Source: Gigantopelta aegis (taxonomy: Eukaryota > Mollusca > Gastropoda > Neomphalida > Peltospiridae). From it: 64,000 nucleotides of DNA. Positions within the stretch are counted from its first letter, which is position 1. Each line of letters starts with the position of its first letter. Location: the NCBI RefSeq assembly GCF_016097555.1, contig NC_054704.1, forward strand, positions 93,174,653-93,238,652, in the 5' to 3' direction. Shown here piece by piece: positions 1 through 64,000 of this stretch. A model generated the notes under the pieces. That model made no database searches, had not been told where the DNA came from, and saw only the letters and a list, made by a program, of their open reading frames with translations. The translations under genes and the position numbers were made by a program.

Positions 1-52
1 TTTTTGCTTGAATCTGAAATGGTCATAGACACGACTCACACAGGGACAAATT

Positions 53-205
53 TTGGTTTAGCCAATTTTCAAATATGTAGAGTATTTTCTTGATAATTTT
101 TAAATACGGTTAATTTAACGAAAATGTTATTATCCAAAGACAAAATGTTCTAGCCACTTTGTATAAAAAATAGCAATTGGCTAATTTGGCAATGGACAGG
201 GCGAG
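53..205 (-). repeat. Dispersed repeat inside MSH5 intron 8
   Basis: The block from TTTGGTTTAGCC to GCAATGGACAGGG recurs at 14885-15033 with about 85 percent identity by eye, so it is a dispersed repeat family. Nothing else is seen in 1-242. Confidence 0.6.
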
Positions 206-242
206 TCCTGAAGAAAAGAAAATGATCAAGACAGATTTTTAC

Positions 243-331
243 CAAACAGACTGAGTCCCTCCTTGGCACTGTTAGAACAACCAGCCTTGTACACAGAGGG
301 ATGAGCCTCTCGGTGAAATATCTGCAGGGCA
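243..331 (-). CDS. MSH5: MSH5 exon 8 (start of lever domain)
   Basis: An 89-nt exon encoding ALQIFHREAHPSVYKAG and KEGLSLF, matching VLQIFKSESHPSVYKVASG and KEGLSLFGILNRC of vertebrate MSH5. The acceptor is a long T run plus ACAG and the donor TTTG|GTAAAA. The next exon lies left of the window. Confidence 0.9.
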
Positions 332-964
332 CTGTAAAAAAAAGAAGTAATAATTCAAATAAAAAAAAAAAAAATCCGCAAAATATTTGCTGAAAAATAT
401 TTTCTAAGTTAACATCAATATCTTTTAAAAAAAATAATAGGAAAAACAATGAAAATAGATATGCTTTATTTAATGACACTCAACACATTTTTAATACTGT
501 CATGTGGTGTTGGACATAAGATTAAGGACCAAACAGATGAGAGGAAACCTGCTGCCACACAATGGCATAGATGCCACCCTTTACTGATCAACACCTGTAA
601 GACTGAGGACAAAAATCCATAAGAAATCCATAAGCGAGCTGCAAAAGGACAGGGAACTGATGATTTTAAATTCAAGGCAACATGAAACTGAAAATCGAGA
701 CTATTAGTGCACATCTCGTCCAAAATAAATACGACAAAATGGCAGTTTCCCGATTCACGAAAGGACAACAAAAATCACGAAGGATCACGAAGGATGGCTT
801 ACTTAGATGACAACGAGTCATGTAAAAATAATAATAATGAAAAAAAATAAAAACCTGAAAATGCGTGTTACCCGTAAGGAATTTGTCCTATGCCCGTAAG
901 ACTGTCAAATGCTAAAAAATCCGTAAGTCTTACGGGTGATCCGTAAGAGTTGACATATATGCAC

Positions 965-1135
965 AATGGGCAACTTTTTTCGATTAACAGCAAGGGATCT
1001 TTCATATGCACCATCCCACAAACAGAATAGTACATAACAGTGTTTTTAACACCAGTTATGAAGCACTGGTTGGAATTAAAAACAGCCCAATGGGCCCACC
1101 AACAGGGATCGACCCTAAACTACATCCCACATTGC
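965..1135 (-). mobile_element. SINE fragment in MSH5 intron 7
   Basis: Reverse-strand copy of the common SINE core (reads in reverse as a B-box-like GGATCGACCC, then GGGCCCATTGGGCT and CACTGGTT). The rest of intron 7 (332-960, 1136-1282) is AT-rich with no recognisable content. Confidence 0.7.
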
Positions 1136-1282
1136 TTTTAGAAAGGTTTTGTTTTTGTCATAACCAAACTCATGACAATTAATTTACATTTCAAATTCCA
1201 TGGTTTTCAATCAGCTATTTAGACAGTAATATGTATTTGAACTAAGGATGAAAAATTATGCAGAGTAAACCGAGCAAATTAC

Positions 1283-1318
1283 CTGTATGCTGTATCATCC
1301 AGAATCATTTGATCATCT
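1283..1318 (-). CDS. MSH5: MSH5 exon 7 (36-nt micro-exon)
   Basis: A very short exon between TTATAG and GTAATT encoding DDQMILDDTAY, the equivalent of the vertebrate HLVNIDQDTY block. It is accepted because phase fits on both sides (two bases in from exon 6, two out to exon 8) and the product fills exactly the expected gap. Confidence 0.8.
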
Positions 1319-1471
1319 CTATAAACAAACAGGTAAGATAATTATAGTTATATGTATATATTTCAGCATTCTTCTACAAGCCAGTTGTAGTTAATACAAA
1401 ACAAATAACATTCTCAAATCTCATAGTTGATGCTATCATTTTGAAGATTTCTATTATGAAAAGACAGAATC

Positions 1472-1655
<184 letters not shown>

Positions 1656-1868
1656 AGAAGCAGAGATCCATGGTCATTAGGTGTCTATCATATGATAATT
1701 GAGATAGATAGTGAGATGAGAAACCAGGTGCTACATTAACAAAATTATCTGAACTACCTCAACTATTATTTAAAATGGTTACTTATTACAATAGCAGGTC
1801 TAAGTACCAATATACCCAGAAAATACTTGCTGTGATACTTGTGATTACAAAGAGTAATAGGAACTCAC

Positions 1869-1978
1869 AAAGAAAAGATCTGCAGTCCCAAAACAGGAAC
1901 TCTTGTTTCTGAATCTTCCAACTCAATACCAACTCTCATCTTCTCCAGGTACTTGATTAACCCTCCTGCTGCTCTCAC
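1869..1978 (-). CDS. MSH5: MSH5 exon 6
   Basis: A 110-nt exon encoding VRAAGGLIKYLEKMRVGIEL and EDSETRVPVLGLQIF, the best conserved block in the window (vertebrate VRALGGLLKFL and GVELEDYNVSVPILGF). The donor is TCTTT|GTGAGT and leaves two bases. Confidence 0.93.
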
Positions 1979-2373
1979 CTTCAACAAAACAATGTTTACA
2001 GGGCTGAGAAAAAACTGATATGATAAAGGTAAAATGCAGGTGGAACACCAGAAGTTTATCTTCCAATATCTCATGGAATATATTCTTGTGCACAATAAAC
2101 TAATATACGTGTAATCGATAGTGTATCCAAAAAATAACATCATGTGATACTTTTCAGATCACATACTTTCAGAATTTGTTACGTCTGCAAATTAGATGTA
2201 AATTAATCAGGTCATGGGACTATGTTTACCGACAAGTAACTGTAAGTAAACATACTAATAAACAAACATGGTTGTATCATTTTGTATTGGAAACACTTCA
2301 TAATTGACAAAGGCATCAATGCTATCATAGTTATTAAAAAAAAAAACATTTCAAAAGCAATTTTAGACTGATA

Positions 2374-2512
2374 TGTACCATCCTGCATTTAAAAGATCCC
2401 TTGCTGTTAATTGGAAACAGTAGCCCATTGCGTGATGGCAGTGGGTTTCCTCTCTCATTATCTGTGTGCTCTGACACTATAAAGCCATAATTAAAATGTG
2501 TTGAGTGAATCA
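2374..2512 (+). mobile_element. SINE fragment in MSH5 intron 5
   Basis: Contains AAAAGATCCCTTGCTG, GTAGCCCAT, GGGTTTCCTCTCTC and a degraded tail AAAATGTGTTGAGTG, the 3' half of the window's main SINE family. Confidence 0.65.
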
Positions 2513-2565
2513 TAAAAAAAAAAATCTTTTCTTTGCTATCATATATTAGGCATAAAAGCAATGTA

Positions 2566-2766
2566 GTACAGGGGCGTAGGCTGGGGGGGTTCGGGGGGTT
2601 CAGATACCCCCCTCCCCCCCGTTGAAGCAAATAGTCCACTATTAGAACTAAAACATACGGGTTTATACATATGGAGTTTCTGGTAGTGCAAAAGCAAAAT
2701 AGAAAAAAGGTCCATTTGGTTCATATTCAACACCCCCACAGTCCAGATCATGCTATGCCACTGTAG
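2566..2766. mobile_element. Short inverted-repeat element (TGGCGTAGCC family)
   Basis: Begins TACAGGGGCGTAGGC and ends in the inverse of TACAGTGGCATAGC, with G-run/C-run interior. Related to the elements at 18722-18851 and perhaps 31408-31593. Lies in MSH5 intron 5. Confidence 0.5.
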
Positions 2767-2875
2767 TAATAAATTCTTTGGCTTGTACATTTACAAAATG
2801 ATATATAAATAATTTTTATTTGTACTTAAGCAGGGTTTTCTCATATATGGTCACATATAAAGACAGGAGTCTTAC

Positions 2876-2997
2876 CATAGCTGAACATTCAAATGGCACC
2901 AGTGATGACATGTACAGAGTTCTCTCTGAGTCATTGTAGTGGTCAGGTATAGACGGAAAACTCAGAGATAAGATACGTCGTTTAGAAATTTCAAGAG
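2876..2997 (-). CDS. MSH5: MSH5 exon 5
   Basis: A 122-nt exon encoding LEISKRRILSLSF and ERTLYMSSLVPFECSAM, matching LEISKQRLL and KILFLSSIIPFD of vertebrate MSH5. The acceptor is TTTTACAG and the donor ATG|GTAAGA, ending in phase 0. Confidence 0.92.
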
Positions 2998-3458
2998 CTG
3001 TAAAAACATTTATAAATAAATTTTTAAAAATAATAATAAAAAGCATACTGAGAGTACTGCCAAAGCAATATACATCCCCTACCAGGCCCAACAAATTTCC
3101 ATATCTCCTAAGTTCAAAGGCCATAAGACTAAAAAAAGTTAAACTTAATCTGTAACTATATACAAAATTTTATCTTAACATCTTTAGGCATACCAAACAC
3201 AAAGTCCAGAATTTTTGTTGTTCATATCTCCTAAGTTGAAAGACAGTACATACCATAGCCTTTGTTACACCAGTTGAACAAAAAATAGCCCATGGGCCCC
3301 AACAATGGGTTTTACTAAATCAAAAATCAGAAAATACTGGGATATGAATCTAGTTCGTTTTCCAAACAAATTGTGGTCAGTAAAACACAGTGAATATGAA
3401 TAATGGCTATAAATACTGGATATATGGTCACAAATTGTGAGTAATTAAAGAGAGGTTA

Positions 3459-3634
3459 TTTCATGGGGTTTTCGAATACGATTTTTATGTCAACTTGTGA
3501 TGTGTGAAAACCATATTTTCAACTCATGATGTGTGAAAACCATATTTTCATAAATTGCGAAGGAATGAGTGAAAATATGGTTTTCACACATCACAAGTTG
3601 ACATAAAAATCGTATTTGAAAAAACACCATGAAA
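3459..3634. repeat. Fold-back element in MSH5 intron 4
   Basis: Two arms of about 62 bp (3459-3520 and 3571-3634) are near-perfect reverse complements, separated by a 50-bp loop that holds a second partial copy of the inner arm. The transcript of the intron would form a long hairpin. The remainder of intron 4 (2998-4513) is AT-rich with no recognised content. Confidence 0.85.
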
Positions 3635-4513
3635 TGATCTATTTAGTATCTACATCTTTCCTAATTTTTAACAATATCTTTTGCTTTTTGTTAATATCTT
3701 TCGCTTATCCTATCGAAAACACTTAACATCATGATATATTTCTTCCAATGGAACTTTTCCAGAACATTTACTTGACCAAAGACTTTTTAAAAGAAATTTG
3801 AATAAAAATTATCTTTATTTAATTATTAAATTAACATTTATTTAATAATACTGCTGTGCAAACATATCTGACAAAGCTTCGTATTCAATTCATTTTAGAT
3901 ATTTTATTGTTATTGCACTTCATATTCCCTTTTTATAGGTAGTTGTTTAAATTTAAAAAAATTATTTTTCAAATACAATCAGATGCATTGGTAATCATCA
4001 AACTTAAATACGAAGAAACAAGACAAAGGGAGATAATTTAATCATGAACTTTTACAAAAAAGTAAACATGATTTCTAAATTTTCACTATAGCTAAAATAC
4101 AGTAAAAATATGACTTTTCACTGGATATCACTTTTATGGTTTCTGTAGATCTATATATCTATTCAGTGTTCGAGATTAAAAATTTGGGGCAGTATCCCAG
4201 TTGGATACTAACATTTCAAAATCTGGTATTCCACCTGATAATTTAGTATCCCACTTAAATGAACTTCATAAATAACATCGTAACAAACTTGGACGACACT
4301 GTTACTTAACTTCACCAGTAAATGACGACTTTCATTGTTTCAGTGCAAAATAAAAATGCAGGATTTAAAAAAAAAAAAAAAAAACCACCTGAAAGTATGT
4401 AAAATTTATAAACTTGTATTCCCTTAACATTTTTCTTGTCAAAAATTTATCCAGTAGTTAGAAGGTTAATAAAATAATGTTTAAGTTACTGTAGTTAAAG
4501 CAAAATCACTTAC

Positions 4514-4585
4514 AGAACTGAACACTGGGAAGAAACTGTAACACTTCTGATTGTTTACCACCATCAGAGGGGTCTTCAAATAGTG
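4514..4585 (-). CDS. MSH5: MSH5 exon 4
   Basis: A 72-nt exon encoding LFEDPSDGG followed by SEVLQFLPSVQF, equal to the family block IIFLPSVDF. The acceptor is TTTCAG and the donor GTAAGT. Phases on both sides agree with exons 3 and 5. Confidence 0.9.
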
Positions 4586-4701
4586 CTGAAACTGATTTAA
4601 CACAGTGAATGTAAATCACCATATTCAAATACTAATACAAAACAGATATTGCAGACGACATCTTTAATTTAATTAAACATGTATATGCATATCATTTAAA
4701 G

Positions 4702-5014
4702 GGGACGGGACTTAGCCCAATGGTAAAGCGCTCAGTTGATGTATGGTCAGTCTAGGATCGATTCCTGTCAGTGGGCCCATTGGGCTATTTCTCGCTCCAG
4801 CCAGTGCACCACAACTGGTATATCAAAGGCTGTGGTATGTTCTATCCTGTCTGTGGGTAGTGCATATAAAAGGTCCCTTGCTATTAATGGAACAATGTAA
4901 AAGGTTTCCTCTCAAAGACTATATGTCGGAATTACCAAATGTTTGACATCCAATAGCCGATGGTTAATAAATCAATGTGCTCTAGTGGTGTCGTTAAACA
5001 AAACAAACAAACCT
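4702..5014 (+). mobile_element. Full-length tRNA-headed SINE in MSH5 intron 3
   Basis: tRNA-like head with TAGCCCAATGGTAAAGCG (A-box-like) and GGATCGATTCC (B-box-like), the core CCAGTGCACCACAACTGGTA, GCATATAAAAGGTCCCTTGC, and a 3' tail ending GTGTCGTTAAACAAAACAAA. It sits opposite to MSH5 transcription. Confidence 0.85.
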
Positions 5015-5399
5015 TTTTAGCATATCATTTAAAGACAACTTTGTCAAACTTCAATAATAAGTATCTACTATAGTTAAAAAAATTATGCGATTGGATTAAT
5101 TACATGAAGTTTCAAAATGCAAAGCAGAACAGGCCATAATAAAATATTTCTTTTCAGTTCCATTCAGTGTTTAAATTGGACAAAATTGGGACCAAAAATA
5201 TGTATAGCCAAATTAACTAAAATAATGGCTGACAAATCACTTCAAACTTACTTTTTGGTTTTCATTTTTATAAAATATATCTGCCCAATTCAAGTTCATA
5301 TTTGGTGATATGGTAAATGACGGTTTAAATCTTTCCATCATTAAAAATAAAATTCAGTGTTTATATTCTGTGTTAAATTGTTAATTCTACAAACTTTAC

Positions 5400-5480
5400 C
5401 TGCTTCTTTTAGAGTCTTTACAAGTCGTTCGTCTTGTTTGGAACTTGTGATAATATTCTCCGGTTGGAGTTGTCGAAGAG
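5400..5480 (-). CDS. MSH5: MSH5 exon 3
   Basis: An 81-nt exon encoding LRQLQPENIITSSKQDERLV, which aligns with the family block ending TSAKQDE. The acceptor is GATCTAG and the donor CAG|GTAAAG. The split codon with exon 2 gives Ala, and one base is left over for exon 4. Confidence 0.9.
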
Positions 5481-5639
5481 CTAGATCAAAATGCAATGAG
5501 AATCTACAGTACTGTTACCACACTACTAATTTTAAATATCTACATAAACATTATTTTGTTTATGATGAAACTTAACCATCCCTAAAAAATCACTGATAAG
5601 CAATTTGTATTTCATTTATCAAAACTTTAGTCTTATTTC

Positions 5640-6425
5640 ATCACTCAATGATAATTAGTTTTAGAACTTTATTTTACTAGTATTTCAGAACCTAGTGCCT
5701 GTTAGTTTCAGAAGTTTAGTCATATTTCAGGGTTTGGTGCATGTTAGTTTCTGAAGTTTAGTCATATTTCAGGATTTGGTGCCTGTTAGTTTCTGAAGTT
5801 TAGTCATATTTTATCACTCAATGATAATTAGTTTTAGAACTTTAGTCTATTTCAGAACCTAGTGCCTGTTAGTTCTGGAATTTAGTCATATTCCAGGACC
5901 TAATGACAATCATTTTCACAACTTTAGTCTATTTCAGAACCTAGTGCCTGTTAGTTCTGGAATTTAGTCATATTCCAGGACCTAATGACAATCATTTTCA
6001 CAACTTTAGTCTATTTCAGAACCTAGTGCCTGTTAGTTGTGGAATTTAGTCATATTCCAGGACCTAATGACAATCATTTTCACAACTTTAGTCTATTTCA
6101 GAACCTAGTGCCTGTTAGTTGTGGAATTTAGTCATATTCCAGGACCTAATGACAATCATTTTCACAACTTTAGTCTATTTCAGAACCTAGTGCCTGTTAG
6201 TTCTGGAATTTAGTCATATTCCAGGACCTAATGACAATCATTTTCACAACTTTAGTCTATTTCAAAACCTAGTGCCTGTTAGTTCTGGAATTTAGTCATA
6301 TTCCAGGACCTAATGACAATCATTTTCACAACTTTAGTCTATTTCAGAACCTAGTGCCTGTTAGTTCTGGAATTTAGTCATATTCCAGGACCTAATGACA
6401 ATCATTTTCACAACTTTAGTTAGAT
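5640..6425. repeat. 82-bp minisatellite in MSH5 intron 2
   Basis: About seven tandem units of 82 bp from about 5845, each with CAGAACCTAGTGCCTG and TCATATTCCAGGACC, preceded by degenerate shorter units from about 5640. The array stops about 160 bp from exon 2. Confidence 0.9.
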
Positions 6426-6584
6426 GTCATAACCTAATGACCATAGGACTAATAATAAACCAGTGAAAACTTATATAACATTTTAAACTGGACATCAAAT
6501 GCTATATATCAAAAGTTGAACATGCCCGTTTGTACCCAAAGTATTCTGTTTAAAACAAAACATGTATTCTACATACACATATAC

Positions 6585-6708
6585 CTCTCTTTAGCAGACT
6601 AAAGTCATCTGTTTCCATGGTGTCCATCATCAAATAGATCTGTAGATTATCAAGGTCATAGTACGCCATGCCAAGCTGTCCTGCCTGCCACACTACACTT
6701 AAATAAAT
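6585..6708 (-). CDS. MSH5: MSH5 exon 2 (start of connector domain)
   Basis: A pyrimidine-rich acceptor TTTTAACAG precedes IYLSVVWQAGQLGMAYYD, which aligns with the vertebrate MSH5 block EIHLCVLWNSGYLGIAYYD. The exon has 124 nt, enters in phase 0 and leaves one base (G) before GTATAT. This exon gave the first clear identification of the gene. Confidence 0.92.
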
Positions 6709-7854
6709 CTGTTAAAACACACAGAGCATATAGAGGATAATATATGAGTATAATAAACATGTATCAAATTTAACTCAAACATGAAATAATTTTCACTTGT
6801 CAGGAGCTTTAGTAAGTGACAAATAAAAATTATTTCACTTGGAACATAAATCTGATAGTAACTGGTTTCTCATTCTATTTATCACAACTATTTTTTTTTT
6901 TTCCCCACAAAACCCCCCCACGAAAAAGCAAATAAATAAAAACCAAACCAAACAAACCTTAAAATTTCATGTTGATATACATGTGTAGAAACAAAGCAAA
7001 CCACTCAAAAGATAATTATCAATATTGCTGCAACATTTGTTTTATTCATTTTCACAGACAACTATTAAAGGGACATACCCTAGTTTCAGCAAGTGAATAT
7101 TAAACCTGAAACACATTTGGATAAAGTTACAATTGAGTTACACCGAGTCTGTGACTTTGAAATGGTGAAATACCCTCTACAAACAGACTAAAACTAAACT
7201 CCATAACGGTTTCTTCTCAGATGCACATGCGTTTTTAAAAATATGAGAAATGTAATTTGTGATATTAAAACCACCAGGTTAAAATAAACTGACAAAAAAT
7301 TGTTTTGAAATAACATTCCATTAAAAATTTAACAATGGAAATAGAAATACTTAAATATAAACTTTTCCCAAATTGTGATGTCGTGTTTCTATACATTCTA
7401 GTAATAAGATCATTGGTTAACGAGTCCTAAATCATTCAATAATATATGGTACATTTGATACTCCAATGACATATTTTTTTAGTGGGAATTTTTTTTTTTA
7501 ATAATAATTAAAAATTCCCAATTAGGACTGCTGGTTTGTTTTCTTACACACCTGTTGGTGAGAACACCATGCATTATTTTTGATATAACACATATTTGTT
7601 TACACAGGTACATGTGTTAACAATTTCAAGACATATGACTGGCTGCTCCTAGGTGATGACCAGGTTACCAATGCCATACATCCAATAAAAAACAGCACAG
7701 TGGAAATCGATTACATTGTAACATATAGTTAACCTGGCAATCATACATTTGTGATGCGTACCAGTAAGTCAGCTACAAATGCAACGGCTGTAAATAACTT
7801 TTAGTAAAAAAAGATGTTAAAATTTTCTTAAAACTTGTTTTTTTATATATATAT

Positions 7855-8015
7855 GTAAGAAATAAAATAATACATTTGTGTCCGTTAGATACTTTTTATC
7901 TCATAACTCGTTTAAAAACATATCAAACTCACTTTCGCTCATTAGATACATTTTGAAACAACTTGTGAGATAAATGGTATCTAACAGCCACTCATGTATT
8001 ATTCTCTATATAGCC
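7855..8015. repeat. Imperfect fold-back element
   Basis: Left arm AATAATACATTTGTGTCC...GTTAGATAC...ATCTCATAACTCGTTT and right arm ACAACTTGTGAGATAAATGG...TATCTAAC...CATGTATTATTC are inverse copies with mismatches. The loop holds a partial third copy. Confidence 0.6.
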
Positions 8016-8956
8016 CATTTCACTCAGACAAATGTTCCATATCTTTCTTATTTTCAGCCACAATGTTGTTTTTTTAATTTCTTTTTAAATACACATGTAT
8101 AATATTAATGCATTTTGGATGATCTTTTTTTTAATATATAAACCCAATCACCCATCACTGAAATCAGGTAGGATTACAGCAAACTAAATGTTCTTTTCTA
8201 CTTTTAATGATACCCTTTATCTTTGTTAACATATTTGTGTAAAGACAATTACCTAAGCAGCACTAAACTGGGGTTAATCTATCATGGAACAGTTCCTGTT
8301 CCATTTCCATATTTCTTTCAATTGAAAATTCCCCTAAAACAAGGATGGATTTCTTTTTCCTTCTTTTTTTAACATCAAATGAACATGACAAAATAGTGAT
8401 CCCGATTTTCACAGCCAAACTAATTATATCCAAGTTACTGCGAAAGTTTCTTCAACATGTGGCCTCTTCTTATCAAAGGAGAGCAGGAAGTGTGTGTTTG
8501 ACGGTGATAGTAAGATGTGGAGGCTAGAAAACAAAATCAGGAAATGTCTGTTTCCTTGTGATCTGTGCAGTCGTCCAAGCAGTTAACAGTCATTCAGTGT
8601 GGCTGACAGGTACTTGCATGTAACTGTATGGAATTCCTTCCTTAAATATATTTACAGCAACTATTGTTCATTTTAAAACATTATGGTACATATATTTGGG
8701 GGGGGGGGGGGGGGTTTTACTTGGAATATTCATTTATGCACCTTTTGTGAATTTTGCTCTAATGTTAGTATGAGCCCAATAGATGTTATTTTGTTTGTTT
8801 TATTGTTTTTGACAAGGCTATAATGGTATATACTATTTTTACATAGATTAATCAATATTTTCACAATAAAGGTATGTTTGAAATGCTAGTGTAATGTTTT
8901 TCCATATCAGGCAAATTGTGCTATAGCTTATTTTTATGATAAAATTAAAGAAATTA

Positions 8957-9288
8957 TTGGTTGGTTAGTTGGTTGGTTGGTTGGTTGGTTGGTTGGTTGG
9001 TTAGTTGCTTGCTTGCTTGATTGATTGTTGAATTAATGAATGAATGCATGGTTACTTGGTTGGTCGATTGGTTGATAGGTTGGTTGCTTGAACGAACGAA
9101 CGAACGAACTAATGGGTTGGTTGGTTGGTTGGTTTGTTGGATGAATGAATGAATGAAAGAATGAAAGAAAGAATGAATGAATGAATGAATGAATGAATGA
9201 ATGAAAGAATGAATGAATGAATGAATGAATGAATGAATGAATGAATGAATGAATGAATGAATGAATGAATGAATGAATGAATGAATGG

Positions 9289-9333
<45 letters not shown>

Positions 9334-9350
9334 AGAATGAATGAATGAAT
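8957..9350. repeat. Compound tetranucleotide microsatellite
   Basis: Blocks of (TTGG)n at 8957-9003 and 9117-9132, (GAAT)n at 9139-9286 and (TGAT)n at 9287-9331. The GAAT block runs into a SINE-type tail fragment (GTTTAACAATACCCCAACAC, 9351-9395), suggesting the array grew from a retroposon 3' end. Confidence 0.9.
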
Positions 9351-9605
9351 GTTTAACAATACCCCAACACAAACATACACATCAGCTATTAAGTGTCAAA
9401 AGTGTAAAAAAATTATATTTAACATCTCTCCAGCACATTACTTAATCAGAGGTTACTAAGTACCTGACCAGAAAGCTATATGTGGCACAGACAGACAAAC
9501 ATGAACAGATGGACAGACATACCTTACATGCATAGACCCCTCCAGTTGGACGGAAGGGGACTAATAACAATGAATTGATATCCCAGGGCTTCTAGAATTT
9601 TTACC

Positions 9606-9998
9606 GGCCTTGGTGGTGTCGTGGTTAGGCCATCGGTCTACAGGCTGGTAGGTATTGGGTTCAGATCCCAGTCGAGGCATGGGATTTTTAATCCAGATAC
9701 CGACTCCAAACCCTTATTGAGTGCTCCACAAGGCTCAATGGGTAGGTGTAAACCACTTGCACCGACCAGTGATCCATAACTGGTTCAACAAAGGCCATGG
9801 TTTGTGCTATCCTGTCTGTGGGAAGCGCAAATAAAAGATCCCTTGCTGCTAATCGGAAAGAGTAGCCCATGTAAGTAGCGACAGCGGGTTTCCTCTCAAA
9901 CTCTGTATGGTCCTTAACCATATGTCTGACACCATATAACCGTAAATAAAAAATGTGTTGAGTGTGTCGTTAAATAAAACATTTCTTTCTTTCTTTTT
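9606..9998 (+). mobile_element. SINE with a second type of tRNA-like head
   Basis: Head GGCCTTGGTGGTGTCGTGGT...TAGGCC and GGGTTCAGATCCC (B-box-like), then the common core CAACAAAGGCCATGG and TAAAAGATCCCTTGCTGC, and the tail GTGTTGAGTGTGTCGTTAAA with a (CTTT)n end. The head differs from the element at 17481 although the core and tail are shared. Confidence 0.85.
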
Positions 9999-10330
9999 AT
10001 AAAATCCACTAGCCATGGGATCAGTGATTTAAAAAATTTACTAGCCACGATTAAAAATTCACTAGTCCTACTTTACTAAGTTAATACAATTTTACTAAAT
10101 AATAGTAATAATCAGATATGTCACCTAATGGAAGAAATAGAGCTTAAAAACACTAACATTGGGGGCTTGGGTTGGGGGCAGGATATTCATATTTACAAAA
10201 TTGACTTAGCTGCAACATTTGACTCTTTTTTTTTCACTAGCTGTCGGGCATGGCAATAGTAGTTATTTACTAGCCCAACATTAAATATCACTAGCCATGG
10301 GAGTGGGGCTACCATAATCTAGAAGTCCTG
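9999..10330 (-). repeat. Dispersed CACTAGCC-type repeat
   Basis: Carries repeated CACTAGCC and ACTAGCCATGGG words and recurs inverted at 47195-47460 (CATGGCTAGTGATATTCG), with fragments at 36785-36990. It begins just downstream of MSH5 exon 1 and explains the non-coding extension of that exon's open frame. Confidence 0.7.
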
Positions 10331-10400
10331 GATATCCTGCTACTTTCAAATGGAGATAGTCAGGATACACTGACAATTCATTGGGGTTTTTAGTTTTTAC

Positions 10401-10667
10401 CTGCGACTCAATGTCTGTTGAATCCATGGCAAAGTCCCTCACTGTTTGAACATCACTGACTTCCATATCGTCCACATTGGTGGAGCCAGGTCTGTTGGTA
10501 GATCTCGTAGCTGATGATGCTGACCCAGTTCGTCTTGCTGCTGCTGACATCAGTGATGATGTAGGCAATGGTGTAGTCTGAGATGATGGGTATCGTGTTG
10601 CAGATGACATCAGTGGTTTGGATCGACTGGGATTATGGGGAGTCCAGGCAGGGTAACCAGATGCCAT
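10401..10667 (-). CDS. MSH5: MSH5 exon 1 (start codon, low-complexity N-terminus)
   Basis: The ATG is at 10667 and the exon closes after 89 codons at CAG|GTAAAA (phase 0). The encoded tail is rich in Ser, Thr, Ala, Pro and Arg with no domain, and ends in an acidic DSTDIESQ stretch that leads into the conserved core, as in vertebrate MSH5. The open frame continues to 10281 past the donor, but that part is a dispersed repeat and not coding. A non-coding exon further upstream cannot be excluded. Confidence 0.8.
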
Positions 10668-12990
10668 TTCTAATTAATAAGGTATTAAGGGTAGCTAAAC
10701 TGAAATATAATAAATTCAGTTATGAACAACTAATTCCACACAGGTTTATAAGTACAGCTAGCATATATCAAAATGTTATCAAAGTTGACAATTTGCTTAT
10801 TTCAGCTTAACTTAGCCAAACATTTTTAACATATCCATGATATATACAGAAAATAAAAATCACTTCAATTGATCTTTTAGCTCTCTTTTTGTGGTTTCTA
10901 TAGTACTAATTTAAAACAGTACAAAAAACTGTAAGTGTAAAGAATGATTTTTGATAATAACCATTAAAAAATTTGAAGTGTGCTTATTTTGTCTACAAAT
11001 TATATGTATTTCATATTGAGATTTTGTTGTTGTTTTCAAAATGTACATGTTTGTAGCATGGGTCCCTGCTGTACATATCAAAGTACTTAATATTTTATTT
11101 CTAAAGTCGATTCAGGTGATTTCGTACACCTCTGGCTTGTCAACACTGTACGTGCAGCTCTTCATTAATGCACTCAAGTTCACAGGTTGCAGGTTTCATA
11201 TTTCACAACACTAGTTACTGTAGTTTATACTGAAGTTGGCTAATGTCATATACTCATTGGGTAATATACATCATATCAGCCAATTTTGTACAGTCACATT
11301 TAAAGTAATCAAACTCCAATAATATTATAGATATATTATACTTGAAATAAGTTTTATATTTATTTTTCGGGAGGGAAGGATATAGCCAGATTGTTTTCTA
11401 GCCATACCTTGTCTAGCCATACCTTGTTTATCTGTGAGATGATAATTGAGTTCATTCATAACAAACTTAAATCCCAGTTTACGTTTTCTTACATTCCTCA
11501 TGTTCCATCTTTACATTCATGAACAAATACAACATGAAATAACTAAATATTTATTTAGTTAAAATCTGTATCAAAAAAATGTATCATCTATGTCTAGATA
11601 CATTTTAAAATCAATATTATATCATTGTGTACTGTACAAAATTTGCAAAGCAGTTATGATACTGGTATGTAATTATTAAACAAGGGACGCTAATTTTGTA
11701 CACTTAGTCTATTATAATATTAAATTTGTTTGGTTTGTGAAAGAAATAAAATATACACATATTTAATTAAATGGCATATTATTTAAATTTGGAATCAACT
11801 GTATATGAACATTTTAGTTTGTGAAAGGGGGATGGTGCTGAACATGGTAAGAATGAATGAATGAATGAATGTTTAACGACACCCCAGCACGAAAAATACA
11901 TCGGCTATTGGGTGTCAAACTATGGTAATGCAAATAAATAAAGTGATGATCAACATCAATATAAAAATTCAAGGTTTAAACAAAAACAGTGTAAAGAACA
12001 GTGTAAAGAACTGTGCAAAAACACAAATATTACAGAATTTTACGGATACTGAATTTTACTCAAAACTTCAATTTTGTGCTGTATTGGCCATTCTCAAAGA
12101 AAATGTTACACCCCTGCACCACGGTGAGGTTAGAACATGGTAAGAAGTTTTTGAACAGGTGTTTATTTTTATTTTTTAACATTGGCAGGGTGGAAAAATG
12201 ATGGCCGAGTATCTCTCAGCACCTCTCCCTGGATCTTACTTGTAAAAATGTATTGTAACTTAATGCAATGATGGAAGGATGGAAGAACTGTTAACCAATC
12301 AGAATGAAATGCTTTAATTACAAATAAATGCAAACAAAAACAGCCAGAAATTCAGTGAATACCTTTATCACTGGATTGTGTGTGAAAAATACAAAACTTA
12401 TTTGTTAATTTCGTGTCCATGGTTGGAGCTGGTCTACATTATAAACTCACCCAAATTAATAATATAATTATACAATCAAAAATAAAAATAGCAAAATAGG
12501 GCACTTGCATGTTTGCAATTGTAGCTTTGACGTTCGGCTACAACTTTTAAATAAGTTCATTTTAATCAATCAGTGTGTTAAAATGTTTTATGTTAGTTTT
12601 TAAATTATTACTTTAAATAAAACTTCCTTTTTTATTGTACTTAATTAACAGTCGTAATCGATGCAGTTGGTTATGTGGTGTACAGAATATTTTATCAAGG
12701 GAGACAACTCTTTACAGCTTATGGAGTCTGAAGTCGTCTTGCTGCACTTTGCCATGTTTTCTTTTTTTTATCCCTACATTTCCAAACCTTTGTTAGCAAA
12801 AACAGTGCCAAAGAAAGTACGAGTCTTCATTTATGTGTGTGCTGGCAATCAAGAAAGATTTCCCGCCAAATATAATGAAGGGGTTTAATCAGTACAAGTT
12901 CAAGCTTGACATTTCGTAAGAGAGAATCCCTTTCCATATTTGGAAAGAAAACTATTGGTCGCATGTAAAACGCCAGACGATTTAATGTAT
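10668..12990. other. MSH5-JUN intergenic region
   Basis: AT-rich, largely unique. A SINE tail fragment preceded by (GAAT)n lies at 11850-11925. No coding exon is visible; short open frames here are not supported. Confidence 0.6.
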
Positions 12991-13056
12991 CCCATAATCC
13001 ATTGGGGTGGTCTATTTTTGTTGCGACCAATGGCAATATTTGTATCCCCGAAACAT

Positions 13057-13062
13057 CACGTG
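13057..13062 (+). promoter_or_regulatory. E-box CACGTG
   Basis: Perfect palindromic E-box about 240 bp upstream of the JUN start codon, between a CCAAT box and the CRE-like site. Confidence 0.45.
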
Positions 13063-13102
13063 GTACATGATCTCATCAACAGCCAATGGTATTTTACAGA
13101 CA

Positions 13103-13110
13103 TGATGTCA
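13103..13110 (+). promoter_or_regulatory. CRE-like site TGATGTCA
   Basis: One mismatch from TGACGTCA, of the class bound by JUN/ATF2 in vertebrate JUN promoters. Confidence 0.5.
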
Positions 13111-13127
13111 TTTTATTTTTAGCGCAG

Positions 13128-13134
13128 TGACTCA
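13128..13134 (+). promoter_or_regulatory. AP-1 site TGACTCA (distal)
   Basis: Perfect AP-1 consensus 165 bp upstream of the JUN start codon; a candidate for positive autoregulation. Confidence 0.6.
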
Positions 13135-13250
13135 TCTATTAAACAGGCGCAAGTCGATTTTTGTTCAGATTTAACCACGTTGTGCAAATGATAACACGGT
13201 ATCCCTACTGTCATTTAAAAGTGTAGGAACGTCAACGTAGTTGTCAAAAG

Positions 13251-13257
13251 TGACTCA
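13251..13257 (+). promoter_or_regulatory. AP-1 site TGACTCA (proximal)
   Basis: Second perfect AP-1 consensus, 42 bp upstream of the start codon, probably close to or within the 5' leader. Confidence 0.6.
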
Positions 13258-13298
13258 CCCGTCGTAAAGATACGTTCGTGGTGCGAGGAAATTTGTGA

Positions 13299-14288
13299 AT
13301 GAATTTAGATCCGTGTTTCAACATGGAAATGTCTTTCTATGAAAGTCGTCCCATTAAAGAAGAACAACAACGGGATTTACGCGCAAGTTTGAAACGAAAA
13401 ATGGATTCCCCGTTTGAAATTGGACCAAACGGAGAACGAGACGCCGTTGACAGACTGAAGAGAAATATGAAACTGGACTTCAATTCCGCTGGAAATAAGA
13501 AGACGAAACTGAGTCTCCTTCAGTCGCCAGATCTGAACCTTTTGAAATTGGCCTCGCCTGAACTCGAAAAGATGATCATCCAAGCCAACGGAATGGTGAC
13601 CACCACCCCGACCCCGACACAGTTTATCTTCCCTAAACATGTGACGGACGAACAAGAGGCGTACGCCAGGGGGTTCGTGGATGCATTGGCGGAACTGCAC
13701 GACAGTACCATTCCCCAGCCACAAGAACAAGAACAACAACAGTCAACGGTCAAACAAATTAAAGTTACTTCCAGCGCCGTTTCACAGGGTGTGACCAAAT
13801 TCATCACATCCATTTCGAACGGAAATATGACCTACGCCACCGTGCCCACCGTCTCGCAGGGTCTGACAACCACCACGTCCCTCCCTGGAGGTCTCCACAC
13901 TGTCGACCTCACCGGCAGTGTGCCCAAAACTGTTGAACATTTGAACTCTTTTAATATGCCAAAATTTCAAGTGAAGGAAGAACCACAGTGTGTTCCCAGC
14001 TTAGACTGCACCCCGCCCCTGTCTCCAATTAACATGGACAATCAAGAAGTTATCAAGTTGGAGAGGAAGAGGGCGAGAAACAGGGTGGCAGCAAGGAAGT
14101 GCAGAACGAGAAAACTTGAAAGAATCTCAAGGCTCGAAGACAAAGTTGCTGATTTGAAAGGACAAAATACAGACCTGTCGACAACAGCTACCAATCTCAG
14201 GGATCAAGTGTGTAAATTGAAAAAACAAATTATTGATCATGTGAACAGTGGATGTCAGATAATGATGTCGCCAAATTTTTCATTTTGA
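13299..14288 (+). CDS. JUN: Transcription factor AP-1 subunit Jun, single exon
   Basis: 329 codons with no intron, as JUN genes usually are. Jun binds TGACTCA as a homodimer or with Fos/ATF partners and is activated by JNK (established). Seen: the delta/JNK region near residues 50-95 with proline-directed serines S76 (QSPD) and S86 (ASPE), matching vertebrate S63/S73; TTTPTPTQF at 101-109; [19 protein letters not shown] at 116-134; the TPPLSPI motif before the basic region; a basic region from E255 with N261, A264, A265, C268 and R269; five heptad leucines; and the HVNSGCQIM end. Two basic-region residues differ from the usual Jun sequence: R266 where Ser is usual and T270 where Lys is usual. 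The ATG at 13299 gives the longest frame; the ATG at 13323 (AACATGG) has a better context and aligns with the usual METTFYDD start. Confidence 0.96.
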
Positions 14289-14790
14289 AAAAAAAAGAGT
14301 GAAAACAGTATTTCAAAACAGTGCTATAAAGAGATCTTTGTTCAAGTTAATTTTCTTGTCTTTCAGATCTACAATATACATGTACTGTGTGCATGTACAT
14401 ACCAAAATTAAGACATTTCGGAACATTTGATGTACCTTTTACAAAACATCTCCGAACTTAAGAATTAAGTTTCTTTTCTACTTCCGTCTGACATTTATAA
14501 GGAGAAAAATTTACACTTGGGAACAGTGTCTGTGATGATGCAATGTAGCTGTTGATCAGCTTTTTGTAATATGCAGGAATTTTTTTCAACCTGACTCCAT
14601 TTCTGAGATTTATTTTTGTACATACGGAATTGAATGTTAATTTTTTGGTGCTTTTTTTGTAAGTTCTGTTCCATGTACATGCATTTACAGTCATGATATC
14701 ATGAATCATTGTTACTATGTTGATACAAGTGCTTGTATATATATATATTGGAAACCACATTCATCCATTAAATTAAGAGTTTATTACAAA
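14289..14790 (+). other. JUN: JUN 3' untranslated region (inferred)
   Basis: AT-rich non-repetitive DNA follows the stop codon and holds an ATTAAA hexamer at 14767-14772, the first plausible polyadenylation signal. The dispersed repeat starting near 14885 marks an outer limit. Confidence 0.4.
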
Positions 14791-14884
14791 GTATATGTTT
14801 TGTTTTAGTTTCTTTTACTTGATTATTACTGTATACTTATTTATTTTATAGAACTTAAAGGTATTCAGCGCTCGCTGGAATGAA

Positions 14885-15033
14885 TTTTGGTTTAGCTAAT
14901 TTTCAGATTTATAGAGCATTTCCTTAATATTTTTTAAAATATGGTTAATTTAAGGAATATTTTAGTAGCCCTTGAATGTTCTAGCCACTTTGTATAAAAA
15001 TTAGCAATTGGTTAATTTGGCAATGGACAGGGT
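14885..15033 (-). repeat. Dispersed repeat, second copy of the 53-205 family
   Basis: Shares TGTTCTAGCCACTTTGTATA and GGCAATGGACAGGG with 53-205. Confidence 0.6.
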
Positions 15034-15042
15034 CCGTTCTGG

Positions 15043-15148
15043 GTGCCTTTCCACGAAGCGATCTTAGCACTAAGATCACCTTGGTGTATATGGTAGATAT
15101 GCACTTACAGTGATCTAAGGGTTAAGATGGCTTTGTGGAACGGGGCCC
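15043..15148. mobile_element. Short palindromic MITE-like element
   Basis: Arms CCTTTCCACGAAGCGATCTT...AGCACTAAGATCACC and GTGATCTAAGGGTTAAGATGGC...TTTGTGGAACGGGG are inverse copies around a 30-bp loop. Nothing recognisable lies between here and 16540. Confidence 0.7.
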
Positions 15149-16548
15149 TGGTATCAAACACTTTGATGGCCAACAACTCCAGTGGATAATATCTCAATCT
15201 GCTTGGAGGTGTCAAACCTATTGTATTGATAATTACTCAACAAAAGGTATTCACAATACATAGTTCATTTACATATCTAATCAGTACACAAACGGATAAT
15301 ACAGTCAACTACATGTAGAGAGCCAGGAAGGTTGCTACATATGTAGCTGGTATCACAGATTCAACATTGCCTGTTACAATGATGGGATCAGTTAGAAAAT
15401 GTACAGGTTGGACAAACTGAAAGTCCTAGAATTTGCTGGATAATTAATGACAGTGATTCTTACTGCTAATTGAATTTATTGGTGTCTGTACTGTATTGCT
15501 ACACAGTAGGTGACTGTTGTAAAAACTAATTTTTATAAAGAGTACATTTAATTAACAAATTTAAAGTGACTAACAGAAAACAAATCTAGTCTTTTAATTC
15601 ATTTCTTAAATTAAGCATATATACATGTATTTAATGAGAAAGGTTGCCAGAGTATTCTTCCCTTAAATAGCTATAGACAGAACTTTGAATCGGATTATAA
15701 TGCAACTCACCAACGTCTGTCTAGCTCTTTAATGGCAGAGTACTGTTGAACAGAATGAATTGGTAAACTGATATGGAACTGAATCGGTCGTCACTGTAAT
15801 TAAAACGGATGTAATGGCTCAAATGCAGACTTGCTGATGTGCATTTAAGCCTTCTGATGATCCACATAATAATATTAATATGAATACCATATCCAATATC
15901 ACTATGCAATTCTAAAATGTTAAACATTTACTATTTTCTAATTGAAGGCAAGAGTCGAAGATTTTGAAAAACAAAATTCCATTGTATTGACCAACAATAC
16001 ACGTATGGGTGGTATGGTACCTCGTGGCTGTCAGTTGAACTTTTCCAAATTCAAAATCAACTTCGGTTAACCCCCTAATAAATTGAAAGGAAAAGCAACT
16101 GCAACTAGTCTTCTTTTAAGGTGACCAATGGTTATACATAATATTACATTGTTCTAATGTTTTGTATACTGTTTCAACAATGTACAAAGTTTTGTAGCAA
16201 AATTAACTATGGGGTAAAATGTGGGATACTACACAGGTTTTCATTAGTTATCATTTTTATAAATAATTGAACTTTCCCAATAGAAAAATGTATTATATAA
16301 TAGTACAGTTAAAAGTTTATTGTGTTTAACACTACTAGAGACCATTGATGAATTTATTATCAGCTGTAGAAGGTCAAAGATTTGGAAATTCAAAAATGGG
16401 AATGTATTTTTTTCCATTGGGTCCGGTCATAGGGTTTTAAGTGCACGTTCAGAGAAAGCTGTCGTAACACATGCCTGTCATATCGGCTCCTTGCATATCT
16501 AGTGATGTTAATAGCCACATTTCATTTTTCACACACTTTTTGTGTGAC

Positions 16549-16925
16549 ATTTCAGTCTCATGTACTACACTGGTATAGTGAGAGTACACTACGTGTAAAA
16601 CGTTAAAGATTAGTTTCAGTCTGATGTACTACACTGGTATAGTGAGAGTACACTACGTGTAAAACGTTAGATTAGTTTCAGTCTGATGTACTACACTGGT
16701 ATAGTGAGAGTACACTACGTGTAAAACGTTAGATTAGTTTCAGTCTGATGTACTACACTGGTATAGTGAGAGTACACTATGTGTAAAACGTTAGATTAGT
16801 TTCAGTCTGATGTACTACACTGGTATAGTGAGAGTACACTACGTGTAAAACGTTAGATTAGTTTCAGTCTGATGTACTACACTGGTATAGTGAGAGTACA
16901 CAACGTGTAAAACGTTAAAGATTAG
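16549..16925. repeat. 62-bp tandem array
   Basis: Six units of 62-64 bp, almost identical, each with TACTACACTGGTATAGTGAG and CTACGTGTAAAACGTTA. Each unit carries a short dyad CACTGGTATAGTG. It abuts a SINE tail at 16929. Confidence 0.95.
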
Positions 16926-16928
16926 TTT

Positions 16929-17130
16929 CTTTAACGACACCACTTAAACTAGAGCACATTGATTAATAATTTGGTATTTTTACCCGTAGTCTTCAGAGGA
17001 AATCCACTATTTTGTTTGTCGATTAGCAGGAAGGAATCATGTATTTTATCACACAGGACAGCACATACCAGCTGTGGGGCACTGGCTGGTGTGGAAAATA
17101 AACCCAATCAGAGAATGGGTCCACGGAAGG
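16929..17130 (-). mobile_element. SINE copy, degraded
   Basis: Starts with TTTAACGACACCACT (inverse of the GTGTCGTTAAA tail) and runs to CCCAATCAGAGAATGGGTCC, an eroded core and head. Confidence 0.65.
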
Positions 17131-17189
17131 TTCAATCCTTACAATCAAACCACCTCAACCTTACTTGTATGTCCAAAAGTTAAAAGTTA

Positions 17190-17400
17190 TTGGATGTCAA
17201 ACATTTGGTAATTCTGACACTAGTCATCAGAGGGAACCCGCTACATTTTTCCAATAGCAGCAAGTGATCTTTTATATGCACCATCCCACAGACAGAAAAA
17301 CACATACATGTACCACAGCCTTTGACCAGTTGTGGTGCACCGGTTGGAATGGGAATTTTGTTATCAATCAGCTGCATGGATCCACCGATGTGATTCGATC
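17190..17400 (-). mobile_element. SINE copy
   Basis: Inverse core with GATCTTTTATATGCACCATC, CCACAGCCTTTGACC and TGGTGCACCGGTTGGAATGG. The head is partly lost. Confidence 0.75.
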
Positions 17401-17480
17401 CGGCGATGCAAGCACCTCATAACACAGATGTGGGGAGATAACAGTTTCTGAAAGTGCATTGTAATGTCTCATTTCATGTT

Positions 17481-17806
17481 GGGGGCGAGACGTAGCCCAG
17501 TGGTACAGCGCTCGCTCGATGTGCGGTCGGTGTGGGATCGATCCCCGTCGGTGGGCCCATTGGGCTATTTCTCATTCCAGCCAGTGCACCACGACTGGTA
17601 TATCAAAGGCCGTGGTATGTACTACCCTGTCTGTGGGATAGTGCATATAAAAGATCCCTTGCTGCTAATCGAAAAGAGTAGCCCATGAAGTGGCGACAGC
17701 GGGTTTCCTCTCTCAATATGTGTGGTCCTTAACCATATGTCTGACGCCATATAACCGTAAATTAAATGTGTTGAGTGTGTTGTTAAATAAAAAAACATTT
17801 CATTTC
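17481..17806 (+). mobile_element. Full-length SINE, near-consensus
   Basis: Best preserved copy: head GGCGAGACGTAGCCCAGTGG...TACAGCGCTCGC with GGGATCGATCCCC (B-box-like), core CCAGTGCACCACGACTGGTA, TAAAAGATCCCTTGCTGC, GGCGACAGCGGGTTTCC, tail GTGTTGAGTGTGTTGTTAAA. Confidence 0.9.
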
Positions 17807-17819
17807 ATGTTTAAAAACC

Positions 17820-18250
17820 AAATGAGGGCACTGGCTGCTAACACATGTTGTTCCTTCTGAAAAGCACCAACGGCTCTTATATGTATCTTTCTAAAGACAG
17901 GACAGTACATACCACAATCTTTGATTTACAAATTGTGGAGCACTGTTTAGGTTGGGGATATCTGAAGCTACACCCTATCACTACCTGGTAACCATGTTAT
18001 ACACCTACATGTATACTGATTTGGAAAAAAAAAATTGTCTCATTTAACGTCACCACTATAGAACATTAGTTAATCATTTGCTATTGGATGTCAAACATTT
18101 GGTCATTCTGACATAATTAACAGCAAGGATTCATATACATCCTATCTTTGGAAAAGTGTGTGTATGTATACACTTTTACAAAGATAACATAGGAACATAC
18201 CGCAGCCTTTGGTGTGCTAGTCATGGTACACTGGTTGGAATGGGAAAAAC
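17820..18250 (-). mobile_element. Two eroded SINE copies
   Basis: Inverse core words at 17900-17960 (GACAGGACAGTACATACCAC) and at 18040-18240 (TTTAACGTCACCACTATAGA, CATTTGGTCATTCTGACATA). Both are diverged. Confidence 0.55.
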
Positions 18251-18721
18251 TGTATGGTGATGATAATTTTACAGATATTCTCAGATGCATTCCCGTAACT
18301 GGTCGCCCACATCAGACTGTTTTATCTCATTTAATCAATAGACTCGAGCTATGAGAGACCCTTGATGTACATGCTTGACATCCAAGTTCTGTTCTGCAAA
18401 TCACATGACTCGGATGGCAACTTAATACGAAATTAATACAGTATTCGTATTGGACCTTGAATAGGTGGGGTGTGGGGAACTTTAAAATGTGGATATTGGT
18501 TTAACCTCTGTCTTAATCATTTTCACATTAGAGAGATATAATTTTGGGGGAAATGCTTTCTTAATTTTAAAACTTGTTTTTGAAAATGTTTTAATTTTGG
18601 ACATAGTTTTGGTTGTCAGCCCTCAAAAATCAACTCTGTATGCTTACGACAAGGGTCAGACCAAGCTTAAATCAAGTAAAATTGTTATAGTATTGGTTTT
18701 TAATGTACAAAAGCATACAAA

Positions 18722-18851
18722 CTGGCGTAGCCGGTAGGGGCAGGATGGGGCCTCTTTTTTTCCCCACCACCACCTCTTATATTTTCTCCCCATAACACGT
18801 CTAGTAGACAATGTGGGTGCCCCCCAATACAAAGTCTTGGCTGCGCCAATG
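18722..18851. mobile_element. Short inverted-repeat element (TGGCGTAGCC family)
   Basis: Bounded by TGGCGTAGCC and GGCTGCGCCA, inverse with one mismatch, around a G/C-run interior. Confidence 0.5.
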
Positions 18852-18859
18852 ACACATGA

Positions 18860-19506
18860 CAACTTAAAAGTGAAGAAAAGTACACCTGTAGACCCTATAC
18901 TCGTCGAAATGTGCCAGAAAGTGGAGGGCCAATTCATGTTAATTCCATTAAACTGTTTGTGTCGTGGGTGGGAGGTGATGTGTGTGCAGTGCCCTCTGCG
19001 CCCATCGCTTCCAATATCTGCAATATATATATAAAGACTTCATATAGTATTTTAAAATAATCACAATTATTAACAATGTTATGAGCTTAAAGAAAAAAGT
19101 ACACTGTGATCGGGGTAATATTAGTGAAAGTGTATTCTTTTCAAAAGAACAAAACCTGTTTTATCTTCATGCACTTTATTTTCATATATTTATTCTACTT
19201 CAAAAGTTTTATTGTTTATTAGTATTTCTCAAGAATAAATAAATAAACGTGGATTTGTGTCGGCATTACATTGATCTTAATTATTAAAGCTGACTTTAGA
19301 CACATATCACTCCTACCCCGCCTGTAAATTGTCCAAATCCCATTTAATTCATGAGAGAAAATAAACATAATTTAAAAGTATAAATCCGTGTTTGTTGGCC
19401 GTTAAGGCATTTTCCCCATGACTGTAGCCAGCTCGTCTCACGTAGGGGAGGGTCCGGGGAATTAAGTTTAGAAGGGGACACAACAGAAAATTCTAAGGAG
19501 GTTCCT

Positions 19507-19544
<38 letters not shown>

Positions 19545-20940
19545 CACACCTATCCCCTCTTCTAACCGCTTGTATTATCCTCTCTCCCATCCCACACCCC
19601 ACCTCTATTGGCTGCTGGCCTGTAATCTACCCTCTCCCAACCCACCCTCGTCAAACTCTAGACTATTTTTAAAATTATTAATTCAGTCTGGCGGTGGAGT
19701 GAAAAATTAATAACGATATCATATATCACGCAACGTAAATACAGTACAAACAATAACACACGTGATGTAGCGTGGATTTTCTTCCTGTTCCCGTCACATG
19801 CTGGAAGCTAGATTAGCATCATTATGAATAGTGACTGGGAAGTCCCAATTTAAAATAAAACAGGAACTTTAAACTTGTTTTATTTTTTATTTTTGTCTTA
19901 CACGTGGCATGGTACATGGATATACACGTGGGCTTATAACATAATTTTGTTTAATTGAAAATGGTATACAGAAGCCAGGCAAACTTAATCAAAAGATTGT
20001 AAACGCATCCTTTCACAAGTTGGCACTTTTTCTACATATTTTCCCATATATTTTCTACCGGTTGTTAAATCTGTCTTTAGAAGCACGCATCTTGAAACAA
20101 CATATGAAAGTAGTATGAAGAACGCTGATGTGGGTTGGTTTTGTTTTGTTTTGTTGGGTTTGTTTGTTTTGTTTTTTGGGTGTGTGGGTTTTTTTTTGGG
20201 GGGGGGGGTTGTGGTTTGTTTTGGGGGAGGGGTGTGTGTGTACAAACACATTTTTATTTGAAAGTGCCTTTTAGTCTAGCTGGATAAAACAAAACCCTAT
20301 ATATTACTGTGCCAAGGCTACATACAAATTCACTTAAGGAACGTGACAAACCGGTTGAAAAAATCGAGAAACCTTTAAATAATTGGAAAATCTATTTTGT
20401 TACAAAACATACCGAATCAGACAAATGAGCAACTAATTGTCATTTAGTTTTGTTAAAAGGTATGTATTAATCATATTTAATTATGTATTTACCAAAAGTA
20501 AAGATATTTATATGAAATATTAAACAACTTTGAATCTCACCCTTTTGGACGAAAATAATTATTTTAACTACATTAAAAACATTTGGTTATAAATACTAAG
20601 CTCACAACGTAATAACGAACTGGGGGGGGGGGGGGGGGGGGGGACCCACACATAATTTTATACACACCTAGTTACAACTGAAAAAAATACAGACTTTTAT
20701 ATTTATTTTTAAAATTGGTATATTAAATAATTGTTATAGGCATTGTCATAATGATATAGGCCTACCATATTTAAAAACTGATATTATTATAATTTATATT
20801 ATATAATTTATAATTTATAATTATTATTATGAAATGGAATTTTATTAATTTTATAATAGACTACGGTTTTGATTATATTATACTCAAAACGACATGTAAA
20901 TAACTTTTCTTTTGTTTGGTAAAAAAAACGATTTGCTTTT
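18860..20940. other. Low-repeat non-coding stretch
   Basis: Unlike its neighbours this stretch holds no SINE I can recognise; only an (AC)n at 19508-19540, a G/T-rich tract at 20130-20240 and a 22-G run at 20622-20643. No coding frame is supported. Confidence 0.5.
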
Positions 20941-20989
20941 TTCTCTCCCTGTTCAGTCGATCCTTGAAGTTAAATATAGCACAAATCTG

Positions 20990-21110
20990 CTGACATGACG
21001 TCAGCATCAACAAACGCAGAAATCTCCTGACCATGAGTCACCCAACTATTTTTAGTTGAATTGGGAAATCCTGGTCACATGTCATAATAGGTGTGCTGGC
21101 ATTTGGCTGT
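20990..21110 (+). promoter_or_regulatory. Candidate enhancer cluster (CRE, AP-1, MEF2)
   Basis: Perfect CRE TGACGTCA (20996-21003), perfect AP-1 TGAGTCA (21034-21040) and a perfect MEF2-type CTATTTTTAG (21046-21055) lie within 60 bp in unique DNA, 6.7 kb downstream of JUN. These are the classes that control vertebrate JUN. Function is inferred. Confidence 0.35.
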
Positions 21111-21239
21111 CTGCCAATGCAGCAGACGGGTAACCTTGGATATGCGCCAGGACCTCGAAAACATAATTTTAAGTGAATCTTGTGTATTTTTTATTTATAT
21201 ACAAAATGTATTTGAAATTATTCACACTACACAATTAGT

Positions 21240-21475
21240 TGTTTTTTGATAAATCTATCTTGTTCTTTTCTTTTCTTTCTTTCTTCTCTGCTCTGTTCTG
21301 TTCTCCTTTTTTTTTTTTTTCTTTCCTTTTTTTTCTTTTTTTTTCTCCTTTCTTTTCTTGTTTTCTTTTTCTTTCCTTTTTGTTTTCTTTCTGCTTTGAA
21401 AAACAATTTAAAAAAAAGAAAACAAAACAAAAACAAATAAAATCAAACAAACAAGAAATAAAGAATTTAAAGTGA
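21240..21475. repeat. Polypyrimidine/polypurine tract
   Basis: About 150 bp of TTTCTTTC-type sequence followed by A-rich sequence. Open frames on both strands are low-complexity only. 21476-21960 is AT-rich with no recognised content. Confidence 0.9.
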
Positions 21476-21965
21476 CAAACGGCCCATAACAAATGTAGGA
21501 TATAGGCCTACCTTATCCTACTTAATTAAAAATAATGTAGATAGGCCTACCATATTTATTTTTATCTATTTATTTATTTTATTATTTGTTTTTTGGTTGG
21601 AGGTGGGGTCTTTATTATTTTATTTTTTTATTTAATGAAAAATTTGTATGAAATTAAAATTTTGTATTTTATTTAGACAAATATATTTTCCCCTAAAATC
21701 TCAAAATGTATAGGCTTATTTATTAACAAATAGAAATATTTGGGCAATTATACAAAAAAAAATCCAACAACATGGTATATGGAAACCGGTTAACATAAAT
21801 AGTTATGTCATATAATGCCAACTTTAGAAAATGGAACCATAAGCTTCAGAAACAGTCTGGTCATTAAACAAAACAAAGTTTCACTCTATACAACGAATCC
21901 ATCCCTCCACTTCCCTCCACCAAGGGTCTGTTAGTAAGGTCTTGCTGTCTGTCCATATGTGTGTC

Positions 21966-22377
21966 ACTACGTGTATCCATCCATCCACCCATCCATTTGT
22001 ACATCCATTCATATTCATCTGTATATATATATGTTCATCCATCCATCCATCTATCCATCCATCCATCCATCCATTTGTTCATCCACCCATCCATTTGTAT
22101 ATCCATCCATATTACAGGTCTGTAGATATCTAACATGCATTAATCCATCCATTCATCTGTCTATATATGTCCATCCATCCACCTATCTGTCCGTATGTCT
22201 GTCCATCTGTCCATCCATCCATCCATCCGTTTGTATGTATGTCCGTCCACCTGTCCACCTGTCCACCCGTCCGTCCGTCCGTCCGTCCGTCCGTCCGTCC
22301 GTCCGTCCGTCCGTCCGTCCATCCATCCATCCATCCATCCATCCATCCATCCATCCATCCATCCATCCATCCATATT
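21966..22377. repeat. (ATCC)n/(GTCC)n microsatellite
   Basis: Tetranucleotide array with degenerate CCATCCAT outside and a purer CCGTCCGT block at 22261-22320, followed by (CCAT)n to 22375. Confidence 0.95.
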
Positions 22378-22401
22378 ACCTAGCATGCATTAACTGCAAC
22401 A

Positions 22402-22648
22402 CGGGACAAGATTTAGCTCAGTCAGTAGAGTGGTCACCTGAGGTTCTAGGGTCAAAGGATCGAACCCCCTCAGTAGACCTAGTCTCTGATTGTGGTTTCA
22501 TTCATCCCAACCAGTGCCATACAGCTGGTATATCAAAGGCCATGGAAAGTGCTGTTCTGTCTATGGAAAGTGCATACAACAGCATCCTTGCTTCCAATGA
22601 AAAAAAATGTAGTGGGTGGCCTATGAAAACTATGTGTCAGAATTACGC
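22402..22648 (+). mobile_element. SINE with a third tRNA-like head
   Basis: Head TTTAGCTCAGTCAGTAGAG and GGATCGAACCCCC resembles a real tRNA A-box and B-box closely; the core CCAGTGCCATACAGCTGGTA and TATCAAAGGCCATGG follow. Confidence 0.75.
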
Positions 22649-22650
22649 AA

Positions 22651-22925
22651 CCAGCCTCAATGGCACAGTGGTTAAGCCACTGGACAGCAGGCTGGTAGGT
22701 ACAGGGTTCACAGCCCGGTATCAGCTCCAACTCAGAGCGAGTTCTTACGGGCTCAGTGGGTAGACGTAAGGCCACTACACCCTCTTCTCTCTCACTAACC
22801 ATTAACCAACTAACAACTAACCCACTGTCCTGAACAGACAGCCCAGATAACTGAGGTGTGTGCCCAGGACAGAGTGCTTGAACCTTAATTGGATATAAGC
22901 ACAAAAATAAGTTGAAATGAAATGA
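22651..22925 (+). mobile_element. SINE of the CCTCAATGGCACAGTGG type
   Basis: Head CCTCAATGGCACAGTGGTTA with GGGTTCACAGCCC, then CAGTGGGTAGACGTAAGGCC, CCCACTGTCCTGAACAGACA and a tail AATTGGATATAAGCAC...GAAATGAAATG. Other copies are at 26066, 44540 and 51790. It has no shared core with the main family. Confidence 0.75.
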
Positions 22926-23119
22926 AAGTTTGACATCATATCCGATATCCAGTGATTAATTAATCAGTGTGGTATAGAGATGTTGTTACGAAAAAAAAAA
23001 ACCAACAAATAAATAAATTGATACACCTTATCTAGAAAACGTGAGATCACACTTGTTTTTTAACAAAACATTTTCCTTTGATGGTTCAGTGGCTGGAAAG
23101 AAAAGAAATCTTTATTTAC

Positions 23120-23270
23120 TGGATAATGATATCTCAGCACATTGTCAGCTAGCGCTGCTTGATGTCTAACAAAAGGTTTTGTTACTCCTATCAAAAAGCA
23201 GCAAGGATTCTTTTATAGGCACTCTTTGATAAACAACACTGTATATTATACATGTATATTATGGCCTTTG
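23120..23270 (-). mobile_element. Eroded SINE core
   Basis: Words TCAAAAAGCAGCAAGGATTC and ATTATGGCCTTTGATGTA are the inverse core with many changes. Confidence 0.5.
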
Positions 23271-23276
23271 ATGTAG

Positions 23277-23592
23277 CAAGACATTATGTAGTCCAGTGGT
23301 AAAATGCTCGCTTGATGTGCTGTCGTTCTAGGATCGATCCCCATCAGTGGGCCCATTGAGCTATTTATCATTCTAGCCAGTGCACCATGGCTGGTATGTA
23401 TATCAAGTGCGGTGGTATGTGCTATCCTGTCTGTGGGATGGTGCATATAAAAGATTCCTTGCTGCTAATGCAAAAATATAGTTGGTTTTCTTTTTATGAC
23501 TATATGTCGGAATTACCAAATGTTTGACATCCAATAGCCAATGATAAATCAATCAATGTGCTTCAGTGGTGTCGTTAAACAAAACAAACTTT
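23277..23592 (+). mobile_element. SINE, full length
   Basis: Head TGTAGTCCAGTGGTAAAATG, GGATCGATCCCC, core CCAGTGCACCATGGCTGG, tail ATCAATGTGCTTCAGTGGTG...TCGTTAAACAAAACAAAC. Confidence 0.85.
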
Positions 23593-24219
23593 AACTTTGA
23601 TATCGCAGTAAGGCCATTATAAAGGAACTCCTAGATTGTCATCCTGGCTCATCCCCAGGATAAAGGCCTTCTACTGGTATTGTTATTACCTCCCCAATTT
23701 TAGTATTTTTATGTTATTTTCAAAACACTTTTACTTTTCTTCTTACGTCAAATCAAACTCAGATTATTTACAAAAAACATTGTTCATGGAGGATGGGATG
23801 GACTATAAATGCTGGCTTTTATTTTTGATTCTACATTGTTACTATTTGTTTTATTGACGTTACAGGGATCAAACTGGATACACTTGATTTTAGTTTTTAA
23901 ACAGGAACGCGATATTATGGGAATCCAGTTGGTATAGTTTAAAATGTGCTGGGGTGTCATTAAACAAACATTCCTTTCTTTTCTTTCCACTCAGCTTGTA
24001 AATCAAGTCAAGTGATACCTGGCAGTGACCGTGTAATTGTATGAAGATGTAAAATATGTATTTCTACTTGACTGCCTGACTGCCCGGTCCATAAAGACAT
24101 ATAGGAGCTCTCCTAGGTCACTGTACTTCCACAAAACAGGGAGTGTTGTTGCAATGGAAATGTGGTTAGCTTTCCCAGAAACAAAATGGAGAGCCATTTA
24201 TATCCGGGTAGTATATAAG

Positions 24220-24395
24220 TGTGGCTCGGTGGTAGGATGATTGCCTGAGGATAAATGAGTGTTAAAATCAATTGTCCTTGATGGCTTAATTTTCTTATTT
24301 CGCAGCCAGTTCTCCATGACTGATATTTCCATTGTATGTACTGTCCTGTCTATGGCAAAGTGTAAAACTGGTGTAAAATAAACTCTTGCTGTTTT
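24220..24395 (+). mobile_element. Eroded SINE
   Basis: GTGGCTCGGTGGTAGGATGA with a TGTACTGTCCTGTCTATGGC core remnant. 23600-24215 shows nothing else beyond a tail fragment GTGCTGGGGTGTCATTAAAC at about 23945. Confidence 0.5.
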
Positions 24396-24399
24396 TTGG

Positions 24400-25182
24400 T
24401 AGCAGTCCCAGTCAACACATATCTATAGGTTTCATCATCCCATCTGTATCTCTCACTGTTTCTTTCACTCCACACTCACTCTGTGTGTCTCCCACTGTCT
24501 CACTGTTTCTTTCTTTCACTCCTCCACACTCATTCTGTCTCTCTTTCACTCTTTCTCACTGTTTCTTTCTTTCACTCTACACTCACTGTGTTTCTCTCTC
24601 ACTCTGTCTCACTGTTTCTTTCTTTCACTCTACACCCACTCTGTGTTTATCTCTCTCTCTCTGTCTGTTTCTTTCTTTAGTTCCTTCACACTCACTGTGT
24701 GTTTCTTACTTTCTCTCTCTCACTGTTTCTTTCTTTCGTTTCTTCACACTCACTCTGTGTCTTACTTTCTCTCTCTCTTACTGTCTCACCATTTGTTTCT
24801 TTCTTTCACTCCTCCAAACTTACTGTGTTTCTCTGTAAGTCTTTTTCTCATTATCTGTGTCTCTTACCATGTTTTTCATCATTCTGTCTCTTTCTTTCAA
24901 TCTCTTTCATGTTCTCTTTTTGTCTTTCTCTCTCTTTGACTTGGTCTCTTACCCCTCTCTTTTTCTTTCTCTGTCTGTCTGTCTGTCTCCTCCCTGTGTA
25001 TATCTCTGCCTCTGTCCCTCTATCTGTCTTGTCTGTCTGTCTGTCTCTCTCTATTCCCATTCCATTCCATATGTTTTAGACACCAAACAACCATGGTTAA
25101 ACTGTAAAGAGTTGATGTTAAATATTTCTTCCCTTTCTCCCTCTCCTTTCTCTGTCTCTCTCTCTGTCTCTCTCTCTGTCTC

Positions 25183-25242
<60 letters not shown>

Positions 25243-25404
25243 ACTCACTCACTCACTCTCTCTCTCACTCACTCACTCACTCACTCTTTCTCTCTCTCTG
25301 TCTCACTCACTCACTCTCTCGCTCTGTCTCACTCACTCACTCACTCTCTCTCTGTGTCTCACTCACTCACTCTCTCTCTCTCTGTCTCTGTCTCACTCAC
25401 TCAC

Positions 25405-25440
<36 letters not shown>

Positions 25441-25598
25441 ACTCACTCACTCTCTCTCTCTGTCTCACTCACTCACTCACTCTTTCTCTCTCTGTCTCAC
25501 TCACTCTCTCTCTCTGTCTCACTCACTCACTCTCTCTCTCTGTCTCACTCACTCACTCACTCACTCACTCACTCACTCACTCTCTCTCTCTGTCTCAC

Positions 25599-25639
<41 letters not shown>

Positions 25640-25645
25640 CTCTCA

Positions 25646-25722
<77 letters not shown>

Positions 25723-25728
25723 ACTGTA
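24400..25728. repeat. CT-rich and (CTCA)n satellite-like tract
   Basis: 1.3 kb of TTTCTTTC, TCTC and ACTC repeats with shifting register. From 25140 on it is an alternation of (TC)n with TCACTCAC blocks. Long open frames in it are Ser/Leu low-complexity and not genes. Confidence 0.95.
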
Positions 25729-25877
25729 GTTTAAAAAACATTCCTTTCCTTTTTTCCTGGAAGTACTTGGTATACAGTAATGTAGTGTGATCACTGTGCA
25801 GTTGTACACGTGTGATTAATTTATTGGTCAGTTCGGCTGGGTGGGCCATTTGTTGAAAGATGAACACACTCCCACTC

Positions 25878-26062
25878 AAATAGGATGTGGCTTAGTGCCA
25901 AATTGTCTTCCTGAGGTGTGCCTGATAACAGGATCAATCCCTCTCAGTGGATCAACATACTGGGTTATTTTCAAATCAAACCGATTAGTACATCAAAGTC
26001 TTTTATATGAGCTAATCCTGTTTGCATGCAAGTGCATATAAAAACACTTGGCTGATAATCAA
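25878..26062 (+). mobile_element. Eroded SINE
   Basis: ATGTGGCTTAGTGCC, ACAGGATCAATCCCTCTCAG and GTGCATATAAAAACACTTGG preserve the order head, B-box, core. Confidence 0.55.
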
Positions 26063-26065
26063 AGG

Positions 26066-26369
26066 GCCACTGGCATCGAGGGTGTAGTGGTTAAGCCATT
26101 GGATGTAAGGTTGGTAGATGCTGGGTTCATGTCCCAGTACCAGCTCCTGCCCAGTGTGAGTTTAACGACTCAATGGGTAGGTTTAAGGCCACTACATCGA
26201 CTTCTCTCTCACTAACAGTCACTAACAACTATCTACTAATCACCAACCCACTGTCCTGGACAGCTGTGTACCCAGGACAGAATGCTTGAACCTTAAGCAT
26301 GAAAATAACTATGAATGAATGAATGAATGAATGAATGAATGAATGAATGAATGAATGAATGAATGAATG
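26066..26369 (+). mobile_element. SINE of the CCTCAATGG-type ending in (AATG)n
   Basis: Head CACTGGCATCGAGGGTGTAG, GGTAGGTTTAAGGCCACTAC, CACTGTCCTGGACAGC, and a 3' end that runs into 55 bp of AATG repeats (26312-26369). Confidence 0.75.
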
Positions 26370-26397
26370 AGATGGTTGATGTAGTGGTTAAGCTAAC

Positions 26398-26670
26398 AGA
26401 GAAGCAGGATCTAGCTCGGTTGGTAGAGCACCCACCTGAGGTGTTGGGTCATAGGATCGAATCTCCTTGGTGGACCAATTCTCTGATTGGATTTTTCCCC
26501 CATTCCAATCAGTGTCCGACAAATAGTATATCATAGGTCATGCTATGTGCTGTCCTGTCTGTGGGAAAGTGCACGTAAAAGATTCCTTGTTGCTAATGAA
26601 CATATTTAGCAGATTTCCACAAAGACTATATGTTAGAACTACCCAATGTTAGACTGACATAACATACATA
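26398..26670 (+). mobile_element. SINE with tRNA-like head TAGCTCGGTTGGTAGAGC
   Basis: The head is almost a tRNA D-arm (GCTCGGTTGGTAGAGC) followed by ATAGGATCGAATCTCC, then the shared core TGTGCTGTCCTGTCTGTGGG and a degraded tail. 26690-28010 has only AT-rich DNA with no recognised content. Confidence 0.75.
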
Positions 26671-28018
26671 TTGTGATATGATTTTAGTTTTTCCATTTAA
26701 ACTGTTTTTATACTCCTGGTTTAAAATGCCGCACTTTTATGTTTTATGTTTAGTTTTTTCATGAAAATATCAACATTTGATGGACAAAATAATGTTGAGA
26801 AATTTACCAAGTGGTATTAAAGAGAGACTTGATGCATAATAATAAGGTTTCAGGAGGAACAGGCTCCATTTATATTATTGATTTATCTGACACAATTTTC
26901 TTAGTGTACCAATATGTCTGAAGTTAAACCACTGTTTTAAATTCAGGATATTTGGTCAAACAGTATACATGTATATACTAGTATTCAGTCACACTAATTT
27001 TTCATTCTTAGACATCTCCATTACACAATTTTCCATTAGAGTTTTAACTTATACACACCTGGAAATGAATTAAGCACCATCTGAATTGTAATGCAGTCAA
27101 AAAGGCTCCTACAAGTAATTGCCTGTGCCACTGGCATTTAAACATGATATTGTGATATCGAGAGCTTTTACATATTCTCTTTTTTTAATAGTTTATTAAC
27201 CCCAGAAACATATATGGTAGTGTCAGGGTTTGTGGGCCCTGATATCACTACCTTACAGTCGTGCTAATATAAACAAAACATGAATACATATGGTACATTT
27301 TATGTTTTTTATGTTTTTTTATCTTTAATCCTCTTCGTGTGTGATCACACATAAGGCCGAATATGGTACATTACAACAATATATTTAAACATGGATACAT
27401 AAAGTAATTATGTAATATATGGGGTTAACAGTGAACTTAGAATAAATAGAGAAAAAAGGTTTAGAGAGAAAAAAGAACGAAGAAAGGAAAAATAATGAAT
27501 GTTAAGATAACATTTTGAAATATAAAATATTAAATTTTGTATTGTAATAAATACCTCTAGAACAATATATTGCTATGTCTTGTTTCCAGGAATATTAACC
27601 AAGGTGCCCAATATTTTTTATATTTTTTAAACTGACACTACACACGTTGACTGGCTATCACAGTTGGCTTACCACACAAAGTAAGCACAAACAAAACAGA
27701 TTAACTGGTGATTTATTTCAGCTTTTTTGCCAAATTTTGATAGACTTGTGACATTAATTTAGCATTAAATAAATCTTAGTTATTTTCATGTGCAATTAAC
27801 CAATATTTAGTCTGTAGTCTGTGCAATTAACCGGATGTTTTGTAGTGTTAAAAGGGCAAATGGTTCCATGTTGGGTGAAAATAGTCAATTAACCGAAATA
27901 TGCTATAAACCGATATGCCAATAAGTGGAGTTGACTGTATATATTTTTCAATTTGTATTCTATCTTTTATAATGTTTGAAAGAACATAATATGTCAGGTT
28001 TCTGTTTCTGCATTTTAC

Positions 28019-30235
28019 TTCACACTAACCCGAAAACTAACCTTAGCCCTAAAACTAAATGTAACCCTAACCCTAACCCTAATCCTAACCCTAAAACTAA
28101 CCCTAACCCTAAACCTAACCCCAAAACTAACCCTAAAAATAACCATAACCCAAACCCCAAAACTAATGCTAACCCTAACCCTAACCCCAAAACTAATCCT
28201 AACCCTAAAACTAATCCTAACCCTAACCCCAAAACTAACCCTAACCCCAAAACTAACCCTAACCCCAAAACTAATGCTAACCCTAACCCTAACCCTAACC
28301 CCAAAACTAATCCTAACCCTAAAACTAATCCTAACCCTAACCCCAAAACTAACCCTAACCCAAAACTAATGCTAACCCATACCCTAACCCTAACCCTAAA
28401 CCTAACCCTAACCCCAAAACTAATCCTAACCCTAAAACTAATCCTAACCCTAACCCCAAAACTAACCCTAACCCCAAAACTAACCCTAACCCTAATCCTA
28501 ACCCTAACCCCAAAACTAACCCTAAGCCTAAAACTAACCCTAACCCTAACCCTAACCCCAAAACTAACCCTAACCCCAAAACTAACCCTAACCCCAAAAC
28601 TAACCCTAACCCTAACCCCAAAACTAATGCTACCCCTACCCCTACTCCTACCCCTACCCCAACCCCAACCCCAACCCTAACCCTAACCCCAAAACTAATC
28701 CTAACCCTAAAACTAATCCTAACTCTAACCCCAAAACTAACCCTAACCCCAAAACTAACCCTAACCCAAAACTAATGCTAACCCTAACCCTAACCCTAAC
28801 CCTAACCCTTACTTGCAAAGTATGAAAATATTTCTAACTGTTACCCCCAACTCCCATTATATTGATACATGTATAAAGAGGGAACCTCACACTAACCCCA
28901 AAACTAACCTTAGCCCTAAAACTAAATGTAACCCTAACCCTAATCCTAACCCTAAAACTAACCCTAACCCTAACCCCCAAACTAACCCTAAAACTAACCA
29001 TAACCCAAACCCCAAAACTAATGCTAACCCTAACCCCAAAACTAATCCTAACCCTAAAACTAATCCTAACCCTAACCCCAAAACTAACCCTAACCCAAAA
29101 CTAACCCTAACCCCAAAACTAATGCTAACCCTAACCCTTACCCTACCCTAACCCTAACCCTAACCCTAACCTTAACCCCAAAACTAATCCTAACCCTAAA
29201 ACTAATCCTAACCCTAACCCCAAAACTAACCCTAACCCCAAAACTAACCCTAACCCAAAACTAATGCTAACCCTAACCCTAACCGTAACCCCAAAACTAA
29301 TCCTAACCCTAAAACTAATCCTAACCCTAACCCCAAAACTAACCCTAACCCCAAAACTAACCCTAACCATAATCCTAACCCTAACCCCAAAACTAACCTA
29401 AGCCTAAACTAACCCTAACCCTAATCCTAACCCTAACCCCAAAACTAACCCTAACCCCAAAACTAACCTTAACCCCAAAACTAACCCTAACCCTAACCCC
29501 AAAACTAATGCTACCCCTACCCCTACCCCAACCCCAACCCAACCCCAACCCCAACCCCAACCCTAACCCCAAAACTAATCCTAACCCTAAAACTAATCCT
29601 AACTCTAACCCCAAAACTAACCCTAACCCCAAAACTAACCCTAACCCAAAACTAATGCTAACCCTAACAATAACCCTAACCCTACCCCTACCCTAACCCT
29701 AACCCTAACCCCAAAACTAATCCTAACCCTAAAACTAATCCTAACCCTAACCCCAAAACTAACCCTAAGCCTAAAACTAACCCTAACCCCAAAACTAACC
29801 CTAACCCCAAAACTAATCCTAACCCTAACCCCAAAACTAACCCTAACATCAAAACTAACCCTAACCCCAAAACTAATCCTAACCCTAAAACTAATCCTAA
29901 CCCTAACCCCAAAACTAATCTTAACCCTAAAACTAATCCTAACCCTAACCCCAAAACTAACCCTAACATCAAAACTAACCCTAACCCCAAAACTAATCCT
30001 AACCCTAAAACTAATCCTAACCGTAACCCCAAAACTAATCTTAACCCTAAAACTAACCCTAACCCTAAAACTAATCCTAACCCTAACACTAACCGTAACC
30101 CTAAAACTAATCCTAACCCTAACCCTAAAATTAACCCTAACCCTAAAACTAACCCTAACCCTAAAACTAACCCTAACCCTAAAACTAACCCTAACCCAAA
30201 AACTAACCCTAAATCTAACTCTAACCCTAACAATA
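28019..30235. repeat. Degenerate interstitial telomere-like array
   Basis: 2.2 kb built from CCCTAA (telomeric hexamer, C-strand on plus) mixed with AACCCCAAAACTAA and CCCTAAAACTAA variants. A non-repeat island lies at 28812-28884. Segments at 28019 and 28887 begin alike (ACTAACCTTAGCCCTAAAAC), and CTACCCCTACCCC markers recur at 28633 and 29512, giving a higher-order period near 870-880 bp. Confidence 0.95.
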
Positions 30236-31130
30236 ATGGTTGGATATTTTACCCCAAGGATACCCCACATGGTCAAAACTGGGTGGTGCTAAATTAATTT
30301 CCAGGTGTATATTGACTGCATTAATCCATGCTGCTCTGTTTAATTAACATCAGTGATAAACAATTGTATTTACGTAGAGTAAGAATGTGACCTGGGTTCG
30401 TGTAACAATGATGTTACTGTCACATGGTTTACAACATTGACCAACAAAACAACCAATAAATTAAATCAGTGCATTTCCTATTGTTTCACTGGTGATTGAA
30501 CATTTTAACTTCGCAGGTTTCCTGTCACCTACAATGTGTTAGTACTGTTTTACTGTTTATAATATTTATCATAAATGAAATATACACCCAATATACAGTG
30601 AAACCCTTCTAAGCCAGACACCCACAGGGCTAAGAAAAAAGTCTGGTTATAAAGGGTGTCTGCTTTAGAGAGGTTATGTTTTGTACTGATATTTAAAAAT
30701 TGATTGTAAAACAAAAACAACAATCTGGTTTTGAGAATATTGTTTTACAGTGTCCAATTTTGAGTGGTTCCACTGTATACACATAAGTTATATACCTATG
30801 TGAATTGATGAAATGGAATATCAGTTGACAAGCCTTATATAAAATTGTTTACACATTTTCTAATACAAAGCAGACAATAGGTGGTAATGATAATTTAGCA
30901 CAGCTGGTGATTTTGTTCTGTCTGCTGACCACTGTGTATATCAATGATACAGCGAAGCCTATTATTTTAAATTGGCAGCCTCATTTAAGCAGAACTCTAA
31001 ATGATAACATTACTATAAAATCCCAAATTATTCAGTGTAATATTATGCAGCCACCATGTTATGTGATTTAAGAGGCCATCTTACTGTGCTTCGAGTTATA
31101 TTTTATATGGTTCTTGTAAGATGATTGTTG
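30236..31130. other. Unique AT-rich DNA with one MITE-like element
   Basis: An element at 30595-30778 is bounded by ACAGTGAAACC and GGTTCCACTGT (inverse apart from one base) and flanked by TA, typical of Tc1/mariner-type MITEs. No exon is seen. Confidence 0.5.
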
Positions 31131-31284
31131 TTGGGGGGGGGGGGGTTGGGGTGTGATTTTTGTGGTGGTGTTTTTTTTTTTGGGGGGGGGGGGGTGTCCT
31201 GCTGAGTAAAAGATGATGGCCGGCTATAAATTTTATTCTCTTAAAAATAAAAAGATTAGTGGGTTATCTCATATACTCATTAAT

Positions 31285-31390
31285 CCACTATACTGAACAG
31301 ACAGTCCAGACTGTTGAGATGTGTGCCCATGACAGTGAACTTGAACTTTAAAGTGGATACAAACATGAAAATCAAGTTAAAATGAGATAT
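31285..31390 (+). mobile_element. SINE 3' fragment
   Basis: CCACTATACTGAACAGACAG, TGTGTGCCCATGACAGTG and TGGATACAAACATG match the 3' half of the CCTCAATGG-type family. G-runs lie on either side (31135-31146, 31180-31193). Confidence 0.55.
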
Positions 31391-31407
31391 TAGAAATTCA
31401 CTTTTCA

Positions 31408-31593
31408 GGGCCGTACCCTGATCAAAATCCTAGGAGGGGGGGGGGGGGGGGAAAGACTTTTTATAAACAAGTGAAACACTATAAAATTAAACCCTGAGAT
31501 GTGTATGCTATTTTCTGGAGTAAAAAACAAAAGTGAGATTCTCAGGGAGGCAACTGCCCCTCCTGCTCCCCCCCCCCCGAGGGTATGGCCCTG
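31408..31593. mobile_element. Short inverted-repeat element
   Basis: Bounded by CAGGGCCGTACCCT and AGGGTATGGCCCTG, inverse with one mismatch, with G-run and C-run near each end. 31600-32160 shows no recognised feature. Confidence 0.6.
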
Positions 31594-32169
31594 ATTTTTG
31601 TATCCACTTAAGTTATACACATATAACTGCATAACGGAGATTTGATATGGTAAGAGTAGCAGCTTTTGTTTATTTTTACACGTTCTATTCAGTATTCTCT
31701 GTGTACTTTTATAATTAGGCATGTTTACACATACTAGACAACAAAAAGCCATTTTACTGTTTATAAGACCAACAAATATCTTTTCTTGTCCAGCAAACAG
31801 AACGAGCACTCGCAGCTACAATTAGACTTCAGACGTATATATGCAGCAGCAACAGCACTCGTTTTACTCTTTTAAAACAATTAAACACTGACGGTTAGAG
31901 CTTTTCGTCCAATGTTTCTTTAGAAATCGCACAGAATCTTTTGAAGTTGAACATTCAATGCCAGAATTCAATGACAGACTGGGTCTTTGTTTTCCCAGCC
32001 AATGTAAATTTATTATGTGTAGACAAACATTCTGGGCAGGAGGAGTTGCAGAAGGGCACGGAGTGCAGAGTCCAGCAGTCTGGCTGTACTTGTATCTAAA
32101 GTACAATCAATGCACTCGTCTCAACAGCACCATCACTGTTGGATAGATAAAGTTAAAGATTGTTTTGTT

Positions 32170-32196
32170 GGGGGGGGGGGGGGGGGGGGGGGGGGT
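32170..32196. repeat. Poly-G run
   Basis: About 26 consecutive G, one of the longest of some ten G or C runs in the window. Confidence 0.9.
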
Positions 32197-32337
32197 GTTT
32201 GGAGGTTGCTTTTTTTTTTCTTTTTTTGGTTTGTTTTTGTTTTGCTAATCAAGATGCAAAGTGGTTGTTTGTGTATAAATAAAATTTAAAAAAACTTGTA
32301 GGTATGTTGTTGATTCAGTCAGTCATTATATTCTAAA

Positions 32338-32550
32338 GGCGGGATCGATCCCCATTGGTGGGCCTATTGGGCTATTTCTCGTTCTAGCCAGTGCACCACA
32401 ACTAGCCGTGGTATGTACTATCCTATCAGTGGGGTGGTGCATATAAAAGATCCCTTGCCACTAATGGGAAAATGTAGCAGGTTTCCTCTCTATGACTGTG
32501 TCAAAATGGCCATATGTTTAACATCCAATAGCCGATGATTAATTAATCAA
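32338..32550 (+). mobile_element. SINE, 5' truncated
   Basis: Starts at the B-box-like GGGATCGATCCCCATTGG, core ATATAAAAGATCCCTTGCC, and ends GTTTAACATCCAATAGCCGA. A poly-C run follows at 32586-32605. Confidence 0.8.
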
Positions 32551-33000
32551 TACCACTGATATATGACCTCCTTCCTCCCTCCTCCCCCCCCCCCCCCCCC
32601 CCCCCTCGGTAGGATGGATCTTCAAATAGGGGTTTTGTGATTTTACCAAGCATTTTTTTGTTTTGATGATGACCTTTCTACATAGGTCATCTTTATGCAT
32701 GTAGAACTGTGGATCCTGTCCTAGGCCTGGCAACTGGAACTGGAAGTCAGACCTAGGGTAGGCATGCCTGAACCTTCAGTGGATATGGACATGTCAAAGA
32801 GTCCTGTCCTGGATTATGGGTTATTTTGTATTTCGGTGCAGTTTGATGGAGGAGGGTGCACACTTTAGACCTTAAAAAGGGACAAATGTACATGATTCTA
32901 ATAATTTTAGGGGGTTCATACAACACCTCCCCCCAAACCAGACCCCACCCATGAGCACAGAGATTAAACTATATAGATTAAAACTGAGTGGGAGGAGGAG

Positions 33001-33247
33001 GGCAAGATCTAGCTCAGTTGTTAGAACACTATCCTGGGGGGCTTTGATTGCAGGATCGAACCCCACGACTGGTATATCAAAGTCCATGGTATGTGCTGTC
33101 CTGTCTGTGAGAAAGTGCATATAATAGATCCCTTGCTGTTAATGGACAAATGTAGTGGGTGTCCTGTAAGAATGATCAAATGTTTGACATCCGAAAGCCA
33201 GTGATTAATAAATCAATGTGCTCTAGTGGTGTCGTTAAACAAAACCA
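33001..33247 (+). mobile_element. SINE
   Basis: Head ATCTAGCTCAGTTGTTAGAA, GGATCGAACCCC, core TATATCAAAGTCCATGG, tail CTCTAGTGGTGTCGTTAAAC. The 32605-33000 stretch shows nothing recognisable. Confidence 0.75.
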
Positions 33248-33417
33248 AGTTTAACTTTTGCACATCTCAGAACTAAATGAGAGCAACTGTCTTGGAGAGA
33301 TGGAATGTAACTCTATAGTAGAATGCTTTCCTGGTTATAGGATGGGTGTGGAGGGGGGTGGAGGGGGGTGTAGGAGTCACAGCAAGTGCTCCCCAAATTT
33401 TGTGTAATAACAATAAA

Positions 33418-33509
33418 CACACACACACACACACACACGCACACACACACACACGCATGCACACACACACACACACACATACACACACACACAGACACAC
33501 ACACACACA
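33418..33509. repeat. (AC)n microsatellite
   Basis: Ninety bases of AC dinucleotides with GC and AT interruptions. 33540-33940 is AT-rich with nothing recognised. Confidence 0.95.
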
Positions 33510-33944
33510 AAATCTGCCAAAACAGAGATTATGTGTCAAAACCAGAATGGGATAATAGCTGATTAAAAATCAAATATTAATTCAGTTTTTTATTAACTTA
33601 AAACTTTTACAAGTCATCATTTTCATAATTATAAAAAAATATACTCATAGATAATTAATAAAAGCAAATAATTGGGTATGGTAACATTTTATTTTTCCCC
33701 AGTTCAATCCTTTGAATTATATGCATATTAACAAATGTGTTTTATTCAGTGCTATTAGGTAATTCTGTCTTGGTAATTATTTTTATGAAAATGATCACGA
33801 TGTAACAATATTAACTTCAATAGCACTATCAAAAAGCATGGGAGAAGGTACATTAAATGAACAGTTTTGTAAATGAAATAATGTGATTTTTAAAGTTTTA
33901 AGAATGGGTTGTGATCAAAATTATTTACATATTCATAACTATAA

Positions 33945-34199
33945 CCCCATCAGTGGACCCATTGGACTATTTCTCATTCTAGCCAGTGTTCCACAACTGG
34001 TGTAACAAAGGCTGTGGTATGTACTATCTTGTCTGTAGGATGGTGCATATAAAAGATCCCTCGTTGCTAATTGAAAAGAATAGCCCATGAGGTGGTGACA
34101 GCAGGTTTCCTCTCTCAATATCTGTGTGGTCCTTAACCATATGTCTGACCGTAAATAAAATGTGTTGAGTGCGTTGTTAAATAAAACATTTCCTTCCTT
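33945..34199 (+). mobile_element. SINE, 5' truncated
   Basis: CCCATCAGTGGACCCATTGG, core CCAGTGTTCCACAACTGG, tail GTGTTGAGTGCGTTGTTAAA and TTCC repeats. Confidence 0.8.
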
Positions 34200-34542
34200 C
34201 ATAACATATAAAAATGTGTTCTGTCTGAAAGGACCCAGGGCTCATGCTTATAAAACAGTTTGTTTAGGCCGACTTCTAAAAGTAAACTTGACACATTTTG
34301 AACATTTTCATTTGAAATATTACCTCAGCGATCATATCTGGTTTTTCAAAGATGTTATTACACTTAGTCCTGCCTATGACACAATGTTCATATAAATAGT
34401 TTATATAAGGTACAGAGTTACCTGTAATTAGAGACTGGGCTGAAACAGCTTCGTCATCTCTCTCACTAACCACCCACGGTGTGAGCCCATGATAGCTGGA
34501 TTGAAATTTAATTAGAAATAAGACCTTTTCAAGAAGAAGAAA

Positions 34543-34845
34543 TTTGTTTCATTTAACAACACCACTAGAGCACATTTATTTATTAATCATTGGCTATTCC
34601 ACCATTTGGTAATTTTGACATATAATCTTAGAGATGAAACCCACTACATTTTTCCATTAATAGCAAGGTATCTTTTATATGCATCATCAGACAGACAGGA
34701 CAGCACATACCAAGACCTTTAATATATCAGTAGTGGTGCACTGGCTGGAATGAGAAATAGCCCAATGGATACACTTATTGGAATTGATCCCAAATCAACC
34801 GCATGTAATGTACTTTATCACTGGGTTATGTCCCGCCCCCATAAG
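34543..34845 (-). mobile_element. SINE
   Basis: Inverse tail CATTTAACAACACCACTAGA, core CCAAGACCTTTAATATATC and head TGGGTTATGTCCCGCCCCC. Confidence 0.8.
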
Positions 34846-34847
34846 GT

Positions 34848-35570
34848 TTTGTTTATTTCATATTATACCTTCCACTAGATGGAAGTCGTTTTGTTTATTT
34901 CATATTATACATTCCACTAGATGGAAATCGTTTTGTTTATATCATATTATACATTCCACTAGATGGAAGTCGTTTTGTTTATATCATATTATACATTCCA
35001 CTAGATGGAAATCGTTTTGTTTATATCATATTACCGTATACCTTCCACTAGATGGAAATCGTTTTGTTTATATCATATTATACCTTCCACTAGATGGAAA
35101 TCGTTTTGTTTATTTCATATTATACCGTCCACTAGATGGAAATCGTTTTGTTTATATCATATTATACCTTCCACTAGATGGAAATCGTTTTGTTTATATC
35201 ATATTATACCTTCCACTAGATGGAAATCGTTTTGTTTATATCATATTATACCTTCCACTAGATGGAAATCGTTTTGTTTATATCATATTATACCTTCCAC
35301 TAGATGGAAATCGTTTTGTTTATATCATATTATACCTTCCACTAGATGGAAATCGTTTTGTTTATATCATATTATACCTTCCACTAGATGGAAATCGTTT
35401 TGTTTATATCATATTATACATTCCACTAGATGGAAATCGTTTTGTTTATATCATATTATACATTCCACTAGATGGAAATCGTTTTGTTTATTTCATATTA
35501 TACATTCCACTAGATGGAAATCGTTTTGTTTATATCATATTATACATTCCACTAGATGGAAATCATTTTG
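34848..35570. repeat. 42-bp tandem array with a CTCF-like core per unit
   Basis: About 17 units of 42 bp, nearly identical, each with TTCCACTAGATGGAAATCG and TTTTGTTTATATCATATTAT. Because 42 is a multiple of three an open frame of 275 codons runs through it, but this is a period artefact. The word CCACTAGATGG matches the centre of the vertebrate CTCF motif apart from the following C. Confidence 0.95.
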
Positions 35571-38400
35571 AAAAGATCATCATTACTTTCAGAAAAACTA
35601 GGTAGACACAACATGTAAAATTAGGGTAATATACCTTTTTTTCAACACTACATTATAGCTAGTTAAGAACTCCACAAAATTAAATTTCTTACTTACTATG
35701 AAACATGATAAGCTTATGTAACAAAAATATCTACTTTTGTTTTCTTTAAATTTAGAATATAAAATTAATAATTAAATCTAATTTTATTTTTGACAATCTA
35801 AAACAAAATTCCTGAAAACAGAAAAAACTCACCATTATTTAAAAAATTAATTAAATGACATTTAATTCATTTAAGAAAAGAAGAATATCTACATCTTCAG
35901 TTTGTGTTAAATGGAGCTAAATACGCACTATTTGAAAAGTAACACAGGTCTATATCTGCACGCACCACCCCCACATAAAAAAAAAAAAAGAACGACAAAA
36001 AGAAAAAAAAAGAAAAGAAAAATACATGCTGTTAATACATATTTTTAAACTCACACTAATTAAACATCCCAATGTCAGAGTTACCAAAATCTTTTTCGTT
36101 AAAAGCAAAACTCGACCTTTTCTTATTGATCTTCACTGACCCATAAAAGACAAATATAAGCCATGAATGAATGGGAAAGAACTTCTGATTCAAGTTCAAC
36201 TTTTATTTGTATAAACCCAATGACCACAAACCAAAACAAGTTATTTTCTAAGAATAGGAATTTTCCGAGTGTGTTTGTCTGAAAGCGATGTTGTCCTGAT
36301 CATGGCAGGAGACACTGGCAACATATTTACAAACAAATTCTCGGCTCTGAGTTTACTTGTGGATAAACAAGGGAGATAAGTAAATACATTAGTGCATTAG
36401 CACACTTTATCCAAGTGATAGAAGCCATTTTGTGTTAAAAACATAATACTACACAATTTATCAATACATTCTACTTTTGGAATTAGGAAAAAAAAAGTCC
36501 AAACCTTGGATTTAAAAAAATGGTGTTAGCACATGTGGCCTTTGAGGCTGATATTTCAGTGTATATTTACATAACAATTCAGTGTTTCCCCCAGGATTTT
36601 TGTTCAGAGGGTTGGCAAAATAGTTTGACATTAACTGAGCCCCCAAAGGGTGCGAAAGTGCTAAGGGAGTTCGGGGGCATACTCACCATTAATGTTTTTT
36701 AAAATTTCCAGCTAAGACTAAGCACAAACAGATAATACATATTACTGAATTACTGGTTGTAATATGTATTATCTGTTATCTATCTATTTATTTAAAAATA
36801 CAACCCAGGTCTTCTAGAATTAAAAAAAAATCCACTAACCATGAGATTGGTGATTTGAAAAATTAATTATCCATGATTGAATATTCATTAGCCCTACTTC
36901 TGTATGTATGTCAGGGGTTCTAGAATTTAAAAAAAAATGACTTCCCATACTGACCAGTGGATAAAATATTTACTGGTCATGATAAAAAATTCACCTGCTA
37001 AATTGTAATCACTCGGTGACTGATAAAACAAATAAGAGAAAGTAAATATATTTTTTTTTTATATATGTAGGTACATTTTAAAATTTGTGTTAATTCATCA
37101 TATAATGCACTTAAAAATAATTTCTTTCAAGTCTTGCAAATTTAATTATGTAATGTTTAAATATAATTAAAAAAAACAACAACACAAAAACAAAAATAGA
37201 CCAAAAAACAAACAAAAAACATTTGGAAGTTCGTAAAACAATATGGTTATGTGCAACAATTAAAAAATTTGAATTATACAGGAGGCTTAAGTGAAATGAA
37301 AAGGAAAGAATGTACAACAGCACCTCAGCACATTGTTTAATAGCCATCTTACTGGTAGGTATCAGATATATGGTACTGGTGACATTTGGTCTAGAGAGGT
37401 AGAGAAAACACTCACTACCTATGCAAAATAATCACATTGAACATGAGGAAAAATATCGTAATATATTTTTTTTATGTTTACATTATGTGTTTGGATTGGC
37501 AACAAAACTCATAGCAAATTAATGTCAATAAAATTGAATAAAACCACACTAAAAAAATGGTATAACCATGTCTGATTTTGCAAAACCTCCACAACTTTTC
37601 TCTGAACTTCGAATAGATATATTTTACCAATAAAATATATATTTTTTTTTTTATTATTTCTTAATGGGGTGTTTTAGTAGAAAACATTAAAACTTTTACC
37701 TCCCAAAACAGCCAGATTGACGTTGTTTTAGTTTGGCAGTTGGAAGAGAAAAAGAGGAGATATATAGATACTATTTTGACATCCTATACAACAGAATCAT
37801 GTTTGTTGTTTTATTTTCAAATACTCCATGACAATTTAAGGGTTTTTTAAATTTAATTTTTTTTTTTTTTTTTTTTTACAAAACTGCTCTAACCACTAGA
37901 CTACTGAATACATTATGAAAATGAGATACCCTGTCCGATAAAAACTACCAGGGTGACTCACTGCTGCGGAATGCCTCCCACACGATCCGGAAAACACCCG
38001 TACAGTACAATAGCTGTAATGTGAACATTACCTATGATTGTTGTGGTTGGTGAGGGACAACAATAAAGACATACTGCTTGCCAATAAACTAGTCATAATA
38101 AATACCACTGAAGTGGCTTAAGCGTGACGGGTAGAATAATGTCAAGGCCAAAGGTCAACCACAAAAGAAGCTCAAGTTGTTACGGTGCATGGATGTTAAT
38201 TGCTGGGAAAGTGTTTCTTTCTTTTTACAAACGGATGAAGTGAACTGCGATAATAACAGTCTTGTCTGAATTAACTGACACATGTCATGTGAAAAAGGAG
38301 GAGAATATTTGTTTAATAACATCTCAGCATGTTTGTCTGATTTATTTGATGTCTGATAAAGATATTTAATTTATTTGATGTCCACTTGAGATACATGTAT
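35571..38400. other. AT-rich non-coding stretch
   Basis: Contains fragments of the CACTAGCC-type repeat (36785-36990), a common dispersed block CCCCCAGGATTTTTGTTCAG (36585-36700) and T-runs (37857-37877). No gene is seen. Confidence 0.5.
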
Positions 38401-38409
38401 TTGTAGGGT

Positions 38410-41200
38410 GTATGTCGTGGGTTAAATTGAAGATCAGGGGGTTGGGGTGGACAAGGTAGTTGTTGGGGTGGACAAGGTAGTTGTTGGGGTGGAAAAGGTA
38501 GTTGTTGGGGTGGAGGTCATGGTTTGGGGTAGACAATGTACTTGTTAAGGTTGGGGTGGACATGGTAGTTGTTGAGTTAGGGTGGAGGTCATGGTTTGGA
38601 GTAGGTAGGTAGTTGTTAAGGTTGGGGTGGACATGGTAGTTGTTGAGTTAGGGTGGAGGTCATGGTTTGGGGTAGACAGGTAGTTACGGTTGGGGGGGGG
38701 GGGACATGGTAGTTGTTGAGTTAGAGTGGAGGTCATGGTTTGGAGTAGATAGGTAGTTACGGTTGGGGGGGGGGGGACATGGTAGTAGTTGAGTTAGAGT
38801 GGAGGTCATGGTTTGGAGTAGATAGGTAGTTGTTAAGGTTGGGGTGGACATGGTAGTTGTTGGGTTAGGGTGGAGGTCATGGTTTGGAGTAGATAGGTAG
38901 TTGTTAAGGTTGGGGTGGACATGGTAGTTGTTGAGTTAGAGTGGAGGTCATGGTTTGGAGTAGATAGGTAGTTGTTAAGGTTGGGGTGGACATGGTAGTT
39001 GTTGGGTTAGGGTGGAGGTCATGGTTTGGAGTAGATAGGTAGTTGTTAAGGTTGGGGTTGACATGGTAGTTGTTGGGTTAGAGTGGAGGTCATGGTTTGG
39101 AGTAGATAGGTAGTTGTTAAGGTTGGGGTTGACATGGTAGTTGTTGGGTTAGAGTGGAGGTCATGGTTTGGAGTAGATAGGTAGTTGTTAAGGTTGGGGT
39201 GGACATGGTAGTTGTTGGGTTAGAGTGGAGGTCATGGTTTGGAGTAGATAGGTAGTTGTTACGGTTGGGGTGGACATGGTAGTTGTTGGGTTAGGGTGGA
39301 GGTCATGGTTTGGAGGTAGTTTGTTAAGGTTGGGGTTGACATGGTAGTTGTTGGGTTAGAGTGGAGGTCATGGTTTGGAGTAGATAGGTAGTTGTTAAGG
39401 TTGGGGTTGACATGGTAGTTGTTGGGTTAGAGTGGAGGTCATGGTTTGGAGTAGATAGGTAGTTGTTAAGGTTGGGGTGGACATGGTAGTTGTTGAGTTA
39501 GAGTGGAGGTCATGGTTTGGAGTAGATAGGTAGTTACGGTTGGGGCGGACATGGTAGTTTTTTTAGTTAGGGTGGAGGTCATGGTTTGGAGTAGATAGGT
39601 AGTTGTTAAGGTTGGGGTGGACATGGTAGTTGTTGAGTTAGAGTGGAGGTCATGGTTTGGGGTAGACAGGTAGTTACGGTTGGGGTGGACATGGTAGTAG
39701 TTGAGTTAGGGTGGAGGTCATGGTTTGGAGTAGATAGGTAGTTGTTAAGGTTGGGGTGGAAATGGTAGTAGTTGAGTTAGAGTGGAGGTCATGGTTTGGA
39801 GTAGATAGGTAGTTACGGTTGGGGTGGACATGGTAGTAGTTGGGTTAGGGTGGAGGTCATGGTTTGGAGTATATAGGTAGTTGTTAAGGTTGGGGTGGAC
39901 ATGGTAGTTGTTGGGTTAGAGTGGAGGTCATGGTTTGGGGTAGACAGGTAGTTACGGTTGGGGTGGACATGGTAGTAGTTGAGTTAGGGTGGAGGTCATG
40001 GTTTGGAGTAGATAGGTAGTTGTTAAGGTTGGGGTGGAAATGGTAGTAGTTGAGTTAGAGTGGAGGTCATGGTTTGGAGTAGATAGGTAGTTACGGTTGG
40101 GGTGGACATGGTAGTGGTTGGGTTAGAGTGGAGGTCATGGTTTGGAGTAGATAGGTAGTTGTTAAGGTTGGGGTGGACATGGTAGTTGTTGGGTTAGGGT
40201 GGAGGTCATGGTTTGGAGTAGATAGGTAGTTATGGCTGGAGTGGACATGGTAGTTGTTGAGTTAGAGTGGAGGTCATGGTTTGGAGTAGATAGGTAGTTG
40301 TTAAGGTTGGGGTGGACATGGTAGTTGTTGAGTTAGAGTGGAGGTCATGGTTTGGAGTAGATAGGTAGTTACGGTTGGGGTGGACATGGTAGTTTTTTAG
40401 TTAGGGTGGAGGTCATGGTTTGGAGTAGATAGGTAGTTGTTAAGGTTGGGGTGGACATGGTAGTTGTTGAGTTAGAGTGGAGGTCATGGTTTGGGGTAGA
40501 CAGGTAGTTACGGTTGGGGTGGACATGGTAGTAGTTGAGTTAGGGTGGAGGTCATGGTTTGGAGTAGATAGGTAGTTGTTAAGGTTGGGGTGGAAATGGT
40601 AGTAGTTGAGTTAGAGTGGAGGTCATGGTTTGGAGTAGATAGGTAGTTACGGTTGGGGTGGACATGGTAGTAGTTGGGTTAGGGTGGAGGTCATGGTTTG
40701 GAGTATATAGGTAGTTGTTAAGGTTGGGGTGGACATGGTAGTTGTTGGGTTAGGGTGGAGGTCATGGTTTGGAGTAGATAGGTAGTTGTTAAGGTTGGGG
40801 TGGACGTGGTAGTTGTTGAGTTAGGGTGGAGGTCATGGTTTGGAGTAGAGAAGGTAGTTGTTGGGGTGGAGGTCATGGTTTGGGGTAGACAAGGTAGTTG
40901 TTGGGGTGGAGGTCATGGTTTGGGGTAGACAAGGTAGTTGTTGGGGTGGAGGTCATGGTTTTGGGTAGATAGGGTAGTTGTTAAGGTTGGGGTGGACATG
41001 GTAGTTGTTGAGTTAGGGTGTAGGTCATGGTTTGGGGTAGACAAGGTAGTTGTTAGGGTGGAGGTCATGGTTTCAGGTAGATAGGGTAGTTGTTAAGGTT
41101 GAGGTGGACATGGTAGTTGTTGAGTTAAGAGTGGAGGTAATGGTTTGTGGTAGATAAGGTAGTTGTTAACGTTGGGGTGGCAATCAGGGGTTAATGTGGA
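38410..41200. repeat. 71-bp minisatellite, 2.8 kb, with higher-order structure
   Basis: About 38 units of 68-71 bp, each with GGTCATGGTTTGGAGTAGAT, GGTAGTTGTTAAGG and TTGGGGTGGACATGG. The G/T strand contains almost no C. A rare variant with GTAGTTTTTTAGTTAGGG occurs at 39553 and again at 40389, with matching neighbours, so about twelve units (836 bp) were duplicated as a block. Confidence 0.95.
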
Positions 41201-41361
41201 CATGGTAGTAGTTGGGGTTAAAATTAGGGATTGGAGTGGACAAGGTTGTTATTGGAGTTGGAGTGCAGGTCAGGGTTGTGATGGACAAGGTAGTTGTTAG
41301 GGTTGTGATGGACAAGGTGATTGTTGGGATTAGGTTGGAGATGGGGTTTGGGGTGGACAAG

Positions 41362-41363
41362 GT

Positions 41364-41412
<49 letters not shown>
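41362..41412. repeat. (GT)n microsatellite
   Basis: Twenty-four GT repeats at the right edge of the minisatellite region. Confidence 0.95.
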
Positions 41413-41413
<1 letters not shown>

Positions 41414-42150
41414 ATATGTGTGTCTATATCTACATAGCAAAATATTTGACCAAGCAAATGTTTGTAAAGTTTAGAAAGGTTGGCCTGTACTATGAAAGAG
41501 ACATCACTGAGGTATTAAAAAACATGTGTATTTATTTCCATCAGTATGTGCATTGTAACAAAACTTGACAGATTTTGTTTCCACTTGAAGAAGATATCCT
41601 CAAACAGAATCGGTAAATCTTAAGTTAGTTAACCGGGTGTCACATACACGTGTGACATATGTAAACAAGAAGCACTTGAGTCATGGAACTATTTTTACAG
41701 GTCTAATGACTTCATAACGGCCTGAATAAACACGGAATGAAAAATGTCTGAATAGGTTACTGGGTTAATACTTACTTTCAATGGGATTCACTCAGACATG
41801 AGATTGGTCCCAACCACCAACTGTCCATCTCACATTTGAATAACAAAAGATGAGTCATTATTTACTATTATAAATTGTCCATTAAAAACATATTTTAACA
41901 TGATAGTATCTTTGAATGTCAAATGTACTCCAAAACGTTCCTGCCATAAGGGTATGCAAGGATGAATTTACAAGGGGAATAAAATGACTCACCACTCTAT
42001 TTGTCAGCCAATCTGATTAAAATCAACTTAACTGGTCTATATAATCAGTGCTTACAAACCAGTTGTGCTGATTTTAATCAAATTATTTGTCGGTTGAAAA
42101 TTTACTGACCCCTTTTTTATATTATAAATTTAAAATACATGCATCTTATA

Positions 42151-42174
42151 CACACACACATACACACATACACA

Positions 42175-42214
<40 letters not shown>

Positions 42215-42232
42215 ACATACACACACACATGC
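42151..42232. repeat. (AC)n microsatellite
   Basis: AC repeats with AT interruptions directly next to a reverse SINE head. 41415-42150 has no recognised feature. Confidence 0.9.
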
Positions 42233-42235
42233 ACT

Positions 42236-42340
42236 GAATGGAACGAGAAATAGCCCAATGAGTCCACTGATGGGGATCGATCCCAGACCAACCGTGCATC
42301 GAGCGAGCGCTTTACCACTGGCTAAATCCCACCACGACAG
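42236..42340 (-). mobile_element. SINE head fragment
   Basis: Inverse of GGGCTATTTCTCG, GGGATCGATCCCC and GCCAGTGGTAAAGCG; the core and tail are missing and an (AC)n begins where the core should be. Confidence 0.75.
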
Positions 42341-42477
42341 TTGTAGAAGTCATGAGAGCAGAAAGTTGACTAACTTTGTCATGGCAGTTGGTATTCTGAT
42401 ACTAGCATTATTTTCCCCCATCTGATTATCTACTGTTGGTAATTTGGTGGACCGACATCTTCCCTTTCTTGTGAGTA

Positions 42478-42660
42478 TAGTTAGTTTGTTTTGTTAATGA
42501 CAGTGTCACACCACTAGAGGACATTGGTTGTTTTGTTAATGACAGTGTCACACCACTAGAGCACATTGGTTGTTTTGTTAATGACAGTGTCACACCACTA
42601 GAGCACATTGGTTGTTTTGTTAATGACAGTGTCACACCACTAGAGCACATTGGTTACTGA
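42478..42660. repeat. Tandem array of a SINE 3' tail
   Basis: Four units of about 42 bp, each GTTTTGTTAATGACAGTGTC plus ACACCACTAGAGCACATTGG, which is the inverse SINE tail (TTTAACGACACCACTAGAGC) copied in tandem. An eroded SINE body continues at 42690-42935. Confidence 0.85.
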
Positions 42661-43086
42661 TAATTAATATCAGGCTATTGGATGATAAAGGGTTTTGTTT
42701 TTGATGTTAAACATTTGGCAATTCCAGGGGTATATCCAGGAAATATTTTGCGAGGGAGGAGACTAACAGGAAAAGGGCACATGGAAGTGTGTGTGTGTGT
42801 GTGGAGAATGTATCTGCCTTGTTGGGGAAATGTATCTGCCTTTGAATTCTGACAGTTTTCATTAGTAGCAAGAGATCTTAAATATGTATTTTCCCAGACA
42901 GCACAGTACATACCATGGCCTTTGATGGTGACATTTTCAATGCCAGGTGTTCTTTTTGTAATTATCCCAAGTGTGCTAGCACAAGGATCTATCTGTTGTC
43001 AATAGAAACACATGGAATATATGCAATAACGATGTATATCGTAAGTAAGTTTGTGTGTTAAATGACGTGTACGATGCCCCCAAGTG

Positions 43087-43412
43087 ACAGGGGCGAGATG
43101 TAGCCCAGTGGTAAAGCGATCGCTTGATGTGCAGTTGGTTTGGGATCGATCCCCATTGGTGGGCCCATTGGGCTATTTCTTGCTCCAGACAGTGCATCAT
43201 GACTGGTACATCAAAGGCTGTGTTATGTACTATCCTGTCTATGGGATGGTGCATATAAAAGTTGCCTTGCTGCTAATCGAAGAGTAGCCCATGAGGTGGC
43301 GACAGCGGGTTTTCTCCCTCAATATCTGTGTGGTCCTTAACCATATGTCCGACGCCATATAACCATAAATAAAATGTGTTGAGTGCGTTGTTAAATAAAA
43401 CATTTCCTTTCT
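43087..43412 (+). mobile_element. SINE, full length
   Basis: Head GGGCGAGATGTAGCCCAGTG, GGGATCGATCCCC, core and tail GTGTTGAGTGCGTTGTTAAA with TTCC end, closely related to the copy at 17481. Confidence 0.9.
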
Positions 43413-43620
43413 TCCTTCCTAAGTGACGTTGCATGGCACAATAAGGACTTTTGGCTCAGTGAGAGGTGGGATTTAAAAAGAGAGGGTGTTTATAGAGATT
43501 TACTGCACCATTTTGTCAATGGGAAAATAACCGAAGCATAGTATTGTCTAACATAGGGCTATTTCCATACTCGGTTGAGGGAGATGAGAGACAGAGACAG
43601 ACAGACAGACAGACACACAG

Positions 43621-43722
<102 letters not shown>

Positions 43723-43788
43723 GCATCTTCTCCACCCTTAAGAGTAACAATGTATTAAAAACACTTGTTTTACATTTAAAAATATATA

Positions 43789-44335
43789 TACTCTTCAAAA
43801 AAAGTAGGGGAACTCTAATAAGAATTTACAATTGCCAAAATTGTAAGGTATATTAGCTGTGGGGAATGGTTATATGATAATAGTGAATTAATTGGGCAAA
43901 CATTACAACCGGTAGTTCAGTATTACAGTAGGTTTTATGACCACAAAAGATCTTGAAGGACGATTGGGGTCAGAAGTCAAATTTGAAAGTTTACGTTTTT
44001 TTATCAGTAAATCGCAAATTTAAACAATAAAAATTACTAAAAACAAAAAAATAACAACTGTATGATCAACAGAATGAAAAAGATTGACAGAAATAATGTT
44101 CCACAGTGATTAATGAACCTTCCTGGAAATTGTCAAAATCGAGAATGATACCCCATGCATGTGTACGGGGCAACTGCGTTATGCATGTGCAAACTATGGA
44201 ATGTGTTTCAGTGTGTTGATAAACATACTTGAACGTTCTTTACTAGGATGTCTGTGATCAAAACGTATGTTCAGTCTAATAGTTGATATTAACATTAATA
44301 TTTTAGGTTTCCCTACTTTTTTTGAAGAGCGTATA
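43789..44335. mobile_element. Mariner-type MITE with terminal inverted repeats
   Basis: Left end ACTCTTCAAAAAAAGTAGGG and right end CCCTACTTTTTTTGAAGAGC are inverse copies of about 20 bp. TA lies on each side. About 545 bp long with no transposase frame, so non-autonomous. Confidence 0.8.
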
Positions 44336-44539
44336 AAAGTAGCAGTTCGCCATAATACTCAAAATGTATGGCATCTTCTCCACTGTTAAGAGTGACAATG
44401 TATTAAAAACAAACCTGTTTGACATTTAACAATATATATATATACACATAATAACTAACAATAATATGCAAATTTATTAAAACTATAGTTGCGTTAAACT
44501 TTGGGTTTCATTTAGAAAATGTTGTCAATAGACATGGAC

Positions 44540-44795
44540 ACTGGCCTCGGTAGTGTCTTGGTTACGCCATTGGACATAAGGCTGGTAGGTACTGAGTATA
44601 TAGCCCGGTACCAGCTCCCATCCAGATTGAGTTTTAACGACTCAGTGGGTAGGTGTAAGACCACTACACCCCCTACTCTCACTAACCACTAACCCACTGT
44701 CCTGGACAGAGCCCAGATAGCCGAGATGTGTGCCCACGACAGCGTGCTTGAACCTTAATTGGATATAAGCATGGAAATAAGTTGAAATGAATGAA
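44540..44795 (+). mobile_element. SINE of the CCTCAATGG-type
   Basis: Head CTGGCCTCGGTAGTGTCTTG, GTGGGTAGGTGTAAGACC, CCCACTGTCCTGGACAGAGC, tail AATTGGATATAAGCATGG and GAATGAATG. Confidence 0.8.
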
Positions 44796-45054
44796 TGACC
44801 GACTATATATGGATGAGAAATGGCAGCTTTATGTTACCCGACAGCTCCATTTACCTTACTTTGACGCATGACAGTACGATTTCATTGGGTTATTTAAAAA
44901 AACTTTTACGGGAGCCATTTAATGTGACAGACCTGTTTTTAAACACTGCATATTTTTCACTATTAGAGCCACTTGTAGTAATTAAAATCAGACAATACTT
45001 CCTTCCCACCCTCCACGAACACTGTTTTTTGTAAAAAAAATCAGTTTACTTTGC

Positions 45055-45670
45055 CGAAAGAAGAAACGTAAGTGTTTTGGAAATAACAAAAGCCCCAATA
45101 TTTTTGTGTGCAATTTAGAAACCAATCGGCTCAGAAATAAATAAGTTGTTGTACATACCACAGGTCAAAAAAAGACATTTCCTGATGGGAAGGACTGTAG
45201 ATTTTATTGTTCAGATTATCCATTGACGTACATCTGAAGTATTTCTGGTCATCCTAGTGTTTTTAATACCACAAAACGCATTTTTCATATTTTAAAGTGA
45301 AATACCCTAGTTTTTAAAAACACATGTTCGTCTAAGAAATAATGATTAATGAGACAGTATTTCCTTGTTTAAACATCACATACTTTTGCTTCTCTCTGTT
45401 ATAACCATATCCAAATGTGTGTTGCAGGTTTGTAAATTAACTAAACTTGGCATTCATTTTTACCGGCTGAAACTAGGGTCTGCACCTTTAAAAATGCATC
45501 AACCTCTGAGCAGTATTTGAATGGTTACGAAGATGAGCGCTAGATAGTCTATTTTTAGAGAGTATATCTCTATTTTAACTTCACACACTCTTGTAGGTTT
45601 GTAGATTAACCTAACCTGGTGTCAATTTTCATGGGTTAAAACTAGGGTCTACACCTTTAAATCAGTCTAT
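45055..45670. repeat. Dispersed repeat block
   Basis: Contains AAGTGTTTTGGAAATAACAA and GAAATAAATAA shared with 63140 and 63330, CATCTGAAGTATTTCTG shared with 53345, and GAAACTAGGGTCTGCACC shared with 53574. It is a mosaic of a common repeat family. 45670-46160 is AT-rich with no recognised content. Confidence 0.7.
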
Positions 45671-46166
45671 GTGTTGGTCTCAACTGCACACCTATATCAA
45701 CTAGTTATGTCTTACACATTTCACTCTCAACTGCTTCATCTGTTGTTTACATGCTTGTGAACTTTGCAATTATAGCACAAATGAAGTTACAATAACCCAT
45801 AAAAAAACCTGGTTCCACAGCCTGAATGGAACATAACTACCGGTATTTACACTTATTACAAACAAACACCTGTTTAGATATTTATATGTGAAATATATTT
45901 ATTGAAAAATATACACGTTCAAAAACAGCATTATGTTAAAATCCCTGAGATCAATGATTGCTGTAAAGCTGTGATTTGGCCTCATTATAGTGACCCCAAA
46001 CATCTCATGGTGGACACATTCCTTATCCAATCCTTTCACTCTCTGTTCTGTTGTTTCTGTTAAAGATCATTTCATAACACTGGTAATTATTACACAACTG
46101 TACACTGAAGATGTATAATGGTGCAATCATTCTGCAAAAGATATTATCTTACAGAGTTTCATCGTG

Positions 46167-46172
46167 TTTATT
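46167..46172 (-). terminator. LRRC41: LRRC41 polyadenylation signal (candidate)
   Basis: AATAAA on the minus strand 108 nt after the stop codon; the first such hexamer downstream. Confidence 0.45.
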
Positions 46173-46279
46173 TTTAAATAATTAAAGATATTTAACGGTG
46201 CAGTTGGTCTGTAAAAGATCTTTCTCACACAATTTCATTATTTTGATTTTTAAATAATTAAAGATTACATTATTGTTTT

Positions 46280-46514
46280 TCACATCACTGCTACGTAGTC
46301 ATCAAAGTGGTGTTGAATGCCAATGTAGGTTGCGTTGATATCGCAGGCAAACCGTCCGAATTTCACCTTAAGGGAATCCCACTCAAATGCAGACAGAACG
46401 CCAACATTGTTTCCGCTGATGTCAAGTTCTTGCAGGGCTGGAACTGGATTGGGATCGGTCTCCAGGAGGCGATCCACAAAGTGTTTAAGATCCTCCCCTC
46501 GAAGGTAATTGTAA
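46280..46514 (-). CDS. LRRC41: LRRC41 exon 12 (C-terminus, stop)
   Basis: Acceptor GTGTTTCCAG. Encodes YNYLRGEDLKHFVDRLLETD, ALQELDISGNNVG and the end GIQHHFDDYVAVM before TGA at 46282-46280. The human protein ends in the same pattern (AFADYVSTM). Confidence 0.93.
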
Positions 46515-48026
46515 CTGGAAACACAAGTTGTTTAAAAAAATAATTAATGTATATTTATTAAGCACATCTTTCTCTTGTCATGTATGGTATTTCAGATGAA
46601 TGAAAGAGTAAATAAAGAATTCAATATTTATTATTATTATTACATTATTACTGCTAAAGCAATATATGTCTCCTACTGACCCCAAACAATTTTCATATCT
46701 GATAAGTTCAAAGGCCAAAAATGGGTAAATTGGCAGGAAAGTTGACTTGTAACAGAACATGATAGAGTTATACACAAAATTTCAGGTCAATATATTGAGG
46801 CATTGTAAAAAAAAAAAAAGGTAAGGAAAACCAATATTTGTGTCTCCTAAGTTCAAGGGCCATAACTCATTAGTGACTTTCATGCAACAGTTTAAGTGAC
46901 ACAACATAACACATGTACTATCTTTCTATGTCAGTATCTGCTAAATGATCGGTGAATATTATAGAAATGGTGTATAGATGTAATTGATCCAGTTTCTTTA
47001 TATTCTTTTCTCCACTCTCCTTCCTCCTTCTCTAACTCTTTTAGTATTTATAATATACAGTTAGAAGTTGGTTGTTCAAATAGTATTGTAATACATGTGT
47101 ATATTGTACTGTTACATCTGTTTGCAGATCTTGAAATAGTCTTCAACTGCTGACAAATTTAGAATCATTTGTCTCTAGTAACAATAAATATTGTGAGGGC
47201 TTCTAGATTATGGTAGCCCCACTCCCATGGCTAGTGATATTCGATGGTGGGCTAGTAAATAACTACTATTGCCATGCCCCATGGCGAGTGAAAAATGTTT
47301 TGTCAATGTTGCAATTAAGTCTATATTTTGTAAATATGAATATCCTGCCCCCACCCCAATCCCCCTATCTCTTATCTCCCTCTTTAGGTGACATATCTGA
47401 TTATAGTAGGGCTAGTGAATTTTTAATTGTGGCTAGTAAATTTTTTAAATCATTGTACTATGTATTTAAATTCCAATATAATTTTCAAATCTTTCACATT
47501 TTAATATTAATATAAACATCCATGCACCACTGCTTTCCAAAGTCAGACAGGAAACTTTAGCTAGAAAAACATTCAAGTAAAATGATACTTTTCAGAAGAT
47601 GTCAAGCAGTTACCATGGCTTTGCTGAATGCAATAAAATTATTTGTACATCAAGCCTTAAAGGGACATAACTTTAAAAGCAGATTACATGCAGATAATAA
47701 TAATTAAAAAAAAGAGTGAGTTAAAGTTTGTTTGTTTAACGACACCACTAGAGCACATTGATTTATTAATCATTGGTTATTAGATGTCAAATATTTGACA
47801 AATAGTCTAAGAGAGGAAAACTGCTACATTTTTCCATTAGCAGCAAGAGATCTTTTACATGCACAGACAACAGCCTTTGATATACCAATTGTGGTGTACT
47901 GGCTGGAACGAGAAATAGTCCAATGGGCCTACCGACTGGGATCAATCCTTACAGATTAGTAATTTAAACATTACTGAATGTTTAATTTTTAATAAGAAGT
48001 CTAGACGAACTATGTCAAATACATAC
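46515..48026. other. LRRC41 intron 11
   Basis: Holds a CACTAGCC-type dispersed repeat (47195-47460, plus orientation) and a reverse SINE (47733-47950). No further exon is seen. Confidence 0.6.
47733..47950 (-). mobile_element. SINE
   Basis: Inverse tail TTTAACGACACCACTAGAGC, core GCAGCAAGAGATCTTTTACA, and ATAGTCCAATGGGCC of the head side. Confidence 0.8.
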
Positions 48027-48096
48027 CCTATATGGAGCTTTTTAATGGTGGACTGAGACAACAGAATTTTCTCCAGAAAAGGCAGCAATGAAAGAC
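48027..48096 (-). CDS. LRRC41: LRRC41 exon 11
   Basis: Acceptor CTTGTTTCAG, donor ATAGG|GTATGT, 70 nt. Encodes LSLLPFLEKILLSQSTIKKL plus HI, an LRR. Confidence 0.88.
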
Positions 48097-48265
48097 CTGA
48101 AACAAGACACAAATATAATTTCACAGTCAAAATGTTGGTTAATACTCAACAGGGTTGTTTCGGCACTGTCAAAAAACCAGCCACCGAAATGAACAAATAT
48201 TTTAACACATGGTTTCAAAACAGTCCCTGAATTAAACACAATGTTGCTGTACTGTATAAAGAAGG

Positions 48266-48535
48266 AAGGAAATGTTTATTTAACCATGCACTCAACACAT
48301 TTTATTTACGGTTATATGGCATCAGACATAAGGCTAAGGACCACACAAATATTGAGAGAAGAAACCTGCTGTCACCACTTCATGGGCTACTCTTTTTGAT
48401 TAGCAGCAAGGAATCTTTTATATGCACCATCCCACAGACAGGATAGCACATACCACAGCCTTTGATATACCTGTCGTAGTGCACTGACTGGAACAAGAAA
48501 TAGCCAATGGGCCCACCAATGGAGATCGATCCCAC
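48266..48535 (-). mobile_element. SINE in LRRC41 intron 10
   Basis: Inverse tail of the GTGTTGAGTGC type (CACTCAACACATTTTATTT analogue), core CAGCAAGGAATCTTTTATAT and head GGAGATCGATCCC. Confidence 0.85.
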
Positions 48536-48699
48536 CCTCCTGAACTGTATAAATACAAAGTTTATTCACAAAGTATCCTGGTCTGCAACAAGCTTTACCT
48601 AACAGTGAAAAGATTTCAGTTGGTGGGAAACACAAGGGTCAGTTTAAAAATGGTTACATGAGGCCATAATAAACTAAATGCTAGATTCTCATTGTCATT

Positions 48700-48822
48700 G
48701 TCACTCTCACTCACTCTCTCTCACTCACTCACTCACTCACTCACTCACTCACTCACTCACTCACTCACTCACTCACTCACTCACTCTCTCATTCTCTCTC
48801 TCTCTCTCTCTCTCTCATTTAA
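48700..48822. repeat. (CTCA)n/(CT)n microsatellite
   Basis: CTCACTCA repeats flanked by TCTC blocks in LRRC41 intron 10. Confidence 0.9.
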
Positions 48823-48975
48823 TATTTTCAAGTTATTTTGAAAAAAAAAGCATATTGAGCAAAAACTAATTTTTGGGGGACCAATATAAAGTGGGAATGA
48901 AAGTTTATGATTTATTTTATCATGGCCTGAAGGGAAATATAAAGAGTATGGACAGGAGAATTGTGAAGCAAAGAA

Positions 48976-49330
48976 AGAAATGTTTTATTTAACGACGCAC
49001 TCAACACATTGTATTTACGGTTATATGGCGTCAGACATATTGTTAAGGACCACACAGATTTTGAGAGGAAACCCGCTGACTCCACTACATGGGCTACTCT
49101 TTCCGATTAGCAGCAAGGGATCTTTTATTTGCGCTTCCCACAGGCAGGATAGCACAAACCATGGGCCTTTGTTGAACCAGTTTACACCTACCCATTGAGC
49201 TTTGCAGAGCACTCACTCAGGGTTTGGAGTCGGTATCTGGATTAAAAATCCCACGCCTCGACTGGGATCAGAACCCAGTACCTACCAGCCTGTAGACCGA
49301 TGGCCTAACCACGATGCCACCGAGGTGTGA
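48976..49330 (-). mobile_element. SINE, full length, second head type
   Basis: Inverse of the element type at 9606: tail GTGTTGAGTGCGTCGTTAAA, core and head CGAGGCGTGGG...TGGTTAGGCCATCGG. It ends 30 bp from the donor of exon 10. Confidence 0.85.
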
Positions 49331-49359
49331 AGCAAAGAAGGTTTCTCCTAATCACTTAC

Positions 49360-49437
49360 CAAATCTATTGTTGCCCAAGATAACGGTGTGCAGTGACGGA
49401 TGACTGATGACAGCCGAGGTGAAGGAAGAACCGTCCA
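49360..49437 (-). CDS. LRRC41: LRRC41 exon 10
   Basis: Acceptor TTGTTTTCAG, donor TTTG|GTAAGT, 78 nt. Encodes SSFTSAVISHPSLHTVILGN plus NRF, an LRR. Confidence 0.88.
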
Positions 49438-51082
49438 CTGAAAACAAAGCAAACTACATGAGATACACAACTATACTCTTATAATATAATATAATAAAAT
49501 TAAATTTTCATATTCATTACAATTTAACACCATCCTATTGGTCCAGCCATAGCAATGCAAGTTTGTTCATTCCTCGATGAACGTAACAAATAACATTGTC
49601 AGGGAACATCATATTTGATGACGTCACTTTATATTGGAGCTGGTTCTTATTGAACGTTATTGATTAGAACCAAAATAATAATTCAAAATAAAATAAGAAC
49701 TTTTAGTGTTATTATCAGTATGTTTTAAAGTTAATTATAAGGATTGTCTGTAATTTCTTTTATGTTGGCTTTGCCAATTCATATAGTTTGCGGATGATTT
49801 TTTTTTCATACCTTGATGAACGTAAAAGAAATAACTGACAATCCTTAAACACATAGACACTAGCAGGACAAGACACCTACCACATCCACAGTTCACACAG
49901 ACGTGTAAGACTGTATGACATATAAGCCATCATTTACCAGTACCAGGGTTTTATTTCTAAAATTTCAAAAACATTTTATTAAGCCAAGTTAGAATTAAAA
50001 AAGTAATGCTATATACATGTACTTGTGTTAATTCAAATAAATATATCTATTGAGCATTACAAAATGTTATTGGTCAGGGAAGGTTTGTCAAGTGAATGAG
50101 ATTTACATTCAGATTGGGAATTTTTTACTCCAAAATTGGGAATAAAAAACGACATAGCCTTTGTAGAATGGTTGGGAATGGTGCCCATTATCGGAGTCTA
50201 GAAATATAGGTGATAAAACACTGAGCAATTCCCAAATGACTATCCTGTTGTTAAAATAGAACGTACAAAAGGAATGGCGTGTGAAATCTACTTCGTAAGT
50301 TGTCTTTTCTATTCCATAGATATCAGAAGATGCTAACACCTGGGGGGGGGGGGGGGGAAGGGGGCAATTATTAATTTGCCTTTCAACAAAGGAAAGTGGG
50401 GGGGGGGGGGGGGAGAATAAAGCATATTCTGACCACCTCGACTTCAGAGTTGAGGGATGCCACTTCTGATGGCCATGTATTCTAAAGCAATATCTTTAAC
50501 ATAGCTACCAACATGTAGCTACCTACCTACCTACTATGTTGGGATAAAATAAAAGTTAAAAGTTTGTGTGTGTGTGTAAGTGTGTGTATATGTATGTCTC
50601 CCACCACTAGAGCACATTAATTTATTAATCATCAGTTATTGGATGTCAAACCTTTGGTAATTCTAACATATAGACTTAGAGAGAAAACCGGCCATATTTT
50701 TCCATTGGTAGCAAGGGATCTTTTATATGCACCATCCCACAGACAGGATAGCACATACCATGGCCTTTGATATGCCAGTCGTGGTGCACTGGCTGGATCG
50801 AGAAATAGCTCAATGGGCCCACCGATGAGGATCGATCCACGTGTTTGGAGAAACTAAGTCTGATTCAATGTCCAAGTGTTCAGCTTGAGTACCATTTCAT
50901 TTTCTTTCAGTTCTAGAAACCAGACTTTGTAATTCATTCCAGCTAATGGAACAATCTGCTTGTGACAATAGAGACCAGGACCATACTTGTGTTAACATTT
51001 CTTTCTTCTCCTTTTGGGGAGGGATAAATAAACGTAAGTTACACAAACCATAATTTTAAATTATTAAATGGAGTATACGAAC
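49438..51082. other. LRRC41 intron 9
   Basis: Contains a dispersed block with ATAACATTGTCAGGGAACATC (about 49500-49850) also seen near 53640-54040, two G-runs (50341-50357, 50398-50414) and a reverse SINE (50597-50845). Confidence 0.6.
50597..50845 (-). mobile_element. SINE
   Basis: CACCACTAGAGCACATTAAT, GGGATCTTTTATATGCACCA, GTGGTGCACTGGCTGG and GAGGATCGATCC in inverse order. Confidence 0.85.
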
Positions 51083-51232
51083 ACAGTGATCCCGGCAGAG
51101 AACACCTCGACAGCGACAGGACTTTTAGAGATTTGATGGAAGACACGAGCTGACTGACGGCTTCATCGATGTTGCACACCACGCCATCACGATTGTTGTC
51201 GTCCAGGTAGAGCTCGTCCAGACTCTCACTGC
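51083..51232 (-). CDS. LRRC41: LRRC41 exon 9 (uncertain donor)
   Basis: Acceptor TGTGTTGCAG. Encodes ESLDELYLDDNNRDGVVCNI and IKSLKVLSLSRCSL. The stronger-looking donor TCGAG|GTGTTC (after 51118) would throw exon 10 out of frame; the phase-compatible cut is CTGT|GTTCGT at 51083, which is weak. The exon is certain, its 3' end is not. Confidence 0.8.
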
Positions 51233-51267
51233 CTGCAACACATGTGTAAAAAAAAACAGAATTAAAG

Positions 51268-51690
51268 TTTGTTTGGTTTAACAACACCACTAAAGCACAG
51301 TGATTTATTAATAATTGGCTATTAAATGTCAAACATTTGATAATTCTGACATACTGTTAAAGGAAAGCAGACAGAACAGCACATACCACAGCCTTTGATA
51401 TACCGGTTGTGGGTCATTGGTTGCTGTCATTAGGTATTAATGTAGTAGCAAAAGTCTGATTTGTTTAACGACACTACTAGAGCACAATGATTTATAAATC
51501 ATCAGCTATTGGATATCAAACATTTGGTAATTTTGACATATAGTCTTAGAGAGGAAACCTGCTACATTTTTTCCATTAGTAGCAAGGGATCCCACAGACA
51601 GGATAGCAAATACCACGGCTGTTAATATACTAATCGTGGTCCACTGGCTGGATGAGAAATAGCCCAAAGGGCCCACTGACGGGGTAATGT
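51268..51690 (-). mobile_element. Two adjacent SINE copies in LRRC41 intron 8
   Basis: Tails at 51270-51300 (GTTTAACAACACCACTAAAG) and 51461-51485 (GTTTAACGACACTACTAGAG) mark two truncated reverse copies; the second ends near GGGCCCACTGACGGGG. Confidence 0.75.
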
Positions 51691-51789
51691 AATAGCAGTT
51701 TTTTTAATTTAGAGCACTGTTAAAGTTGAGACTGTTCATTGTCTAACATTGGTAGCGAGTCTATAAAGAAACAGAAAAAAGGACTGCCT

Positions 51790-52045
51790 CCCTTTATGGT
51801 GTAGTCATTAAATCAGATTTAAGGCTGGAAGGTATTGGGTTCGCCTCCCAGTACCCAGAGTGAGTTTAATACTCGATGGGTAGGTATAAGGCCACTACAC
51901 AGAGATCTCTCTCACTAACAACAAACCATTAACTCACTGTCCTGGACAGACAGCCCAGATAGCTGAGGTGTGTGACCCCAAGACAGCGTGCTTGAGCCTT
52001 AATTGGATAGAAGCATGAAAGTAAGTATAACTGAAATGAAATGAA
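51790..52045 (+). mobile_element. SINE of the CCTCAATGG-type
   Basis: CCTTTATGGTGTAGTCATTA, GGGTAGGTATAAGGCCACTA, CACTGTCCTGGACAGACAG and TTAATTGGATAGAAGCATG. Confidence 0.75.
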
Positions 52046-52629
52046 GGACTGCTGTTTAACAATATCTTGGAAATTTCTGGTCTGCAAGGGAAAAAGGAAT
52101 TAAGTGGTGAATTAATTATTCTTGATTCTGATAAAATAATTTTTGTGTGTCTTCTATCCATTTGGTAATGACTTTATTAAGCAGTTGAATTATTTCTCAA
52201 TATTAGTGTTTCAGGAAAATATTGTTTTGGTAACTAGCTATATTACTGTAAATCAATGGGAAAAATGTGTGTGAATTAATTTCATGCCATTTGTGGTGAA
52301 CCTCAAGTCATGAAATTTAGACATATGCATTATTTTTCGGGTTAGAGTGTCAAAATTCGTGAAATTTCATGTCGCAAACAGGTACTAAGGTGTGTATTTG
52401 GAAAAACCCAAACATGTCACAATATTAATCTGATTTACAGTATCTTGATGCTCATTTTCATAAAAATACAACTAATATATTAACTCATACTTTCATTAAC
52501 AAACAAGAAATAATTGCAATCAATTCTTAATTAATCTTAACAACAAAAATACTTTTGAGAAAAAAGGAAAGGAATATTTGTATAAAGATACCTCAGTGTC
52601 CTTAGCACTTTTTAAGCTATCGCTTATGG

Positions 52630-52770
52630 TGTCATATATCAAAGGTCATGGTATGTGTGTGGGAAAGTGCAAATAAAAGATACCTTGCTACTAATGGAAT
52701 AATGTAGCAGGTTTTCTCTTAGACTACATGTCAGAATTATCAAAAGTTTGACCTCCAGTAGCCGATAAAA
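52630..52770 (+). mobile_element. SINE core and tail fragment
   Basis: TATATCAAAGGTCATGG, GTGCAAATAAAAGATACC and AGTTTGACCTCCAGTAGCCG; lies 36 bp from exon 8. Confidence 0.65.
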
Positions 52771-52805
52771 AGATTTTATTTATACTTTTCCTGCTTGTCA
52801 CTAAC

Positions 52806-52982
52806 CTCTTTTTATCAAAGTATGTAGTAAATCAATAAGCTGACGCCCAGTCAGTCCGCAGTAAGCAAAATTCACCACTCGCAGAGCTGTGTCTTTGCTG
52901 ATGAAGAGGAGGACCGAGTCAAAAGCTTGCTGACTAAACGTGTTGGAACCCAAATCAAGGGACACAACTGCACAAATGTTAG
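52806..52982 (-). CDS. LRRC41: LRRC41 exon 8
   Basis: Acceptor CTTTTTCAG, donor AAGAG|GTTAGT, 177 nt. Encodes NICAVVSLDLGSNTFSQQAF and TALRVVNFAYCGLTGRQL, two typical LRR motifs. Confidence 0.9.
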
Positions 52983-54218
52983 CTGAAAAAGACAAAGTTG
53001 TGACAATAAAATATTTAGCAAGATAAAAAGAATATAGCAATTTTCAAAACTACTTACAAATAAAAAACAACAAAGAAGAATAGTTTTTTAACCCTTAAAT
53101 ATTTAGTATAAGTATCCCTGATTAACTCTGTTGCAGACTCCACAAGCAGATTTTAAATTAAATTTACAGAATACTACTGAACTCATAATTATCATAAGAA
53201 TAGCTTTCATATTTAAATTTTGTATTAAACCGATATCCCCTAGTTTTCAAACACTAAGTCATATGTTTCACTATTATAGGCATTTTTTAAAACTGAAATC
53301 AGTCATTACTAAGATTTTATTGTTTAGATTATCAATTTCTGTACATCCGAAGTGTTTCTGACCAACCACAGGGCTTTCAATATCACAAAATGTATTTTTC
53401 ATATTTTAAAAAATGCACATGTGTCCGAGAAGATACAGTTATGGAGTGGAGTTCTAGTCTGTTTTAAGGGTATTTCACCATGTCAAAGCCACATACTCTT
53501 GTTTCACTCTGTTGTAACTTTATCCAGATGTGTTACAGATTTAACTAAACTTAGTATTAATTTTTAAAGGTTGAAACTAGGGTCTGCAACTTTAAAATAA
53601 AATAAAAAGATAGTGTTTCCATTGGATAGCTATGTTTCTACACTTCCATCAAGACATAATGCTAATTTTTTTATATTTATTAATTTAAAGGTATCCCATT
53701 GGTTCAGCTGTATTAACTTGAGTTTGTTCAATTTTCAATCAATGTAAAACATAACGTCATCAAGGTACATCACACATCTGATGATGTCACTTTATATTGG
53801 TACTCTGCATTACAAAGCATTATTGTTTATGAACCAAAAAATAATTCAAAATAAAATATGATCTAATTCGTGTTTTTATTAATAAATATGTTTCAAATTT
53901 AATTATAAGGATTATCTATTATTTCAGCTCATCGGATTATGAACAAAAATAAAGCATGGCAAACTTTTATGTGAATAGCTATGTCAATTCACACATTTTT
54001 GTTTTTTTAAAAACTGATAGAAATAACAGACAATCCTTAAATGAATATGGCGATGCCTAATTGCTGTCTTTATAAAAGTGATATAAAAACAAAGATTGTT
54101 TGAATATTTGATTGTTTGAGCTCTGGCAGAACAAGAGGTTGTGCTCACGGTGGACGTGCCTGAAACTTCATTGAATATAGGCACATTAATAAAGTTACGT
54201 GGAATATTTGAAGCTTAC
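52983..54218. repeat. LRRC41 intron 7, dispersed repeat mosaic
   Basis: The 53230-53600 part matches the 45.1-45.7 kb block; 53640-54040 matches 49500-49850. No exon is seen. Confidence 0.6.
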
Positions 54219-54322
54219 TTGAAATGGACAGAGAGACTTCCTCTATGGGGCGTGTCATGTTCATCAGAAGTTGCTGCAGCGGTTCCACCTCGGGAGATTC
54301 TGCAGATGTTGACCCACAATTC
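54219..54322 (-). CDS. LRRC41: LRRC41 exon 7
   Basis: Acceptor CTATCTCAG, donor TTTCAA|GTAAGC, 104 nt. Encodes NCGSTSAESPEVEPLQQLL and TRPIEEVSLSIS, a loop followed by an LRR strand. Confidence 0.85.
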
Positions 54323-54777
54323 CTGAGATAGTAAAAACAGAAAAGTAAACTTGGTGATTCTGAGCTGATTTCACAGTTTGCAAATAGGAATAATTGAAGC
54401 AACTATTTCTATTTGTGCCTCACTATCATAATAAATATAAGATGGGAGTTAGACATTCTAAAACTGTCTGGTTTTTCAGACAAAGCTAAACAAGCAAGCT
54501 TTTTGCAGCATGGCAAATAAAATTAATGATTTCATTCTTGTAATATGTTACATTTGTCACATAGTCACATGGTTTTTAAATTCATAGATTCCTTTATAAA
54601 TATGCAATTTTAAAAAATATTTACCACAACCCAAAAGTTTATTTCAACTGAAGTTAATGATGTAAAGAATATCTAGTGAAGACAATTATGTCAAGTCAGA
54701 AAGGTCGTGCAGAAGTGTATTGAATGTTTTTAACTGTTCACTATATGATCAGTCAATACTGTAGTAGTTAGTTTTAC

Positions 54778-54919
54778 CTGATGGAATAGGCCAAAGCAAG
54801 GACCTGAAGCAGTCTTGAAAATCCATCAATACCGATGTCCGCCATGTCTAGCACAAGGTGAGTTAGCTGATGTCGAGTTATTAACTCCAGAATACACTCA
54901 AATGCTTTCGACCAGACAT
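54778..54919 (-). CDS. LRRC41: LRRC41 exon 6
   Basis: Acceptor TTGTTTCAG, donor CATCAG|GTAAAA. Encodes ECILELITRHQLTHLVLDMA and DGFSRLLQVLALAYS, an LRR pair. The split codon with exon 5 gives Asp. Confidence 0.88.
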
Positions 54920-55765
54920 CTGAAACAACCAACATTAAAAAAGCACTGAGTACATGACTTAATGTCTATTTCACATACACCAGACAGCTGACTGAACCAC
55001 ATACACATATGTGATTACAAGCAGACGTGAACAAAATGAATTTGAATGCAGTATTTTTACAGAATTAGTTTGGAATTTCTTTCCTTTTTAAAAAATAATT
55101 TAGAATATAACAATTCTTAAATCAGTTTCATAAATTACATTTGGCGATTGTGTGAGTGTAATTATTTATTATTCACAAACTGTAATTTATTACAAACATC
55201 AAGTATGATTGTATTGCTAAACAATCTATGTTAATTTAATACATTCACAGTGATCAGATACTAGTTTACTGAATACCACCCGAACATTACGCACATAGTA
55301 TAGAGTTGTTATCTATTATAAGAATGGAATACACAAATCCCGCTGCTACTTATTATTTTTACATTTTTATTTTTCTATTATTGAATTTGCAGTCCTTGAA
55401 GGTTAATTAAAAAACCAAACAATTAAAACCACACACACCAAAAAAAAGAAGGTTTTCACCAGTTGTAATCAAATATCAAGTACAATACCAGTACATTATA
55501 TAATTTTTTTTATTGAACATCCTGCATTAAAATTGTTTTTAAATTTTGGCTAAAACTAGAAAAAAAAGACCATCAGTTCACTCCCTTGAATAGTGACACA
55601 ATTTATGATATTCCTGTCTGCAGTTGTGTAGCGTACACACTGAAAATTATCTAGAATGTTTCCACATATGAATAATGATGTCATCCTTGTTTTGTTTTTT
55701 TATAAAGTTTGGAAGGTTTTAGTTACCTGTAGATTAATACTTAGGAGATCACTTGTTTCCATTTT

Positions 55766-56480
55766 TTATTTGAGAGGTGATATCATCAATTAGAAGAACA
55801 AAGAATGGAAACTGGTGATCTCCATTGTAAAATACCTTTTACCTTCTTTTATTCGAGAGGTGATATCATCATTTAGAAGAACAAAGAATGGAAACTGGTG
55901 ATCTCCAGAAGAACAAAGAGAGGTGATATCATCATTTAGAAACTGGTGATCTCCATTGTAAAATACCTTTTACCTTCTTTTATTTGAGAGGTGATATCAT
56001 CATTTAGAAGAACAAAGAATGGAAACTGGTGATCTCCATTGTAAAATACCTTTTACCTTCTTTTATTTGAGAGGTGATATCATCATTTAGAAGAACAAAG
56101 AATGGAAACTGGTGATCTCCATTGTAAAATATCTTTTACCTTCTTTTATTTGAGAGGTGATATCATCAATTAGAAGAACAAAGAATGGAAAGTGGTGATC
56201 TCCATTGTAAAATACCTTTTACCTTCTTTTATTTGAGAGGTGATATCATCATTTAGAAGAACAAAGAATGGAAACTGGTGATCTCCATTGTAAAATACCT
56301 TTTACCTTCTTTTATTTGAGAGGTGATATCATCATTTAGAAGAACAAAGAATGGAAACTGGTGATCTCCATTGTAAAATACCTTTTACCTTCTTTTATTT
56401 GAGAGGTGATATCATCAATTAGAAGAACAAAGAATGGAAACTGGTGATCTCCATTGTAAAATATCTTTTACCTTCTTTTA
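55766..56480. repeat. 84-bp minisatellite in LRRC41 intron 5
   Basis: About nine units, each with GAGAGGTGATATCATCA, AGAAGAACAAAGAATGG and CTGGTGATCTCCATTG, with one shortened unit at 55905-55945. 54920-55740 shows nothing recognisable; 56490-57340 is unique AT-rich DNA without a supported exon. Confidence 0.95.
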
Positions 56481-57344
56481 TTTTATTTTCTGTAAATTAT
56501 ATATATTTTATTTTTAATGTAATATAAATAGTGAACTATTTTCATTCACGAAATTCTCCGAAGTTACTCGTCCAAATTTTGTCAAACGTGTCTGTAACTG
56601 AATGACGTCAATCAATAGGAAGAGTCCATCATGGGGGTAACGAAATTGGAAGTAAATGTTCAAAACTAGTTATATGGAAAATACTTTTGTGTATTTGAAC
56701 CAATTTTTATTTATATAGACACAAAAACAACAACAACAAAATAATGCTTTAAACTGAAAGCAATACCAATAAACCACTTTTAAGATGGAAGAACATAACA
56801 AAATTTCAAATACACTGCAATATGAAATGGTCTGAAATGTAAACTTGTAAAAGTGTTTGTCGATCAAACAGATTTGGATATATTTGTTTTTATTTACTGT
56901 GCTACGTTGCTGATTCATATTTGTTGAGTGATAATGGTTGTGAATTTCAACTCTACAGCCTATCATGTTAAAGGTAGGTGTCATTTGAGTAATTCTGTGT
57001 TGTTATATTCATGTTTTGCAAGTTTGTTTGAAAACATTGAGAGGCCATATGTTCGGGTAAACGGGGTCACTTGTCTTGTTTTTAATTTGGGGTTGACACG
57101 ATGACTTTTCACTGCTAGGTGCACTTAAGGGATCAATATTTTCATCAATTTGTTGTAGAACTTTTGAATATTTGTGTTTTTGTTTGTCAGTTGAATCATG
57201 GTTGTACAAAGCATCTATATTTACAAACGGTGACACTTTACCGCGTATGAATACACGTAAACAACGTTACAGTAGGTACATTGACTTTCGGTGGTGGTAT
57301 ATCGTAGAATGAACCACTTATAATCAGCCAATCAAAATGCTTGA

Positions 57345-58070
57345 TTTCTTACAGGTATTTTACAATAACCCATCACAGACATAAGAGCTAATTTCCCCAG
57401 TGTCCTATAGATTAATACTAAACCATCATAAACACAAGAGATAATTTCCCCAGTGTCCTATAGACTAATACCAACCCATCACGGACATGAGAGCTAATTT
57501 CCCCAATGACCTATAGATTAATACTAACCCATCACAAACACAAGAGATAATTTCCCCAGTGTCCTATAGATTAATACTAACCCATCAGACACAAGATAGA
57601 ATTTCCCCAGTGTCCTATAGATTAATACTAACCCATCAGACACAAGAGAGAATTTCCCCAATGACCTATAGATTAATACTAACCCATCACAGACTAGTTA
57701 CCTGTAGATTAATACTAACCCATCACAAACACAAGAGATAATTTCCCCAATGACCTATTGATTAATACTAACCCATCACAGAACAGTGACCTGTAGATTA
57801 ATACTAACCCATCACAAACACAAGAGATAATTTCCCCAATGACCTATTGATTAATACTAACCCATCACAGAACAGTGACCTGTAGATTAATACTAACCCA
57901 TCACAAACACAAGAGATAATTTCCCCAATGACCTATAGATTATACTAACCCAACACAGACCAGTGACCTGTAGATTAATACTAACCCATCATACACGAGA
58001 GAATTTCCCCAATGACCTATAGATTAATACTAACCCATCACAGACCAGTGACCTGTAGATTAATACTAAC
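57345..58070. repeat. LRRC41: Tandem array of the exon 5 splice-donor region
   Basis: About 15 irregular units of 35-54 bp. Read on the minus strand each has GATGGGTTAGTATTAATCTA, and the longer ones add GGGGAAATTATCTC, which copies the end of exon 5 (GAGGAAATTAGCTCTC). Every unit therefore carries an exon tail and donor. Confidence 0.9.
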
Positions 58071-58208
58071 CCATCACAGACACGAGAGCTAATTTCCTCA
58101 GTGACCTCCAGCCAGGTAGGACTTGAGCCAACATGTGACCAACATCGAGACGATGCGTAGCATTCAGGACAAATGCTTCTAACTCTGTGTCACACGCCAT
58201 TCTATGAA
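58071..58208 (-). CDS. LRRC41: LRRC41 exon 5
   Basis: Acceptor CTGTTTGTAG, donor GATGG|GTTAGT, 138 nt. ATHRLDVGHMLAQVLPGWRS and LRKLALVSV match the human segment ALTLCHLLSSWVSLESLTLS. Its last 35 nt and donor recur in tandem in intron 5. Confidence 0.88.
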
Positions 58209-58589
58209 CTACAAACAGAGGTCTCAATATGAACGAATGAATGAATGAATTTTTAACCACACCCAAGTAAATAAATACCATTCCTCAAAGTCTACGTTGT
58301 TTTTTATTCCTAATTTTGGAGTATAAAATTCCTATCATTTTATTATTAATAATCTTATATAAAGATATATATTTTGAAAACGATACGTAACTCTTGACAA
58401 ACACTCCTAGAAGGTTTCATAATGCAAAATAGATATGTATAGTATTACTCTTTTAAATTCTAACTTAGCTTAATGACATGCTTTTGAAATAAAACTGAAA
58501 ACTGTCAATGTTTTGTAAAATGACCCTAAAATTCTAAATATTTAAAGGTCAAGTCAAATACATGGGTGTCAAGTCAAATTTGAGAAATA

Positions 58590-58747
58590 AAATCCTGGAC
58601 CCACAGTTTTAAAGCTATCTAAGTGCTGTGTAATTGTAAAACCATCGTAGACTATGAAATTATTACATCACACACCATAGTGATGTCAAAGTTTATTATG
58701 GTTTTACGATTATGTAGTGCTAAGATAGCTTTGAAAATATGGGCCCT
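58590..58747. mobile_element. Palindromic MITE-like element in LRRC41 intron 4
   Basis: Arms GGACCCACAGTTTTAAAGC...TATCTAAGTGCTG and the inverse of GGGCCCATATTTTCAAAGC...TATCTTAGCACTA are paired around a loop; CGTAAAACCATAAT words continue the pairing. Confidence 0.7.
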
Positions 58748-58804
58748 AGAATATAGACATAGAAATAAATATACAGAAGTGAAGTAACAAAATGGCATAC
58801 GTAC

Positions 58805-59732
58805 TACAAGTTACTCTCTGAAACAAACTGCACTGACACTGAAGGGTGGCATCGCTCTGGTTGAAGACGCCTCTGTTCGGCACTTCAGGATAAACACACG
58901 GAGCTGACGACATCAACGATGAATTCACAGGTCTCCTCTGCATGAGGACAGCCTCGTCAAAGAGATCAAAATCACCCGTTTCAACACGCAAGCGTTCCGA
59001 CTCACAGCCCTGCAGGCGGACAAACTTTGAATTCGAATGCCCTGTTTGCCTGCGTCTTAGACTTGACTGGATCGTTTCCCCGCGTGTCACGTCTTGGCCA
59101 CTGAGTGACCCCCCACCTTGGTTTGATGCTGGAGCAGAGTCAGTAGATACTGCGGAACATGGCTGAATTTCATGAACTTCTGCAGATGATTGAACTTCGT
59201 GAGTCTCTGTAGATGAAAGCTGAATTTCGTCATCTATAGATGAATGCTGACTTTCGTCATCTATAGAAGATGGGTGAATTTCATGATCTGTGGAAGATGG
59301 CCAAAGTTCACAAACTTCTGTAGACAGTGGCTCAGTTTCATTGACTACTCCTGTAGAAGATGACTGAATTTCCTCACAATCTGTAGAAAATAGTTGATTT
59401 TCCTGAACAACATCTAGAGACTTTCTACGCTTGCCTCTGTCCGAGTTACCAAGCTTATCTTTATTATCTGAATTACTACCTTGAGCTTGAGAGAAATCAG
59501 TATTAGACTTTACGTGATCACATCTGCTGCCATTGACCGAAGATGACGTGTCTTTTGTTTCTTCTGAAGTCTTGTACGAGTCTATGAGTGACAAATCTAC
59601 GTTACACCCGGCAGAGTTATGCGGCCTCCCGACCGCTCCGCAGACCAGACACACCAGCTCCGTCAAGCTCTCCTCAGAGACGAGAATGTTCTTTAAGGCC
59701 ACCTGCTGCAGCCGTCCCCTCCGAATGATTAC
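58805..59732 (-). CDS. LRRC41: LRRC41 exon 4 (acidic Ser-rich insert)
   Basis: 928 nt. Starts VIIRRGRLQQVALKNILVSE and reaches the conserved LVCLVCGAVGRP block (human PCRLCGEASRG), then a long disordered Ser/Asp/Glu segment with degenerate repeats of the type EIQxSST. It closes near CQCSLFQRVTC. The donor TGTA|GTACGT was preferred over AGA|GTAACT because only the former fits the phase of exon 5. Confidence 0.85.
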
Positions 59733-59845
59733 CTGCAGGAAAAGGGAAAGAATGTTTAAGAACACCTCAGCACATGTTTTAAAACTATGGCTGTTTGAAG
59801 TTTCCCAACTGGTTGAGAGAAAAAGAAAGTTAAAAGTTAAAAGTT

Positions 59846-60095
59846 TGCTTTGTTTAATGATACCACTGGACCACAGTGATTAATCAGTCATCAGCTATTG
59901 GATGTCAAACATTTGGTAATTCTGACACACAGCCTTCAAAAGAACTATGCCACAGGACAGCACATACCATGGCCTTTGAAATCTAGCTGCCGTCACAAAG
60001 GCTACTTCTATCAATAAAGCAGCAGGGCGTCTTTCATATGCACTTTTGAATAGACAGAACAGTATATATCATAGCCTTTGATGTACCAGTCTGTG
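59846..60095 (-). mobile_element. SINE copies in LRRC41 intron 3
   Basis: Inverse tail TTTAATGATACCACTGGACC and core AGGACAGCACATACCATGGC, then a second eroded core to 60095 (ATCATAGCCTTTGATGTACC). Confidence 0.7.
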
Positions 60096-60558
60096 ATTAC
60101 CTACAGGAAGGTACAGATGTTTGGGGTGGGGGTGGGGGTCTACGAGGTTGTGATTACCTGCAGGAAGGTACAGATGTTTGGGGTAGGGGTGGGGGTCTAC
60201 GAGCCTGTGTTTACCTGCAGGAAGGTACAGATGTGTGGGGTGGTGGTGTTTCTACGAGCCAGTGATTACCTGCAGGAAGGTACAGATGTGTCGTGTGGTG
60301 GTGGGGGTGGGGGTCTACGAGCCTGTGTTTACCTGCAGGAAGGTACAGATGCCGAGCCAGTGATTACCTGCAGGAAGGTACAGATGTGTCGTGTGGTGGT
60401 GGGGGTGGGGGGTCTACGAGCCTGTGTTTACCTGCAGGAAGGTACAGATGTGTGGGGTGGTGGTGGGGGTGGGGGTCTACGAGCCTGTGTTTACCTGCAG
60501 GAAGGTACAGATGTGTGGTGTGGTGGTGGGGGTGGGAAGTCTACGAGTCTGTGATTAC
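60096..60558. repeat. LRRC41: Tandem array of the exon 3 splice-donor region
   Basis: About eight units of 40-65 bp in intron 3 plus the true junction. Read on the minus strand each has CATCTGTACCTTCCTGCAGG and TAAACACAGGCTCGTAGAC, a copy of the last bases of exon 3 with its donor, followed by a C/A-rich spacer. Confidence 0.92.
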
Positions 60559-60863
60559 CTGCAGGAAGGTACAGATGTGTGGGAAGCTGGCGAGACTGAT
60601 GGTCTGTATGGTCAGGTGTTTGAGATGTGTTATGAACAGCTCGATGAGCTTGTCGTTGGTGTTGATGTACTCCAGCTCACTGCCCTGCAGCGTGATTGTT
60701 GTGCAGTATGCAGCTGTCGTGTACAGGTCGGCGGCCAGCTCTGTCGGGCTCTCGCCGGTCACGAAGCGACCCGCCGCAATGTTCCGCAGAATCCACTGCT
60801 CCTGCTGGGAGTGGAATGCCAACACGTCCAGATGATCGGGCGGGATGTGACGCACGGACCCAT
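60559..60863 (-). CDS. LRRC41: LRRC41 exon 3
   Basis: Acceptor TTCTTCTTCAG, 305 nt, donor CTGCAG|GTAATC. Encodes ILRNIAAGRFVTGESPTELA and LKHLTIQTISLASFP, leading to CTFLQ. Its last bases and donor are the source of the tandem array in intron 3. Confidence 0.9.
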
Positions 60864-61622
60864 CTGAAGAAGAAATCCACATTAGAGGAGGAGGATTATG
60901 AAAGATAAGCAGGGTTAGCTCTGGCTGTATACATTTCTCCAACTTATCCGATGAACTTCAAAAATGGCAGAAACCCACCATTATTTTCAATAAAATATCA
61001 ATCATTACATGCAATTCTTTTGCCAAATTAAAATAAAATGCACCAATTGTGTTTAAATTCGCAATTGGCGAATGGCAGAGCTAGCCAAGGTAGGCATTCT
61101 TTGTTGGAAAGATGCCTATTCAAAGTTGCTATATCAATAGACACATTTAAAAACAGAAAAATAGCATTACCAGAATCAATAAAAATCCTGATTATTTCCA
61201 ATTTATGAAGATGGCGATCTTTACACATATAAAAAAAAAAAATTATTACCAGAATAAGACAAAAATTCCAATTATTTCTACTTTATGGAGATGGCCATTG
61301 TAATGGTCAAATTGTGGAAAAAGTAATTTTGTTTTATTTTAATTACTGGTAATGGTATGTACCCGGTAACCATTTAAGTTGACATTAAAAGGAGATAATT
61401 GTAACTCTTTATTAGCGGTCGAGAAGAGACCTTGTGTTTGGTGAATTGTGTTTGTTTTATTTTTTGAGTCTATAAACGCCAATCCTTTTGTGATTGACAG
61501 AACAATGAACAGTGATTGTCAGATTATTTTTGGTTATCTTGGTGATAGTCAAAACAATGCATTGTCGATATAGCCATCTTTACAAAAACCCTTTACAGCA
61601 AGATCATAAATAATAAACTTAC
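60864..61622. other. LRRC41 intron 2
   Basis: AT-rich unique DNA. I see no repeat family or further exon. Confidence 0.5.
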
Positions 61623-61802
61623 ACTTGAAATTTCTGACGCATGCACTCAGATTAAGAAGAAACTGGCGACTGTAGTAAAAGGTTTTGAAGTCTGGGTAAA
61701 TTCTGTGCTGGAACACATCAAGTGAATTTGGCTGCATTGTCCCAAGCATGTTGTTCCACCGCAGCGAGCACAATCTTTTCCAGGCCAAATCAACATCAAT
61801 AC
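61623..61802 (-). CDS. LRRC41: LRRC41 exon 2
   Basis: Acceptor TTTGTTATAG, donor CAAGT|GTAAGT. IDVDLAWKRLCSLRWNNM aligns with the human segment LSTQAIWRRLWDELMKT that follows the elongin-binding box. Confidence 0.85.
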
Positions 61803-62569
61803 CTATAACAAAATATTGTTTAAAACTGCAGTCTCAAGTATATATACTAACAACAAAATACAACATAAAACTGTATTCTTGATAACAAGTATATTTACAA
61901 TAAAATATAGCTTAGAAGATAGACTTAAAAAAAAAATTATAATTAAATTTCTAATTAAATGTAAAAAATTTAATAAAGATTCTAAAAAATCTAAATTTCT
62001 CAAATATCTACGTAGTTTGTGGAGACTGCCCCAGAGAATCATAGTTCCAAGTTAAAACTATTTGATAAAACTCTGGAAGATACTTTAAAAGTTTCAATTT
62101 CAAATTTTAAAATAATAAAACTTCAAAATTTTAAAGAAATCTCTGAGGATCAGTGTCATATCAGAATAATGCAATCAAAACTCTGTAAGATGTATTTCAA
62201 AGGAAAAGTTGATGGACAGACGCCAGACAAATCTGTATTAGAATAGATCTACTGACCATAGGGGAGTTAAAAAACATTTCATAATAAATGTATAGCAAAA
62301 AGATAATTTAACAATTAACACACTTATCAGTCTGTTTTGACACACTAAATTGTTGAGATTCATAGTATAATCTACAAACCCTGCAATTAAGAAAATGTCC
62401 ATGGCTAAAAAACACATTAAAGTGCTGTGCCAGACCATACACTAAAATTTCAAATTCCATAATTAAATGCTTTCTTAATTCATTGCAATAATATTTTACA
62501 CCGATATGTAAATCAATAATTACGAAAATGCCCCATAAAAGTATTAAAACATCACTCCCGTAGAACACT

Positions 62570-62930
62570 GCCGGAAACGACCGAGTAAAATTCTCGGTAA
62601 AAACATTTGCCTGTAAATAGCCGTGACGTCACGAAGGGAACGCGCTTCACTGAAACCTACCACGAGATGACTTCCAGCGCAAGCGAAAGTGTGACCGACA
62701 GCGACTGCCAAGCTCATTGATCATGCGATTCTTCTGTCGATGATGAATAGTGTAGTAATGACGACTGGACTAATATTTGTGCAACACAACAAATAATGCC
62801 TTATCAGTTTGAACCTGGAACATCTTCCGACGAACCACCGGCCTGACAGATGACGATGAAAATGGTCGTGGAGACAGCTTACCACTAATTTACAACTTTT
62901 ATTCTTGTTTTGTTCTTTAGCTTTTCGTGC
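62570..62930 (+). pseudogene. Relic of a P2X7-C-terminal-domain-like mobile gene (tentative)
   Basis: In LRRC41 intron 1, GC-richer than its surroundings, with a CRE TGACGTCA (62624-62631), then ATG at 62656 (MTSSASESVTDSDC), stops, and MPYQFEPGTSSDEPP with more stops. The QPYxFEP-type start followed by acidic Ser/Asp/Glu recalls proteins labelled P2X purinoceptor 7-like that occur in many copies in molluscs and cnidarians (from memory). Too short and broken for certainty. Confidence 0.35.
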
Positions 62931-63040
62931 GAATTATTTTGTTACACTGTATATTCTAATACTTGTGATGTAGTAGAAAAGACGATAAATAACTCTTGAA
63001 TTCTACGAGTCAAGTGGACCCGATATCGGTAATTTTAAGA

Positions 63041-63407
63041 AATAAACAAAAACGACTTTTAGTCCGTCCCATCCCTCTATGAAGATGGGTTTTTTTGTGA
63101 ATAATTTCAGTTGTTTGACGTAAAAAAAAAAAGTAAAAGTGTTTTGGAAATAACAAAACAATACTATTTTTTGTGTGCAGTTGTGAAAACAGTCTGCTCA
63201 GAAATAAATAACTTATTTTAATTTAAAAAAATAAACAAAAACGACTTTTAGTCCGTCCCATCCATCTATGAAGATGTTTTTTTGTGTGAATAATTTCAGT
63301 TTAGTTTGACGTAAAAAAAAAAAAGTAAGTGTTTTGGAAATAACAAAACAATACTATTTTTTGTGTGCAGTTGTGAAAACAGTCTGCTCAGAAATAAATA
63401 ACGTATA
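63041..63407. repeat. 189-bp tandem duplication
   Basis: Copies 63041-63219 and 63230-63407 are almost identical (AACAAAAACGACTTTTAGTC, CAGTCTGCTCAGAAATAAAT) at a distance of 189 bp. Confidence 0.9.
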
Positions 63408-63526
63408 GCACATTCCACAGTATGAAAAAAGGTTTTCTCTGTGGGAAGGTATAGTAAAATTAATTTAATGTATTTTCTTCTTTTTTTACACAAAAAACCC
63501 TACATTTTTGTAGGATGGGACGGACT
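63060..63526. mobile_element. Element with TAGTCCGTCCCATCC inverted ends
   Basis: The 15-bp word TAGTCCGTCCCATCC at 63060 (and 63249 through the internal duplication) is repeated inverted as GGATGGGACGGACTA at 63512-63526. No transposase frame is present. The interior is related to the 45.1-kb dispersed block. Confidence 0.65.
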
Positions 63527-63670
63527 AGGCTATAGATACTTACTTGTCTGTACTTTATTGTTTTAATGTTCTCGAACTGTAAAGAAAAATCTCACAAATG
63601 AACGAGATGCAAACAACAACAAATCGGATCTCGATGATTGCACGAACCGTGCATGAGAAAACAAACTGAC

Positions 63671-63902
63671 CGGAGTTGAAAGCATAACGCAATTTGGGAC
63701 ATTGACGATATACACCCCAAGGTCGTTTCGGTGTGGATGGCGTCGGCTTGTTGTCATTTGTTTTGTGTCGCAGAAAAATTGTTGGTACAGCATCTTTTTT
63801 TAAAAGCCATAACACATGATATTCCCATATCTCGCTTAAGCGGACAAGCCAGTTCGGATGAATCGAAACTAAAGTGTGTGCTGTTGCAACGGTCTCCGGC
63901 AT
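63671..63902 (-). CDS. LRRC41: LRRC41 exon 1 (tentative)
   Basis: First ATG at 63902; the exon ends AACTCCG|GTCAGT after 77 codons, and its one spare base completes a Gly codon with exon 2. The product (MPETVATAHTLVSIHPNWLV, later LSEIWEYHVLWLLKK) shows no convincing BC or cullin box, so either this N-terminus is divergent, an intermediate exon was missed, or this is another transcript's exon. Confidence 0.5.
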
Positions 63903-64000
63903 TTTCTTCCTGTCCAGTATTTCCACGTTGTTTTAATCAAATTCACACACAGCTTTCTTACAGCAACATTACTAGGAAATGCGTGAAGACTAAATTTATC

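Follow-up and report, generated by a model that had tools for sequence, protein, structure and literature searches.

An intron that probably began as a SINE insertion in Gigantopelta aegis, with a minisatellite on its donor border

The window analysed here is a stretch of 64,000 nucleotides from the genome of Gigantopelta aegis, and the feature under study is intron 3 of a gene that NCBI lists as LOC121375526 (protein P0001), an uncharacterized protein. The exons around this intron and the elements within it are collected in Table 1. An earlier note on this DNA had called the gene LRRC41; the name is left unconfirmed, with a single Pfam match above cut-off (LRR_1) and the non-committal NCBI label. 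The junction predicted from the DNA, ...ICTFLQ|VIIRRG..., is identical in the NCBI protein, and precise removal of intron 3 is predicted from that protein model. Homology searches with the protein returned only the protein itself (in some searches only about 8000 candidates were scored), and homology searches together with one scan of viral contigs gave no orthologue by which intron 3 could be dated. Elsewhere in the window, positions 13299-14288 hold a single open frame of 329 aa that resembles a Jun-type bZIP factor, a name given by eye.

Table 1. Exons, intron and repeat features at the locus (positions in the window)
Feature	Position	Strand	Remarks
Exon 3, LRR protein gene	60559..60863	-	Ends ..ACCTTCCTGCAG; open frame, splice signals and NCBI protein agree
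Intron 3	59733..60558	-	826 bp, phase 0, GTAATC...CTGCAG; junction agrees with NCBI protein
Exon 4	58805..59732	-	Starts GTAATCATTCGG (VIIR); 3' border from NCBI protein
Exon 5	58071..58208	-	Last ~36 nt seed the second donor array; 5' border from NCBI protein
Left 16-bp copy	60552..60567	-	TTCCTGCAG|GTAATCA; donor border in use; interpreted as target-site duplication
Right 16-bp copy	59726..59741	-	Acceptor border and start of exon 4; homology of other SINE copies ends mostly at 59741-59736
Mirage-type minisatellite	60094..60585	-	9 donor-junction copies, working one included; spacing 35-64 bp
Putative founding SINE, 5' part (type C here)	59978..60095	-	5'-truncated; starts at 16-mer of distal array copy
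Second SINE (type B here)	59826..59977	-	Nested in the first SINE; limits approximate; 59840-59936 matches its consensus at 86%
Putative founding SINE, 3' part	59742..59825	-	Contains TTCTTAAAC (resembles a branch point by eye) and the pyrimidine tail, CTTTCCCTTTTCC
Second mirage-type minisatellite, same gene	57366..58107	-	Last ~36 nt of exon 5 and donor GTTAGT, repeated at start of intron 5

The two ends of intron 3 share one word: TTCCTGCAGGTAATCA lies without mismatch across both the exon 3/intron 3 and the intron 3/exon 4 junctions. This bears out what the earlier note had observed—the same 16 bases at both ends, two junctions that each read FLQVI in the coding frame, and a word that recurs through the intron, where we count three further exact copies and five with one mismatch. 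Scanning the window with up to three mismatches gave ten matches, compared with a mean of 0.59 in shuffles, none of which (0/100) reached ten. Outside this locus the exact word occurs at two sites in the genome: one (C3, on L018) in no recognised exon, the other (C8, on L019) at the ordinary single donor of an exon that looks caspase-like by eye.

Because the splice-site consensus makes intron borders share bases, real introns were used as the comparison. Intron 3 has a border match of 16 bp; the 17 other introns in the set—six of the LOC121375526 gene and 11 of a CCT-family gene (L082)—have matches of 0-5 bp, and donor-acceptor pairs drawn from different introns (n=306) match over at most 7 bp. 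One intron of the CCT gene also carries a mariner-like open stretch, named by eye, at L082:3100-4080.

Beyond the minisatellite at its donor, intron 3 consists of dispersed repeat: one 5'-truncated SINE interrupted by a second. Its body is a mobile element, as is expected of a transposon-born intron. On the left, an abundant SINE is recognisable by homology from 60095 onwards; this point falls in the final two letters of the distal array copy's 16-mer. On the right, the last 80 bp of the intron were compared with the whole genome; among the 50 matches listed, the locus itself included, 48 of the 49 others stop at query bases 51-77 and one at base 80, the 16-mer starting at base 72. With the inner SINE removed, the outer pieces match the SINE core and then L083, a type-C 3' half that has no interruption, in the same order and over nearly their full length (score 182; the maximum of 500 shuffles was 49). 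The outer element is diverged, at 73% over the 96-bp core, and is split by the inner SINE, so its ends rest on alignment. Its last piece taken alone gives a weak and about equal match to the 3' ends of types A and B (2 and 0 of 2000 shuffles score as high), and this 3' piece is tied to the remainder only through L083; type C was read only there and in intron 3. On the sense strand, the 3' end of the SINE (TTCTTAAACATTCTTTCCCTTTTCC) combines a polypyrimidine tract with a word that is branch-point-like by eye.

The SINE limits also show how much of the border repeat is independent of the element. TTCCT in the right copy and CA in the left copy overlap SINE homology, and GCAGGTAAT (9 bp) is the part that lies outside it on both sides. 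Since TTCCT and CA are common to the SINE, only these 9 bp are duplicated beyond doubt. The borders accordingly present an identical 16 bp, 9 bp of it outside SINE homology, with AG|GT at both, and we consider the 16-mer best read as a target-site duplication of 9-16 bp left by a SINE insertion.

The same observations bear on the possibility that intron 3 is an old intron in which a SINE landed later, the 16-bp match being chance aided by the splice consensus and by SINE bases. In its favour, CAG|G and pyrimidines are unsurprising at the two borders of an intron, and TTCCT and CA may be SINE-derived; against it, the border matches of the comparison introns and cross pairs fall far short of 16 bp, and the SINE or the array reaches each border with no older intron sequence in between. 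We therefore regard an old intron as improbable.

At its donor end the intron carries a minisatellite whose unit spans the exon-intron border: about 24 nt from the end of exon 3, then the donor, then the initial bases of the SINE (CAGACTCGTA or variants of it). In the distal copy the sequence is CAGACTGGTACATC, which runs straight on into the SINE. Exon-3 end sequence is present within this array part, and the rest of the intron is free of exon sequence. As the start of the SINE, in original or variant form, follows each copy, the array would have arisen after the insertion, and we rejected it as the origin of the intron. The working donor, CAG|GTAATC, is middling by a generic matrix (3.8 bits; the consensus scores 8.8 and five other donors of the gene 0.7-4.0), and use of a later array donor in place of the first would bring a stop at the sixth codon past the border (VITDS, then stop). 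The intron 5 array, with reported periods of 36, 53 and 89 bp, likewise has a unit that spans an exon-intron border; both are of the type known as mirages, described below.

The earlier note had attributed intron 3 to tandem duplication of an exonic AGGT segment, of which the inner copies would be remains, and both the identical 16-bp borders and the array of the 16-bp word agree with that proposal. Its central idea stands: a duplicated exonic AG|GT word appears to have made both splice sites of a gained intron. Under the tandem-duplication model, however, the intron body should consist of copied exon sequence, so the mechanism differs from the one suggested by the SINE body found here. Between the array and the acceptor lies a SINE rather than an exon copy; exon-3 bases stand before TTCC in 9/9 array copies and are absent at the acceptor; exon-4 bases follow GTAATCA in 0/9 array copies; and bases of the SINE start, or a variant, come after each copy. 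With the intron body past the array being SINE, we rejected tandem duplication of an exon segment as highly improbable.

Sister copies of the SINE bear on the proposed insertion. Types A and B are short and dispersed, some copies lie between target-site duplications of 8-15 bp, and missing 5' ends are common and of variable extent, as in SINEs; the intron 3 copy is 5'-truncated likewise. Exact flanking repeats of at least 9 bp were found at 13/50 A and B copies and absent at 37/50, in a set that holds one copy twice (L055/L061) and several tandem copies in L077, compared with 2.2% when flanks of different copies were paired; four of the 13 are such tandem copies in L077, hence not target-site duplications. 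The flanking repeats include TTTTCAAACAGG, TTATCACTAGTAA, TTCCTCTGAAGACTA, TCATTTCATGTT, TTTATACAGT and TTAATAGTAA, among others. ARAGORN found no tRNA in the A and B consensus sequences, and the intron 3 copy is truncated before the head. Capture of a SINE fragment during double-strand-break repair could also leave short direct repeats, which occur at 43% of gained introns in Daphnia and are ascribed there to break repair in the survey of gains in PMC3443670, but the 9-16 bp repeat, the 5' truncation and the full SINE 3' tail that adjoins the right border are marks of ordinary retroposition, shared with some sister copies, and make break repair extremely improbable.

Together, we favour, at a probability of roughly 0.83, an origin of intron 3 by insertion of a SINE into a once uninterrupted exon, followed by a nested SINE and by a minisatellite at the donor border. 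The SINE would have entered at ACC TTC CTG CAG GTA ATC ATT, in sense orientation and 5'-truncated; as the target, TTCCTGCAGGTAATCA must have been contiguous, so that exons 3 and 4 would once have formed one exon. In target-primed insertion, a stretch of 9-16 bp within TTCCTGCAGGTAATCA would have been duplicated; the donor CAG|GTAA would come from the left copy, the acceptor CAG|G from the right one and the polypyrimidine tract from the SINE tail CTTTCCCTTTTCC. Splicing would then take out the SINE and one copy of the target, leaving protein and reading frame unchanged. Later, the first SINE would have been interrupted by a second one, and the nine-copy minisatellite would have grown from the donor border, made up of the end of the exon, the duplicated site and the first SINE bases.

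The gain of introns in animals remains an open subject, as young introns that still bear traces of their origin are rare. Intron 3 appears to keep both copies of the target, the two ends of the element, a nested insertion and a later expansion of the border, and its origin is directly testable in related vent snails. An intron derived from a SINE insertion is known in the rice catalase gene CatA; both cases lead from SINE insertion to intron, CatA being in a plant and involving a different SINE. We searched titles and abstract openings of the open-access literature for a mollusc case of intron gain by SINE insertion with target-site duplication, and found none there.

More generally, transposon insertion at the protosplice site AGGT is a recognised route of intron gain; the tabulation in PMC3443670 lists 35 events as of 2012, from Oryza, Drosophila, Oikopleura and Zea. 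In those events, as proposed for intron 3, both splice sites come from duplication of an AG|GT target and the coding sequence stays intact; unlike the events in that table, intron 3 lies in a mollusc and would be the work of a SINE (PMC3443670). A second point of comparison is the introners. As summarised in Gozashti et al. 2022 (PMC9860276), most of them fit DNA transposition, and some show duplications of 3-9 bp; for animals and land plants together that paper gives only two groups with introners, both of them animals, and its main text does not use the words SINE, mollusc or gastropod. Introners resemble intron 3 in that a mobile element makes the intron and target-site duplications can lend the splice sites (PMC9860276). 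Unlike an introner family, the Gigantopelta case described here is one intron.

The array at the donor has its own parallels. Mirages are minisatellite-like tandem duplications of exon-intron borders, described for the Adh3 and globin genes of amphioxus in PMC3087553. As in the intron 3 array, the repeats described there span the border, hold the exon end and a splice signal, and adjoin the working border; unlike them, the array described here is in a mollusc, at a donor, and on a border apparently made by a SINE insertion (PMC3087553). Donor-border minisatellites at several loci of Gigantopelta provide cases for the study of how such arrays start and whether splicing is affected. In human IFI6 (G1P3), work published in NAR in 1995 reportedly described a minisatellite with multiple splice donors, made of 12-bp units and with the donors used alternatively. 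Like the intron 3 array it places donor sites in tandem at an exon end; the 12-bp units and the alternative donor use belong to the human case. In the literature covered here, border minisatellites are otherwise met in amphioxus and human. We accordingly file intron 3 as a further case of a recognised intron-gain mechanism, with a second known structure, the mirage, on its border.

A wider reading, which we think doubtful, is that the SINEs with pyrimidine tails in Gigantopelta act as a standing source of introns, any insertion whose target duplication contains CAGGT being spliced out at once. If this were true, many introns of Gigantopelta and its kin would be SINE-born and their borders prone to mirage expansion; such expansion would set a series of zero-length AG|GT steps, possibly removed stepwise, with the mRNA unchanged.

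Border arrays occur elsewhere in this genome. At C14 (L017:3372-5292), a locus met through its likeness to the 16-mer, an open frame ends in GCTGTCCCTTCAG|GTAATC, and a 32-bp unit of that border then recurs in about 55 copies; Pfam gave no match for the C14 exon. We also looked for border recurrence in exons chosen without regard to repeats, namely 30 of the 80 matches of an HMM search for myosin, less nine on unplaced contigs; several of these exons belong to one gene, and borders were placed by a generic matrix and by eye. Recurrence was scored as a second copy of the junction on the intron side (50-nt window, score of at least 30), the threshold being chosen after 105 shuffles of donor-side DNA had reached at most 24. 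The donor border recurs downstream in 3/21 placed myosin exons (L052, L055 and, less clearly, L054), and the acceptor border recurs upstream in 4/21. For the two other genes the counts are 0/11 donors and 0/11 acceptors (CCT) and 2/7 donors and 1/7 acceptors (LOC121375526), with two CCT borders and the intron 4 borders placed 1-7 bases off. There is no excess of border arrays at donors in this small sample of the myosin, CCT and LOC121375526 genes. In exon content, donor-side copies hold 23-25 nt (25 being the window limit) and acceptor-side copies 0-11 nt.

At L055:1639-2368 and L052:1717-2136 the 3' end of a myosin exon and its donor are tandemly repeated in the next intron, and L054:1501-1880, one of the three myosin donor cases, looks like a decayed second copy of a myosin exon within the intron that follows it. 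L061:1-1501, L079:1-1491 and L064:1413-1515 (sense orientation) hold arrays or duplicates as well; these stop at an acceptor or just short of it, and their unit includes little exon sequence or none. Three CAGGTAA words in a row occur 10153 times, compared with 2971 for the reversed word; as long arrays dominate the matches listed, this count was set aside as proof. Tandem repeats are present in and beside the window as well: a degenerate interstitial array of the hexamer CTAACC extends over 2.2 kb (28025-30231; 69% matches), a 2.4 kb minisatellite of 71/139-bp units lies at 38483-40862, and a 7.5 kb array of an 88-bp unit (L016:2350-9901) is found just past the window end.
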